From Clostridia bacterium (GTDB lineage: Bacteria; Bacillota; Clostridia; Oscillospirales; Acutalibacteraceae), in contig JAFWYB010000060.1 in NCBI GenBank assembly GCA_017517865.1, forward strand, positions 1-49,148: a stretch of DNA of 49,148 bases, in the 5' to 3' direction. Each line of letters opens with the position of its first letter. The stretch's first letter is position 1. This document shows, in pieces, positions 1 through 49,148 of the stretch. The translations under genes were made by a program, and so were the position numbers. Below the pieces are notes generated by a model. The model did not search any database. It worked only from the letters and a program-made list of their open reading frames with translations, and was not told the DNA's origin.

Positions 1-48
1 GAAACTGCGAAGCACTTTAAAATGCGAAACAGCTTTGCAAGAAAAGGC

Positions 49-87
49 AAAAATCACCGATAATGCTGACGCATATCGGTGATTTTT
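49..87. terminator. Bidirectional hairpin terminator at left edge
   Basis: A perfect 14-bp stem (49-62 with 74-87) with an 11-nt loop is flanked by A and T runs on both sides. It most likely ends a gene that lies left of the window. Nothing else was recognised in bases 1-171. Confidence 0.6.
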
Positions 88-171
88 AACGCATTATTGT
101 GAAGTTGTTTCGCTTTTTAAAGAAATACTTCCTTATGGGGTGTCGGCGTTCTCCCGACTGCATTTATTTTA

Positions 172-561
172 TCAGTTAAACAGAGCTCTGAGCCATTCGA
201 TGATTTTTCTGAAAAGTCTTTCAAAAGCATTTTCAAGCTTGTCATCTGCATCGGGACGGGCTTCTTCATAATCCTTATCCTTTTCACGGATTCTGCCGTC
301 TGACGAGATTTCGTAATCGTATTCTGCAATACGTCCCTTTTCATCTTCCACGCGGAACTCAACGTCCCAATGCTTTACGCCGTCATCAACATCAGATCTT
401 GCGTTGATGTAAATTACCTCCTGTGCCTTATAGCCCGCATCTGCAAGAGCAATCTCCTTTGCCCTTTCAGCTGAAATATCTGCTGCAAAAGCATTTACCG
501 AAAGAGCAAATACGCTCAGCGCTGCAAGAATAACCGATAAGAGTTTTTTGATTTTTTTCAT
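172..561 (-). CDS. Secreted PepSY-domain protein
   Basis: A 129-aa protein with a signal peptide (KKIKK, a hydrophobic stretch, then AFA-A near residue 26). It is followed by one PepSY-like domain (about 30-100), with the pattern AKEIALADAG, then beta strands WDVEFRV and YDYEISSDGRI. PepSY domains are usually extracytoplasmic and are thought to inhibit or chaperone proteases; which one is unknown here. The C-terminus is basic and amphipathic. The ATG at 561 is chosen over an in-frame GTG four codons upstream because AGGTGG sits at the right distance only for the ATG. No partner gene is adjacent. Confidence 0.75.
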   Translation of the reverse strand: MKKIKKLLSVILAALSVFALSVNAFAADISAERAKEIALADAGYKAQEVIYINARSDVDDGVKHWDVEFRVEDEKGRIAEYDYEISSDGRIREKDKDYEEARPDADDKLENAFERLFRKIIEWLRALFN

Positions 562-680
562 AAAAAGTTCCACCTTTCATTTTTGTTTTATTTTTTTGTT
601 TGGGGGTCATCTCTGTTTACACCCTTATAATACACACAAAAGATTAAAACACGATTAGAAAAATTCACTTTTTTACAAAT

Positions 681-715
681 AAAAAAAGCAGCCGGAATTT
701 TCATCCGACTGCTTA
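681..715 (-). terminator. Terminator of the SCP2/transketolase operon
   Basis: On the minus strand AGCAGTCGG pairs with CCGGCTGCT around a 9-nt loop, followed by seven T. It lies 17 bases past the last gene of the operon. Confidence 0.8.
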
Positions 716-731
716 TTCTTTTCAGAAAATC

Positions 732-1535
732 TTATTTAGCAAGTGCGCCGATTTCAAGCATAAATCCACCGATCTGTGCACCGAATTCGGGACCGCCGTC
801 CATTACGAGACGTCCTGCCTTTGTTGCCTCAAGCATATCGTCGATACTCATAAGAATACCGAGAGCGCTGTCAAGGTTGTTGAAGCGGAGTGTGAAGAAG
901 GGCATTGCTCTCTTGTATTCACCGCGACCTGCTCTTGACTTACCTGCCTTGATGCGGATGAAGGCTGAAACCTGAGGATAACCGTCAACTGCAAAAGCAT
1001 AAACACGGTCCGGGCTCTTTGTTGTCCAGTCCTTGATTTCGGGATGTCCCATCTTGTTAAGCTGGCTGATACCGCTTGAAAGAAGATAGAAATAGCACTT
1101 AACGAGAAGCTCCTTTGTTGCTTCGTCCTTCGGGGGCTCAGTAGCACCGAGAAGGTTAGCCATCTTGAGAAGCACCATTACGAAAGAAACAAGCGTACCT
1201 GCATATTTGATACCTCTGATTTTGGGGATGCCTGCAGGAGTAATCTTGCCCTTGAAGAAATCGTTGAGATTTTCAACGCTCTTGAATTCGAGCTCGATGT
1301 GAGGATCCTCTGTAAGGCAGGTGTGTACGAGCCATTCGCCGCTGTTAACAACGAAGTGCATACCTCTCTTACCGCCTTCAGCTTCGGGGTCAAGGCAGCT
1401 CACCTGAATAACTGCGTGTGCATTTTCAAACTTCTTTTTAAGGGAGGGTACATCGTTTGCGATAACCTTTACAAGCGGCAAAGCAGCATTGAGAAAGATT
1501 TTATTTGAATATAAGGCTTCCTGTGTATGAGCCAT
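732..1535 (-). CDS. SCP2-like lipid-binding protein, last gene of aminotransferase/transketolase operon
   Basis: A 267-aa soluble protein with no signal peptide. Residues about 55-130 follow the SCP2 sterol/lipid-carrier pattern: a strand ending in NSGEWLVHTC, then IELEFKSVENLNDFFKGK, then KIRGIKY. The second half (about 175-265) repeats the pattern in weaker form, with FTLRFNNLDSALGIL then GRLVMDGGPEF and a C-terminal helix. I therefore read it as two SCP2-type folds in tandem. SCP2 domains bind acyl chains, sterols or other hydrophobic ligands. It is the fifth and last gene, 24 bases after the transketolase C half, and is preceded by AAGGAGG. A distant paralogue is the first gene of the same operon. 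The fold assignment is an inference from motif spacing; the ligand is unknown. Confidence 0.6.
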   Translation of the reverse strand: MAHTQEALYSNKIFLNAALPLVKVIANDVPSLKKKFENAHAVIQVSCLDPEAEGGKRGMHFVVNSGEWLVHTCLTEDPHIELEFKSVENLNDFFKGKITPAGIPKIRGIKYAGTLVSFVMVLLKMANLLGATEPPKDEATKELLVKCYFYLLSSGISQLNKMGHPEIKDWTTKSPDRVYAFAVDGYPQVSAFIRIKAGKSRAGRGEYKRAMPFFTLRFNNLDSALGILMSIDDMLEATKAGRLVMDGGPEFGAQIGGFMLEIGALAK

Positions 1536-1559
1536 ATTGTTTGCCTCCTTGTAATATTA

Positions 1560-2567
1560 TTAGAACTCGTCGTCCCAGTTGTCGTCTTCTTCGAAGTCTG
1601 CGTTCATTGTTTCACGAACTGCAGCGATGATACCGTTAGCGTCGATACCTGCATCTGACATAATATCTTCGTGAAGACCGATCATAGCAAAGCCCTTATG
1701 ACCGAGCATCTTGAATGCACAGCCCTTACCGTACTGAGCCATAACCTCAGCAACTGCTGAGCCAAGACCGCCTGCAACGAGATGGTCTTCAACTGTAACG
1801 ATTCTTCTTGTGTCTGAAATAGCCTTCTGAATAGCCTCAACGTCGATGGGGCTGATTGTGTGCATGTTAAGAACGCGAACTGAAAGTCCGTCTGAGTTCT
1901 TAAGGAACTTAGCTGCCTCACGAGCCTGGAATACACAAGAACCGCAAGCGATAACTGTGATATCGGTACCCTCGTGAACCTCAACAGCCTTACCTACCTC
2001 AAAGCCGTAATCCTGATTCTCATAAAGAACGCGGTCAAAGCCACGGTTGATACGGATGTAGTAGGGGCCGAAGTTTTCGTAAGCTGCGTTAACAGCGTTT
2101 GCTGTTTCAAAGCCGTCAGCGGGAACGATAACTGTAAGGTTGGGCATTGCTCTTGTGATTGCAAGGTCAGTGATAGCATGGTGAGTTGAACCTGCCTGAC
2201 CGAAGGATGTACCTGAATGAGTAGCAATAATCTTTGCGTTGACATTCTGATAGCAGATGTCTGTGTGAAGCTGGTCACAGGCTCTCATTGATGTGAATGC
2301 CGAGAAGCCTGAAAGGAAGGGAATCATACCTGCTCTTGCCATACCTGCGGCAACACCGAACATATCCTGCTCTGCGATACCAACGTTGATAACTCTTTCG
2401 GGGCAAACCTTAAGAACGTCACCGAGCTTTGTTGATTTTGCAAGGTCAGCTGTGATAGCAACAACCTTGGGGTCCTTTAAAATGATGTCAGCAAGTGCCT
2501 TACCGTAAATTTCAGCTGTGGAAAGCTCAGTCTGGTCAACTGCTGTATAAACAAATCCGCCTGCCAT
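1560..2567 (-). CDS. Transketolase, C-terminal subunit (split form)
   Basis: A 335-aa protein with the Pyr and C-terminal domains of transketolase. GIAEQDM (63-69) carries the catalytic Glu66 that activates thiamine diphosphate. The HSGTSFG...GSTHHAITD block (117-132) and IVPADG follow. It pairs with the N-terminal subunit encoded just upstream (2 bases apart, SD GGAGGG) to form a complete enzyme that moves a two-carbon ketol unit to an aldehyde. Odd point: the usual G-E/P-D-G-x-T-H motif reads G-Q-A-G-S-T-H (123-129). The acceptor-hydroxyl-sensing Asp of ordinary transketolases is therefore Ala125. The tail is acidic. Codon choice (CGT, GGT, AAC, ATC) resembles gapA, implying high expression. 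The true substrate is unlikely to be standard pentose phosphates. Confidence 0.85.
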   Translation of the reverse strand: MAGGFVYTAVDQTELSTAEIYGKALADIILKDPKVVAITADLAKSTKLGDVLKVCPERVINVGIAEQDMFGVAAGMARAGMIPFLSGFSAFTSMRACDQLHTDICYQNVNAKIIATHSGTSFGQAGSTHHAITDLAITRAMPNLTVIVPADGFETANAVNAAYENFGPYYIRINRGFDRVLYENQDYGFEVGKAVEVHEGTDITVIACGSCVFQAREAAKFLKNSDGLSVRVLNMHTISPIDVEAIQKAISDTRRIVTVEDHLVAGGLGSAVAEVMAQYGKGCAFKMLGHKGFAMIGLHEDIMSDAGIDANGIIAAVRETMNADFEEDDNWDDEF

Positions 2568-2569
2568 TA

Positions 2570-3448
2570 TTATTTGCCCTCCTTTTCTGCACGAGCAACA
2601 CGAGCCTTATAGTCCTCTTCAAGTTCTTTGTTGAACTTTTCAAAGCGTGCATCGTCGATTGCACCGTAATGCCATGTGTAGTCGCCTTCGATTGACTTGA
2701 TACCGGCACCCTTCTTTGTATCCATAAGAATACATGTGGGAGCACACTTTTCCTTTGAACGCTCGATAGCTATGTCGATAGCGTTGCAAAGCTCACCGAT
2801 GTTGTTACCGTCAACAACAATTGTGTTGAAGCCGAAAGCTGTCATCTTGTCTGCAAGAGGCTCAAGCTTCTTGATGTCTTCGGTGTTACCGTCGATCATA
2901 TTGTGGTTTCTGTCGATAAATACGATACAGTTGGAAAGCTGATAGTGGTTGATTGTCATAAAGCCTTCCCAGCATGAGCCTTCACCGAGCTCGCCGTCAC
3001 CGGTAACAACGTATGTAAGATAATCCTTACCGAGAAGTCTTGCTGCAAGTGCTGTACCTGCTGCAATTGAGGGACCGTGACCGAGTGAGCCTGTTGATGC
3101 GTCAACGCCTACAACCTTGTTTGAGTCAAGATGCATACCCATCTTTGAGCCTGAAAGGTTGAAGGACTTAAGCATTTCAACATCGTTGAAGCCCTTATCG
3201 CAGAGCACGGGAGCGTAAGCAATAGCTGCGTGACCCTTTGAAAGGATGAAGCGGTCTCTGTCTTCCCACTTGGGATCGTCAACCTTGATGTTGAGATACT
3301 TGTGATAGAGAACGGTAAGAAGGTCCATTACGGACATACCGCCGCCGAAATGGCCGCTGCCTGCCCATACAGTTGTCTGAACTGTAAGCTTACGAAGCTC
3401 GTAAGCCTTTTTTTCAAGGGCAAGCCATTCGTTTTTTGAAAGTGGCAT
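2570..3448 (-). CDS. Transketolase, N-terminal (thiamine diphosphate) subunit
   Basis: A 292-aa protein with the PP domain of a split transketolase. GSGHFGGGMS and LSKGHAA carry the conserved histidines, and GSLGHGPS is the third conserved loop. GDGELGEG (about 150) through DRNHN is the Mg2+/thiamine diphosphate motif. The ATG at 3448 is preferred to an in-frame ATG five codons upstream, because GGAGG lies 8 bases before it. It follows the aminotransferase by 72 bases and is directly followed by the C-terminal half. Split transketolases occur in archaea and many Clostridia for pentose metabolism. Here the flanking aminotransferase and SCP2-like genes point to a specialised biosynthetic role. 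Confidence 0.88.
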   Translation of the reverse strand: MPLSKNEWLALEKKAYELRKLTVQTTVWAGSGHFGGGMSVMDLLTVLYHKYLNIKVDDPKWEDRDRFILSKGHAAIAYAPVLCDKGFNDVEMLKSFNLSGSKMGMHLDSNKVVGVDASTGSLGHGPSIAAGTALAARLLGKDYLTYVVTGDGELGEGSCWEGFMTINHYQLSNCIVFIDRNHNMIDGNTEDIKKLEPLADKMTAFGFNTIVVDGNNIGELCNAIDIAIERSKEKCAPTCILMDTKKGAGIKSIEGDYTWHYGAIDDARFEKFNKELEEDYKARVARAEKEGK

Positions 3449-3520
3449 AATGTTTTCCTCCATAAATCATTTTATATAATACCCTTCCCGTCTCAGAGAA
3501 GGGTACGTTTCACATTTTTA

Positions 3521-4786
3521 TCAGCCGAAAATTTCGGGATGGTTTTTTGCTACTATGCCGAAGCATTCCTCTGCAACTGCAATTGTGTGCTTGATATCCT
3601 TATCGGAAAGAGCAGCGTTGATGAAGTGGTTGTGGTGAGAAGCAAGGAAAATACCTCTTGAAACCATTTCAGCAATCCACTCCTGATGAAGGAGCATGCT
3701 GTCATCGTTGGCTATTCTGAGATAGAACAGTGCGGGTGCACCTGAAACAACAAGGTCGATACCGTGTTCCTTACCTGCTGCAACAAGACCGTTGCAGAGC
3801 TTTTCACCCTTCTGCTTAAACATTGTGGGAATGTCAAGAGCCTTCATCTTGTTGATGTTTGCAATACAAGCTGCAAAGGGCACTGCGCTGAGCCAGTAGG
3901 AGCCTGTATATGCAAGAGCACTCATTGAGCCCTTAAGGAATTCCTTACCGCAGATAGCTGACATATTGTAGCCGTTTGCAAGAGCCTTACAGAAGCAGAT
4001 AAGGTCTGCCTCGAAGCCGAAGAAATGGTCTGAACCGGCGAGGTCAAGACGGAAGCCTGCACGAACGTCGTCAACGATGAGAACGATGTCGTTCTTTGTA
4101 CAGATTTCTCTTACCTTGGGCCAGAAGTCCTTTTCGGGGAATGCGTTATCGTGGAAGTTACCGTGATCATAGGGCTGAGCTATGATACAGGCAATTTCAT
4201 TTTTGTTTTCTTCGATTGTCTTTTCAAGAAGAGGAATATCGTTCCAGGGAAGCATAATGTTGTTTGCAACATCCTCGGGAAGTACGCCCGGATAGTCAAT
4301 CTTCTGGCACCAGGGTGAAACACCGTGATAGTAGCCTGAGAACATAATGATCTTCTTTCTGTGGGTATATGCTCTTGCGCACATAATAGCGCCCTGAGTA
4401 GCGTCGTTACCGTTCTTTGCAAAGAAAGCCCAGTCAGCAGTAGCAACCGTATCAACAAGAAGCTCAGCACATTCAAGCATAACCTTGCCGGGCTGGGTTG
4501 TGCAGTTACCTAAAGCGATCTGCTTGAGAGCAGCAGCGTCAACATCGGGATCGCAGTAACCGAGTACGTTGGGACCGTAAGCACACATATAGTCAATGTA
4601 CTTGTTGCCGTCAACGTCCCATACGTATGTACCCTTTGCCTTTTCTGCAAACATAGGCCACTTGTTTACGGGAATGAACTGACCTTCTGCAGGACCCAGA
4701 TGACCGTAAATACCTGAAGGTATTACTTTTGTTGCTCTTGTGAACATTTCTCTTGATTTTTCTGTGTTATAAATAGGAAAACTCAT
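3521..4786 (-). CDS. Class III (glutamate-1-semialdehyde-like) PLP aminotransferase
   Basis: A 421-aa fold-type I aminotransferase. Visible family features are KNGNDATQGAIMCAR (phosphate-binding region), GYYHG (151-155), DDVRAGFR with the PLP-nitrogen Asp239, and FCKALANGY with the Schiff-base Lys267. TGSYWLSAVPFAA corresponds to the small-subunit contact loop. The usual E-P before the Asp motif is Q-P (IIAQP). It resembles HemL-type aminomutases and sugar or lipid aminotransferases, not ornithine-type enzymes. No other haem-synthesis gene is nearby, so HemL itself is unlikely. It is preceded by TAAGGAGG and starts 12 bases after the first SCP2-like gene. Likely job: amination of the ketone or aldehyde made by the adjacent transketolase (inference). 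Confidence 0.85.
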   Translation of the reverse strand: MSFPIYNTEKSREMFTRATKVIPSGIYGHLGPAEGQFIPVNKWPMFAEKAKGTYVWDVDGNKYIDYMCAYGPNVLGYCDPDVDAAALKQIALGNCTTQPGKVMLECAELLVDTVATADWAFFAKNGNDATQGAIMCARAYTHRKKIIMFSGYYHGVSPWCQKIDYPGVLPEDVANNIMLPWNDIPLLEKTIEENKNEIACIIAQPYDHGNFHDNAFPEKDFWPKVREICTKNDIVLIVDDVRAGFRLDLAGSDHFFGFEADLICFCKALANGYNMSAICGKEFLKGSMSALAYTGSYWLSAVPFAACIANINKMKALDIPTMFKQKGEKLCNGLVAAGKEHGIDLVVSGAPALFYLRIANDDSMLLHQEWIAEMVSRGIFLASHHNHFINAALSDKDIKHTIAVAEECFGIVAKNHPEIFG

Positions 4787-4798
4787 TATAATACCTCC

Positions 4799-5560
4799 TT
4801 ATGCAAGATAGAGTGCAACTCTGTCAAGAATTCTGTTTACGTTGTCGATCATATTGATAAGACCATGCATTTCAACAAGACCTTCACCGATTGAAGCGAT
4901 AGCGTTGATTTTACCGTCGAAGAGAGCTCTGGCAACGCGGATATCACAGAACTGCATCTGTGAACGGAATGCTTCCGGCTTCTGCTTGATTGTTACCATA
5001 TGACTGTCCTTAACGCGGATTGTAGCACCTACGCAGTCCTTGATGGAAACATCGATAATACCGTCGGGAATAAGTGAAGCACTGAACTTACCGATTTCGT
5101 CGTTGTTACCGATCTGTGAAAGAGCAACAGTGATAACATAGAACATAAGCTTTGTGCTGATTTCAAAGAACTTCTCATCCTTGAGGTCTTCCTCGGAAGC
5201 TCTCAGGTACTTTGAAAGAATATCGGTAAGGGGAATGAACTTGCCGAGAAGGAAGCCTATTTTTGTAAAGCCCTTCATGGGAAGTGCGGAACCGGTACCG
5301 TCAACCATAGCGTTGAATTTTTCGGGTGTTGAGAAGGGAAGAAGCACATCGCAGTTTTTGATGCCCTGCTCCATTCTGCATCTGCCGTTTTTGAAAATAA
5401 GAGTAGCACTGGGACCGCCTGTAACATCAAGACCGATAGCAACGGGCTTCTTTGTCTTAACAAGGTCACTTGCCTCTTTATCAAGCTCGCAGAGATTTTC
5501 AATTGCACCCAGAACAGCATACATATTTATATATGCCAGGGTTTTTGCATCTGTCATCAT
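4799..5560 (-). CDS. SCP2-like lipid-binding protein, first gene of operon
   Basis: A 253-aa cytosolic protein. Residues about 40-140 match the SCP2 pattern: ATLIFKNGRCRMEQG, then CDVLLPFSTPEKFNAMVDG, then MKGFTKIGFL and a helix reaching LSKYL. The C-terminal half (about 165-253) looks like a second SCP2-type unit, with IDVSIKD, DIRVARALFDGKINAIAS and VEMHGLINMI. It probably binds or presents a hydrophobic substrate for the enzymes encoded after it. The start is set by AGGAGG 9 bases before the first of two adjacent ATG codons. A near-consensus promoter lies about 75 bases upstream. The ligand and exact biochemical role are unknown. Confidence 0.6.
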   Translation of the reverse strand: MMTDAKTLAYINMYAVLGAIENLCELDKEASDLVKTKKPVAIGLDVTGGPSATLIFKNGRCRMEQGIKNCDVLLPFSTPEKFNAMVDGTGSALPMKGFTKIGFLLGKFIPLTDILSKYLRASEEDLKDEKFFEISTKLMFYVITVALSQIGNNDEIGKFSASLIPDGIIDVSIKDCVGATIRVKDSHMVTIKQKPEAFRSQMQFCDIRVARALFDGKINAIASIGEGLVEMHGLINMIDNVNRILDRVALYLA

Positions 5561-5630
5561 AAGAAATATCCTCCTTTGTGTGAGTAACCGCTCACCCTGC
5601 GGGTAAGAATTACATTTTATATGCTGTATT

Positions 5631-5659
5631 ATTTTATCAAATTGCTTGCATTATGTCAA
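5631..5659 (-). promoter_or_regulatory. Strong sigma-A promoter of the SCP2/transketolase operon
   Basis: TTGACA (5654-5659) and TAAAAT (5631-5636) are separated by 17 bases, the closest to consensus of any promoter seen here except that of the riboswitch-ATPase. The short leader contains small competing hairpins (ACCC-GCA-GGGT and GTGAG-CGGTTA-CTCAC) just before the ribosome binding site. Confidence 0.8.
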
Positions 5660-5902
5660 TGCTTCTGTGGGTTTATAACAAAATATTAAATAATTTTTTT
5701 TATTTTTGATATGTTATTACCATCATCGGTCATATAGATTCAAAGAATCAGTCTGCTTCCCGATAAGCGGTTTATGAGGTAAAGTCAACCCTTCCTTTTA
5801 TCTGCCTTCGTCTGCCCTTCGGAGAGCTGCCGCGAAGCAATCCGATAACCAATAAATATAATTATCTCTGCTTTAATCAGCGGCAACACCGGCGCGGCAA
5901 AC
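5660..5902. other. Intergenic stretch with no recognised gene
   Basis: Between the operon promoter and the terminator at 5903 I see no ORF with a ribosome binding site and no recognised RNA family. It is AT-rich at 5690-5720 and more GC-rich from 5790. An unlabelled small RNA cannot be excluded. Confidence 0.4.
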
Positions 5903-5930
5903 AAAAAAGACTATTGCACAGGCAACAGTC
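5903..5930 (-). terminator. Hairpin terminator overlapping end of small ORF
   Basis: On the minus strand GACTGTTGC pairs with GCAATAGTC (one G-T pair) and is followed by six T. The stem overlaps the stop codon of the small ORF at 5911-6150. Confidence 0.6.
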
Positions 5931-6150
5931 CTCGGGTGTGATGATTAAAAAGGATATTATATGTTTTTTCTGCATTTTTAAAAGAGAGTCTTGCCCTGCA
6001 GAGAATCAGTTCAAGTAAAAGCAGGGCACGGTAAGGTGTACCTCTCTGTGAAAAAGCAAGGCGAAGCAGAAGTGCATTGACACATTCCGCGGTAAAGCCC
6101 GACAAAATCATACGCAGTGACAGTAAAACAAGTTTTTTCTTTAATTTCAT
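5911..6150 (-). CDS. Small protein of unknown function (79 aa)
   Basis: A 79-aa basic, leucine-rich ORF with a hydrophobic N-terminal half. I do not recognise it. In its favour: AAAGGAG lies 9 bases before the ATG and a rho-independent terminator sits right at its stop, so it fills a transcription unit. Against it: the composition is unusual and no family motif is visible. It may be a small membrane-associated peptide. Confidence 0.4.
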   Translation of the reverse strand: MKLKKKLVLLSLRMILSGFTAECVNALLLRLAFSQRGTPYRALLLLELILCRARLSFKNAEKTYNILFNHHTRGLLPVQ

Positions 6151-6271
6151 CCTTTAGTGCTCCTTTACAGTTTATTTTTACAAAACAACTATTACTTGTG
6201 GTTGTTTCGACCTTATAATACAACACGTGGTAGATGAAATATAGGGAATTTTGTCGAGGGAAATGTTTTTC

Positions 6272-6300
6272 TTTACTTTTTCAGCGCAGTGTGGTATTTT
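6272..6300 (+). promoter_or_regulatory. Promoter for zinc-ribbon membrane protein
   Basis: TTTACT (6272-6277), 17 bases, TATTTT (6295-6300), ending 21 bases before the chosen start. Confidence 0.5.
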
Positions 6301-6321
6301 AAGTAAAAAGGAGTGGATAGT

Positions 6322-6735
6322 ATGTTTAATAACATCAGTGAAAAAATAAAGACACTTGCAAATGTTATGTGCTGGATAGATATAATTGTTTCAGTTATAA
6401 TAAGCATTTTTATAATCTTTATAAACCTCTGGGCAGGCTTAATTTGTCTTATATTGGGACCGCTGGTTTCATGGATAGGATCTTTTGTTCTTTACGGCTT
6501 CGGCACCCTCATTGAAAACAGTGAAAAGACAACAGCTTATCTCAGATATCTGGCAGAAGCAGAGCGAAAAAGAATAAATAAGGAAAAAGACCGTAATGCG
6601 GAAGCTTCTGCAGAGCGAACAAAAAATTTTTCATCAAATACAAATTTTGTAAAGTGCCTCGAATGCAGAAATATTGTGGATATATCCAAACTTGACGAAA
6701 GCGGTATCTGTCCTTGGTGCGGTTGCGAAATGTAA
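6322..6735 (+). CDS. Membrane protein with C-terminal zinc ribbon
   Basis: A 137-aa protein with two transmembrane helices (about 15-40 and 45-65), then a charged helical stretch (about 70-105). The C-terminal treble-clef/zinc-ribbon motif is CLEC...CPWCG (about 116-133). The zinc ribbon should face the cytoplasm. The function is unknown; similar small zinc-ribbon membrane proteins are common in Clostridia. The ATG at 6322 is chosen because AAGGAG lies 8 bases upstream; an in-frame GTG at 6313 overlaps the ribosome binding site. It is a monocistronic unit with its own promoter and a terminator shared with convergent gapA. Confidence 0.7.
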   Translation: MFNNISEKIKTLANVMCWIDIIVSVIISIFIIFINLWAGLICLILGPLVSWIGSFVLYGFGTLIENSEKTTAYLRYLAEAERKRINKEKDRNAEASAERTKNFSSNTNFVKCLECRNIVDISKLDESGICPWCGCEM

Positions 6736-6742
6736 AATAAAG

Positions 6743-6775
6743 AAAGCGTTGTGTTCTCGTGAACACAACGCTTTT
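6743..6775. terminator. Bidirectional terminator between zinc-ribbon gene and gapA
   Basis: A perfect 14-bp stem (6743-6756 with 6761-6774) with loop TCGT. It serves the plus-strand gene and, in reverse, gapA. Confidence 0.85.
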
Positions 6776-6792
6776 GTATCGGTTAATTAAAC

Positions 6793-7830
6793 TTATGCAA
6801 GCTCTGCGAAGTACTTGATTGTACGAACCATCTGGCTTGTGTATGAGTTTTCGTTGTCATACCATGAAACAACCTGAACTTCATAAAGACCGTCAGCAAT
6901 CTTAGCAACCATTGTCTGAGTTGCATCGAAGAGTGAGCCGTACTTCATGCCGATAACGTCTGAAGAAACGATAGGATCTTCGTTGTAGCCGAAGGATTCT
7001 GAAGCAGCAGCCTTCATAGCAGCGTTGATGCCGTCAACTGTTACTTCGTCGCCCTTAACAACAGCTGTGAGGATTGTTGTTGAACCTGTGGGAACGGGAA
7101 CTCTCTGAGCAGCACCGATAAGCTTGCCGTTAAGTTCGGGAATTACAAGGCCGATGGCCTTAGCAGCACCTGTTGAGTTGGGAACGATGTTAGCTGCGCC
7201 TGCGCGAGCTCTTCTCATATCGCCCTTTCTGTGAGGACCGTCAAGGATCATCTGATCGCCTGTGTAAGCGTGGATTGTTGCCATGATACCGCTCTGGATG
7301 GGAGCAAAATCGTTAAGAGCCTTAGCCATGGGAGCAAGGCAGTTTGTTGTGCAGGAAGCAGCGGAGATGATTGTATCTTCAGCTGTAAGAGTGTTTTCGT
7401 TTACGCTGTAAACGATTGTCTTAAGATCGTTACCTGCGGGAGCAGAAATAACAACTTTCTTAGCACCTGCATCGATGTGAGCCTGGCTCTTTGCCTTTGA
7501 GCAGTAGAAACCTGTGCATTCGAGAACAACGTCAACACCGATTTCACCCCAGGGGAGTTCTGCAGCGTTAGCCATAGCGTAGATTTTAAGAGTCTTGCCG
7601 TCTACTGTGATTGTACCTGCTTCGTCATCAGCTGAAACAGTGTGAAGATTTTCGCCGAGTCTTCCGCAGTAGCCGCCCTGAGCGGTATCGTACTTGAGAA
7701 GGTTAGCGAGCATTGAGGGCTTTGTGAGGTCGTTGATAGCAACAACTTCATAGCCTTCTGCACCGAACATCTGACGGAAAGCAAGACGACCGATACGACC
7801 GAAACCGTTAATAGCAACTTTTACTGACAT
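6793..7830 (-). CDS. gapA: Glyceraldehyde-3-phosphate dehydrogenase
   Basis: A 345-aa phosphorylating GAPDH, which converts glyceraldehyde 3-phosphate, NAD+ and phosphate to 1,3-bisphosphoglycerate in glycolysis. INGFGRIGR begins the Rossmann fold. INDL places an acidic residue after strand two, consistent with NAD preference. SAASCTTNC carries catalytic Cys160, and His187 in [10 protein letters not shown] is the general base. The C-terminal [16 protein letters not shown] block is typical. TGGAGG precedes the ATG. It is a single-gene unit with a strong promoter. Its highly biased codon use (CGT, GGT, AAC, TTC) is a reference for highly expressed genes in this genome. Confidence 0.97.
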
Positions 7831-7878
7831 AATGATTTACCTCCAAAAATGTTTTTTGAATAAAAATTAACCTTAAAT

Positions 7879-7907
7879 ATAATACCCGATTTTTTACAAG
7901 TTTTCAA
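7879..7907 (-). promoter_or_regulatory. gapA promoter
   Basis: TTGAAA (7902-7907), 17-base spacer, TATTAT (7879-7884) on the minus strand, about 50 bases before the gapA start. Confidence 0.75.
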
Positions 7908-8059
7908 CCTTTTTTCTCACTTTTTTAAAAGTTTTGTTATTCTTTACAAAAACACGGGATGTCAGAGCTTTTTTGCTTATAGTCTGACTAAACAATATTA
8001 TCGCTGTGATATAGTGTAATGTACCGCAGTACATAGGTAAGACTGATTTACGGCACCCG

Positions 8060-8623
8060 TCAGAGAAGTCCCAGCTCCCTTGCTTTTTCTCTGAGAGCCT
8101 GAAAATCGCTGAGCGCAAGAGGCTTATTTGCCTCATATCTCAGCAGTGCCGACGGATGAAAGGTACCCATAAAGAGCATTCCGCCCTTTTCAAAAAACTT
8201 GCCGTGCTGTGAGGTTACCCTGAAATCCGGAGAGATAAGCTTCTGTGCCGCAATTCTGCCGAGACACACTATTATTTTCGGTTTGATTTCGCGTACCTGC
8301 CAGCGCAGCCAGTCAATACATATATCCTGCTCCTCTTCCTTGGGATCACGGTTGTTTTCCGGTCTGCATTTCACAATATTTGCAATATAAATGTTTTTGT
8401 TTCGGTCAAGATCAATAAGCTCAAGGTATTTGTCAAGAAGCTGACCGCTTCTACCCACAAATGGCTCACCCTGAATATCCTCCTGCTCACCCGGGCCCTC
8501 GCCTACGAACATAATATCTGCATTTTCGTTACCCACGCCGAACACCACCTGCCTTGCACCGTCTCTGAGCGGGCATCGGCTGCATTCCAGACACTCTTTT
8601 CTGAGTTTTTCAAGATTGGACAT
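8060..8623 (-). CDS. Family 4 uracil-DNA glycosylase (4Fe-4S)
   Basis: A 187-aa type 4 UDG that excises uracil from DNA arising from cytosine deamination or dUTP incorporation. The N-terminal Cys14-x2-Cys17 pair, together with Cys in VKCRPENN and in DICIDWL, ligates the 4Fe-4S cluster of this family. GEGPGEQED (42-50) is the water-activating motif A, and FHPSALLR near residue 155 is the leucine-loop motif. The length matches the family. GAGGG precedes the start at the right distance. It is transcribed divergently from the PduL homologue. Confidence 0.93.
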   Translation of the reverse strand: MSNLEKLRKECLECSRCPLRDGARQVVFGVGNENADIMFVGEGPGEQEDIQGEPFVGRSGQLLDKYLELIDLDRNKNIYIANIVKCRPENNRDPKEEEQDICIDWLRWQVREIKPKIIVCLGRIAAQKLISPDFRVTSQHGKFFEKGGMLFMGTFHPSALLRYEANKPLALSDFQALREKARELGLL

Positions 8624-8673
8624 ATTATACCCTCGCTTTCTTTATCGGGTGCCGCTTACTGACTGATACTGAT

Positions 8674-8701
8674 ATTTTATCACATTTTCAGAATTTTTCA
8701 A
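8674..8701 (-). promoter_or_regulatory. Promoter of uracil-DNA glycosylase gene
   Basis: TTGAAA (8696-8701), 16 bases, TAAAAT (8674-8679) on the minus strand; back-to-back with the pduL promoter. Confidence 0.6.
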
Positions 8702-8709
8702 TTTCTCTG

Positions 8710-8738
8710 TTGAATTTAAGTTAAATATGTTGTAAAAT
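8710..8738 (+). promoter_or_regulatory. Promoter of pduL homologue
   Basis: TTGAAT (8710-8715), 17 bases, TAAAAT (8733-8738). Confidence 0.7.
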
Positions 8739-8773
8739 ATTCGGGTAAATTATTTCTACGGAGGTTAAATATA

Positions 8774-9346
8774 ATGAACAGACCCGTTTTAGTTGAAACT
8801 TCAGCAAGACATATCCACGTAAGCAGAAGAGTTCTCGACATCCTTTTCGGTGAAGGCTACGAGCTTACAAAAAAGAAGGACCTTTCACAGCCCGGCCAGT
8901 ACGCTTGTGAAGAAAGAGTACAGGTTATCGGCCCCAAGGGCTCATTCCCCGGTGTTTCAATTCTCGGTCCCGTACGTCCCGAAACTCAGGTTGAGCTTTC
9001 AGCAGGTGATGCACGTTCAATCGGCGTTAAGGCTCCCATCCGTGAAAGCGGCGACCTTGAAGGCAGCGGCCCCTGCAAGCTTGTAGGCCCCAAGGGTGAG
9101 GTTGAGCTCAACGACGGCGTTATCATCGCAAAAAGACACATTCATATGACACCTGCAGATGCAGAAAAGTACGGTCTTTCCGACAAGCAGATTGTAAACG
9201 TTAAGGTTGAGTCCGACGGCAGAGCTCTTATCTTCGGTGATGTTATTGTAAGAGTAAGCCCCTCTTATGCACTTGCAATGCACATCGATACCGATGAATG
9301 TAACGCAGCATCCTGCGCCCCCGGTATGGAAGGCGACATCCTTTAA
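8774..9346 (+). CDS. pduL: PduL-type phosphate acyltransferase
   Basis: A 190-aa two-beta-barrel phosphotransacylase (acyl-CoA plus phosphate to acyl phosphate plus CoA). ARHIHVS (about 11-17) and KRHIHMT (about 120-126) hold the metal-binding histidines. LSQPGQYACEE, GPKG, LGPVRPETQVE and APIRESG are family hallmarks. It has no N-terminal encapsulation peptide and no microcompartment shell genes nearby. A cytosolic role as the phosphotransacetylase feeding acetate and ATP formation is therefore more likely than propanediol use. ACGGAGG precedes the ATG. It is a single-gene unit with promoter and terminator. Confidence 0.92.
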   Translation: MNRPVLVETSARHIHVSRRVLDILFGEGYELTKKKDLSQPGQYACEERVQVIGPKGSFPGVSILGPVRPETQVELSAGDARSIGVKAPIRESGDLEGSGPCKLVGPKGEVELNDGVIIAKRHIHMTPADAEKYGLSDKQIVNVKVESDGRALIFGDVIVRVSPSYALAMHIDTDECNAASCAPGMEGDIL

Positions 9347-9359
9347 TTCAGAAACAGCG

Positions 9360-9386
9360 AAAGGGACTGTCACACAGTCCCTTTTT
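9360..9386 (+). terminator. Terminator after pduL
   Basis: An 11-bp stem (9360-9370 with 9374-9384), loop CAC, then a T run. Confidence 0.85.
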
Positions 9387-9403
9387 AAATCAGGAGAATA
9401 AAA

Positions 9404-9991
9404 ATGAGCTATAATTTCTTTGCCATGCACGGCAGAATGAAATATATCAACCGCTGGGCACTTATGAGAAACGCCCTAAGCGAAAACATAAGTCAGCACA
9501 GCAACGACGTTGCGGCTATTGCCCACGCCCTTGCCGTACTCGGCAACGTGCGTCTCGGCAAAAGCTACAATGCCGAAAGAGCCGCCTTTCTCGGCCTTTA
9601 CCACGATATGCCCGAGATTATCACAGGCGATATGCCCACCCCCGTGAAATATCACAGTGAAGAAATGAAAAAAGCCTATTTTGCCGTTGAGAATATGGCA
9701 AGCAACAAGCTTCTTTCAATGCTTCCCGAGGATATAAGAGAGCATTACGAGAGTGCTTTTTTCAAAAAGGAAGAAGACGCCGAGCTGTGGAAAATCGTAA
9801 AAGCGGCAGACAAGCTTTCAGCCCTTATTAAATGTATAGAGGAGCAGAAGGCAGGCAACACCGAATTTACCAAAGCTCTTGAAAGCACTGAGAATGCTGT
9901 CAGAAAAATGAACTGTCCCGAAGCTGATATGTTCCTTGAGGAATTTATACCCGCATTTTATCTCAGCCTTGACGAGCAGAATGCTTTGTAA
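9404..9991 (+). CDS. yfbR: YfbR-like HD-domain 5'-deoxynucleotidase
   Basis: A 195-aa HD-family phosphohydrolase similar to YfbR, which dephosphorylates deoxynucleoside 5'-monophosphates. Family features are R-W-A-LMRN near the N-terminus, the first metal His in SQHSNDVA, the HD-x2-E motif in LYHDMPEIITGDMPTPVK, and the distal Asp in AADKLSALI. AGGAG precedes the start. It lies just after the pduL terminator and has no obvious promoter of its own, so readthrough or an unseen promoter must serve it. Similarity covers the whole length. Confidence 0.88.
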   Translation: MSYNFFAMHGRMKYINRWALMRNALSENISQHSNDVAAIAHALAVLGNVRLGKSYNAERAAFLGLYHDMPEIITGDMPTPVKYHSEEMKKAYFAVENMASNKLLSMLPEDIREHYESAFFKKEEDAELWKIVKAADKLSALIKCIEEQKAGNTEFTKALESTENAVRKMNCPEADMFLEEFIPAFYLSLDEQNAL

Positions 9992-10026
9992 ATGCGCAAT
10001 TCGCAATTCGCAATGCGCAATCGCGA
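9990..10026. repeat. CGCAATTCGCAATT-type tandem microrepeat
   Basis: Four to five imperfect copies of (A)TTCGCAA / ATGCGCAA directly follow the yfbR stop codon. Similar short repeats are scattered between genes in many gut Clostridia; no function is known. Confidence 0.5.
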
Positions 10027-10094
10027 AAGACAGTTCGGTGACGGTGAGATTTTACCCGCCTAATCAGGTTGTACTGTATCCGATAAAAAAACAA

Positions 10095-10129
10095 AACGGC
10101 AGAGGAAGTGTAGTGCTTCTTCTGCCGTT
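10095..10129 (-). terminator. Terminator for secA (and possibly yfbR)
   Basis: A 14-bp stem with one G-T pair (10095-10108 with 10116-10129). Read on the minus strand it is followed by a T-rich run, so it should end the secA transcript after the hairpin array. Confidence 0.7.
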
Positions 10130-10143
10130 ATTTTACTTTTCAC

Positions 10144-10253
10144 GCTTGCTGTGCAAGCATTTCACATCCCGAAGGGATATTTCACACGCCGCAGGCGTAT
10201 TTCACATAGCCGCAAGGCTATATTTCACGTCAGTAATCCGTAAGATTACTGAC
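10144..10253. repeat. Array of five small hairpins separated by TTTCAC(A) spacers
   Basis: Five perfect inverted repeats occur in a row: 10144-10158, 10167-10177, 10187-10197, 10207-10220 and 10229-10253. Consecutive hairpins are joined by near-identical ATTTCACA or TATTTCAC spacers. The last hairpin straddles the secA stop codon (10246-10248). The arms differ in sequence but the spacer is constant, as in a modular REP-like element. It may stabilise or terminate the secA mRNA. Confidence 0.75.
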
Positions 10254-12999
10254 CGCCCGCTCCCGGTCTGCCGCAGCACTTCTTATACTTCTTGCCGCTT
10301 CCGCAGGGGCAGGGGTCGTTTACGCCGACCTTTTTCTTGTCGTTGCGCACCGTTCTGCCCTTTTCACTGCCGTCACCTGAGCCGCTTGTGCTTGTGACCT
10401 TTGCAACCTGCTCACGCTTGACCTCCTCGTCAGTCTTGAAGTGTGCCGCAAGCACAGCCTTTACTGTGTCGTCACGGATTGAGGTTGTCATTTCCTCGAA
10501 CATATCGTAGCTGAGCTCTCTGAAGGCTACAACCGGGTCCTTCTGACCGTAGGCAAGAAGACCGACACTGCGCTTGAGCTCATCCATAGCGTCGATGTAA
10601 TCCATCCACTTGAGGTCAACGTTACGAAGGAGCATTGCTCTTTCAATTTCGCGCATAGCCTCAGCGGAGTATTTCTCTTCTCTTTCCTCGTGAAGAGCAT
10701 GAGCTCTTTTAGTGAGCATTTCGTATATTTCGTCGGCACCGAGCTTTTCGTCGCCCTTGAAATCGTCCTCGTTGGTAATCCAGCCCAGATATTTTTCTCT
10801 GAGTGAGCCGAGATGCCATTCATCGTAGGGAATGTTTGAAGGGCAGAAGAATTCAACTGTGTCACCGATTGAATCGTCAATCATCTTTGTGATGATGGGC
10901 TTGATATTCTCACCCTTAAGCACCTTGTCTCGCTGACCGTAGATAATTTCTCTCTGACGGTTCATAACGTCGTCAAAGGCAAGCACGTTACGTCTTACTG
11001 CAAAGTTGTTACCCTCAATCTTTCTTTGTGCAGACTCAACCTGCTTGGTTATCATACCCACCTCGATGGGAGTATCCTTGTCAACGGGCATACTTTCCAT
11101 AATAGCGTACATTCTGTCGCCGCCGAAAAGACGGAGAAGATCATCCTGCATTGAAAGGTAGAAACGGCTTTCACCCGGGTCACCCTGACGTCCCGAACGT
11201 CCACGCAGCTGATTGTCGATACGTCTTGAATCGTGACGCTCTGTACCGATGATGAAAAGGCCGCCTGCCTTGCGTACCTGCTCGGCTTCATCGGCTATTT
11301 CAGCCTTGTATTTTGCTTCAAGCTCCTTGAATTTTGCTCTTGCTTCAAGTATGTCCTCGTTATCGGTATCACCGAAGGCGGTAGCCTCTGCAATAAGCTC
11401 CTCGGTGTATTCGAGTCTTCTCATTTCGCTCTTTGCAAGGAATTCAGCGTTACCGCCGAGCATAATGTCGGTACCTCTACCTGCCATATTAGTAGCGATT
11501 GTAACCGCACCGAGCTTACCTGCCTGAGCAACGATTTCAGCTTCCTTTTCGTGGTGCTTTGCATTGAGCACGTTGTGCTTTATGCCTCTCTTTTTAAGAG
11601 CCGCCGAAAGCTTTTCACTCTTTTCAATTGAGATAGTACCTACGAGCACAGGCTGACCCTTTTCGTGGCACTTTAAAATCTGCTCAATAATAGCGTTGAA
11701 CTTGAACTGCTCTGTCTGATAAATAACATCGTTGTTGTCAACTCTTGCAAGAGGCTTGTTGGTGGGCACCTCAACAGCGTCAAGAGAGTATATCTCTCTG
11801 AATTCGTTAACCTCTGTCATAGCGGTACCCGTCATACCCGAAAGCTTGTTGTAAAGACGGAAGTAATTCTGGAAGGTGATGGTCGCAAGAGTTTTGTTTT
11901 CTCGTGCAATCTTAACGTTTTCCTTAGCTTCAATAGCCTGATGAAGACCGTCATTATAGCGTCTGCCTATCATAATACGACCTGTGAATTCGTCAACGAT
12001 AAGCACCTCGCCGTCTTTTACAACGTAGTCAATATCTCTTGTCATAATGCCGTGAGCTCTTATGGCAATGTTGATATGATGTGAAAGAGTAAGGTTGTCG
12101 GGGTCTGAAAGGTTTTCAACGTTAAAGAACTTTTCTGCCTTTACAATGCCGCTCTTTGTCAGAGTGGCACTTCTTGCCTTTTCGTCAACGATATAGTCTG
12201 CGCCCGTTTCCTTAGCAAGCTCTTCAAGGTCTGCCTTTGAATCCGTTTCGGCAATCTTATGACATCTGAGTCCCCTTACGAAGGTGTTTGCAATTGAATA
12301 AAGCTCAGACGAGCGGCCGCCCATACCTGAAATGATAAGCGGTGTTCTCGCCTCGTCAATAAGAATTGAGTCAACCTCGTCCACGATTGCAAAGTTGTGA
12401 CCTCTCTGCACCTTCTGGTCAATATACTGCACCATATTGTCACGAAGATAGTCGAAGCCCATTTCGTTGTTTGTGCCGTAGGTAATATCAGCGGCATAAG
12501 CCTTGCGGCGTTCTTCGGTTTCAAGGCCGTTGACTATAAGGCCTACGGTAAGACCGAGAAAGCGGTAAACCTTACCCATCCATTCGCTGTCGCGTCGTGC
12601 AAGGTAATCGTTTACGGTAACGATGTGTACACCCTCACCCGTAAGTGCATTAAGATATGCGGGAAGCGTAGCAACGAGAGTTTTACCCTCACCTGTTTTC
12701 ATTTCGGCAATTCTGCCCTGGTGAAGCACGGTACCGCCCATAATCTGAACGGGGAAATGCTTCATACCGAGAACACGCCACGAAGCCTCACGGCATACGG
12801 CAAAGGCCTCGGGAAGAATATCATCAAGAGTTTCTCCCTTTGAGAGCCTTTCTCTGAATTCGGGAGTTTTTGCCTTAAGCTCATCATCCGTAAGCTTTGA
12901 AAAGGCATCGTCGTAAGAAAGAACCTTATCAACCACAGGTCTTATTCTTTTAATTTCCTTCGATGAATAATCACCGAAAAGCTTTGATAAGAAGCCCAT
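10246..12999 (-). CDS. secA: Preprotein translocase ATPase SecA
   Basis: A 917-aa motor ATPase of the general secretion pathway, driving unfolded preproteins through Sec[11 protein letters not shown] (about 100-107) is Walker A and [19 protein letters not shown] includes Walker [12 protein letters not shown] and [12 protein letters not shown] are helicase motifs of the second nucleotide-binding fold. The C-terminal zinc-binding [13 protein letters not shown], preceded by a linker, binds SecB or the ribosome. GAGGTGAT precedes the ATG. It is a single-gene unit with a consensus promoter. The final codons merge into the TTTCAC hairpin array, which supplies the stop codon context. Confidence 0.98.
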
Positions 13000-13053
13000 T
13001 TATATCACCTCATTTAAGATTTGTATATACAAGCAATAAAGTGTAATCGTCTG

Positions 13054-13082
13054 ATTATACCACAAATTAAAAGACGTTTCAA
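13054..13082 (-). promoter_or_regulatory. secA promoter
   Basis: TTGAAA (13077-13082), 17 bases, TATAAT (13054-13059) on the minus strand. Confidence 0.8.
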
Positions 13083-13121
13083 CACTTTAGGGCAATTTAA
13101 GGGTTATTTGCCATTCAGCAC

Positions 13122-13150
13122 TTGCATTTTATAGTCTGTATCTGTATAAT
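13122..13150 (+). promoter_or_regulatory. Promoter of 602-aa membrane protein gene
   Basis: TTGCAT (13122-13127), 17 bases, TATAAT (13145-13150); divergent from the secA promoter. Confidence 0.75.
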
Positions 13151-13192
13151 ATATATCAATTCCATTAAAAATAATTTAAAGGAGCTGAAATT

Positions 13193-15001
13193 ATGGAACC
13201 TATAAAAGTCGATTTTACCGGCAAGGACGGTAAAGGTAAAGGCTCGGGCAAGGACGCTTATCTCACCCCCTCAGGAGCCGTTAAAAAACTTATTTTAAGC
13301 ATCATCGGAACGGTAATAGGTGCCTTTGCCGTTTATTACTTTATGCTTCCTCCCATTAACCTCAAGAGCACGGACACCTATCTTTACTTCGGCATAGTTG
13401 CTCTTATTTTCGTGGCTCTTCTTTTCATCACCTCGGGAGCCTTCAAAAGGCCCGAATACGTTCCCTACGTTAAGAAAAGATCCGTAATTCCCTTTGCCTT
13501 CATCGTGCTTCTTGTTGCCGTTGTAGCTGTGGGCGGTATCGTTTCCTCCGTCTTCTTCAGAGCAAAGAGCTACAGCAGAATTATCACAATTGATGAAAGC
13601 AAAACCTTCGTTTCAGACATCAAGGAGGCAGATTTCAAGAGCGTTCCGGTGCTTGACACAGACGCCGCAACGGTGCTTGCTAACCGTACTCTCGGTGACC
13701 TTGCGGAAATAGGTAAGGTTTCACAGTTTGAAATATCAACGCAGTTCACACAGATAAACTACAAAAACACTCCCGTAAAGCTTACAACCCTTGCTTACGG
13801 CGACATTTTCAAGTGGTTAAAGAATACGGGCACCGGTCTTCCCGGCTACGTTGTAGTCGATATGGTAACACAGAAGGCTGAGCTTGTAACACTCGACGAG
13901 GGCGAATATATCAGATATTCAACCCACGAGCATTTCAGCAAATACCTTATGCGTCACGTACGCTTCGCATATCCGACCTACATTTTCGACCAGCCCCACT
14001 TTGAAATTGACGAAGCAGGCAGACCCTATTGGCTTTGCCCCGTGCTTGATAAGACCATCGGACTTTTCGGCGGCACTGACGTAAAGGGCGTTGTTATTGT
14101 TGACGCAATCAGCGGTGAAATGGTTGAATACAGTGTTGACGAGGTAAAAAGCAGTAAGGAGCTTCAGTGGATTGACGGAATTTACTCCGACGACCTTCTC
14201 GTTGAGCAGTTTGATTACTACGGCAAATATCAGAACGGCTTCTTCAACTCAATCATCGGTCAGAGCGGCGTTAAGCTTACAACCGAGGGCACAAACTACA
14301 TCGCCAAGGACGACGACGTTTACACCTATACAGGCGTAACCTCAGCAGGTAACGACCAAGCAATCATCGGCTTCGTGCTTATGAATATGAGAACAAAGGA
14401 AGCAAACTTCTACAGTGTATCGGGTGCCAAGGAAACATCGGCAATGTCATCTGCTCAGGGTGATGTTCAGGACTATGCCTATAGAGCAACCTTCCCCATT
14501 CTTCTCAACATCAGCGGTCAGCCCACCTACTTTATGTCACTTAAAGACAGCGACAACCTTGTAAAACGCTATGCAATGGTTAACGTTCAGAACTATCAGG
14601 TTGCCGTTACAGGCTCAACAATAGCAGAGTGCACAAAGATTTATGCCGAAAAGCTTGAGCAGAACAACATCAGCATTGATATTGACCTTGATAAGCTTGA
14701 AGACATCGCTTCTCCCGACGCCCCCTCAGACGGCACAGAGCCGCCCGAGCTTCTCACCGTAAGCGGCACAGTCACCGATATACGTACGGCAGTTATAAAC
14801 GGCAACAGCGTTTATTTCATCGAGCTTGACGAAAGCGGCGTTTATTTCTCCGTTAAGGCTTCAGACGAAGAAAGCGTCGTTATTATGAATAAGGGTGACA
14901 GCGTTACAATCACCTATAACGAGGCAGAGGGCGAAATTGTTGCAGCTGACAGCATCGCAGTCAACACAACAGAAGAGACAACAGCAACAGCAGCAGAATA
15001 A
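13193..15001 (+). CDS. Large membrane-anchored exported protein, unknown function
   Basis: A 602-aa protein with a basic, Gly/Lys-rich cytoplasmic start (1-30) and three transmembrane helices (about 31-52, 63-82, 98-120). A long extracytoplasmic region of about 480 residues follows. It contains two similar stretches, GYVVVDMVTQKAELVTL and GVVIVDAISGEMVEYSV, which look like PepSY-type or propeptide-like beta units. The extreme C-terminus has a small OB-like beta domain (LTVSGTVTDIRTAVINGNSVYFIEL). I do not recognise a characterised family. AAAGGAG precedes the ATG. It is a single-gene unit with a terminator at 15009. The divergent position next to secA may be chance. Confidence 0.75.
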   Translation: MEPIKVDFTGKDGKGKGSGKDAYLTPSGAVKKLILSIIGTVIGAFAVYYFMLPPINLKSTDTYLYFGIVALIFVALLFITSGAFKRPEYVPYVKKRSVIPFAFIVLLVAVVAVGGIVSSVFFRAKSYSRIITIDESKTFVSDIKEADFKSVPVLDTDAATVLANRTLGDLAEIGKVSQFEISTQFTQINYKNTPVKLTTLAYGDIFKWLKNTGTGLPGYVVVDMVTQKAELVTLDEGEYIRYSTHEHFSKYLMRHVRFAYPTYIFDQPHFEIDEAGRPYWLCPVLDKTIGLFGGTDVKGVVIVDAISGEMVEYSVDEVKSSKELQWIDGIYSDDLLVEQFDYYGKYQNGFFNSIIGQSGVKLTTEGTNYIAKDDDVYTYTGVTSAGNDQAIIGFVLMNMRTKEANFYSVSGAKETSAMSSAQGDVQDYAYRATFPILLNISGQPTYFMSLKDSDNLVKRYAMVNVQNYQVAVTGSTIAECTKIYAEKLEQNNISIDIDLDKLEDIASPDAPSDGTEPPELLTVSGTVTDIRTAVINGNSVYFIELDESGVYFSVKASDEESVVIMNKGDSVTITYNEAEGEIVAADSIAVNTTEETTATAAE

Positions 15002-15008
15002 GCTTTCA

Positions 15009-15038
15009 GGACCGTTCTGATGAACGGTCCGTTTTTTT
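15009..15038 (+). terminator. Terminator of 602-aa membrane protein gene
   Basis: GGACCGTTC pairs with GAACGGTCC around TGAT, followed by seven T. Confidence 0.88.
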
Positions 15039-15062
15039 AATTTTCTCATAACGAAAAGCCTC

Positions 15063-15091
15063 TTGCCAAAGCTCTGTATATATGTTATAAT
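15063..15091 (+). promoter_or_regulatory. Promoter of 291-aa exported protein gene
   Basis: TTGCCA (15063-15068), 17 bases, TATAAT (15086-15091). Confidence 0.75.
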
Positions 15092-15139
15092 TATTTTTAA
15101 CAATTATATATCCAAAAAAATCTACAGGGAGTATAAAAA

Positions 15140-16015
15140 ATGGATTTCAAAAAATTATTCAAGGATGAGGCCTACGGCTGGATGTATAAAACTCTCGCCC
15201 TCGGCCTTGCTGCTGTAATTATTTTCACAGCAGGCGTTTACAGCACTTCCCTTTTCACAGCAAGCACAAAGACCGTTGCCGTTCAGAATCAGAACGTACA
15301 AAGCAACGCTGCTCCCTCAGACTCATCCGCCGGCACGGAGCAGAAGTCTCCTCAGTCATCAACCTCATCAAAGCCTCCTGTAACAATTACAGATGAAAAC
15401 AAAACAGAAATGACGACGGCTGAAATTATCGAGCTTTTCAACACAAGTGCAAACAAAGTAAAGCAAGAGGCTGTTACCGTTACAAAAAATTACGAATACC
15501 GCAAGTATTTAGAGGAAAACTCAAAGGTTCCCGATAAGCTTAAGGGCCTGGCAAACTCACTTATGAGCACAGCCTTCAAGGATGACACCGAGCCCATCGT
15601 TTATGCAACCAAAGATGAAATCATAGCCAACTATCAGGTTCCCGGCCAGACCTGGTCAAGCACACTCACAGAGGCTGAGGTTGAAGAAGCACTCTGTGCC
15701 GACAACGGCGGCGAATATGAAATCTACCTCAAGCTCAAGAGCTCCGTAAACCCCGAAAATGCAACGGGCGTTGCAAAGGCCTTTGATACAATCACCACAT
15801 CCGAGGTCAGAGAAAATGCACCTGCAATGATCAAGGATTTCTCAACAGAATATTTCAACTGTGAAATCAGATGCAAAATCGATAAGGAATCCGGCCGTAT
15901 GACATGGTCAAATTACACCTCACCCGTTATTATGAAGGTTAACGTTGAATTTTTCGGAACCATCGCAGCCGAGGTTGCGTTAAGCTTTGAAAAGGATTAT
16001 ACCATTACATACTAA
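15140..16015 (+). CDS. Membrane-anchored extracytoplasmic protein, unknown function
   Basis: A 291-aa protein with one N-terminal transmembrane anchor (about 18-40), a Ser/Thr/Pro/Gln-rich linker (about 50-85), and an outside domain of about 200 residues with mixed alpha/beta composition. The domain contains two short segments suggesting lipid- or polymer-binding lipoprotein-like folds (TTAEIIELFNTSANKVKQEA and TVTKNYEYRKYLEENSKVPDK), but no family is recognised. One Cys pair (EALCADN and FNCEIRCK) could form a disulfide. It follows the 602-aa membrane protein but has its own promoter (15063-15091) and terminator, so it is a separate unit. AGGGAG precedes the ATG. Confidence 0.7.
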   Translation: MDFKKLFKDEAYGWMYKTLALGLAAVIIFTAGVYSTSLFTASTKTVAVQNQNVQSNAAPSDSSAGTEQKSPQSSTSSKPPVTITDENKTEMTTAEIIELFNTSANKVKQEAVTVTKNYEYRKYLEENSKVPDKLKGLANSLMSTAFKDDTEPIVYATKDEIIANYQVPGQTWSSTLTEAEVEEALCADNGGEYEIYLKLKSSVNPENATGVAKAFDTITTSEVRENAPAMIKDFSTEYFNCEIRCKIDKESGRMTWSNYTSPVIMKVNVEFFGTIAAEVALSFEKDYTITY

Positions 16016-16022
16016 AGCAGAA

Positions 16023-16058
16023 AAAAGGGGGCTGTAAAAAGATACAGCCCCCTTTTGA
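16023..16058 (+). terminator. Terminator after 291-aa protein gene
   Basis: A perfect 14-bp stem (16023-16036 with 16043-16056) with an A/T-flanked GGGGGCTGTA core. Confidence 0.88.
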
Positions 16059-16074
16059 GTAGTCAGCAGTCAGG
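16058..16074 (-). repeat. Copy of dispersed CTGACTACTGAC-type repeat
   Basis: On the minus strand this reads CCTGACTGCTGACTACT, nearly the same as the copy at 27504-27529. Confidence 0.45.
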
Positions 16075-16169
16075 ATTTACCTGTAAAATCTGATGATTTG
16101 ACAGCTCTGTTTTTTCAGTCAGACAGATGAAACAGTGGAATTAAGTCTGTAGTAAAAAACGTAACAGTA

Positions 16170-16213
16170 AAAACCGTTGTAAAGCTTTGCTTTTATGCTT
16201 TTACAACTGTTTT
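16170..16213 (-). terminator. Probable terminator of TSCPD/DUF554/EamA operon
   Basis: On the minus strand GTTGTAAAAGC pairs with GCTTTACAAC around a short A-rich loop, then GGTTTTTA follows. It lies about 80 bases after the EamA stop. The rest of 16075-16294 shows nothing recognisable. Confidence 0.45.
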
Positions 16214-16294
16214 GTTATTTGCTTTTCTTTTGTTTATAAGGTTTTTCCGGCGCTTAGTTTTTTTATAGCCTCTTAATTTTTTCGGCTGAAACGG

Positions 16295-17230
16295 TTATAA
16301 GGCGGTTTGGGAAGCTTTCTTACTGCCACAGACCGTTTTTTTCTCAGGCAGCTGGGCAACTATAATGGCAACAAACATCATCACACAGCCCAAACCCTCC
16401 CTCAGGGTAGGAACCTGACCGAGAAGCACAAGCGATGTCAGCACGGCAAAAACAGATTCGAGGCTCATAAGCATTGATGCAAGGGTAGGCTCCGTTCTTT
16501 TCTGAGCGATGATCTGGAAGGTAAATGCAACACCGCTTGACATAACGCCCGCATAAGCAAGTGACACTGCCGCCTGACGGACAGCCTCAAGGGTGATTTC
16601 TTCAAAAAGCACAGCAGGAACAATACTTATCATACCCGCAACAAAAAACTGAGTCATAGAAAGCTTTACACCGTCAACATCAGCGGCAACCTTGTCTATA
16701 ACCAGAATATGCACTGCATAAAGCACTGCACACATGAGCACATAAAGGTCTGCCACGCCTACGGTATTATCTTCTTTTACGCAAAGCAGATAAAGAGCAC
16801 CTATACTCAGAGCAACACAGCCCCATATTATCGGGCGTATTTTTTTGCCGATAAACAGTGAGAATATCGGTACGAGCAGTATGTAAAGCGCAGTGATAAA
16901 GCCTGCCTTACCGGGCTCCGTGCCCTTATCAAGGCCTATCTGCTGACAGGCGGATGCGCCGAAAAGAAAAACACCGCATACCGCACCGCTTACAAGCAGA
17001 GTCTTTCTCTCTTTTTTACCTGCAGGAGCATACAGCCCCTTTTTCTTTTTGCTTTTATCTATAATAAGTGTAACGGGAAAAAGCACTGCACTGCCCAGAA
17101 AGCTTCTGAGGCAAAGAAAGCTGAATGGACCCAGATATTTTGCTCCCTCAGACTGTGCAACGAAGGCACTGCCCCATATAAAGGCCGCAATTATGAGCAG
17201 CACAGGACCTACTATTTTATTCCTTTTCAT
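16295..17230 (-). CDS. EamA/DMT-family transporter
   Basis: A 311-aa inner-membrane protein with about ten transmembrane helices in two EamA repeats (about 8-150 and 165-300). Each repeat has the family pattern: the first opens with AAFIWGSAFVAQ and the second with SLAYAGVMSSGVAFTFQIIAQKRTEPTLAS. DMT transporters export amino acids, nucleobases or other metabolites; the substrate cannot be told from sequence. GAGGTATAAA precedes the ATG. It is the third gene of a minus-strand operon, 14 bases after the DUF554 gene. Confidence 0.88.
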   Translation of the reverse strand: MKRNKIVGPVLLIIAAFIWGSAFVAQSEGAKYLGPFSFLCLRSFLGSAVLFPVTLIIDKSKKKKGLYAPAGKKERKTLLVSGAVCGVFLFGASACQQIGLDKGTEPGKAGFITALYILLVPIFSLFIGKKIRPIIWGCVALSIGALYLLCVKEDNTVGVADLYVLMCAVLYAVHILVIDKVAADVDGVKLSMTQFFVAGMISIVPAVLFEEITLEAVRQAAVSLAYAGVMSSGVAFTFQIIAQKRTEPTLASMLMSLESVFAVLTSLVLLGQVPTLREGLGCVMMFVAIIVAQLPEKKTVCGSKKASQTAL

Positions 17231-17244
17231 TTTATACCTCTTTT

Positions 17245-17958
17245 TTACGCGAAAGCGGGAACGTATCTGCCGAGAAGCTCAAAGCCGTAATACACTGCCG
17301 GGGAAACAAATATTGCAGGCAGATAGTTTGCCACCTTGAATTTACCTATACCCGTAAGATTAAGACCGAGAGCAAATATAAGCAAGGCACCTACACAGGT
17401 CAGCTCTGCTATTGCACCCTCGCTGAGCAAGGGAGCGAGAAGCCCGGAGGCAAGCACAAGCCCGCCCTGAAAAAGAAGCACAAAAGCTGCCGAAAAAATT
17501 ACACCGATGCCGAGAGATGCGCTGAGCATCATAGACGAGCAAAGGTCAAGCAGGCTTTTTGTAAAAATCATAGTGTGGTCGCCGCGAAGACCCGACTCGA
17601 GAGAGCCTACCACCGTCATTGAGCCCACGCAGAAAACAAGAGAGGCGGTAACGAAGCCCTCAGCAACACTGATCTTATCGTTATCCTTCTTAAGCTTTGA
17701 CGAAAGAAAATCCCCCGCCCTTGTCAGCTTGCCGTCAATGTCGGCCCACGTACCGAGAATCGCTCCGACTACCATTGAAACGATGGTAACAAGCACATTC
17801 CGGCCCTTAAGCATACCCTGAACACCTATAAGCAGAGTGCACAGACCTATGCCGGTCATAACCGCATCGCTGAATTTCTTTGATATACCCTTTTTAAAAA
17901 TAAGACCTATTGCACTGCCGATTATTACCGTGGCAACGTTAACAAACACACCTGTCAT
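17245..17958 (-). CDS. DUF554 family membrane protein
   Basis: A 237-aa protein with about seven transmembrane helices. The N-terminus (GVFVNVATVIIGSAIG...) and the GLCTLLIGVQGMLKG segment match the DUF554/YqgA family, thought to be a transporter or channel but uncharacterised. Glycine-rich helices and a cytosolic loop with KKDNDK are typical. The ribosome binding site is weak (AAGGAAAAGAAG). It sits 22 bases after the TSCPD protein and 14 bases before the EamA transporter, so the three probably share the promoter at 18262-18290. Confidence 0.85.
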   Translation of the reverse strand: MTGVFVNVATVIIGSAIGLIFKKGISKKFSDAVMTGIGLCTLLIGVQGMLKGRNVLVTIVSMVVGAILGTWADIDGKLTRAGDFLSSKLKKDNDKISVAEGFVTASLVFCVGSMTVVGSLESGLRGDHTMIFTKSLLDLCSSMMLSASLGIGVIFSAAFVLLFQGGLVLASGLLAPLLSEGAIAELTCVGALLIFALGLNLTGIGKFKVANYLPAIFVSPAVYYGFELLGRYVPAFA

Positions 17959-17980
17959 TTTTTTACACTTCTTTTCCTTT

Positions 17981-18229
17981 TTATTCGCCGAGTGCCTCTT
18001 TTACAGCCAATGCAAGCTGATCGGGGCAAGATGTGCTCTTGAAGCCGCAACGGATACCCGAAAGCTTTTCCGCAATTTCCTGAGCACTCATACCCTCCGC
18101 CAGAGCAGCTACGCCCTTGGTATTACCCGAGCAGCCTCCGTGGAAGCGTATATTGGTCACCTTTGAATCAACTATATCAAATTCAATACCTCTTGAGCAT
18201 ACGCCCTTGGTTTTATAAGTGTAATGCAT
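17981..18229 (-). CDS. TSCPD-domain small protein (four conserved Cys)
   Basis: An 82-aa protein of the TIGR03905-type TSCPD family, named for the T-S-C-P-D motif near the C-terminus (STSCPDQLALAV). Other conserved features are GVCSRGI, FHGGCSGNTKGV and GIRCGFK. Four cysteines could bind a metal or a nucleotide cofactor. The TSCPD fold occurs as an add-on to vitamin B12-dependent ribonucleotide reductases, but the stand-alone protein has no proven function. AAGGAGG precedes the ATG. It is the first gene of the TSCPD-DUF554-EamA operon. Confidence 0.9.
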   Translation of the reverse strand: MHYTYKTKGVCSRGIEFDIVDSKVTNIRFHGGCSGNTKGVAALAEGMSAQEIAEKLSGIRCGFKSTSCPDQLALAVKEALGE

Positions 18230-18261
18230 AATTTACAACCTCCTTCATAATAAACATTACT

Positions 18262-18290
18262 ATGATAATTAAATCGGAGCGTTTTGTCAA
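18262..18290 (-). promoter_or_regulatory. Promoter of TSCPD operon, overlapping the previous gene's stop codon
   Basis: TTGACA (18285-18290), 17 bases, TATCAT (18262-18267). The -35 box includes the TGA stop (18287-18289) of the 53-aa gene upstream. Confidence 0.8.
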
Positions 18291-18448
18291 GACAGAATAT
18301 AAAGAAGCGCCATAACGAGCGCCGTGTTTTTCCCGTCGGCAGAAAGCAGCACAACAAGCGAAAGAATAAGCGCCTCGTCCCTTGTGGCAGAGTCTCCGTC
18401 ACCCCTGCCCTTCACACCGTCGGGTCTTTGCCCGAAATCTCTCCTCAT
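18287..18448 (-). CDS. Small membrane protein (53 aa), translationally coupled
   Basis: A 53-aa ORF whose ATG overlaps the stop of the 116-aa gene before it (ATGA, 18446-18449 region), so translation is probably coupled. The N-terminal half is charged and Gly/Asp/Arg-rich. The C-terminal half is one hydrophobic helix interrupted by SADGKN and ends YILS. Codon choice matches its neighbours. It is the last of a three-gene operon of unknown proteins starting at 19036. I do not recognise it; it could be a small membrane partner of the two acidic proteins. Confidence 0.7.
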   Translation of the reverse strand: MRRDFGQRPDGVKGRGDGDSATRDEALILSLVVLLSADGKNTALVMALLYILS

Positions 18449-18798
18449 CAGCCCAGCTCCCTTATAAGCGGCATAAGCGACACTATTCTGAGCATCTGAA
18501 TCGCCTTGTCTACCCGGGGCCTTCTTGCGGGGCTTAGCATAGGCTTAAGGTCTCTTAAAAGCCTGCACCCCGGGTCCTCAGGCTGACTGTTGAGTCTGCT
18601 TAATACCGACGCCATTTTCATAACCGTTTCCATATCGAATGCCGCAGTACTGCTTTCCTGTGCTTTTTCACCGCCCGACGTCTGCTTTGCTCCCGAAAGC
18701 ATATCCGAGGCAAGTCTTGTTATACTCTCCATATCCTCATCTGAAAGAGAAGAAAGCATCTCACCTACCGCATCGAGATTTATATCACCGAGGTCCAT
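18448..18798 (-). CDS. Hypothetical acidic helical protein (116 aa)
   Basis: A 116-aa soluble protein. The N-terminal half is acidic and Met/Ser-rich (DEDMESITRLASDML). A linker (about 38-52) follows, then a helical half with MASVLSRLNSQ and a basic segment (SPARRPRVDKAIQMLR) that could bind nucleic acid or lipid. No family is recognised. It sits 4 bases after the 77-aa gene, with AAGGGG ahead, and overlaps the 53-aa gene after it. The tight packing suggests that the three proteins act together. Confidence 0.75.
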   Translation of the reverse strand: MDLGDINLDAVGEMLSSLSDEDMESITRLASDMLSGAKQTSGGEKAQESSTAAFDMETVMKMASVLSRLNSQPEDPGCRLLRDLKPMLSPARRPRVDKAIQMLRIVSLMPLIRELG

Positions 18799-18802
18799 AG
18801 CG

Positions 18803-19036
18803 TTACCCCTTATCCTTTCTGAGCATATCCGCTATTTTCCGTGCCACAGGCGACTGCATTAGCCCGGCAAGCTTTTGAGGGTCCGAAAGAATGCTTCTCA
18901 CCTTCTGTGCCTGTTCTTCATTGAGATGCTTTCTGATAAAGTCCTCGGCGTTGATTTTTTCCCCGGAGGAAATATCTCCCGCTTCCTTCATAATTTCTTT
19001 TATCTGCTCCTGAGAAAGTTTTGTTTCGTTATCCAT
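18803..19036 (-). CDS. Hypothetical small helical protein (77 aa)
   Basis: A 77-aa soluble, all-helical, charged protein beginning with an EQIKEIMKEAGDI helix, then HLNEEQAQKVRSILSDPQKLAGLMQSP. The last segment resembles the DPxKLxxLLxSPxA pattern seen in small unknown proteins of Clostridia. No catalytic motif. GGGAGG precedes the ATG. It is the first gene of the three-gene operon and diverges from the YfcE-like gene at 19108. Confidence 0.75.
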   Translation of the reverse strand: MDNETKLSQEQIKEIMKEAGDISSGEKINAEDFIRKHLNEEQAQKVRSILSDPQKLAGLMQSPVARKIADMLRKDKG

Positions 19037-19107
19037 TGAAAAACCTCCCGCTTTATGTTAATATATGAGTTGTATTTATAACTATGACTCAAGGCGGAGG
19101 TTTATGA

Positions 19108-19572
19108 ATGAAAATTCTCGTGCTGAGCGACTCCCACGGCAGAAAGGACCTTGCCCTGCAGGTGCTTGAAAAAGAAAAGGACTGTCCCACCGTATTTTTT
19201 CTCGGTGACGGAGAAAGAGAGGCGGTTTTTATCAAAGAAGCCTTCAAGGACAGAAGCTTCACCTGTGTAAGAGGCAACAACGACTACGCCTCGTCATTTG
19301 AAGACGTTGCCTATAAGCACATCGACGGAGTTACCTTTATGGCCTGCCACGGCCACAGCTTCGACGTACGCTTCAGCCGCCGTACCCTTTTTTATAAGGC
19401 GGCAGACGTGAGAGCTCATATTGCCCTTTACGGTCACACTCACGTGCCTCTTACGGAAACCGACCCTCTTTCTCTTGTATGCGCGGTAAATCCGGGTGCT
19501 CTTTGCAACGGAAGCTACTGTGTTATAGAGGTCAACAAGGGCGATTACACCGTTACCCATAAGCATCTGTGA
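19108..19572 (+). CDS. YfcE/MJ0936-type metallophosphoesterase
   Basis: A 154-aa calcineurin-like phosphodiesterase. All metal-site motifs are present: SDSHG (7-11), LGDGE, GNND, CHGHS and YGHTHVP. It is the short cytosolic form (YfcE type), with phosphodiesterase activity on model substrates; the natural substrate is unknown. GGAGG lies 7 bases before the ATG. It is divergent from the three-gene unknown operon. The PAP2 gene follows after about 125 bases, possibly on the same transcript. Confidence 0.92.
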   Translation: MKILVLSDSHGRKDLALQVLEKEKDCPTVFFLGDGEREAVFIKEAFKDRSFTCVRGNNDYASSFEDVAYKHIDGVTFMACHGHSFDVRFSRRTLFYKAADVRAHIALYGHTHVPLTETDPLSLVCAVNPGALCNGSYCVIEVNKGDYTVTHKHL

Positions 19573-19698
19573 ACGGTTGATTATTTAATGCAAATCAACT
19601 CTGTATCGGCACAGCTTTTTACGAATATACATAACACTGTATTGATGTCCGCAGAAAATGCGGCTGAAATAAATAAAACACAAGAAAGAAGGTTTTTT

Positions 19699-20760
19699 AT
19701 GCTAAACAGACATACAAACCCCGTTGGCAGAATTGCTCCCCTGCTTCTGGCATTTATGCTTATATTCAGCCTTATGGCTGTACCCGCATCTGCCGAGGCT
19801 CAGAGCGCAGTTGCCACAATGACCGATGTTGCCTTTACAGACGGCTCAGCCGTTGTAGAAATCGACACGGAAAACGCCGACAAGGCAACGGTACTCGTAA
19901 ACGGTGCCGAGGGCGAGGAATTCACATTTTCCTCAGAGGCAGCCTTCACCCTTGACGTTACCGCTTCAGAGGGCTATTTCATAAGAAAGATTCTTGTTGA
20001 AAAAGAGGGTGCCGACGGCAAAAAGGAAGAAACAATCATCCCTCTCAGCGACGACAAGACTTACAGCGGCACACTTGTTGCAGATAAGGATATGACTGTT
20101 GAAATCAAAATCACATCAGACTCCTTCCGCTTCTTCGATTCCTTCCTCCCCCTTGACTTAAGCGTATTCGAGTGGGTTCAGGGTATCAGAACGCCTATTC
20201 TCACAGCACTTATGAAGGTTATCACTACCTTAGGTGACGAGGGTATTCTCTTTATTGTAATTGCTCTTGTGCTTCTTGTAACAAAGAAGTACCGTAAGAT
20301 AGGCTTTGCAATGCTTGCCGCCCTTGCAGTTATGCTCGTTTGCAACAACTTCGTGCTCAAGGAAATCTTCTCAAGAGAGCGTCCCTTCAACCTTTACGCA
20401 ACCTTCCCCGAAAAATATGCCGAATGGGGCGGAGAGGCTGCAAAGTACATCTATCCCGATATGGTAAAGGCTCCTCACAGCTATTCATTCCCCTCGGGAC
20501 ACACCTCATCAGCCTTCGCCGCAGGTGTTGCAATTCTCTGCTATAACAGAAAAGCAGGTATTCCCGCAACTCTCTTTGCCTTCGTAATGGGCTTTACAAG
20601 AATTTACGTAGGTGTTCACTACACCACAGACGTTATCTCTGCCGCAATCGTAGGTATCATCTACGCCCTTCTCGGCGTGCTTCTCACAAAGTACCTTTTC
20701 CCCGTTGCAGAGAGAATTCTCGATAAGGTTACGGCAAAGCTTAAAAAGAAAAAGGCTTAA
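19699..20760 (+). CDS. PAP2-family phosphatase with extracytoplasmic N-terminal domain
   Basis: A 353-aa protein. A signal peptide or anchor (about 8-32, ending ASAEA) is followed by a beta-rich outside domain (about 35-145), and then five or six transmembrane helices carrying the PAP2 active site: KEIFSRERP, PSGHTSSAFA and RIYVGVHYTTD. Such enzymes remove phosphate from undecaprenyl pyrophosphate, phosphatidic acid or phosphatidylglycerophosphate at the outer face. The ATG at 19699 is chosen because AGAAGG lies 6 bases before it and it begins a proper signal peptide. Upstream in-frame codons lack a ribosome binding site. The N-terminal domain is an unusual addition. Confidence 0.88.
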   Translation: MLNRHTNPVGRIAPLLLAFMLIFSLMAVPASAEAQSAVATMTDVAFTDGSAVVEIDTENADKATVLVNGAEGEEFTFSSEAAFTLDVTASEGYFIRKILVEKEGADGKKEETIIPLSDDKTYSGTLVADKDMTVEIKITSDSFRFFDSFLPLDLSVFEWVQGIRTPILTALMKVITTLGDEGILFIVIALVLLVTKKYRKIGFAMLAALAVMLVCNNFVLKEIFSRERPFNLYATFPEKYAEWGGEAAKYIYPDMVKAPHSYSFPSGHTSSAFAAGVAILCYNRKAGIPATLFAFVMGFTRIYVGVHYTTDVISAAIVGIIYALLGVLLTKYLFPVAERILDKVTAKLKKKKA

Positions 20761-20779
20761 CGGTTAAATCAGCATAAAG

Positions 20780-20815
20780 AAAAGGCTGTCGGAATAATCC
20801 GACAGCTTTTCCTTT
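20780..20815. terminator. Bidirectional terminator between PAP2 gene and 20-codon ORF
   Basis: A 13-bp stem (20781-20793 with 20798-20810), loop ATAA, A run before and T run after. Confidence 0.85.
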
Positions 20816-20847
20816 TAAAGAGTGTATGAGCAAACAATGAGAATGTA

Positions 20848-20910
20848 TCAGAATTGGCCGAGAAGTGCCATAACAAAATAAAACAGAAACAGCAGTGCTA
20901 AGAATGTCAT
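20848..20910 (-). CDS. 20-residue hydrophobic peptide (single transmembrane helix)
   Basis: A 20-codon ORF, ATG to TGA, encoding an almost wholly hydrophobic peptide (MTFLALLFLF start, LLGQF end) long enough for one membrane helix. It is convincing despite its length. AGAGGAGAG lies 7 bases before the ATG, a promoter (TTGCGC-N17-TATAAT) lies 31-59 bases upstream, and a bidirectional terminator sits about 40 bases downstream. The whole transcript should be only about 130 bases. The function is unknown; candidates are a small regulatory membrane protein or a type I toxin-like peptide. Confidence 0.65.
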   Translation of the reverse strand: MTFLALLFLFYFVMALLGQF

Positions 20911-20940
20911 ATTGATCTCTCCTCTTTATTTTATGGCATT

Positions 20941-20969
20941 ATTATAGCACCGCCCGATAAAATGCGCAA
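20941..20969 (-). promoter_or_regulatory. Promoter of 20-residue peptide gene
   Basis: TTGCGC (20964-20969), 17 bases, TATAAT (20941-20946) on the minus strand. Confidence 0.65.
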
Positions 20970-20977
20970 ATAAAAAA

Positions 20978-21011
20978 GCAGGTCACAGTCCTTTTTTCAG
21001 GACTGTGACCC
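20978..21011 (-). terminator. Terminator of galM/phosphoesterase operon
   Basis: An 11-bp perfect stem (20981-20991 with 21000-21010), then a T-rich tail on the minus strand. Confidence 0.85.
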
Positions 21012-21032
21012 CTTTTACATTTTTTAAGCTTA

Positions 21033-21947
21033 TCAGCCGATGTTGTAAGTAAATTCAGCGCCCTCAACGAAGCTTCCGTTATAAAAATCTCTCATTCTTA
21101 CAACGACCTCGTCATCATAAACCTCAACCTGAGCACCGATACCTGTGCCGCTTTCATTCTTGTGGGTACACTTGGGAAGGTTGATGCAGTTTACACCGTC
21201 AAGCGTATAAACGCTGCCCTCGTCGTATTCACGGTGTGTATGTCCGCAGAAATAAAGCAAATCGTCGTAATCGTTAAGGATTTCGGTAAGCTCATTTCCG
21301 TCTCTGCCGTTGAGATAATTTGCAGGATGATGTGACATTACAAAAATGGGTGCATCCTCAGAAGCCGCCTTATCGAGCACCTCTCTGAGCCATGAAAGCT
21401 GTGCATCTGAAAGGTACATATCGTTTACCGTTACATCCTCTGATGAAAGGCAGATTATGTAGCAGCCGTTAACAACATCATAGTAATAAGGCTCGGTGAG
21501 GTCTTCTCTGAAGAAAGCTCTGTTATAGCCCATATAGCGTGCCTTGTATTCCTCGAAATCTCCTTCGCCGTTGCTGTAATCGTGGTTACCCGCAAGAACG
21601 AAAACCTCGTCTGTATCAAGATTATCAGCTGCACCGAAGAAGAGAAGGTTTTCAATGTGCTGACCGTTCATCGTGTTGTCGCCGAGGAAAACAACAGCGT
21701 CGTTACCGCCCTCAAGCGAATTCACGTCGTCAATAATTCTTGAAAGCACGCTGTAAGTCTTTGTGAAGCTGAATTCCTTATCGAGGCCTTCTACATGGCA
21801 GTCGGAAAGCACAGAGAAAACTGCTTCAATTTCTTCTTCATTTTTAACCTGATGAACCTCACCTACACCTGCACCGAGAGTGAGGAAGGTCATAACCACG
21901 GTAAGTGCCGATGCAATAATCTTTGCTAAAGTATAAAACATTGTCAT
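21033..21947 (-). CDS. Exported calcineurin-like metallophosphoesterase
   Basis: A 304-aa protein with an N-terminal hydrophobic segment (about 4-26) acting as signal or anchor, then a calcineurin-like domain. All metal motifs are visible: SDCHVEG (about 48-54), FLGDN, GNHDYS, MSHHPANY and CGHTHREYD. The active site should face outside the cell, so it may act on phosphorylated envelope components or nucleotides; the substrate is not known. AAGGAG lies before the first ATG. It starts 35 bases after galM with no terminator between, so both are likely co-transcribed. Confidence 0.88.
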   Translation of the reverse strand: MTMFYTLAKIIASALTVVMTFLTLGAGVGEVHQVKNEEEIEAVFSVLSDCHVEGLDKEFSFTKTYSVLSRIIDDVNSLEGGNDAVVFLGDNTMNGQHIENLLFFGAADNLDTDEVFVLAGNHDYSNGEGDFEEYKARYMGYNRAFFREDLTEPYYYDVVNGCYIICLSSEDVTVNDMYLSDAQLSWLREVLDKAASEDAPIFVMSHHPANYLNGRDGNELTEILNDYDDLLYFCGHTHREYDEGSVYTLDGVNCINLPKCTHKNESGTGIGAQVEVYDDEVVVRMRDFYNGSFVEGAEFTYNIG

Positions 21948-21982
21948 AGATGTCTCCTTCTTTCTGTGAATATCAATTATAA

Positions 21983-23023
21983 TTATACCTTGAAAATTGT
22001 TACACTTTCAAAGGCTTCTCCCTTTTTAAAGGTGCACTGTGGGAAATCGGGCTGATTCGGCGTGTCGGGATAATACTGAGTTTCGAGGCAGAAGCCGTAA
22101 TGCTTTTCGAGAACAATGCCGTTCTTGCCCGTTTCAGTGCCGTCTATGAAGTTGCCCGTATAAAGCTGAACACCGGGAAGGTCGCTCATAACCTCAAGCT
22201 TTCTGCCGCTCTTTTCGTCCTTTACCCTTGCAACAAGGCGAAGCTTACCCTTTTCACCGTTTACGCAGAAGTTGTGGTCGTAGCCTCTGCACATAATAAG
22301 CTGCTCGTCGTCAGCGCCGATATCTCTGCCGATTTTCTTCGGCTTTCTAAAATCAAATGCTGTTCCTTCAACACTGCGAAGCTCACCTGTGGGAATGCTG
22401 TCAGCATTGGTCGGGGTGTAGTAATCGCAGAAAAGCTGAAGCTCATGGTCGAGAACATCGCCGTTTGCTGTTGTGCCTAAGTTGAAGTATGCATGGTTTG
22501 TCATATTGATAACAGTCTCACGGTCGGGCACCGCCTTATAGCGGATTTCAAGTTCGTTGCGGTCGGTGAGAATATAGGTAACGGTTACATCGATATTACC
22601 GGGGAAGCCCTCGTTACCGTCAGCTGAGAAATATGAAAACTCAACCGCATCATCGTCAATAATAATGGCCTTCCAGAGTGCGCTGTTGAATTCACCGCCG
22701 CCGTGAAGGCAGGTCTTGCCCTTTTCATTCTGAGTAACCTGATATTCCTTGCCGCCTACGGTAAACTTGCCGCCGCATATTCTGTTGGCATACTGACCGA
22801 TGACGTTACCCGTATAGGTACCCGATGCCATATGACCGGCAACGGTGTCAAAGCCCATTATGATGTCACCCGTAACACCCTCTCTGTCGGGGCAGCAGAA
22901 GGACTGAAGGGTTGCACCTCTCGTAATGATACCCGCAGATATACCGTTGTTGTTTTCAATAGTGTAAAGATAAACCTCTCTGCCGTCGGGCATAGTGTCA
23001 AAAAGAGTTTTTGTAACGCTCAT
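21983..23023 (-). CDS. galM: Aldose 1-epimerase (mutarotase)
   Basis: A 346-aa mutarotase that interconverts alpha and beta forms of galactose or glucose. MTNHAYFNLG (about 175) carries the catalytic acid His; GYDHNFCVNG holds a sugar-binding His and Asp; GIVLEKHYGFCLETQYYPDTPNQPDFP contains the catalytic base Glu and the conserved tail. The length is normal. I place the start at 23023 (MSVTKTLF). An in-frame GTG four codons earlier overlaps the AAAGGTG ribosome binding site. No galactose genes are adjacent. Confidence 0.93.
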   Translation of the reverse strand: MSVTKTLFDTMPDGREVYLYTIENNNGISAGIITRGATLQSFCCPDREGVTGDIIMGFDTVAGHMASGTYTGNVIGQYANRICGGKFTVGGKEYQVTQNEKGKTCLHGGGEFNSALWKAIIIDDDAVEFSYFSADGNEGFPGNIDVTVTYILTDRNELEIRYKAVPDRETVINMTNHAYFNLGTTANGDVLDHELQLFCDYYTPTNADSIPTGELRSVEGTAFDFRKPKKIGRDIGADDEQLIMCRGYDHNFCVNGEKGKLRLVARVKDEKSGRKLEVMSDLPGVQLYTGNFIDGTETGKNGIVLEKHYGFCLETQYYPDTPNQPDFPQCTFKKGEAFESVTIFKV

Positions 23024-23043
23024 TGTTTTCTTCACCTTTCATA

Positions 23044-23077
23044 AAAATTAACCGATAAAATACTACCGGTTAATTTT
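23044..23077 (-). terminator. Terminator of FHA-FtsW/RodA-PBP operon
   Basis: An 11-bp stem AAAATTAACCG/CGGTTAATTTT (23044-23054 with 23067-23077) with a 12-nt loop and T run on the minus strand. It overlaps the -10 box of the galM promoter. Confidence 0.7.
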
Positions 23078-23101
23078 AACACATTATTTTTTGTTTGTAA
23101 A
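23073..23101 (-). promoter_or_regulatory. galM promoter
   Basis: TTTACA (23096-23101), 17 bases, TAAAAT (23073-23078). The predicted start of transcription falls inside the terminator hairpin of the upstream operon. Confidence 0.6.
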
Positions 23102-23113
23102 GATTGCCGCCTT

Positions 23114-24490
23114 TTATTTTGTTCTCAGAGCCGCCTGCATCGTCTTGTTTGCAACGGGAATAGCATCGTTATATCCCATACCGCCGTTTTCAAGGCAGAC
23201 AACCACCGCATAAGGCATATCCTCTCTCTGTGAATAGCCCACAAACCAGGCGTGGCTGTTGTCGCCTATAACCTGAGCCGAGCCCGTCTTGCCGCACATC
23301 TGAAGGTCCGGGAATTTTTTGTCGCTGTAATAGTTCTTGACGTTTGAGCGCAGAAGGTCACCGATTTCCTTTGCAGTTTCGGGTGAAAGGCTGATCGCCG
23401 TGCTCTCTGAGGTCTTCTGCATATTAAGCTCTGACGAGGACTCAACGAGATAGGGATTTATACCCGTGCCGCCGTTGGCAATCGTACCCATAAGCAGCAG
23501 CATCTGCATAGGATTTACGAGAGTTGTATACTGACCTATGCCTGCCCAGCCCATATCAAGGTTGGTGGCGTCCGAAACGTCAAAGCTTGAACGCACCGTT
23601 GTGATTTTACCCACGGGCACGCCCTGTGAAAAGCCCAGCTTTCTTACGGTACGCGTAAGCACATTGGGGCCGAGCTCAACGGCAAGCTGTGCAAAAACAC
23701 AGTTGCAGGAAACATTGAAGGCTCTTTCAAAATTCACCTTGCCGTGTACGCCGTTGCAGATAACCTCGCCGTCGCCAGCGCCGTTGCCGGTTTTGTATTT
23801 ACCGGTGCAGGTGAAGCTTCTTTCGTATATATCGGGAATATTTTCAATAGCCGCAATAGCCGTAACGGTTTTGAAGGTCGAGCCCGGTGTAAACACACCG
23901 GAAAGTGCTCTGTTAAGATAAACGCCCTCATATTTTTCCGTGTTGGTTTTTACATCGGAGGGAACGTTCTGCGGGTCGTAGGTAGGCGCGGAAACCATAC
24001 AGATAATCTCGCCCGTTTTATAATTATACACAAGCACCGTACCTTTTTTACCGTTCATAGCCTCGTAAGCAGCCTTGCAGACCGAGGCGTCAAGAGTCAG
24101 CGTTATGTCACTGTCCTTATTTCCCGCAAGCACGGGATAAATGCCGTTGACAATGTTATAGCCCAGAAGGTTTGCTCTGTATACCGTGTGAACACCCGTT
24201 GCAATATAGCCGGAAAGGTCACCGACAGCATGAAAGGTTGCCTTTCTTACGGAAGAGTCGGAGTTGTAATATCTTACACCGTCCTCACTTTCTGCAAGCA
24301 CCGTACCGTTTCTGTCGTAAATTGTACCCGCAACGGAAATTCCGCCGTTTTTGAAAATATGCTTGTTGGCTCTGTGGGTAACCCACTCATCACCGTGAGC
24401 AGCAAGGGAATAGGTGAAAAAGCCAAGACCGAAGAAAAAGGCAATAACAAGTATTATAAGAACGTAGGTTCTTTTCGTCGTACTTTTCAT
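23114..24490 (-). CDS. Class B penicillin-binding protein (transpeptidase)
   Basis: A 458-aa peptidoglycan transpeptidase with one N-terminal membrane anchor (about 8-30), a short pedestal and the penicillin-binding domain. GSTFKTVTA carries the active-site Ser and Lys of S-x-x-K, VSCN is S-x-N, and GKTGSAQ is K-T-G. It is shorter than division PBPs such as FtsI or SpoVD and lacks PASTA domains. It resembles PbpA of actinobacteria and YrrR-like PBPs of Firmicutes. AAGGAG precedes the ATG. It follows the FtsW/RodA gene by 11 bases, so the two form the usual polymerase-transpeptidase pair. Confidence 0.94.
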   Translation of the reverse strand: MKSTTKRTYVLIILVIAFFFGLGFFTYSLAAHGDEWVTHRANKHIFKNGGISVAGTIYDRNGTVLAESEDGVRYYNSDSSVRKATFHAVGDLSGYIATGVHTVYRANLLGYNIVNGIYPVLAGNKDSDITLTLDASVCKAAYEAMNGKKGTVLVYNYKTGEIICMVSAPTYDPQNVPSDVKTNTEKYEGVYLNRALSGVFTPGSTFKTVTAIAAIENIPDIYERSFTCTGKYKTGNGAGDGEVICNGVHGKVNFERAFNVSCNCVFAQLAVELGPNVLTRTVRKLGFSQGVPVGKITTVRSSFDVSDATNLDMGWAGIGQYTTLVNPMQMLLLMGTIANGGTGINPYLVESSSELNMQKTSESTAISLSPETAKEIGDLLRSNVKNYYSDKKFPDLQMCGKTGSAQVIGDNSHAWFVGYSQREDMPYAVVVCLENGGMGYNDAIPVANKTMQAALRTK

Positions 24491-24501
24491 AGCTTCTCCT
24501 T

Positions 24502-25782
24502 TCAGCTTTTATAAATTTTCGGATAAGCTCTTATATCTGCCGCCTTTATGAAGGCGAAAAGAGCCCAGCAGCTTATCATGCTTGAGCCACCCTGACTTAT
24601 AAAGGGAAGAGTAACGCCCGTAAGAGGAAGCAGATCCGTTATGCCGAATATATTCAGACAGGTCTGGAAAAGAATCATTGCCGCCGCCGCACAGGCCGAT
24701 ATTGAATAAAAGCTCGAGGGTGCGCTTCTTGCACATCTTACCGCATATACGCAGATGAAAGCAAAGGCAATTACGATAGCGAAAGCAATTATAAGACCGA
24801 GCTCCTCGCAGATGAGACCGAAAACAAGGTCTGTAACGTCTGCATAGACCTCTCGCAGTTTACCGTTACCCACACCAAGTCCTCTGAGGCCTCCGCTTGC
24901 CGCACATATCAGCACGCTTATCTGCTGATAGCCTCTGCCGAAGGGGTCGTCCCACACGTGGCGGTAGGTTTCAAATCTTGCGGCAACGTGGGGCAGGAAC
25001 GTAAATATCAGCACGGCACCTATGAGGGCACCGGCGCAGATAAATATTATTGAACGGAGATCACCCGAACGCATAAAAGCGACGACTATGAAGGTGAAAA
25101 AGTAAATAAGCGCCGTACCGAAGTCCTTCATAAGAAAAAGTATACCTATACAGCCCATTGAGAACAGAATGTAAAGATATATGTTTTTTGCCGTCAGAAG
25201 CTTATCGAGAGATGCCGCGCCTACAAAGATGAAGGCAATCTTGACTATCTCTGAGGGCTGAAGTGAAATACCGCCTATATAAATCCAGTTATAGGCGCCG
25301 TTTATATAGGTTTTTGCCACAAATCGGATATAAACAAAAGCAGCACCGAAAAACAGCAAGGCAAAAAAACCAACATATTTTCTTACAGCCATAACTCTTT
25401 TAACGTCCTTGAGGAACCATAAAAGAACGTCGTAGGCTATAACACCGGCCACAACCATTATCATCTGCTTGAGCATACCCTTGGTGCCGTACTCACCGGC
25501 TATAAGACACATACCTATTCCGCTGAAAAAGAAGGCTATGAACTCAAGCTCGAAGTTGACCTTTTTGATGGCAAAGTGCATAAACACAACATACATCCAT
25601 TCAAAGGAAACGTAAACACAAAGCAAAGCCGCAGTAAGAATTCCTCCGCCCTTATCAGAAAAGAAAACAGGCAGAAAGGATACCCACTGAAAAGCTGTAA
25701 GCGCAATAAGAATAAAGGTTTTGCCTACATGGCTGTGCTTTTTTCTCACGCGGTCCGAATATCTCATTTTTTCTTTTGCCAC
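24502..25782 (-). CDS. FtsW/RodA/SpoVE-family peptidoglycan glycosyltransferase
   Basis: A 426-aa SEDS protein with about ten to twelve transmembrane helices. NWIYIGGISLQPSEIVKIAFI is the family's conserved segment with the catalytic-loop region. FGRGYQQ, GLRGLGVGNGK and LIFGLICEELG-like TDLVFGLICEELG follow, and GVTLPFISQGGSSMIS is the C-terminal signature. It polymerises lipid II together with its class B PBP partner, encoded next. A GTG start is used, with AAGGAGGGG 5 bases ahead. It starts 12 bases after the FHA gene stop. Whether it serves elongation, division or sporulation is not clear. Confidence 0.95.
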   Translation of the reverse strand: MAKEKMRYSDRVRKKHSHVGKTFILIALTAFQWVSFLPVFFSDKGGGILTAALLCVYVSFEWMYVVFMHFAIKKVNFELEFIAFFFSGIGMCLIAGEYGTKGMLKQMIMVVAGVIAYDVLLWFLKDVKRVMAVRKYVGFFALLFFGAAFVYIRFVAKTYINGAYNWIYIGGISLQPSEIVKIAFIFVGAASLDKLLTAKNIYLYILFSMGCIGILFLMKDFGTALIYFFTFIVVAFMRSGDLRSIIFICAGALIGAVLIFTFLPHVAARFETYRHVWDDPFGRGYQQISVLICAASGGLRGLGVGNGKLREVYADVTDLVFGLICEELGLIIAFAIVIAFAFICVYAVRCARSAPSSFYSISACAAAAMILFQTCLNIFGITDLLPLTGVTLPFISQGGSSMISCWALFAFIKAADIRAYPKIYKS

Positions 25783-25794
25783 GCAGACCCCTCC

Positions 25795-26589
25795 TTATCT
25801 CATTTTAATTTTAAACAGCAGGCTCTCTGTTCCGAGAGTGATGATGTCACCGTCAAAAAGAAGCTGAGGCTGACTTATTTTTCTGCCGTTGAGCAGTGTG
25901 CCGTTGGTGGAGTTATTATCCGTTATTGCCCAGCCGTCCTCGTAAAGCACAAGCAGACTGTGCTGCCTTGAAACGCCCTGACCGTAGGAAATTCTGATAT
26001 CGCTCTTTGCGGAGGCGCCCACGGTTACTCTGTTACCCACAAGCACAAAGACCTCTCCCGTTCTTGTGTTTATCATTCTCGGCTGACTGTAGCCGCGCTG
26101 ATTTTCCGTTCCGCCGTAGGGTGACACACCGCCCTGATACGCAACGGGCTGAGGAGGCGCGCCTCTCTTTTTATGCTTACCTACGTGCTGAACAGGGTCG
26201 TCGGCAACCTCAAAGCGGAAATTCGCATCGGCAAAGGACAGCATATCTCCGTTTTTAATAGTCATTTTTTCGTCAATCTTATTTTCGTTAACCCTTATGC
26301 CCGATTTTGAATCGAGGTCATAGATATACCATCCGTCTATTCTTCTTGAAATAACCGCATGGGTACGCGAAACGGCACTGTAGGGCAGAACTATATCACT
26401 GCTGTTGCTTCTGCCCAGAGAGGTTTCCCACATATTCAGAGGGTGCCGTTCCCCCGTGTTCATATCTGTTATATAGGCATAGATTTTCTCCTTCGGGTGA
26501 CCTAAAAGCAAGGTCAGTATACACTTAAAAAGAATAATCAGAGCCAAAGAAGGAAGAATATACCTTGAAACTGCCGTTATTACAATCAC
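25795..26589 (-). CDS. Membrane-anchored protein with two FHA domains
   Basis: A 264-aa protein with one N-terminal membrane helix (about 6-30) and two forkhead-associated domains. The first (about 45-130) has LGRSNSSDIVL, SRTHAVIS and DLDSKSGIRVN. The second (about 180-262) has VGASAKSDIRIS, SRQHSLLV and NNSTNGTLLNG. FHA domains bind phosphothreonine, so this protein probably links a PrkC-like Ser/Thr kinase to the wall synthases encoded after it. The linker (about 132-165) is basic and Pro/Gly/Gln-rich. The start is GTG with GGGAG 6 bases ahead. It is the first gene of the FHA-SEDS-PBP operon. Confidence 0.92.
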   Translation of the reverse strand: MIVITAVSRYILPSLALIILFKCILTLLLGHPKEKIYAYITDMNTGERHPLNMWETSLGRSNSSDIVLPYSAVSRTHAVISRRIDGWYIYDLDSKSGIRVNENKIDEKMTIKNGDMLSFADANFRFEVADDPVQHVGKHKKRGAPPQPVAYQGGVSPYGGTENQRGYSQPRMINTRTGEVFVLVGNRVTVGASAKSDIRISYGQGVSRQHSLLVLYEDGWAITDNNSTNGTLLNGRKISQPQLLFDGDIITLGTESLLFKIKMR

Positions 26590-26767
26590 AATTATCTCCC
26601 TGCCTTTCTTTATTATTATTTATATGTAAGGTTATGTCACAATAAACTGCTGATGCCTGCCGTAAAAAAATCAACCGTATTCCGATACACGGCTATATGT
26701 AAATGATAACCATAAAAAAATTTTTGTCAACTGTTTATCTTTATCCGAAGAATATTGCTCATTGTAA

Positions 26768-26796
26768 TTGACAAAACTTTAAAATAATGGTAAAGT
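26768..26796 (+). promoter_or_regulatory. Rubrerythrin promoter with overlapping inverted repeat
   Basis: TTGACA (26768-26773), 17 bases, TAAAGT (26791-26796). A small inverted repeat TAATG-N7-CATTA (26785-26801) covers the -10 box and could be an operator for a redox or metal regulator; this is not a clear PerR or Fur box. The remaining bases 26590-26767 show nothing recognisable. Confidence 0.7.
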
Positions 26797-26841
26797 CATT
26801 ACTAAGGTAACAGCCTAAATTTTTTATACGGAGGAAACATT

Positions 26842-27375
26842 ATGGAACTCAGAGGTTCAAAAACAGAAAAAAATCTTATGGAAGCCTTCGCCGGCGAATC
26901 ACAGGCAAGAAATAAATACACCTACTTCGCTTCAGTTGCAAAGAAGGAGGGCTATCAGCAGATAGCTGCCATTTTTGAAGCTACCGCAAACAACGAAAAA
27001 GAGCACGCAAAGCTCTGGTTCAAGGCTCTCGGTGAGCTCGGCAACACAGCAGAAAACCTTGCAGCAGCAGCCGCAGGCGAAAATTACGAATGGACAGATA
27101 TGTACGACCGTTTTGCAAAGGATGCTGAGGAAGAGGGCTTCACAGAGCTCGCAGCAAAGTTCAGAATGGTTGCCGCCATCGAAAAGACCCACGAGGAAAG
27201 ATACCGCGCACTTCTTTCAAACGTTGAAATGCAGAAGGTATTTGAAAAGAGTGAAGAAACCATGTGGGAATGCCGCAACTGCGGTCACCTTGTAATGGGC
27301 AAGAAGGCTCCCGAAATCTGCCCTGTATGTGCTCATCCTCAGAGCTATTTCGAGGTTCGCAAGGAAAATTATTGA
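26842..27375 (+). CDS. rbr: Rubrerythrin
   Basis: A 177-aa non-haem iron peroxidase protecting anaerobes from hydrogen peroxide. The N-terminal four-helix ferritin-like domain (about 1-140) holds the diiron ligands in [26 protein letters not shown] and IEKTHEERY. The C-terminal rubredoxin domain has CRNCGHL and CPVCAHP, which bind one iron. The length is typical. ACGGAGG precedes the ATG. It is a single-gene unit with a strong promoter and terminator. Confidence 0.97.
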
Positions 27376-27383
27376 TTTTAAGA

Positions 27384-27415
27384 AAAGGCTCTCCGCTGTT
27401 GCGGAGAGCCTTTCA
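27384..27415 (+). terminator. Terminator of rbr
   Basis: A 13-bp perfect stem (27384-27396 with 27401-27413), loop TGTT. Confidence 0.88.
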
Positions 27416-27503
27416 ACTTTTTTCATATTCATTTCAGTGTAAAATCAGTCCGAGCCTGAAACAAAATAAGAAATCATTTTTTTTGCAGTTTTCTTAATTC
27501 TTT

Positions 27504-27529
27504 CCTGACTACTGACTACCGACTACTGA
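27504..27529. repeat. Dispersed CTGACTACTGACTACC repeat
   Basis: Three near-tandem copies of CTGACTAC/CGACTACTGA. A related copy lies at 16058-16074 in the opposite orientation and a degenerate one at about 48968-48990. Confidence 0.5.
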
Positions 27530-27556
27530 AAAGAGACTGCCGAAGCAGCCTCTTTT
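27529..27556 (-). terminator. Terminator of GDPD gene
   Basis: On the minus strand AAAGAGGCTGC pairs with GCAGTCTCTTT (one G-T pair) around TTCG. Confidence 0.8.
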
Positions 27557-27559
27557 GAT

Positions 27560-28399
27560 TTACGGTAACAGCTTGTTTGTTGTAATAATCTCTGCGCCGA
27601 AAAGCACCATTATATCCTCAAACACGGTGTTGTCAACGGTCCATACGCCTATTTTTATACCCTTTTCACGGGCGGTCTTAAGTGCCGGTGCACTCTTGTA
27701 AAAATTTCCGTAAAAGAAATTGATACCCGCACCGTGAGTTATACACCATTCAATATCATCATCCGTTACGGTGCTGCTCAGAAGAAGCATCTGTGCATCA
27801 CCGTCAAGCTCTCTGTACTTTTCGAGATACTCTCTTTCAAATGAGATAAACACTGCATCCTCTTTAAGTCCCAGCTCTTCAACGGTCTCTTTAAGAGAGG
27901 GCAGATATTTTGTGTCGCAGCCCTTTATTTCAATTACGGGGAAGACCTTACCCTTTTTGCAGACCTCAAGAGCCTCTCTGAGAGTAGGCACTGTAAGGCT
28001 TCCGTAATTTTCAATGCCGTTACCCGAATCAAGGGTGAGAGCACGTATTTCTTCAAGGGTGAAATCTGCAACCGTTCCCTCACCGTTTGTCATAGCATCT
28101 ACGGTATCGTCGTGAATAACGACCCACTCACCGTCTTTTGTGGTATGGATGTCAAACTCACAGCCGTCAAAGCCGTACTCTGCCGAAAGCTCAAAGGCGG
28201 GCAGAGAATTCTGAGGTGCAAGAGACGAAAGACCTCTGTGAGCGACCATAACCGGAGCCTTCTCCGTGTGAGAGGAAATTGAAAAGGAGTTATCAATAGT
28301 TTCTGCCGTCATAGGGGCAACAATAATAAGCATAGCAAGAATTATCAGTCCGATAACCGTTCCGATAAGTGCCTTCTTTTTTCTTTTCTTTAAAGCCAT
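27560..28399 (-). CDS. Membrane-anchored glycerophosphodiester phosphodiesterase
   Basis: A 279-aa protein with a basic start (KKRKKK), one transmembrane anchor (about 10-32) and a GDPD TIM-barrel domain outside. AHRGLSS, PQNSLPAFELS, CEFDIHTTKDGEWVVIHDDTVD and the VIEIKG strand are the catalytic and metal-binding motifs. It hydrolyses glycerophosphodiesters, for example deacylated phospholipids or teichoic-acid glycerol phosphate, to glycerol 3-phosphate. The ATG at 28399 is chosen because AGGAGG is 8 bases ahead; the ATG two codons earlier is only 2 bases from it. It is a single-gene unit. Confidence 0.92.
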   Translation of the reverse strand: MALKKRKKKALIGTVIGLIILAMLIIVAPMTAETIDNSFSISSHTEKAPVMVAHRGLSSLAPQNSLPAFELSAEYGFDGCEFDIHTTKDGEWVVIHDDTVDAMTNGEGTVADFTLEEIRALTLDSGNGIENYGSLTVPTLREALEVCKKGKVFPVIEIKGCDTKYLPSLKETVEELGLKEDAVFISFEREYLEKYRELDGDAQMLLLSSTVTDDDIEWCITHGAGINFFYGNFYKSAPALKTAREKGIKIGVWTVDNTVFEDIMVLFGAEIITTNKLLP

Positions 28400-28428
28400 A
28401 AACATTTCCTCCTGTCTGTTGTGCTTGC

Positions 28429-28457
28429 ATTATACACCCGTTTTTATTTTTTATCAA
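28429..28457 (-). promoter_or_regulatory. GDPD gene promoter
   Basis: TTGATA (28452-28457), 17 bases, TATAAT (28429-28434) on the minus strand. Confidence 0.75.
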
Positions 28458-28458
28458 G

Positions 28459-29415
28459 CTATTTACGGCAAACGATGCGGTACGCGTTGGGATAAACGGC
28501 AAGAAAATCGGACAGCCGTGTTCTGCCGGCCGAGCCCGGGTCGTTTACGGTAAAATCAGACGCTGAAAGTCTGTTGCCGCCCTTATAGCCCGTTACGGTT
28601 ACCCAATGCTGTGAGCCGTTGGCCTTTTTCGCACCGAAAACAACAGGCTTTCCGCTTTTCAGAAGATTGTAAATTCTCAGAAGATAGTCGGAGCCTGCAT
28701 TTTCAACGGAGCACCAATCAGGCCAGTAAAGAGAGCCCGAGGCAGAATAGCTGAGTCTTGCCGCCATTTTGTCCGGTGTTACCGCACTGCCCGTGTGATA
28801 GGACTCCGTCATAGCAAGGGCCGTGGTGGTGCAGCCGATTGTGCCTATATTGTCACCGTAGGAGCCTATGGGATATGCACTCCAGCGCGAGTCAGTCTGG
28901 CGGTAATAGGGCACGCTCAGACTAAGCTCAGCATAGGTGTTTTCTGCTGGCTTTATGAGATAAGGCGTTGCCGCATAGCCTATTTTACTGCCCTTGTAAA
29001 GAATACGGCTCCATTTGCTGTTGCCGTAGAGAATTACTACGCTGTCGCCCTTTGAAAGGGTGTCGATTACGGGCTTTGCAGTGCTTGAGCCGCTTCTGAC
29101 ATTGAGTCTGCCCGATGAAACCGCCACCTGCATTTCATAGGTGTCACCGTAAAGGCGGATATATTTACCGTGGCACCAGCCGAATTTGCCGTCGGCATAT
29201 TCGACTCTGTACCAATCTGCGTTTTTATCGGTAACGGTAAGCCAGCTTGCGTGCTTTACAGAGGTAATCACAGTACCCGTTGAGGAGGGAGCCGACCTTA
29301 CATTGAGATTGCCGCCGGAGGTAACCACCTTACCTGCCATATCCGAGGCCGAGGCCATAAGAGAAAAGATTACCGTCATAACACCGAGAGAAAAAATATA
29401 GAGAAGCTTTTTCAT
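28459..29415 (-). CDS. Secreted protein with two SH3b domains and C39-like peptidase domain
   Basis: A 318-aa protein. The signal peptide (1-about 24, ending ASAS) is followed by two bacterial SH3 domains (about 28-88 and 92-155), each with the LNVRS motif used for cell-wall binding. A papain-like C39_2 peptidase domain follows (about 165-318). The likely catalytic residues are Cys in IGCTTTALAM, His in SQHWVTVTGY and Asp in VNDPGS. It probably cleaves peptides or peptidoglycan stems at the cell surface. CAAGGAGG lies 7 bases before the ATG. The downstream GDPD gene has its own promoter. Confidence 0.88.
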   Translation of the reverse strand: MKKLLYIFSLGVMTVIFSLMASASDMAGKVVTSGGNLNVRSAPSSTGTVITSVKHASWLTVTDKNADWYRVEYADGKFGWCHGKYIRLYGDTYEMQVAVSSGRLNVRSGSSTAKPVIDTLSKGDSVVILYGNSKWSRILYKGSKIGYAATPYLIKPAENTYAELSLSVPYYRQTDSRWSAYPIGSYGDNIGTIGCTTTALAMTESYHTGSAVTPDKMAARLSYSASGSLYWPDWCSVENAGSDYLLRIYNLLKSGKPVVFGAKKANGSQHWVTVTGYKGGNRLSASDFTVNDPGSAGRTRLSDFLAVYPNAYRIVCRK

Positions 29416-29450
29416 GCTTCACCTCCTTGAAATTCTGACGCGTCATCCGG

Positions 29451-29481
29451 ATTATATCACAGATTTCTCTTTTTGTGGCAA
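29451..29481 (-). promoter_or_regulatory. Promoter of SH3b/C39 protein gene (extended -10)
   Basis: TATAAT (29451-29456) preceded by TGA, forming an extended -10. TTGCCA (29476-29481) lies at a long 19-base spacing. Confidence 0.55.
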
Positions 29482-29540
29482 TGTAATTTTTCCCAACACT
29501 TTGTTTTCCGATTGTTAAAAATTCTTTTTTGCATAAACTA

Positions 29541-29569
29541 TTGAACATTTATGTTTTTTATGGTAATCT
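29541..29569 (+). promoter_or_regulatory. Promoter of proline-rich membrane protein gene
   Basis: TTGAAC (29541-29546), 17 bases, TAATCT (29564-29569). Confidence 0.55.
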
Positions 29570-29624
29570 TATTCAGTACAGATTATTTTTCGTCTAAAAA
29601 CCGTACCGAAAGGAAGAAAATACA

Positions 29625-30338
29625 ATGGTGATTCAGGTAGAAAACAAAATTAAGGAGCTTCAGGAATTAAGAAGCAAGGAATATTACAAGCAGAAGGATG
29701 CCGATATGGAAAACTGGGGCATCGCAAAGGAAGGTAAGGGCAAAAAGGCTACGCCTATCGTTATTACCGATGAAGATTACGAAAGACTTATCAAAACCGC
29801 AAACGGCGTAGGTAAGACAGGCAGAAACCCCGTTGCCATAAGGCTCAGCAAGGCTGCTTCGATTTCAATGATCGTCTGTGCAGTTGCAGCGGTTGTTGCT
29901 CTCGTCACAAGCAAGGGCTTCGTTTCGGCATCACTCTGGGTTATGGGCGGACTTGTTCTTTTTGTTCTCTTCAAGGGTATTGCAGAAGCAATAAGACTTC
30001 TTCAGCAGCTTCTTGACGGCGGCAACACCTCAGAAATCATCAAAAAAGAGGCACCCGTAATCACAACCGCCCCCGTAATGCCTGCCTATGCACCCGTACA
30101 GCCCCCCATCTACCAGCAGTACCCTGCATACGTTCAGTATCCTCAGGGCTATTACGCACCCGTTGCTCCCGCACCTCAGCAGGCAGCTCCCGCACCTGCA
30201 GTTACACCCGTAGCCCCCTCTGCTCCCGCAGAAAAGAAGGCTGACGATTATAACAACATTCCCGCTGTGGAATTCAATCCTCAGGAGGACTTTTTCACCA
30301 AGCCCTATGAGCCCAAGGCAACCTTCGGCGAAAACTGA
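29625..30338 (+). CDS. Membrane protein with Pro/Ala/Gln-rich cytoplasmic or exported tail
   Basis: A 237-aa protein. The charged N-terminal region (1-65) starts with a short coiled coil (NKIKELQELRSKEYYKQKDAD). Two transmembrane helices (about 75-95 and 100-120) follow. The C-terminal region is low-complexity and rich in Pro, Ala, Tyr and Gln (about 140-205), and the end (NNIPAVEFNPQEDFF) is short and acidic. It is not recognised as a known family. The layout resembles scaffold or adaptor membrane proteins. AAAGGAAG precedes the ATG. It is a single-gene unit with its own terminator. Confidence 0.7.
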   Translation: MVIQVENKIKELQELRSKEYYKQKDADMENWGIAKEGKGKKATPIVITDEDYERLIKTANGVGKTGRNPVAIRLSKAASISMIVCAVAAVVALVTSKGFVSASLWVMGGLVLFVLFKGIAEAIRLLQQLLDGGNTSEIIKKEAPVITTAPVMPAYAPVQPPIYQQYPAYVQYPQGYYAPVAPAPQQAAPAPAVTPVAPSAPAEKKADDYNNIPAVEFNPQEDFFTKPYEPKATFGEN

Positions 30339-30370
30339 TAAACAGGGAACACAAATCATATAGGCTTATA

Positions 30371-30410
30371 AAAGCTGACAGATCATCTTAAATCTGTCAG
30401 CTTTTTTTCT
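30371..30410 (+). terminator. Terminator of proline-rich protein gene
   Basis: A stem AAAGCTGACAGAT with ATCTGTCAGCTTT, then seven T. Confidence 0.88.
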
Positions 30411-30417
30411 TGAGCAG

Positions 30418-30446
30418 TTGCATTTTGCTTTTTTATAATGTATAAT
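30418..30446 (+). promoter_or_regulatory. Promoter of GPH transporter operon
   Basis: TTGCAT (30418-30423), 17 bases, TATAAT (30441-30446). Confidence 0.75.
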
Positions 30447-30483
30447 CGAAAAAAGGAGAAAATTTACAGGGGAGAATATAATT

Positions 30484-31968
30484 ATGAAAAAGTTTTTTCT
30501 TTTTGACAACACCGAATCAGATACAAAGGTTTCAAACACCAGGCTGCTTTCTTATGCAGCGGGTCTTACCGGTCAGAATATGACCTACAACTTTGTTTCA
30601 ACAAGACTTTTTGTTTACCTTAACACAATTCTGAAAATACCTTCTGAAAAGACCGGCATCATAACCGGTGTCAGCACACTGTGGGATGCAGTTAACGACC
30701 CTCTTATCGGCGGACTTATAGACCGCAGAAAGCATAAGCCGGGCCAGAAGCTCCGCCCGTTTCTTCTGTGGACACCGCTGATTATAGGACTTCTTGTTTT
30801 TCTGATGTTCGTTGATTTCGGCTTCAAGGAAACTCAGACAATTGCTTTTGTTCTCGCTCTTTACATACTGTTTGATATTTTCTATTCACTTCAGGATATT
30901 TCAATCTGGGGTATAGCCGCCATGTCGAGTCCCGATTCGAATGAACGCAGACGAGTCATTCAGTGGATCACAATTTCCGCAGGCCTCGGCGGCACAGTAG
31001 CAGGCCTTTTCCCCACCTTCAAGGATATTGTTGTTACCAACAGTATTATGAGCGAAAAAAACTCTTATGTATGGGGTGCTCTCGTTTTTGCTATCGGCGG
31101 TATGGCAATTGCAATGCTCGCTTACCGTATGAAGGAAAAGGTTGAGCCCGTTGAGCCCGAAAAGAAAACGAGCTTTCTCAAGGATATTGCAGACTTAAGG
31201 TATAACAAGACCCTTATTATCGTCTGCCTTGCAAGAACCGTTCAGAGTATTTCTCTTGCACTACCCTGGGAGTACTTTTTCGAAACAAAGGGTATTTCAT
31301 ACAATCTGTTCGGTCAGGAAATCGGAGGAGGCTCGGCACAGGTTGCATACGGCTTAATAATGGGTATTCCCGGTGCAATTGCCATGTTCTTTGCAATTAA
31401 GCTCATCAACCGCCTCGGCGGCAACAAAAGGCTTCTCGTTTTCTCTGAGGCAATCACGATAGCCGCCCGTGTTATCGCCTTTGCAGTCGGCGCAAACGAC
31501 CGCTTCCTCAACATCGGCAATCTTGCCGTTGTAATGCTCCTTTTGGGTACCGCTCAGATATTCACAAATATGAAGGACGTTGCACACCGTTCCCTTCTCA
31601 CCAACTCTATCGATGAGGTTGAGCTCAAAACAGGCAAGCGTACCGAGGGTATAGTTTTCTCTATGCAGAACTTCGTTTCAAAGCTTACGGGCGCTATCCC
31701 CAAATTTATTCAGGGCTACGTTCTCAAGTTCCTCGGCTTTGACCAGAATATAAAGCACGCCGCAAATCAGACAGTTATCAACGCTCAGGTTGCTCCCCTC
31801 TTCCTCAAGTACCGTTGGCACCTGTTCATTCTCGGCCCCGCAATAGGCTCTGTGCTTTACCTTATAGTTATCCTCTTCCTCAAGGATGACCCTGCTCACA
31901 CAGCAGAGGTTGAAAGACAGCTTCAGCTCAAGAGAGCAGCCGCAGCAGAGGCTCAGCAGACAGCATAA
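30484..31968 (+). CDS. GPH-family (glycoside-pentoside-hexuronide) cation symporter
   Basis: A 494-aa MFS_2/GPH transporter with about twelve transmembrane helices. The family signature is clear at WDAVNDPLIGGLIDRR (about 70-85), with KLRPFLLW following. A second-half repeat has EVELKTGKRTEGIVFSMQNFVSKL, the GPH helix-11 region. GPH symporters import sugars with sodium or protons. No glycosidase or sugar-catabolic gene is adjacent, so the substrate is open. The C-terminal tail is Ala/Gln-rich. GGGGAG precedes the ATG. It probably shares a transcript with the 44-aa gene that starts 39 bases after its stop. Confidence 0.9.
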   Translation: MKKFFLFDNTESDTKVSNTRLLSYAAGLTGQNMTYNFVSTRLFVYLNTILKIPSEKTGIITGVSTLWDAVNDPLIGGLIDRRKHKPGQKLRPFLLWTPLIIGLLVFLMFVDFGFKETQTIAFVLALYILFDIFYSLQDISIWGIAAMSSPDSNERRRVIQWITISAGLGGTVAGLFPTFKDIVVTNSIMSEKNSYVWGALVFAIGGMAIAMLAYRMKEKVEPVEPEKKTSFLKDIADLRYNKTLIIVCLARTVQSISLALPWEYFFETKGISYNLFGQEIGGGSAQVAYGLIMGIPGAIAMFFAIKLINRLGGNKRLLVFSEAITIAARVIAFAVGANDRFLNIGNLAVVMLLLGTAQIFTNMKDVAHRSLLTNSIDEVELKTGKRTEGIVFSMQNFVSKLTGAIPKFIQGYVLKFLGFDQNIKHAANQTVINAQVAPLFLKYRWHLFILGPAIGSVLYLIVILFLKDDPAHTAEVERQLQLKRAAAAEAQQTA

Positions 31969-32007
31969 ACAAATTTACATAAAACTTTATGAAAGGAGAA
32001 AACTATA

Positions 32008-32142
32008 ATGACAATCAGAGAAGTAATTGAAATGCTCACCGCTATTTTTAATTTCCTTATGGAATATTTCGGTGATTTCTTCGCAGGTCTCGGCGGCGAG
32101 GCTGAAGGCGAAACACCCGAAGCAGAAGAGCCCACAGTTTAA
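32008..32142 (+). CDS. Small acidic protein (44 aa) downstream of GPH transporter
   Basis: A 44-aa ORF starting MTIREVIEMLTAIFNFLMEY. The N-terminal part (about 1-28) is an amphipathic or hydrophobic helix rich in Phe, and the last 15 residues are very acidic (Glu, Pro, Thr). AAAGGAG lies 9 bases before the ATG, and a 19-bp terminator stem follows at once, so it occupies the last slot of the transporter operon. It is not recognised. It could be a small membrane-associated regulator of the transporter. Confidence 0.7.
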   Translation: MTIREVIEMLTAIFNFLMEYFGDFFAGLGGEAEGETPEAEEPTV

Positions 32143-32150
32143 TCGCTTAC

Positions 32151-32193
32151 AAATAAAAATGCATCCCGTATATAACGGGATGCATTTTTATTT
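32151..32193. terminator. Long bidirectional terminator between 44-aa gene and spoIIE
   Basis: A perfect 19-bp stem (32151-32169 with 32175-32193) with A and T runs built into the arms. The spoIIE stop codon (32188-32190) lies inside it. Confidence 0.88.
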
Positions 32194-34287
32194 GTTCCTT
32201 TCCACGCGAAGTGCAACAACAGTCATATCGTCAGCGTGCCCCTTCTGTCTTAAGGCGGCAAGCTTGAGTATGTGCATACTAAGCTCATCCATATCGTCGT
32301 TCCCCCAGGAAAGCAGAGCATCCGACAGCCACTGTTCTTCTCTTTGCACCACTCCGTCGGAAACAAGCAGAACTATATCTCCCGCCTGCGCTCTGAACCG
32401 CGCCTTTGAAAGACTGACTCCCCTGAGTATACCTACAGGCAGTGATTTTTTCTGCAGAGTTGCTATTCTTTCACCTTTTCTTACAAAGCTGCAGGAGGCT
32501 CCCGCCTTATAAAAGACCGCTTCGCCGCTGACAAGATCAATTTCAACGGCATCTATAGTCGCTATTGACTCCTCACCGTTTCTTGCAATAAGGGCAGAAT
32601 TCACTGTTTTTGCGGCACTTTCAAAGGAAAAGCCGCTGCACACAAGCTTTTTCATAACGGTTGCGGTAAGTCTGCTGTCAGCAGCGGCACCCCGTCCCGT
32701 TCCCATTCCGTCACTGATAAGGGCAAAGCCGTGTCCGTTGGCAGAAGAAGCCGCACTTACCGTATCTCCGCAGACAGAGGCCTCATCTGCCGCCTTCTGG
32801 GCACAGCCGATCTGCAGGCGGTATGTCTGCTTCTGAGAAAAGGTCAGCACCGTTCTTAGCTGTGTCACCTGAAGTTCAGGCCTTTCAAAGCTTTTCAGGG
32901 TAAAGTCCTCAATTATTCTCTTCGCCCTTTTCCAGTTTATGTCAAAGGCTCTGTCAACAAGCGTAATTTCAACCGTTACGGCTCCGTTTTTATCCTCAAA
33001 GTAACCTATCTCGTCTGTCGGAACACCGCTCTCCCTAAGCAGTGCCTTCAGCGACGCACCCTTAGCCTCATCAGGTATTCTTCTTTGGGCAACGTCTTCG
33101 GCAAGTCCGTAAAGATATTCGCTTATACCGCTGAACTGGTCGGTAAGAGCCCTCTGAAGCTCGGCAATTTTCAAATCAGAAGCAATATTTATGTAATCTG
33201 TACCGCCGCCCTTTATTCTGTCTCCCGCGGCATTGATTATTTCACACACCTGTGAAAGGTTACCCGCCGCCGAGCAAAGCACTGCCGCCACCTGCTTTTC
33301 AAGCTTTCTGTCCTTTATGAAAAAGCTTTTGTCAACAATTCTTCTGAGCTCTTCAGCTCTTTCCGAAGGAATAAGAGTCACCGCGGCAAAGGCTATCACC
33401 GTTTCCGCAACAGTGATAAGAATCTCTTTGTCTGCACCCGAAAGCAGAGCCACGGTAACACCCGTAGCACAGAAACCGAGAGCGCTTGCAGTGCGCCCCG
33501 CCTGAGCCGACACACCCGACACAAGTCCGCCGAGCGCCGTTACGGAAAAAAGATGTGAAAAGCCGGGCTGAAACGAAAGAAAAGCACCAACGCACACACC
33601 GGATATACTGCCGGCTGAGGGACCTCTGAAAAAAGAGAGAAGCATAACAGCAGAATAGGCTGCTATACGGCCCAAAGCCACTCCCTTTACGGTATATTCC
33701 GATATGCACAGTGCAAACAGACATATGCTTATAACACCGAAGGCTCCGTCTCTGAGTCTGAAGGTGCTTTCGGAAACAGGAAGAGAAAAAATTTTTATGC
33801 TTCTTATGAAAAGCACGGTTGCACAAAATGCCAGCAGACTTTCACACACGGTAAAAATAACCGCTCTCAGAGTGAAGCCTGCAAAGGCATAATAAGCAGC
33901 TGAAGAAAGAGCGATAACTGCAGCAGCCAGCACGGAGCGCACCGACGTATTTTCACCCGTACCACTTCTTCTGCGCATAAAAAATCTCACCGCACAGCAT
34001 ACAGCAAGTGCACACCAATATCTTACCGCACTGCGCCAGGGCAGCACAAGAAGATAACCGAAAACACCGCCGAGAAAAGATGAAAAGCAAAAATCAAAGG
34101 GCAGTGCACAAAGAAAACTGACTCCGAAGGGAGATATGTTCTCTGCCGCCGAAAACGAGGCGTAGCCGAAGCAGACGAAAAAGCTAAGCATAAGACCGGC
34201 AAGCTCCTTACGGCTTTTTTTCTTTTCTTGCGCGGCTTCTTCCTTTTTCTTTTGCTGAAAAAGCGTTTCTGTTTTGTTAAGGCTCAT
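32188..34287 (-). CDS. spoIIE: Stage II sporulation protein E (SpoIIE phosphatase)
   Basis: A 699-aa membrane phosphatase that dephosphorylates SpoIIAA in the forespore and so activates sigma-F. The N-terminal part has a Lys/Glu-rich start then about ten transmembrane helices (about 28-300). A linker region follows (about 300-490). The PP2C-type SpoIIE domain (about 500-695) contains ALISDGMGTGRGA with the metal-binding Asp, and VLLVSDGVV. The length is slightly below that of the Bacillus protein. GGGAGG precedes the ATG. It indicates that the organism carries the endospore programme. The upstream promoter could not be assigned. Confidence 0.94.
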   Translation of the reverse strand: MSLNKTETLFQQKKKEEAAQEKKKSRKELAGLMLSFFVCFGYASFSAAENISPFGVSFLCALPFDFCFSSFLGGVFGYLLVLPWRSAVRYWCALAVCCAVRFFMRRRSGTGENTSVRSVLAAAVIALSSAAYYAFAGFTLRAVIFTVCESLLAFCATVLFIRSIKIFSLPVSESTFRLRDGAFGVISICLFALCISEYTVKGVALGRIAAYSAVMLLSFFRGPSAGSISGVCVGAFLSFQPGFSHLFSVTALGGLVSGVSAQAGRTASALGFCATGVTVALLSGADKEILITVAETVIAFAAVTLIPSERAEELRRIVDKSFFIKDRKLEKQVAAVLCSAAGNLSQVCEIINAAGDRIKGGGTDYINIASDLKIAELQRALTDQFSGISEYLYGLAEDVAQRRIPDEAKGASLKALLRESGVPTDEIGYFEDKNGAVTVEITLVDRAFDINWKRAKRIIEDFTLKSFERPELQVTQLRTVLTFSQKQTYRLQIGCAQKAADEASVCGDTVSAASSANGHGFALISDGMGTGRGAAADSRLTATVMKKLVCSGFSFESAAKTVNSALIARNGEESIATIDAVEIDLVSGEAVFYKAGASCSFVRKGERIATLQKKSLPVGILRGVSLSKARFRAQAGDIVLLVSDGVVQREEQWLSDALLSWGNDDMDELSMHILKLAALRQKGHADDMTVVALRVERNK

Positions 34288-34372
34288 TATTACGCCTCCC
34301 TACATATACCTTAAGGCAATTATAAAAACTCTTCCTTGCGAAAAAAGTCATAATAAGGAAAGGCAGTCGCAC

Positions 34373-34401
34373 TTGAATAATTCTTTCCCGTGTGGTATAA
34401 T
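34373..34401 (+). promoter_or_regulatory. Promoter of DtxR-family regulator/copA unit
   Basis: TTGAAT (34373-34378), 17 bases, TATAAT (34396-34401). Confidence 0.75.
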
Positions 34402-34431
34402 AAAAAAGACACGGCAACGGAGGTGAAAAAA

Positions 34432-34800
34432 ATGAAAATTCAGCAATCAGCAGAAAATTATCTCGAAACAATTTATATGATAAATAAAAGCAAGGGCTCC
34501 TGCCGTTCAATAGATATTGCAAAAGAGCTGGGATATTCCAAGCCTAGCGTAAGCATCGCCATGAAAAATTTAAGAGAAAACGGCTATATAGACGTTTTGG
34601 GCGACGGAAAAATTGTTTTGCTGGAATCGGGCCTTGAAATAGCCGTAAGGCTTTATAAAAGACACACTATGCTGACCGAATTTTTAACCGCCATCGGCGT
34701 TTCTGCGTCAGTTGCCTCTGAGGATGCCTGCAGAATAGAGCACATTCTTTCGGAAGAAAGCATTGAAAAAATCAGCAACCATCTTTCCTCTATGCTCTGA
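34432..34800 (+). CDS. DtxR/MntR-family metal-dependent transcriptional regulator
   Basis: A 122-aa repressor with the N-terminal winged helix ([22 protein letters not shown]) and the metal-binding dimerisation domain, without the SH3-like third domain. Metal ligands by alignment with the family are Glu12, His78, Cys100, Glu103 and His104. DACRIEH matches the DtxR/IdeR cysteine version, while the MntR Asp8 or DtxR Met10 position is Asn9. Metal preference is therefore uncertain. GGAGGTG lies 6 bases before the ATG at 34432; the upstream in-frame GTG overlaps the promoter. It precedes copA by 79 bases. Confidence 0.88.
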
Positions 34801-34809
34801 TAATAATCC

Positions 34810-34852
34810 ACGGAGTCCCGTTGTCGCCATTGACTCATCGGCTCCGTTTTTT
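34810..34852 (+). terminator. Terminator-like hairpin between regulator and copA
   Basis: ACGGAG-T-CCG pairs with CGG-CTCCGT (one bulge) around an 18-nt loop, followed by six T. It should reduce transcription into copA, or could act as an attenuator. Confidence 0.6.
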
Positions 34853-34879
34853 AATCACAACATTATCAAGGTGATATAT

Positions 34880-37396
34880 ATGAAAAAATACACAGTCACG
34901 GGTATGTCCTGTGCCGCCTGCTCTGCAAGAGTGGAAAAGGCTGTGGCCGCGGTTGAGGGAGTTGAGTCCTGCACCGTTTCGCTTCTGACAAACACCCTTT
35001 CTGTTGAAGGCAGCGCGAGTGAAAGCAGTATAACCGATGCCGTTACAAAAGCAGGCTACGGCATAAAAAACGAAAGCGACACCGAGAAAGAAAAGGACAG
35101 CTCCTTTAAGGACACCGAAAGCCGTACACTCATTAAGAGGCTTCTGCTGTCATCGGGCTTTCTTCTTGTGCTTATGTATATTTCTATGGGCCACACTATG
35201 CTAGGATTTCCTCTGCCCTCTTTTTTTCACGGCAACAGCATAGCCCTTGCCCTTTCACAGATGCTTCTTGCTCTTACCGTAATGATAATCAACAAAAAGT
35301 TTTTTACAAGCGGTTTAAAAGCTCTTTTTCACAAAGCACCCAATATGGATACCCTTGTAGCTCTCGGCTCGGGAGTTTCCTTTCTGTGGAGCCTTTATGA
35401 GCTTTATATGATGACATACCATCACACACAAGGAAATGCCGAGGCTGCAGCTCACCTTCTTCACGGGCTTTATTTTGAGTCGGCGGCTATGATTGTCACC
35501 CTCATAACCGTAGGCAAACTTCTCGAAGCAAAAAGCAAAGGCAAAACCACCGACGCTCTCAGGGCTCTCATAAAACTCAGACCTGAAACAGCCAATATTA
35601 TCGTCCACGGCAAAGAGCTTACCGTCAGCATAAACGAGGTAAAAAAAGGCGACATTTTCGCCGTGCGCCCCGGAGAGAGCATACCCGTTGACGGAATAGT
35701 CATTGAGGGAAGCAGTGCAGTAAACGAAGCTACCCTCACAGGTGAAAGCATACCCGTCGATAAGACCTCAGGCGACAGAGTTTCCGCCGCCACAATAAAT
35801 CAGTCAGGCTTTATAAAATGCGAGGCAGTTGCCGTCGGCGAAGACACCGCACTTTCGCAGATAATAAAGGCTGTCAGCGATGCCGCCGCAACCAAGGCAC
35901 CCATAGCAAAGGCGGCTGATAAAATTTCGGGCGTTTTCGTACCCGTTGTTATTACAATAGCGGTCATTACTGCCGCGGCGTGGCTTATTGCAGGCAGTGA
36001 GGTCGGCTTCGCCCTTGCAAGAGGCATTTCGGTTCTTGTTATAAGCTGTCCCTGTGCATTAGGCCTTGCAACCCCCGTAGCCATAATGGTAGGTAACGGC
36101 ATAGGTGCAAAAAACGGTATTCTCTTTAAGAATGCGGCTTCCCTTGAAAGAGCAGGAAAAACCGATATTGTTGTACTCGACAAAACGGGCACAATCACCA
36201 AGGGTGAGCCTCAGGTTACCGATATTCTCCCCTTCGGCAGTGAAGACGAAGCCTCGCTTCTCACTCTTGCCGCTTCTTTAGAAGCGAAATCGGAGCACCC
36301 CCTTGCAAAAGCAATAATTCAAAAAGCCGTCGAAAAGGGCACAACCGTTCACGAAACCGATAGTTTTATTTCTGTTACGGGCAAAGGTCTTGAGGCTACC
36401 CTCGGCGACGACGTTGTAAGAGGCGGCAATCACGCCTATATCAGCTCATTTTCAGGAATTGACAGCAAGACCGCCAAAATTGCCGACGCTCTTTCCCGTT
36501 CAGGAAAAACTCCCTTGTTTTTCTCAAAAGGCAACCGCTTCTCGGGTATAATTGCCGTTGCTGACGTTATTAAAGAAGACAGTGCAGAAGCGGTAAAAGA
36601 GCTTCATAAAATGGGTATAGAGGTTGTAATGCTCACCGGCGACAACCAAAGCACAGCAGATGAAATCGGACGTCAGGCGGGCGTTGACCGTGTCATAGCT
36701 CAGGTGCTCCCCACCGAAAAGGAAGCAGTTATACGCGAGCTGAAAAAGACAGGCCACGTCACCATGGTCGGCGACGGAATCAACGACGCTCCTGCCCTTA
36801 CCGCCGCAGACAGCGGTGTTGCAATCGGCGCGGGCACCGATATAGCCATCGACGCGGCCGATATCGTGCTTATGAAAAGCAGACTGAGCGACATTCCCGC
36901 TATGATAAGGCTCAGCCGCAAAACCCTCAGAAATATACACGAAAATCTTTTCTGGGCCTTTTTCTACAACTGCATAGGCATTCCTCTTGCCGCAGGGCTT
37001 TTCATTCCCCTTCTCGGTTGGGAGCTTAATCCGATGTTCGGTGCGGCAGCTATGAGTCTTTCTTCCTTCTGCGTTGTTTCAAATGCCCTCAGACTCAACC
37101 TCACCGATATACATTCCGACAAGGGTGACAGAAAGAAAAGATTCAAAGCGAAAAAAGAAGCTGAAATTTACACCGCACCGCTCAAGCCCGACGAAACAGA
37201 GCTGTTTTTCGAGGGCATGATGTGTGAGCACTGTGAAAAAACAGTAAAAGATACTCTTGAAGCTTTCTCTTACGTTGAATATGCACGCCCCGACCACAAA
37301 AGCGGTCAGGTTGTTATGAAGCTCAGTGAAAACGCCGACCTGAGCGAGCTTATCTCAGCAGTTGAAAAAGCAGGCTATAAGTACACAGTAAAATGA
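34880..37396 (+). CDS. copA: Copper-exporting P1B-type ATPase with N- and C-terminal HMA domains
   Basis: An 838-aa copper pump. The N-terminal heavy-metal domain has [11 protein letters not shown] (about 8-18). Eight transmembrane helices follow, with [10 protein letters not shown] in helix 6 marking Cu+ transport. TGES is the actuator motif, [10 protein letters not shown] the phosphorylation site and [10 protein letters not shown] the hinge. After the last helix comes a basic linker (about 750-770) and a second HMA domain at the C-terminus ([11 protein letters not shown]), which is an unusual position. AAGGTGAT sets the ATG at 34880. It follows a DtxR-family regulator instead of the usual CsoR or CopY. 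Confidence 0.95.
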
Positions 37397-37402
37397 AAAA
37401 GT

Positions 37403-37444
37403 AAAAGCAGAGAAATCTTCACAGTGAAGACTCTCTGCTTTTTA
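37403..37444. terminator. Bidirectional terminator between copA and SDR gene
   Basis: Outer stem AAAAGCAGAG/CTCTGCTTTT and inner stem TCTTCAC/GTGAAGA, with A and T runs on either side. Confidence 0.8.
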
Positions 37445-37457
37445 ATTACATTAAAAA

Positions 37458-38240
37458 TCAAAGCTTTTTACCTATCTTCTTAGCAAATCTCTTAAGCTTA
37501 CCCTTTTCGAGAGCGAGATAGGCTTTCTTAACAGGAGGCGCAACCGCAAAAAGTACACCCGAAAGAGTGAAAAGAAAGCTGGGATTTACACTCTTTTTGC
37601 CCTTTTCAAGACCTGCAACCATTTTCTTTGCTACAACCGCGGGACTCTGAACGGGGAAGGGTCTTTCAAACTCAACGGGGTTTGCAGTCTTAAAGAAGTT
37701 TGTATCGGTAGCTATGGGATAAAGGCAGGTAAGGGTAACGTTTTTCGGAATCTCAAACCTTATACCCTGCTGGAAGCCCTCCATAGCAAACTTTGAGGCA
37801 GAATATGTAGTAAAGCCGGGCATAGCCATCTTGCCGATAGCGGAAATCGTTATTGCAAACTGACCCTCTCTGCCGTCAAGATGCTTTACATACTTCTGAT
37901 AGGAATAAATAGGTGAATAAACGTTGGTTTCAAACATTCTTGCCGTTCTGTCCCAGTCGGTATAATCCATTATCTCATAATAAGGATAACCCGCATTGGC
38001 ATAGAATATATCAATCCTTCCAAGCTCCTTCTCTGCCCTTTCAAAAATTTCGTCAACTGCCTTCTGCGACGAAACGTCAATCTGCATAGCGATAACGTTA
38101 TCGCCTATTTTATCCATATTTTCACAGTTGATGTCAACAGCAAGAATTTTATTCGTTTTTTCTCCCGCAAGAAGCTTTAACACCTCAAGACCTATACCGC
38201 TGTCGGCACCCGTAAGAACAATTTTCTTTGATGTAATCAT
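37458..38240 (-). CDS. Short-chain dehydrogenase/reductase
   Basis: A 260-aa classical SDR. TGADSGIG (about 10-17) binds NAD(P), VDIN suggests NAD preference (Asp after strand two), NAGYP is the stabilising Asn motif, SAIG carries the catalytic Ser, and YSASKFA carries Tyr and Lys. The C-terminal tail (about 215-260) is hydrophobic then strongly basic, which may attach it to membranes. The substrate is unknown; similar tails occur in SDRs acting on lipids. AAAGGAG precedes the ATG. It is a single-gene unit divergent from the OYE-like gene. Confidence 0.9.
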   Translation of the reverse strand: MITSKKIVLTGADSGIGLEVLKLLAGEKTNKILAVDINCENMDKIGDNVIAMQIDVSSQKAVDEIFERAEKELGRIDIFYANAGYPYYEIMDYTDWDRTARMFETNVYSPIYSYQKYVKHLDGREGQFAITISAIGKMAMPGFTTYSASKFAMEGFQQGIRFEIPKNVTLTCLYPIATDTNFFKTANPVEFERPFPVQSPAVVAKKMVAGLEKGKKSVNPSFLFTLSGVLFAVAPPVKKAYLALEKGKLKRFAKKIGKKL

Positions 38241-38272
38241 AAGCTTTTCTCCTTTTAATATTTCTTAATTAT

Positions 38273-38301
38273 ATGATAATCCAAACCTTAAATAAAGTCA
38301 A
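38273..38301 (-). promoter_or_regulatory. SDR gene promoter
   Basis: TTGACT (38296-38301), 17 bases, TATCAT (38273-38278) on the minus strand. Confidence 0.7.
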
Positions 38302-38307
38302 TAACTG

Positions 38308-38336
38308 TTGCCTTTTCGGCTTTTAAATGTTAAAAT
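38308..38336 (+). promoter_or_regulatory. Promoter of OYE-like/trmB operon
   Basis: TTGCCT (38308-38313), 17 bases, TAAAAT (38331-38336); divergent from the SDR promoter. Confidence 0.7.
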
Positions 38337-38366
38337 ATCTTCAGAACTATGACGGAGGAAATAAAT

Positions 38367-40436
38367 ATGAAATATGAAAAGCTGTTCACCCCGATAAAAA
38401 TAGGTAATGTTGAAATCAAAAACAGAATATGTATGGCTCCTATGCTTATGGGCTTCGGTCAGATTGACGGTCAAGCAACAGACCAGCTTATGGATTATTA
38501 CGAAGAAAGAGCAAAGGGCGGTACAGGTCTTATTTTCACCGAAATCACCCGTGTCAACGACCGTACCGGCGGTTCTGCCTTCAAGCAGCTGGGTATGAGC
38601 CACGACTATCAGATAGAAAAAATGAGCGAGCTCGCAAGCCGTATTCACAGGCACGGCTCAAAGATATTCGTTCAGCTTCATCACCCGGGCAGACAGAATA
38701 TGGCTCTGCTTATGGATACTCTTCCTATGAGCATCCTCGGAGAAAAGCTTATCCCTCATTTTGAGGATATGCTCTATTCGGTTGTTCCTGCAGGTAAGAT
38801 TCTTATGAAGCATCACATCGTACCCAGAGTTGTTTCACCTTCAAAATGTGAAAACGCATATTTTGCAGACGGCAATAACAGAGCTCTCAGAAAGAGTGAA
38901 ATAAAAGGACTTATTCAGGATTTCATCGACGGTGCGGTGCGTGTTAAAAAAGCCGGCTGTGACGGCGTTCAGCTTCACGCCTCTCACGGCTATCTTCTTC
39001 AGCAGTTTCTTTCGCCCCACACAAACAGACGTACCGACGAATACGGCGGCTGCCTTGAAAACCGTATGAGATTTATTCTCGAAATCATCGAGGGTATCAG
39101 AAAAGAATGCGGCAAGGACTTCCCCATTGTAGTACGTCTCACGGTTGACGAATGCTACAGCTATGTGGGTCACCCCGGCAGAGGCTACTCTCTTAAGGAG
39201 GGCGTTGAAATAGCAAAGCGCCTTGAAAAGGCAGGCATTGACGCTATCGACGTTTCCTCGGGCGGCTACGATGCCTTTAACTATTGGCTTGAGCCAACCT
39301 CCTTCGAGTGCGGTTGGAGAAAGTTTATGGCTGCAGCCGTTAAAAACACAGTATCAATCCCCGTTATTGCGGCCAACCTTATAAGAAGCCCGGAGCAGGC
39401 TGAGGCACAGCTTCAGGAGGGAACTCAGGATATGATTTCTCTGGGCAGGCCCCATATAGCAGACCCTCATTGGGCAAACAAGGTTCAGCAGGGCAGAAGC
39501 GAGGACGTCAAAAGGTGCATCTGCTGCCTTTACTGCATTGAAAGCATGCAGAACAACGCCTACACCGGCGGCCACGGTCACTGTGCAGTCAATCCCTTCG
39601 TGGGCAGAGAATCTGTTAAGCTCAAGGAAAACGGCAACGGAAGAATTGTTGCGGTTATCGGCTCGGGACCGGCAGGTCTTACCGCGGCAGAGCTTATGGC
39701 AAAGCGCGGCTTCAGGGTAACCGTTTTTGAAAAGAGTGACAGACTCGGCGGTCAGGTTGACCTTGCAGTCAAGCCTCCTCATAAGGATAAGCTTTACTGG
39801 TGTATAGAGGATCTTCACACCGCTTGCGTAAAGGCAGGCGTTGAAATAAAGCTCGGCACTAAGGCAACAAAAGAGCTTCTTTCGGAAATGATGCCCTGGG
39901 TAGTAATCTGTGCAACGGGCGCTTATGCAGTAAAGCCGAAATTTATCAAGGGCTATGACAGAGAAAACGTATACACCACAACCGAAATTCTTGACGGCAC
40001 CGTTAAGCTTTCAGGCGAAAAGGTTGCCGTTATCGGCAGCGGTATGACAGGTCTTGAAACAGCAGAGCTTCTCACAGAGCAAGGCAACAAAATCTGCATA
40101 GTTGAAATGGCAGACAGTCTTTCGCCCGGCGGCTGGATGCAGCACCTGGACGATATCAGACCCCGACTTGATAAAAAGGGTGCCGAATATTACACCTCAC
40201 AGAAGCTTCTTGAGGTTAAGGACGGCGCTATAGTAACCGAGGACAAAAAGGGCAACCGCAAGGAAATCTCTGCTGACAGCGTTGTGCTTTCTCTGGGTGC
40301 AAAAAGCGACAACACCCTTTACGAGCAGCTTAAAAAGGAAGGCTTCAACACATACAACATCGGTGACAGCCTTAAGGTGGGCAGAATTGCAGATGCAACA
40401 ATGGGCGCCTTCGACTGCGTAACAAGCATTGACTGA
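38367..40436 (+). CDS. Old-yellow-enzyme/dienoyl-CoA reductase-like flavoenzyme (BaiCD/enoate reductase family)
   Basis: A 689-aa flavin oxidoreductase in three parts. The FMN-binding OYE TIM barrel (about 1-370) has NRICMAPM, the catalytic HASHGYLLQQFLSP and GRPHIADP. A 4Fe-4S site follows with CICCLYC and a fourth Cys in GHCAVNP. The C-terminal FAD and NAD(P)H domains have VAVIGSGPAGLTAAE and VAVIGSGMTGLETAE. Relatives reduce alpha,beta-unsaturated acids or CoA esters, steroids or bile-acid intermediates in anaerobes. The substrate here is unknown. GGAGG lies 8 bases before the ATG at 38367. trmB follows after 11 bases. Confidence 0.92.
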   Translation: MKYEKLFTPIKIGNVEIKNRICMAPMLMGFGQIDGQATDQLMDYYEERAKGGTGLIFTEITRVNDRTGGSAFKQLGMSHDYQIEKMSELASRIHRHGSKIFVQLHHPGRQNMALLMDTLPMSILGEKLIPHFEDMLYSVVPAGKILMKHHIVPRVVSPSKCENAYFADGNNRALRKSEIKGLIQDFIDGAVRVKKAGCDGVQLHASHGYLLQQFLSPHTNRRTDEYGGCLENRMRFILEIIEGIRKECGKDFPIVVRLTVDECYSYVGHPGRGYSLKEGVEIAKRLEKAGIDAIDVSSGGYDAFNYWLEPTSFECGWRKFMAAAVKNTVSIPVIAANLIRSPEQAEAQLQEGTQDMISLGRPHIADPHWANKVQQGRSEDVKRCICCLYCIESMQNNAYTGGHGHCAVNPFVGRESVKLKENGNGRIVAVIGSGPAGLTAAELMAKRGFRVTVFEKSDRLGGQVDLAVKPPHKDKLYWCIEDLHTACVKAGVEIKLGTKATKELLSEMMPWVVICATGAYAVKPKFIKGYDRENVYTTTEILDGTVKLSGEKVAVIGSGMTGLETAELLTEQGNKICIVEMADSLSPGGWMQHLDDIRPRLDKKGAEYYTSQKLLEVKDGAIVTEDKKGNRKEISADSVVLSLGAKSDNTLYEQLKKEGFNTYNIGDSLKVGRIADATMGAFDCVTSID

Positions 40437-40447
40437 GAGGTATTGCC

Positions 40448-41119
40448 ATGCGAATGAGAAAAAAGAAATACCTTGACGAAAGACTCGGCAGCTGTGAGGA
40501 ATATCTCATCCCCACCGACAACGAAAACAGAGATTTCAGCAAGGCCGACGAAATAGAGTGTCTCATCTCCACTGAGGAGATTTTCGGCAACAGTAATCCC
40601 CTTCACCTTGAAATAGGCTGTGGAAAAGGACAGTTTATCACAGAGCTTGCAAAGCGCAACCCGGATATAAACTATATCGCAGTTGAAAAGGTAAAGAACG
40701 TTATCGTTGCCGCCTGCGAAAAGGCAAAACAGGAGGAGCTTTCCAACCTGCGCTTTATGGCTCTCAGCGCAGAATATCTTCCCTCTTACATACCGAAAAA
40801 CAGTGTGGAAGTCATCTACCTGAATTTTTCCTGCCCCTTTCCCAAGGCAAAATATGCAAGGCACCGCCTCACTCACAGATATTTTCTTGAAATTTACCGT
40901 AAGCTTCTCAAGGAAAACGGTGAAGTTCACCAGAAAACCGACAATATGCACTTCTTTGAGTTTTCAATAGAAGAATACTCAGCGGCGGATTATAAAATCA
41001 AAAATGTTTCCCTAGATTTGCACAACAGTAATTTCGAAGGCAACATCGTCACAGAGTATGAAAAAAGGTTTTCAGATTTAGGGCAGCCTATTTATCGGTT
41101 AGAGGCAGCTTTAAAGTAA
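40448..41119 (+). CDS. trmB: tRNA (guanine-N7-)-methyltransferase
   Basis: A 223-aa SAM-dependent enzyme that makes m7G46 in tRNA. LEIGCGKGQF is the SAM-binding motif, VEKVKN the ribose-binding acid, NFSCPFPKAKYARHRLT the tRNA/guanine-binding motif, and KTDNMHFFEFS the C-terminal signature. In most TrmB proteins the third motif is N-F-S-D-P-W-P-K. Here the Asp is Cys and the Trp is Phe, a change at the presumed active site. AGAGG precedes the ATG. It is co-transcribed with the OYE-like gene. Confidence 0.9.
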   Translation: MRMRKKKYLDERLGSCEEYLIPTDNENRDFSKADEIECLISTEEIFGNSNPLHLEIGCGKGQFITELAKRNPDINYIAVEKVKNVIVAACEKAKQEELSNLRFMALSAEYLPSYIPKNSVEVIYLNFSCPFPKAKYARHRLTHRYFLEIYRKLLKENGEVHQKTDNMHFFEFSIEEYSAADYKIKNVSLDLHNSNFEGNIVTEYEKRFSDLGQPIYRLEAALK

Positions 41120-41138
41120 GACTGAAATATAAGAGACC

Positions 41139-41198
41139 GGGGATTAGTAGGGGGCGCCAATAGGCTCCCCTACTAATCCCTAACCCCTTTTTTCTTTC
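41139..41198 (+). terminator. Large palindromic terminator after trmB
   Basis: A 14-bp perfect stem GGGATTAGTAGGGG/CCCCTACTAATCCC (41140-41153 with 41167-41180) with an inner GC-rich loop, then ACCCC and a T run. The size and GC-rich arms also resemble a small palindromic repeat element. Confidence 0.65.
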
Positions 41199-41207
41199 AA
41201 ATATATG

Positions 41208-41236
41208 TTGCAAATATCTTTCCGATATGCTATAAT
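41208..41236 (+). promoter_or_regulatory. cysK promoter
   Basis: TTGCAA (41208-41213), 17 bases, TATAAT (41231-41236). Confidence 0.75.
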
Positions 41237-41269
41237 TCACGGAGTTTGTTTATTTCAGGTAGGTATTTT

Positions 41270-42196
41270 ATGATTTGTAATAATATTTTAGACACAGTAG
41301 GTAATACTCCGCTTATACGCCTTAACAGAATGACAGATCCCGAGGATGCAGAGGTTCTCGTAAAGTTTGAGGGACTCAACGTAGGCGGCTCAATAAAGAC
41401 ACGAACAGCCCTAAATATGATTCTCGATGCTGAAGAAAGAGGGCTCATAAACAAGGATACCGTTATTGTTGAGCCCACAAGCGGAAATCAGGGTATCGGT
41501 ATTGCTCTTGTGGGCGCAGTACGAGGCTACAAGGTGAGAATTATCATGCCCGACTCCGTCAGCGAGGAAAGACGTAAGCTTATGGAGCATTACGGTGCCG
41601 AGGTAAGTCTCGTTCACGATGCAGGCAATATAGGCGAATGTATTGAGACCTGCCTCAAGCTTGCTTTAAGAATCAAAGAGGACTATCCCAATGTTTTCGT
41701 ACCTCAGCAGTTTGAAAACCTCGCCAACCCCGATATTCACCGTAATGCAACGGGTGTGGAAATTATAAAGCAGGCAGGCAAACCTATTCACGGATTCTGT
41801 TCAGGAATCGGTACGGGAGGAACAATAACAGGCATCGGTGAAACTCTCAGAAGATATAACCCCGATATCGAAATATGGGCAGTCGAGCCCGAAAAAGCGG
41901 CTATACTTTCAGGCGGTGAAATCGGCACTCACGTTCAGATGGGAATCGGTGACGGCTTTATTCCCAAAATACTCAATCAGCAGATTTACGATGAAATATG
42001 CATAATAAGCGACGAGGAAGCTCTCGAAACCGCAAAACAGCTTGCAATCAAAGAAGGCATAATGTGCGGTGTAAGCAGCGGTACAAACGTTGCGGCGGCG
42101 CTCAGACTCGCCAAAAAGCTCGGAAAAGGTAAAACTGTCGTAACTGTTTTACCCGATACGGCAGAGAGGTATTTTTCAACACCACTGTTTGATTAA
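41270..42196 (+). CDS. cysK: Cysteine synthase (O-acetylserine sulfhydrylase)
   Basis: A 308-aa fold-type II PLP enzyme that joins O-acetylserine and sulfide to cysteine. VGNTPLIRL, the Schiff-base Lys in GGSIKTR, PTSGNQGIG (usually T-S-G-N-T-G) and the phosphate-binding GIGTGGTITG loop are visible. The Thr-to-Gln change in the substrate loop and SIKTR instead of SVKDR mark a divergent subgroup, so a related beta-replacement activity is possible. The ATG at 41270 is chosen; AGGTAGG lies just ahead and the longer frame begins with a TTG. It is a single-gene unit. Confidence 0.9.
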   Translation: MICNNILDTVGNTPLIRLNRMTDPEDAEVLVKFEGLNVGGSIKTRTALNMILDAEERGLINKDTVIVEPTSGNQGIGIALVGAVRGYKVRIIMPDSVSEERRKLMEHYGAEVSLVHDAGNIGECIETCLKLALRIKEDYPNVFVPQQFENLANPDIHRNATGVEIIKQAGKPIHGFCSGIGTGGTITGIGETLRRYNPDIEIWAVEPEKAAILSGGEIGTHVQMGIGDGFIPKILNQQIYDEICIISDEEALETAKQLAIKEGIMCGVSSGTNVAAALRLAKKLGKGKTVVTVLPDTAERYFSTPLFD

Positions 42197-42199
42197 ATC

Positions 42200-42225
42200 G
42201 GCGGGATGAACCATCCCGCCTTTTG
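42200..42225 (+). terminator. cysK terminator
   Basis: A 9-bp stem GGCGGGATG/CATCCCGCC with a 3-nt loop, then TTTTGTTTT. Confidence 0.85.
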
Positions 42226-42297
42226 TTTTACAGTATACCAAAGAGCAGCCGATCGTCGCCGCGAATATCGGCAACCGACTGCACTACGACCGTACAA

Positions 42298-42325
42298 AAA
42301 GACCGTTCCCGAGGGAACGGTCTGA
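42298..42325 (-). terminator. Terminator of P-type ATPase gene
   Basis: AGACCGTTCC pairs with GGAACGGTCT around a 4-nt loop, followed on the minus strand by TTTTTG. Confidence 0.8.
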
Positions 42326-42335
42326 TTTTTTCAGC

Positions 42336-45038
42336 TTATCTGGTCTTGGCGGTTGCTCTCTGCACTGCCTTAACAGCTTCAACGATGGGGATGATGAGAA
42401 CTGAAAGGCCGAGTGATATGAGATATGCCTTGAGGTCAAGGTGTGCAAAGCCGAAGAGATTTGAAAGGAAATCAATCTCAACAACTGCAGTTGTAAGAAG
42501 GAAGGAGCCTATCATAGCGCCGTAAAGTGCAACGTTGTGATGTCCCTTGAATACCATAGCAACTGCTGAGCCTCTCTGTGAGCGCATATTGAAGGAGTGG
42601 AAGATTTCACACATTGCCATTGTGAAGAAGGCCATTGTCATACCCTCTGAGCTGTCGTGGATATTGGTCCATGCGAAGGCTGCTCCTGTTTCAAGGCATT
42701 CAAGCCATTCGCCGATATAGAAGGCTGCAACGGTAAGAATACTTACAAGTATGCCCTGGTATGCACAGTCAAGGCCGAGACCGCCTGCAAAGATACCGTC
42801 AGTCTTGCTTCTGGGCTTTCTTCTCATAATGTCGCTTTCGGGCTTTTCAAGACCGAGTGCAAGTGCGGGAATACTGTCTGTTACAAGGTTGATGAAAAGA
42901 AGGTGGGGCGCTTCAAGAATTGTGAAGCCCATAATTGTTGCGAAGAAGATTGAAACAACCTCTGAAAGGTTTGAACCGAGAAGGAACTGAATAGCCTTAC
43001 GGATATTGTCGTAAATTCTTCTGCCCTCGCCTACCGCTGAAACGATGGTGGCAAAGTTATCGTCGGTGAGCACCATATCAGCAACGTTCTTGGTAACGTC
43101 TGTGCCTGTGATACCCATACCTACACCGATGTCTGCGCTCTTGATTGAAGGAGCATCGTTAACGCCGTCACCCGTCATAGCGGTAACGTAGCCCTTGCTT
43201 CTCCATGCATTGACGATTCTTGTTTTGTGTTCAGGCTGAACTCGTGCATAAACAAATATGTTTTCAACTATCTTTTCAAATTCCTCGTCTGAATACTTGT
43301 CTATGTCTGCGCCCATCATAGCCTGACTGTCATCGGTAAGAATACCGAGCTCACGGGCAATTGCCTTTGCGGTGTTGATGTGGTCACCGGTAATCATAAT
43401 AGGTGTGATACCTGCACCGCGGCACTCAACTATAGCATCCTTAACCTCGGGACGAACCGGGTCAATCATACCTGTAAGTCCGATAAAGGTCATATCGTAT
43501 TCAAGTGCTTCTGACTCAAAAACAGAAGGTGCTTCAGCGTACTTCTTGTAGGCGGCAGCAAACACTCGGAGCGCCTTGTTACCCATACGGGTATTCTCTT
43601 GCATAATCTTTGCGCGGATTTCGTCGTTCATTTCGAAAATCTCGCCGTTTATATCAGCATGAGTACACTTCTTTAAAATTTCGTCGGGAGCGCCCTTGGT
43701 AAACTGTACGAAGCTGTCGCCGTCCTTATGAACGGTTGACATCATCTTTCTGCCTGAGTCGAAGGGAACCTCACCGATTCTGGGATACTTTTCCGTAAGA
43801 GCTTCCTTGGGAAGATCAAGAGTCTTTGCATAGTTTATAAGAGCAACCTCGTCGGGCTCACCGGTACCCTTGCCGTCCTCTGAAACCTCAGCGTTTGTGC
43901 AAAGAGCCATAGCTGTTGCGAGCTGATTTTCATCGGGAGCATAGTGGTCAACAACGGTCATAACATTCTGTGTAAGAGTACCCGTCTTATCTGAGCAGAT
44001 AATCTGAGTACAGCCGAGAGTTTCAACCGCATTCATCTTACGGATGATGGCGTTCTTCTTTGACATATTGGTAACGCCGATTGAAAGAACGATGGTCATA
44101 ACCGCAACAAGGCCCTCGGGGATAGCCGCAACGGCAAGCGCGATAGCCGTAATGAAGGAATCAAGAGCCACCTCATAGAAGGCGCCCTCTGCACCGCTGA
44201 TGAAGTGCATTGCAATATTGTAACCGAAAATAACAACGCAAACACCGAGAACGAGCTTTGTAAGAATCTTTGAAAGCTGCTCAAGCTTGATTTCAAGAGG
44301 AGTCTTGCCCTCTTCTGCAAGCGAGATAGCGTTGGCAATCTTACCCATTTCGGTATCCATACCCGTTGCAACAACAACGGCTTTGCCGCGTCCGTAAACA
44401 AGAGTTGAGCCCATATAAGCCATATTCTTACGGTCACCGAGAGCAACCTCTTTTTCGTCCTTCTTGCCCATAAGAGCGTTCACGAGCTTTGTTACGGGAA
44501 CCGATTCACCTGTAAGTGCAGCCTCTTCAATCTTCATGCTTGCGCACTCGAAGATACGGCAGTCAGCGGGAATGGCATCGCCTGCATCGAGAAGAATAAC
44601 GTCACCTACTACAAGATCCTCACTCTTTACGGTTACAATCTGACCGTCGCGAAGAGTTTTTGTTGTGGCGGCTGACATCTTCTGAAGAGCCTCAACAGCC
44701 TTTTCTGCCTTGCTTTCCTGCATAACACCGAGAACGGCGTTGATGATAACAACGGCAAGAATAATAAGCGTGTCTGTAGGGAAGAAGCTGTGACCTGCCG
44801 AGGAAGCCTCGATATATTCCGTTACCGCCGAAATAGCCGCAGCAATAATAAGAATAATAATCATCGGGTCCTTCATCTGGTCGAAGAACTTTTTAAGAAG
44901 AGAATCCTTCTTTGCTTCTGCGAGCTTGTTTTTGCCGTTGGCCTCAAGTCTTTTCTCTGCCTCAGCCGAGGCAAGACCTGCAGGCGATGAAGATACGTGC
45001 TCAAAAACTTCATCTGCTGTGTGGAGATAATGCTTCAT
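42336..45038 (-). CDS. P2A-type cation ATPase (Ca2+/Mn2+ exporter)
   Basis: A 900-aa P-type ATPase of the PMR1/LMCA1 type with ten transmembrane helices. TGES is the actuator motif, CSDKTGTLTQN carries the phosphorylated Asp, KGAPDE binds ATP and TGDGVNDAPSIK is the hinge. AIPEGLVAVMT is the helix-4 ion site, and the helix-6 segment NLVTDSIPALALG supplies Asn and Asp. Relatives export Ca2+ or Mn2+. The manganese riboswitch in its leader argues for Mn2+ export, or Ca2+/Mn2+ export, induced by Mn2+. AAAGGAAA precedes the ATG. It is a single-gene unit. Confidence 0.95.
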   Translation of the reverse strand: MKHYLHTADEVFEHVSSSPAGLASAEAEKRLEANGKNKLAEAKKDSLLKKFFDQMKDPMIIILIIAAAISAVTEYIEASSAGHSFFPTDTLIILAVVIINAVLGVMQESKAEKAVEALQKMSAATTKTLRDGQIVTVKSEDLVVGDVILLDAGDAIPADCRIFECASMKIEEAALTGESVPVTKLVNALMGKKDEKEVALGDRKNMAYMGSTLVYGRGKAVVVATGMDTEMGKIANAISLAEEGKTPLEIKLEQLSKILTKLVLGVCVVIFGYNIAMHFISGAEGAFYEVALDSFITAIALAVAAIPEGLVAVMTIVLSIGVTNMSKKNAIIRKMNAVETLGCTQIICSDKTGTLTQNVMTVVDHYAPDENQLATAMALCTNAEVSEDGKGTGEPDEVALINYAKTLDLPKEALTEKYPRIGEVPFDSGRKMMSTVHKDGDSFVQFTKGAPDEILKKCTHADINGEIFEMNDEIRAKIMQENTRMGNKALRVFAAAYKKYAEAPSVFESEALEYDMTFIGLTGMIDPVRPEVKDAIVECRGAGITPIMITGDHINTAKAIARELGILTDDSQAMMGADIDKYSDEEFEKIVENIFVYARVQPEHKTRIVNAWRSKGYVTAMTGDGVNDAPSIKSADIGVGMGITGTDVTKNVADMVLTDDNFATIVSAVGEGRRIYDNIRKAIQFLLGSNLSEVVSIFFATIMGFTILEAPHLLFINLVTDSIPALALGLEKPESDIMRRKPRSKTDGIFAGGLGLDCAYQGILVSILTVAAFYIGEWLECLETGAAFAWTNIHDSSEGMTMAFFTMAMCEIFHSFNMRSQRGSAVAMVFKGHHNVALYGAMIGSFLLTTAVVEIDFLSNLFGFAHLDLKAYLISLGLSVLIIPIVEAVKAVQRATAKTR

Positions 45039-45089
45039 GGTCTGTTTCCTTTCGTTTTATAGTATTTTTCCAAATTATTCGCCATTTAT

Positions 45090-45205
45090 AAAAAATACCT
45101 TTAACAGATATTACTCTGTTAAAGGTCTTGCTACCGTATCCGGCTTGCAAACCAGCCATAAGGCGATTGTTGATTTGCAACTGAGAGCTACTCCCCTTTG
45201 GGTAT
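45090..45205 (-). promoter_or_regulatory. yybP-ykoY manganese riboswitch with terminator hairpin
   Basis: On the minus strand the leader contains AAAGGGGAGTAGCT (45187-45199 region), the first conserved loop of the yybP-ykoY family. About 60 bases later come CCGGATAC and GCAAGACCTTT, matching the second conserved part. The 3' stem ACCTTTAACAG/CTGTTAAAGGT (45097-45107 with 45116-45126) is followed by ATTTTTT and looks like an intrinsic terminator. Mn2+ binding should relieve it and allow expression of the ATPase. Location, promoter and gene class all fit this family. Confidence 0.85.
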
Positions 45206-45216
45206 TGCTTTTTATT

Positions 45217-45245
45217 ATTCTATCACTCCGGTTTGAATTTGTCAA
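45217..45245 (-). promoter_or_regulatory. Promoter of riboswitch-ATPase unit
   Basis: TTGACA (45240-45245), 17 bases, TAGAAT (45217-45222); predicted start about 5 bases before the riboswitch. Confidence 0.8.
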
Positions 45246-45254
45246 CAGTTATTT

Positions 45255-46757
45255 TCAGCCGACTCTGACGGTCTTTTCTTCTGCCTCGTTTATCTCAGGT
45301 CTGCCCTTGTGCTTTTTTGTTTTCACCATAAGCCATACAAGCAGAACCGCAAAGCCCATCAACGCCGTTGACCAGGCAAGAAGCATATCATACATAGTAT
45401 CAAACACATAATAAAGCTCTGTGTTCCCAACACCCTCACCGAAAACCTTGAAGAAAAAGCTTTCAGAGGTAGGTGCCCAGCTGAAGCCCTGATTATCCGT
45501 TCCCCACAGGAAGTCACCGATAAACTCGATTATTTCATGTACGGGCATTATCATTCCCGAAAAGGAAAGGGCAAATATCGCAGAGAGAAACGCCTGCTTT
45601 TTATTTGTAATTTCAAAAAATGCCTTTGAAAGATAATAGCCTGCAGCCATGCTCATTGCGCCTGAAGTGAAATGAAGAAACAAATCATATCTGGGAAGTA
45701 TTCCGTAAAGGAAAATATAGTTACCGCAATAGGAGCCGAGGAACACTATTACCGTCACTATGCTCTGTACCCTGTAGCTGAGTCTTGAAAGTACGCTTGA
45801 GGAGGGTGCAATCAGATGAATGAGGCTGACTGCAAAGGTGCCCAGAAGATTAACTGAAAGAAGAATAGCCTCTGCTTTTACCATATTGAAGGCCGCATAA
45901 ATCATCAGTGCTCTGACCGACCACCAAAGCACAAAATCACACACGTTACAGTCGTTAAGCATTTTTTCTTTTTCGTTTCTGAGCTTCTGTGCAAAGACGG
46001 TGCCGAGGCTGAGTCTGTTTGCCTTTTTTTCTTTTTCTTTTGCGCTGTAAAACTCTTTATTTTTAATTCTCAACCATACATAAAGTATCGCCACGGCAGC
46101 AAGAGAGGAAATAATCGCAAGCAGCATATCTTCATCGGTATCGTAAAGTCTTTGCTGAGCAAGCACACCGCCCCAACGGATGCTGTCTGTCATGCCCCTG
46201 CCGAAAAGTTGATAAAACCAATGGTCATCACTCACTATTTCAGCGTGAAGGAAGTTTGTTCCCAACTCAAAATCCATAATAAATTCCGCTATTTCGCGTA
46301 TGCCCGCAACGGTGCAGGAAATTGTAAAGGAAGCAAAAACAGTGAAGAAATTTCCGCTTTTATCGGTGGGCTTATTAAGGGCGAGCGCAATATGATAGCC
46401 AATCGCCACACATATGAAGCCCGCCATAAGATGCAGAAAAACATCATACTCCGGATATATATCAAGAACACCGAAGCATTTACCAACAACAGTACCGAAA
46501 AACGCAGCTATACATAGCAGGGTCTGTATTCTGTAACTCAGTGAACCGAAAAAGCTGTTTTTGGCAAATAAGCAACGCACAATAGTTATTCCAAATGTAA
46601 AAAGCAATGCCGCCGCTATAAACAGCCGCCTTTTCTGAGTTTGTGCAAGAACTGAGCCCACAAGGAGCATGGCTCTTACGGCGTACCAAAAGATAATTTC
46701 AGCCTTTGAGCTTTCTTGCAGGGCTGTTACGAATTTATTTTTGATTGAAGCTATCAT
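45255..46757 (-). CDS. Multi-pass membrane protein made of two similar halves (DUF2238-like)
   Basis: A 500-aa protein with about fourteen transmembrane helices. It consists of two repeats (about 15-225 and 275-480), joined by a basic cytoplasmic linker rich in Lys and Glu. Each half has the same motifs in the same order: FWYAVRAML / LWWSVRALM, LSYRIQTLL / LSYRVQSIV, YDVFLHLMAGF / YDLFLHFTSGA, REIAEFIMDFELGTN / HEIIEFIGDFLWGTD, and YDTDEDML / FDTMYDML. The His, Asp and Glu residues inside the membrane resemble DUF2238-type proteins. GGAGG precedes the ATG. The function is unknown. It is upstream of the riboswitch and has no visible terminator. Confidence 0.75.
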   Translation of the reverse strand: MIASIKNKFVTALQESSKAEIIFWYAVRAMLLVGSVLAQTQKRRLFIAAALLFTFGITIVRCLFAKNSFFGSLSYRIQTLLCIAAFFGTVVGKCFGVLDIYPEYDVFLHLMAGFICVAIGYHIALALNKPTDKSGNFFTVFASFTISCTVAGIREIAEFIMDFELGTNFLHAEIVSDDHWFYQLFGRGMTDSIRWGGVLAQQRLYDTDEDMLLAIISSLAAVAILYVWLRIKNKEFYSAKEKEKKANRLSLGTVFAQKLRNEKEKMLNDCNVCDFVLWWSVRALMIYAAFNMVKAEAILLSVNLLGTFAVSLIHLIAPSSSVLSRLSYRVQSIVTVIVFLGSYCGNYIFLYGILPRYDLFLHFTSGAMSMAAGYYLSKAFFEITNKKQAFLSAIFALSFSGMIMPVHEIIEFIGDFLWGTDNQGFSWAPTSESFFFKVFGEGVGNTELYYVFDTMYDMLLAWSTALMGFAVLLVWLMVKTKKHKGRPEINEAEEKTVRVG

Positions 46758-46891
46758 ATAACGCCTCCGTGCACAGTGCGAATTTTATCGCACTTTGATT
46801 TACCAAGGCATTATATTCATAAAAAAGGCTGCAGTAAACCTTTGTTAAAATACTGTAACTCAGATTACAAAGCTGTAATCAAAATCAGACG

Positions 46892-47365
46892 TTAAAAAGT
46901 TGTCATAAGCTCTGTAAGCATATCAATTTCTCTGCTCGTTTCATAAAGAAAGTCTCTGCATTCTTCGTCCTCTTTAAGAAGTCTGCCGACCTTTTTCACC
47001 CGCATAAGAAAGCCCCTGTCAAAGCGTGCATCGGCATAATTTCTTATAAGAGGGCAGACAGCGTAGCCTCTTATATCGGGAATAACCTTAATTTTTCCTT
47101 CCTTAGTAAGATAAGGAAAAAAAGGAAAAATCATACAGGAAAGAGGTCTTTCGCAGCGGTCACACTTACCCTTGCACACAGCGAGACGTACCCCGTCCTT
47201 TTCTGTCACCGCAAGGCCTGTGCTTTCTCCCGGAAAAAGCAGCATACCTGTGCCGTCATCGCCCTTACAGCATGCGCCGCCGCATATAATTCCGCAGTCC
47301 TTATAAAGAGGAGTTTTATCACCTATAATTGTTTTCGCTTTTTTATACAATCTGTTACGGTTCAT
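46892..47365 (-). CDS. Cysteine-cluster (YkgJ-like) metal-binding protein
   Basis: A 157-aa cytosolic protein with a cluster of conserved cysteines: CGIICGGACC (about 24-33), CKGKCDRC (about 64-71) and CMIFPFFPY, with another Cys in GYAVCPL. This resembles the YkgJ-type CxxxCxxCC zinc- or iron-binding family of unproven function. The protein follows the family layout, ending in a charged helical region. AGGGTG precedes the ATG. A possible -10 (TATAAT, 47384-47389) lies just upstream, back-to-back with the DUF1846 promoter. Confidence 0.8.
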   Translation of the reverse strand: MNRNRLYKKAKTIIGDKTPLYKDCGIICGGACCKGDDGTGMLLFPGESTGLAVTEKDGVRLAVCKGKCDRCERPLSCMIFPFFPYLTKEGKIKVIPDIRGYAVCPLIRNYADARFDRGFLMRVKKVGRLLKEDEECRDFLYETSREIDMLTELMTTF

Positions 47366-47420
47366 TTTTGTTCACCCTGCACCATTATACAATAAATTTC
47401 TTCCTAATAACAGTTTTTTA

Positions 47421-47449
47421 TTGAAAAAGCTTTTATTTTGTGTTATATT
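47421..47449 (+). promoter_or_regulatory. Promoter of DUF1846 gene
   Basis: TTGAAA (47421-47426), 17 bases, TATATT (47444-47449). Confidence 0.7.
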
Positions 47450-47484
47450 TGTGTTTGGTATTTCATTCGGAGGTTTTATATATT

Positions 47485-48972
47485 ATGAAAATTGGCTTTG
47501 ATAACGAAAAGTATATAAGAACCCAGTCCCAGAAGATAAGAGAAAGGGTTTCTCAGTTCGGTGGCAAGCTTTATCTTGAGTTTGGCGGCAAGCTTTTTGA
47601 CGACCACCACGCCGCAAGAGTACTTCCCGGCTTTGAGCCGGACAGTAAGCTTAAAATGCTTCTTGAGCTTAAGGACGAGGCTGAAATAGTAATTGCCGTA
47701 AGTGCAAAAGCCATTGAAGAAAAGAAGCTTCGCCGTGACCTGAATATATCTTACGACAAAGAGGTGCTCCGCCTTATCGACCTTTTCAGAAGCGTGGGCC
47801 TTTTTGTCGGCTCCGTCGTCGTAACACAGTATGACGGTCAGGCTGCAGCAGATAACTTCACAAAAAATCTCAAGCAGCTGGGCGTAAAGGTCTTCACACA
47901 TTACAAAATCCCCGGCTACCCCGCCAACGTACCTCTTATAGTTTCACAAGAGGGCTACGGCAAAAACGATTATATAGAAACAGACAGAAATATCGTTGTT
48001 GTTACCGCCCCCGGCCCCGGAAGCGGCAAAATGGCCGCCTGCCTTTCACAGCTTTATCACGAAAATCTCAGAGGCATCAAAGCGGGCTACGCAAAGTTTG
48101 AAACCTTCCCCGTGTGGAATCTTTCGCTCAGTCACCCCGTAAATCTCGCCTATGAAGCGGCGACTGCAGACCTTGACGATATGAATATGATCGATCCCTT
48201 CCATCTTGAAGCCTACGGCAAGCCCACCGTCAACTATAACCGTGATATTGAAATTTTCCCCGTACTTCAAGCGATATTCAAAAAAATTTACGGCGAATCT
48301 CCCTACAAATCACCTACGGATATGGGTGTAAATATGGTCGGCAACTGCATTACAGACGATAAAGCGGTATGCGAAGCCGCCTTTCAGGAGATTATAAGAA
48401 GATATTACAGCTGCCTTTGCGACAGCAGAAACGGCAGTAACACTTCGAAGGAAACCGAAAAGCTTTACCTTCTTATGAATAAATACGGCATAAGCATAAA
48501 AGACAGAGCCGTAGCCGTTGAAGCCAACAGAGTTGCAAAGGAAACCGATGCTCCCGCGGCCACAATCGAGCTTCACGACGGCACCCTTGTTACAGGTAAA
48601 ACAAAGGAGCTTCTCGGTGCCGCTTCCGCAGCCATACTCAACGCTCTTAAGGCTCTTGCAGGTCTCGATGACGAGCTTCTGCTTCTGCCTGCTTCAATTA
48701 TCGAGCCCGTTCAGAACCTTAAGGTAAGCTATCTGGGCAGTAAAAACCCCCGCCTTCACGTTGACGAGGTGCTCGTTGCTCTTTCTGTAAGCGCCGCAAC
48801 CGATGAAAACGCCGCAAAAGTGCTTTCCTGCCTGCCTCTTCTCAAAAACTGTGAGGCTCACATTTCGGTTATACCTTCAAGTGTTGACGCCGTATTTTTC
48901 AGAAAGCTTGGTATACATCTGACCTACGAGCCCGAATATGAAAACGATAATCTTTTCCACGTTTCGCACTGA
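47485..48972 (+). CDS. DUF1846 family protein (UPF0371)
   Basis: A 495-aa cytosolic protein that matches the DUF1846 family across its length. The N-terminus GFDNEKYIRTQSQKI...RV..FGGKLYLEFGGKLFDDHHAARVLPGF and the TAPGPGSGKMAACLSQLYHE P-loop-like segment (about 173-190) are characteristic. So are FPVWNLSLSHPVNLAYEAAT and TDMGVNMVGNCI. The family is widespread in Firmicutes; structures show a nucleotide-binding-like fold but no activity is established. GGAGG lies 11 bases before the ATG at 47485, chosen over an unsupported upstream frame. Single-gene unit; no clear terminator. Confidence 0.92.
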   Translation: MKIGFDNEKYIRTQSQKIRERVSQFGGKLYLEFGGKLFDDHHAARVLPGFEPDSKLKMLLELKDEAEIVIAVSAKAIEEKKLRRDLNISYDKEVLRLIDLFRSVGLFVGSVVVTQYDGQAAADNFTKNLKQLGVKVFTHYKIPGYPANVPLIVSQEGYGKNDYIETDRNIVVVTAPGPGSGKMAACLSQLYHENLRGIKAGYAKFETFPVWNLSLSHPVNLAYEAATADLDDMNMIDPFHLEAYGKPTVNYNRDIEIFPVLQAIFKKIYGESPYKSPTDMGVNMVGNCITDDKAVCEAAFQEIIRRYYSCLCDSRNGSNTSKETEKLYLLMNKYGISIKDRAVAVEANRVAKETDAPAATIELHDGTLVTGKTKELLGAASAAILNALKALAGLDDELLLLPASIIEPVQNLKVSYLGSKNPRLHVDEVLVALSVSAATDENAAKVLSCLPLLKNCEAHISVIPSSVDAVFFRKLGIHLTYEPEYENDNLFHVSH

Positions 48973-48983
48973 ACAGTCGGAAG

Positions 48984-49148
48984 TCAGTTACGGGAAAGGC
49001 CCGCGGACATAGGGTGACGAGTATAATCCGAACCCGCCCAAAAGCGTGTATTTTCGCGGCTTTTCGGCATTTCGGTTTTGAAAGGCGTCAGCCTGTCGGC
49101 ACCCTCAATATCCAAAAATCCTGCAAAAATTCGCACTTTTGGGTCTGC
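48984..49148 (-). CDS. Unrecognised open frame cut by right window edge
   Basis: On the minus strand an open frame of 54 codons runs from the edge to a TGA at 48984-48986; the other two minus frames have early stops. The translation is charged and contains RIFAGFLDIEGADRLTPF. It does not match a family I know. Its codon use (CGA, AGG, TCG) differs from neighbouring genes, so it may be part of a repeat or foreign element, or simply non-coding. Confidence 0.25.
   Translation of the reverse strand, partial: ADPKVRIFAGFLDIEGADRLTPFKTEMPKSRENTRFWAGSDYTRHPMSAGLSRN

Follow-up and report, generated by a model that had tools for sequence, protein, structure and literature searches.

The gene for serine palmitoyltransferase (SPT) is commonly used to tell which bacteria make sphingolipids. 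In a review (PMC6148460), sphingolipid synthesis is described as starting with SPT, which is also its committed step. A locus from a Clostridia bacterium of the family Acutalibacteraceae raises the question of whether a sphingoid-type long-chain base can also be made without it. In the window, which is the whole stretch of 49,148 nucleotides that was analysed (contig JAFWYB010000060.1), five adjacent genes encode a class III aminotransferase (AT), the two halves of a split transketolase (TK-N and TK-C), and two SCP2-like proteins (SCP2-A and SCP2-B). The chance that this operon makes such a base in an SPT-independent manner is judged to be about even.

The first-pass annotation placed five minus-strand genes, 2–72 bases apart, at positions 732–5560, and all five open reading frames and their gaps were recovered there (Table 1). 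They follow one another in the order SCP2-A, AT, TK-N, TK-C, and SCP2-B with intergenic gaps of 12, 57, 2, and 24 bases, and the second gap becomes 72 bases if TK-N starts at 3448. Every gene has a GGAGG-type ribosome site, and that of TK-N fits a start at 3448 and not at 3463. A single promoter (5631–5659) and a single terminator (681–715) had also been proposed. Sites of both types are present, but they are weak by themselves because the scan counts lie near those of shuffled sequence (10 against 7.6 for promoter-like sites and 9 against 5.2 for terminator-like sites).

Table 1. Features of the operon and its putative signals in the window.
Feature	Positions	Strand	Basis
SCP2-A, tandem SCP2-like protein, 253 aa	4799..5560	-	ORF; SCP2-fold model; same genomes as AT (order sample)
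AT, class III aminotransferase, FumI/GSAM branch, 421 aa	3521..4786	-	Pfam; best PDB match 6hbs (FumI), about 36% identity
TK-N, transketolase N half (ThDP domain)	2570..3463, likely start 3448	-	Pfam; ribosome site
TK-C, transketolase C half	1560..2567	-	Pfam; Ala at E. coli R358 and D469 positions
SCP2-B, tandem SCP2-like protein, 267 aa	732..1535	-	SCP2-fold model; in the order sample only with operon-type transketolase
Promoter-like site TTGACA-17-TAAAAT, TG before second hexamer	5631..5659	-	Consensus match only, 11/12 positions
Intrinsic-terminator-like hairpin and T-run	686..714	-	Motif scan

Among 28 SCP2-A loci, 21 have AT, TK-N, and TK-C adjoining, six have AT and no TK, and one is cut off after SCP2-A. 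Within the genus, where AT was checked beside TK only, AT adjoins TK at 27 of 29 TK loci, and the remaining two are cut by contig ends. The flanks around the five genes vary. The operon therefore exists as described and stays together as one unit in uncultured gut Clostridia, which bears out the expectation of a conserved neighbourhood.

The annotation of a split transketolase holds. Its N and C domains in the window score over the Pfam cut-offs (PF00456, 137.6 bits; PF02779, 134.2; PF02780, 86.7), and the catalytic residues H26, H66, H100, D155, N185, H261, E411, and H473 (E. coli transketolase numbering) are kept in 52 of 52 operon TK rows, which include some genomes twice. In the same 52 rows, D469 of the acceptor site is replaced by Ala and R358 by Ala, Ser, or Thr, so the two acceptor residues of a sugar-phosphate transketolase are both gone. 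R91, G99, and P101 are also lost in every row (replaced by Asn, Met/Ile, and Leu, respectively), P27 is changed to Ile, Phe, Leu, or Val, and E468 is another polar acceptor residue that is lost. S385, H461, and R520 are retained. In contrast, R91, R358, D469, G99, and P101 are all kept in 21 of 21 housekeeping split transketolases. The split transketolase of Carboxydothermus hydrogenoformans (6yak/6yaj) and the housekeeping enzyme of the genus have the same two-chain build and the same catalytic residues, whereas the operon enzyme is without the polar acceptor residues R91, R358, E468, and D469. Transketolase variants at D469/D477 are described as having better activity on aliphatic aldehydes, with Asp changed to Glu or Thr and not to Ala. 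The acceptor site of the operon TK thus departs from that of sugar-phosphate transketolases in the way one would expect if the acceptor were a hydrophobic aldehyde.

AT scores over the Pfam cut-off for class III aminotransferases, in agreement with the earlier assignment. Its closest solved relative is FumI (PDB 6hbs), which scores 282 bits where the second-best structure reaches 178, and identity to FumI is 35–41%. Both share the motifs CAYGPN, KNGxDAT, YHGxSPW, DDVRAGFR, and HNxF. AT is nearer to FumI than to glutamate-1-semialdehyde aminomutase, and its scores fall short of those for HemL (NCBIfam 230.7 against a cut-off of 398; TIGR00713 211.9 against 527.3). To our knowledge, FumI has no transketolase partner. 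FumI (aminopentol aminotransferase) is described as taking the C2-amine off hydrolysed fumonisin, a sphinganine-like molecule, and it differs from the operon enzyme in this role in fumonisin breakdown. Relatives of the AT of locus L037 (about 34–42% identity; 15 listed of 181 records) sit on bacterial plasmids and one haloarchaeal plasmid. Three of these 15 neighbourhoods were opened and their contexts resemble small-molecule metabolism; one relative is flanked by genes for a class II aldolase and a carbohydrate kinase. FumI kinship alone was therefore not taken as proof of a lipid substrate. In an AT tree, the SPT-linked and TK-linked enzymes fall apart, and FumI groups beside an SPT-linked AT, a placement that is distrusted. 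Because branches are very long both for the outgroup (about 10 changes per column in total) and for FumI (3.6), neither a root nor an order of events is claimed.

The two SCP2-like proteins were recognized by predicted fold and only faintly by sequence. SCP2-A of the window scores 13.3 bits against a PF02036 gathering score of 21.3, and SCP2-B gives no hit. Eight of 16 SCP2-A rows match SCP2 at E values up to 1 (best 8.7e-5), none of 12 SCP2-B rows match it by sequence, and the SCP2-A profile has no significant sequence match among solved structures (best E 0.44). The predicted models of both proteins match SCP2 folds, which favors the original description. The SCP2-A matches (VIA rows) span mainly residues 2–124, and its second half is assigned from the relationship of its profile to that of the first half and from SCP2-B. 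UbiJ and the SCP2-like domain of alkylsulfatases, which belong to proteins handling a lipid or alkyl chain, are matched by these models; unlike them, the operon has two tandem-SCP2 proteins as separate genes.

The order was sampled with 295 genomes drawn evenly, of which 226 reach a completeness of at least 90% with no more than 5% contamination, and the operon TK was traced by SCP2-B as its marker. AT and SCP2-A occur in an identical set of 11 genomes. SCP2-B is found in six of these 11 and an SPT-like gene in the other five, with both in none. The six SCP2-B genomes also carry transketolase. The same SPT query matches 60 of the 295 genomes, one of them at 73% identity in the family of the window genome. 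No SPT was found in the six TK carriers of the order sample or in 34 genomes of the genus, as had been predicted for carriers, and no alpha-oxoamine synthase gene was found in the window genome (G000, 95.6% complete). One of the six, G052, was assigned to the TK carriers because it has SCP2-B and, on a different contig, the TK halves; its missing SPT says little because the genome is 60% complete. Among the 289 genomes without SCP2-B, SPT is present in 5 of 5 AT carriers and in 36 of 284 others (Fisher p 4.6e-5, uncorrected for kinship).

In three of the five SPT-type genomes, SPT and a KDSR-like reductase adjoin AT/SCP2-A, and in two they occupy the transketolase slot. The best NCBIfam models for the operon neighbours at L037 and L039 are SPT and KDSR, below the cut-offs (NF047600 for SPT, 516 and 536 against 640), and the SPT-like protein of L037 has SPT (3a2b, 402 bits) as its best PDB match. 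The third operon, L041, was found through its likeness to L037. That SPT and TK replace each other next to one and the same AT/SCP2-A pair ties the operon to sphingoid-base metabolism, a link that the first-pass annotation had no means of seeing.

In the proposed route, the split TK would transfer a hydroxyacetyl unit of two carbons, for which hydroxypyruvate is the simplest source, to a long-chain aldehyde. This would form a 1,3-dihydroxy-2-ketone, which the FumI-like AT would convert to a 2-amino-1,3-diol by amination at C2. Both the aldehyde and the ketone are hydrophobic and may be carried or presented by the pair of tandem SCP2 proteins. If serine were the amino donor, the AT step would regenerate hydroxypyruvate for the TK step, so that serine and aldehyde would yield base and CO2 with the carbon and nitrogen balance of SPT plus KDSR. 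The substrates, product, direction, and amino donor are all putative. The SPT-KDSR pathway would give the same 2-amino-1,3-diol head with no enzyme in common, since SPT is a PLP-dependent alpha-oxoamine synthase using acyl-CoA, whereas the operon has a ThDP-dependent transketolase. Engineered cascades from transketolase to transaminase towards aminodiols exist and follow the same reaction order; they are man-made and use short or aromatic aldehydes, whereas the operon would represent a naturally occurring cascade for long chains that includes SCP2 proteins. Published work names transketolase, transaminase, and aminodiols together. A literature search, with preprints and most subscription journals outside its scope, found nothing on a transketolase-based or SPT-free sphingoid route, on SPT in Clostridia, or on "split transketolase".

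The SPT-independent amino-lipid pathway suggested by the first-pass annotation is thus partly supported, by operon conservation, the lack of a detected SPT in TK carriers, the SCP2 folds, the remodelled acceptor site, and the SPT/TK alternation, and its product is putative. Against it, AT and SCP2-A co-occur with SPT in five genomes, where amination is needless, and a simple replacement of SPT and KDSR by TK and AT does not explain these five of 41 SPT genomes. The retained S385, H461, and R520, the Glu or Thr of the engineered variants, and the plasmid relatives of AT also count against it, as does G606, which has AT and SCP2-A with neither SPT nor operon TK seen within the 33 kb fetched. A fuller picture is tentative and rather doubtful: gut Clostridia would possess a second sphingoid-base route as a natural transketolase-transaminase cascade, in which serine gives the nitrogen and, as hydroxypyruvate, two carbons, a tandem SCP2 pair presents the lipid, and SPT-KDSR and TK-SCP2-B are interchangeable on an AT/SCP2-A core. 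The enzyme families are all known, and the novelty would lie in the pathway and in the SPT/TK swap on a shared core. If a route independent of SPT exists, an SPT-based census misses sphingolipid producers in the rumen and gut, unrelated enzymes offer a clean case of reaching one product class, and chemists gain a natural transketolase for long aliphatic aldehydes with a matching transaminase.

The same enzymes could run in the opposite direction and degrade sphingoid bases. Bases imported from host, diet, or bacteria would lose their C2-amine to AT, and cleavage of the 1,3-dihydroxy-2-ketone by TK would then release a fatty aldehyde, with the hydroxyacetyl unit handed on to an acceptor. Deamination is the direction described for FumI, which is the closest relative that has been characterised, transketolase reactions are described as reversible, and animal gut samples are the source of many carriers. 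Degradation seems unlikely, however, since it leaves AT/SCP2-A beside base-making SPT and a KDSR-like gene unexplained, its second half-reaction would call for a polar acceptor although the enzyme no longer has R358 and D469, and the flanks of 17 operon loci share no additional conserved gene. The presence of AT together with SPT would be accounted for by a shared end product of the 2-ketone, such as a long-chain 1,2,3-triol, with the ketone reached by SPT, KDSR, and AT via deamination and by TK directly. This has a slim chance, because AT would be superfluous in organisms with TK, yet it lies next to TK in 21 of 21 TK loci and at nearly all genus loci (AT of G052 is on another contig), and the operon has no conserved ketone reductase gene as a neighbour.

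It is also quite unlikely that the operon works on no fatty aldehyde and instead aminates a sugar, an isoprenoid-linked polyol, or a different aldehyde of moderate hydrophobicity. The carbohydrate gene neighbours of the plasmid relative and the retained S385, H461, and R520 agree with such a substrate, while the SPT alternation, the SCP2 folds, and the replacements at R91, G99, P101, and P27 speak against it. A low probability is likewise given to an acyl thioester as the acceptor. TK would then form a 1-hydroxy-2,3-diketone, AT would convert it to 3-ketosphinganine, and a KDSR-like reductase would finish, with TK and AT replacing SPT alone. Acyl-CoA acceptors are unusual for transketolases. 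A KDSR-like SDR, 46–57% identical to the SPT-linked one, is present in 28 of 34 genus genomes despite no SPT found there, which fits this scheme. It lies outside the operon with varying neighbours at the seven loci inspected, and none of the SDRs in the other five TK genomes exceeds 38% identity to it, so KDSR was rejected as a module member and kept only for this alternative. The KDSR-like copy of the window genome is broken by a frameshift.

The operon would most likely encode a route in which a long-chain aldehyde and hydroxyacetyl-ThDP are joined by the split transketolase (TK, halves TK-N and TK-C) into a 1,3-dihydroxy-2-ketone. The class III aminotransferase (AT) would then aminate this ketone at C2, while SCP2-A and SCP2-B would grip the hydrophobic partners. 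If hydroxypyruvate were the ketol donor and serine the amino donor, the cycle would close with the same net balance as serine palmitoyltransferase (SPT) plus 3-ketodihydrosphingosine reductase (KDSR). The window is one entire contig (C58) of a 2.69 Mb genome that is 95.6% complete. The five genes are separated by gaps of 12, 57 or 72, 2, and 24 bases, and each is preceded by a GGAGG-type ribosome site. A site scan places a promoter-like site upstream of the operon and a terminator-like hairpin downstream. SCP2-A and SCP2-B are mutual relatives (sequence match E 5e-4; profile probability 95.8%, E 7.5e-9).

Genes of the operon and other located features
Feature	Position	Strand	Description
Operon	window 5560-732	-	five genes, in the order below
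SCP2-A		-	SCP2-like protein, 253 aa
AT		-	class III aminotransferase
TK-N and TK-C		-	N and C halves of a split transketolase
SCP2-B		-	SCP2-like protein, 267 aa
Small secreted-looking protein	window 172-573	-	just past the terminator; weak PepSY match, below cut-off
Second class III aminotransferase	L031:5965-6756; L032:5901-6692; L036:17266-18321		about 28-29% identical; near the TK operon
Class II aldolase-like gene (by eye)	L031:4181-5395 and relatives		common to the same three TK loci
FumI-like aminotransferase	L196:2107-7221		lies in this stretch of an Agrobacterium plasmid, one gene away from another ThDP enzyme, a 2-oxoacid dehydrogenase with alpha and beta fused
Broken SPT-like gene	G271:C25:6265-7429		two pieces, one with two internal stops
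KDSR-like gene of the window's genome	G000:C65:5788-6571 (L133)	-	53% identical to the SPT-linked one

The SCP2-A query matched 18 loci in named genome contigs, all labelled in their record titles as metagenome-assembled Clostridia, Oscillospiraceae or Ruminococcaceae, and many of these titles give ruminant gut samples as the origin. Together with 10 loci from genomes of the order, 28 loci were compared. AT, TK-N, and TK-C adjoin SCP2-A in 21 of them, and SCP2-B is also present in 20 of these 21, the remaining one ending at a contig edge. SCP2-A and AT occur without TK in 6/28 loci, and one breaks off directly after SCP2-A. The first-pass annotation had named conservation of the five-gene neighborhood as a check, and this is borne out, as each of the five genes is kept in 16 or 17 of 17 TK loci (the locus of genome G052 holds the TK half only) and the flanks vary. 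The other families found in at least 4 of the 17 loci are frames within the operon genes, and genuine flanking genes are shared by at most three. Within the window's genus, operon-type TK-N was found in 29/34 genomes (E 1e-100 or better), with AT adjoining in 27 and the other two at contig ends. Another split TK-N, at about 38-41% identity, is present in 30/34 genus genomes, and the window's genome has its own second split TK on contig C32. Therefore, the operon TK of the window is an additional, specialized copy.

AT and SCP2-A were always seen with either SPT or TK, and never with both, in the order sample of 295 genomes. SCP2-A was found in 11 of these, AT in the same 11 (E 1e-70 or better), and SCP2-B in six, all among the 11. 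In the sixth, G052, SCP2-B, TK-C, and TK-N lie on a different contig from SCP2-A and AT. The five carriers without SCP2-B span three families and four genera, and the six TK-type carriers span two families. At two of the loci without SCP2-B (L037 and L039), the AT/SCP2-A pair adjoins an alpha-oxoamine synthase and a short-chain reductase. The best NCBIfam models were SPT NF047600 for the synthases (516 and 536 bits, below the cut-off of 640) and KDSR NF049977 for the reductases (218 and 229 bits, below the cut-off of 400). Among solved relatives, the L037 protein scored 402 bits with SPT 3a2b, 292 with other SPTs, and 278 with BioF/KBL-type enzymes. When the 11 carriers were searched with the L037-type SPT query, SPT was found in 5/5 genomes without SCP2-B, in 0/5 TK genomes of the window's family, and not in G052. 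The same query found SPT in 0/34 genus genomes, and as a positive control it found a 73%-identical SPT in G257, from another genus of the same family. The earlier expectation that TK carriers lack SPT thus held in these sets.

SPT and a KDSR-like gene adjoin SCP2-A/AT in three of the five SPT-type carriers (G270, G112, and G126), no gap up to SPT or AT exceeding 33 bases. In G112 and G126, the SPT-KDSR pair follows AT, in the position that TK-N/TK-C/SCP2-B have in the window. The pair is on a different contig from AT/SCP2-A in G036 and G041. Among the 289 genomes without SCP2-B, SPT was present in 5/5 AT carriers versus 36/284 others (Fisher p 4.6e-5, kinship ignored). Exclusivity of SPT and SCP2-B within the 11 carriers gave p 0.002, again with kinship ignored. 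SCP2-B, the TK marker, was never seen without AT in the order sample, and SPT mostly occurs without it (36/41 SPT genomes). A class-wide sample of 391 genomes yielded AT in three, namely the window's, G036, and G606. The last, from outside the order, carries AT and SCP2-A on contig C31 (loci L112 and L134) as well as a KDSR-like gene (50%). The 33 kb fetched from it contain no SPT and no operon TK, and it possibly represents a third arrangement of AT/SCP2-A.

The operon TKs were aligned with E. coli TktA, a housekeeping split TK, and two TKs of known structure, and 21 of the 30 housekeeping split TKs found in the genus were added later. The 52 operon rows comprise 33 distinct TK-C stretches, the window being counted twice and other genomes perhaps too. 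In E. coli numbering, every catalytic residue checked (H26, H66, H100, D155, N185, H261, E411, H461, and H473) is kept in 52/52 operon rows, as is R520. S385 is also retained, but it is no guide because housekeeping split TKs carry Ala there. The following substitutions occur in 52/52 operon rows and 0/21 housekeeping rows: D469 to Ala, R91 to Asn, P101 to Leu, Q118 to His, G262 to Tyr, R358 to Ala (49), Ser (2) or Thr (1), G99 to Met (44) or Ile (8), P27 to Ile (28), Phe (19), Leu (4) or Val (1), and E468 to Gln (51) or Thr (1). The phosphate of the acceptor is bound by R358. In E. coli TK, D469 touches R91, H100, G99, and H26, and the D469T variant is more active on an aliphatic aldehyde (PMC6310800); D469T also opens space and loses the salt bridge to R91 (PMC5073344). 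For yeast TK, PMC5573996 gives 50- to 100-fold higher activity of D477E (equivalent to D469) on aliphatic aldehydes and names R528 as a phosphate binder. Wild-type TKs prefer 2R-hydroxyaldehydes (PMC10787763). Judged by alignment, the natural operon TK is thus altered in the same residue cluster that engineers altered for aliphatic aldehydes, although the engineered variants replace Asp with Glu or Thr and the operon TK with Ala, and S385, H461, and R520 of the E. coli enzyme are retained.

The best solved relative of AT is FumI (6hbs; 282 bits versus 178 for glutamate-1-semialdehyde aminomutase), with 35-41% identity over 29 AT rows and higher values for SPT-linked ATs. In hydrolysed fumonisin B1, FumI takes the amine at C2 and transfers it to pyruvate (PMC2933618), and fumonisins are sphinganine-like (PMC9858248). 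Plasmid-borne proteins among the matches listed (15 of 181 records) are 34-42% identical to the L037 AT, and the three neighborhoods opened hold either a class II aldolase with a carbohydrate kinase, an ABC transporter, or 2-oxoacid dehydrogenase genes. These small-molecule-type contexts caution against over-reading the FumI kinship. SPT-linked and TK-linked sets lie apart in the AT tree, which is unrootable. Since AT accompanies TK wherever visible and is optional with SPT, synthesis fits better than a ketone end product. In the five SPT genomes, AT/SCP2-A may perhaps be kept as a path to the 2-ketone, for base turnover, or as an intermediate stage of a module swap.

Neither a transketolase-based or SPT-free sphingoid-base route nor a paper on sphingolipid synthesis or SPT in Clostridia was found in the literature surveyed, whose scope leaves out bioRxiv and most subscription journals. 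Engineering of transketolase with transaminase towards aminodiols is described in PMC5073344 and PMC10787763.

SPT at least 49% identical to the query was found in 41/295 order genomes, one broken fragment counted, and in a further 19 the only match is at about 34-40% identity. A KDSR-like gene adjoins SPT in 20 of the 22 SPT loci fetched (within L043-L073 and L092-L110). A KDSR-like reductase without any SPT is present in 28/34 genus genomes, including the window's (loci L135-L161), and its neighbors vary among the loci looked at. The copy in the window's genome, with no SPT within the 12 kb fetched around it, is split over two overlapping frames by a frameshift or assembly error; unbroken copies are present in most other genus genomes.
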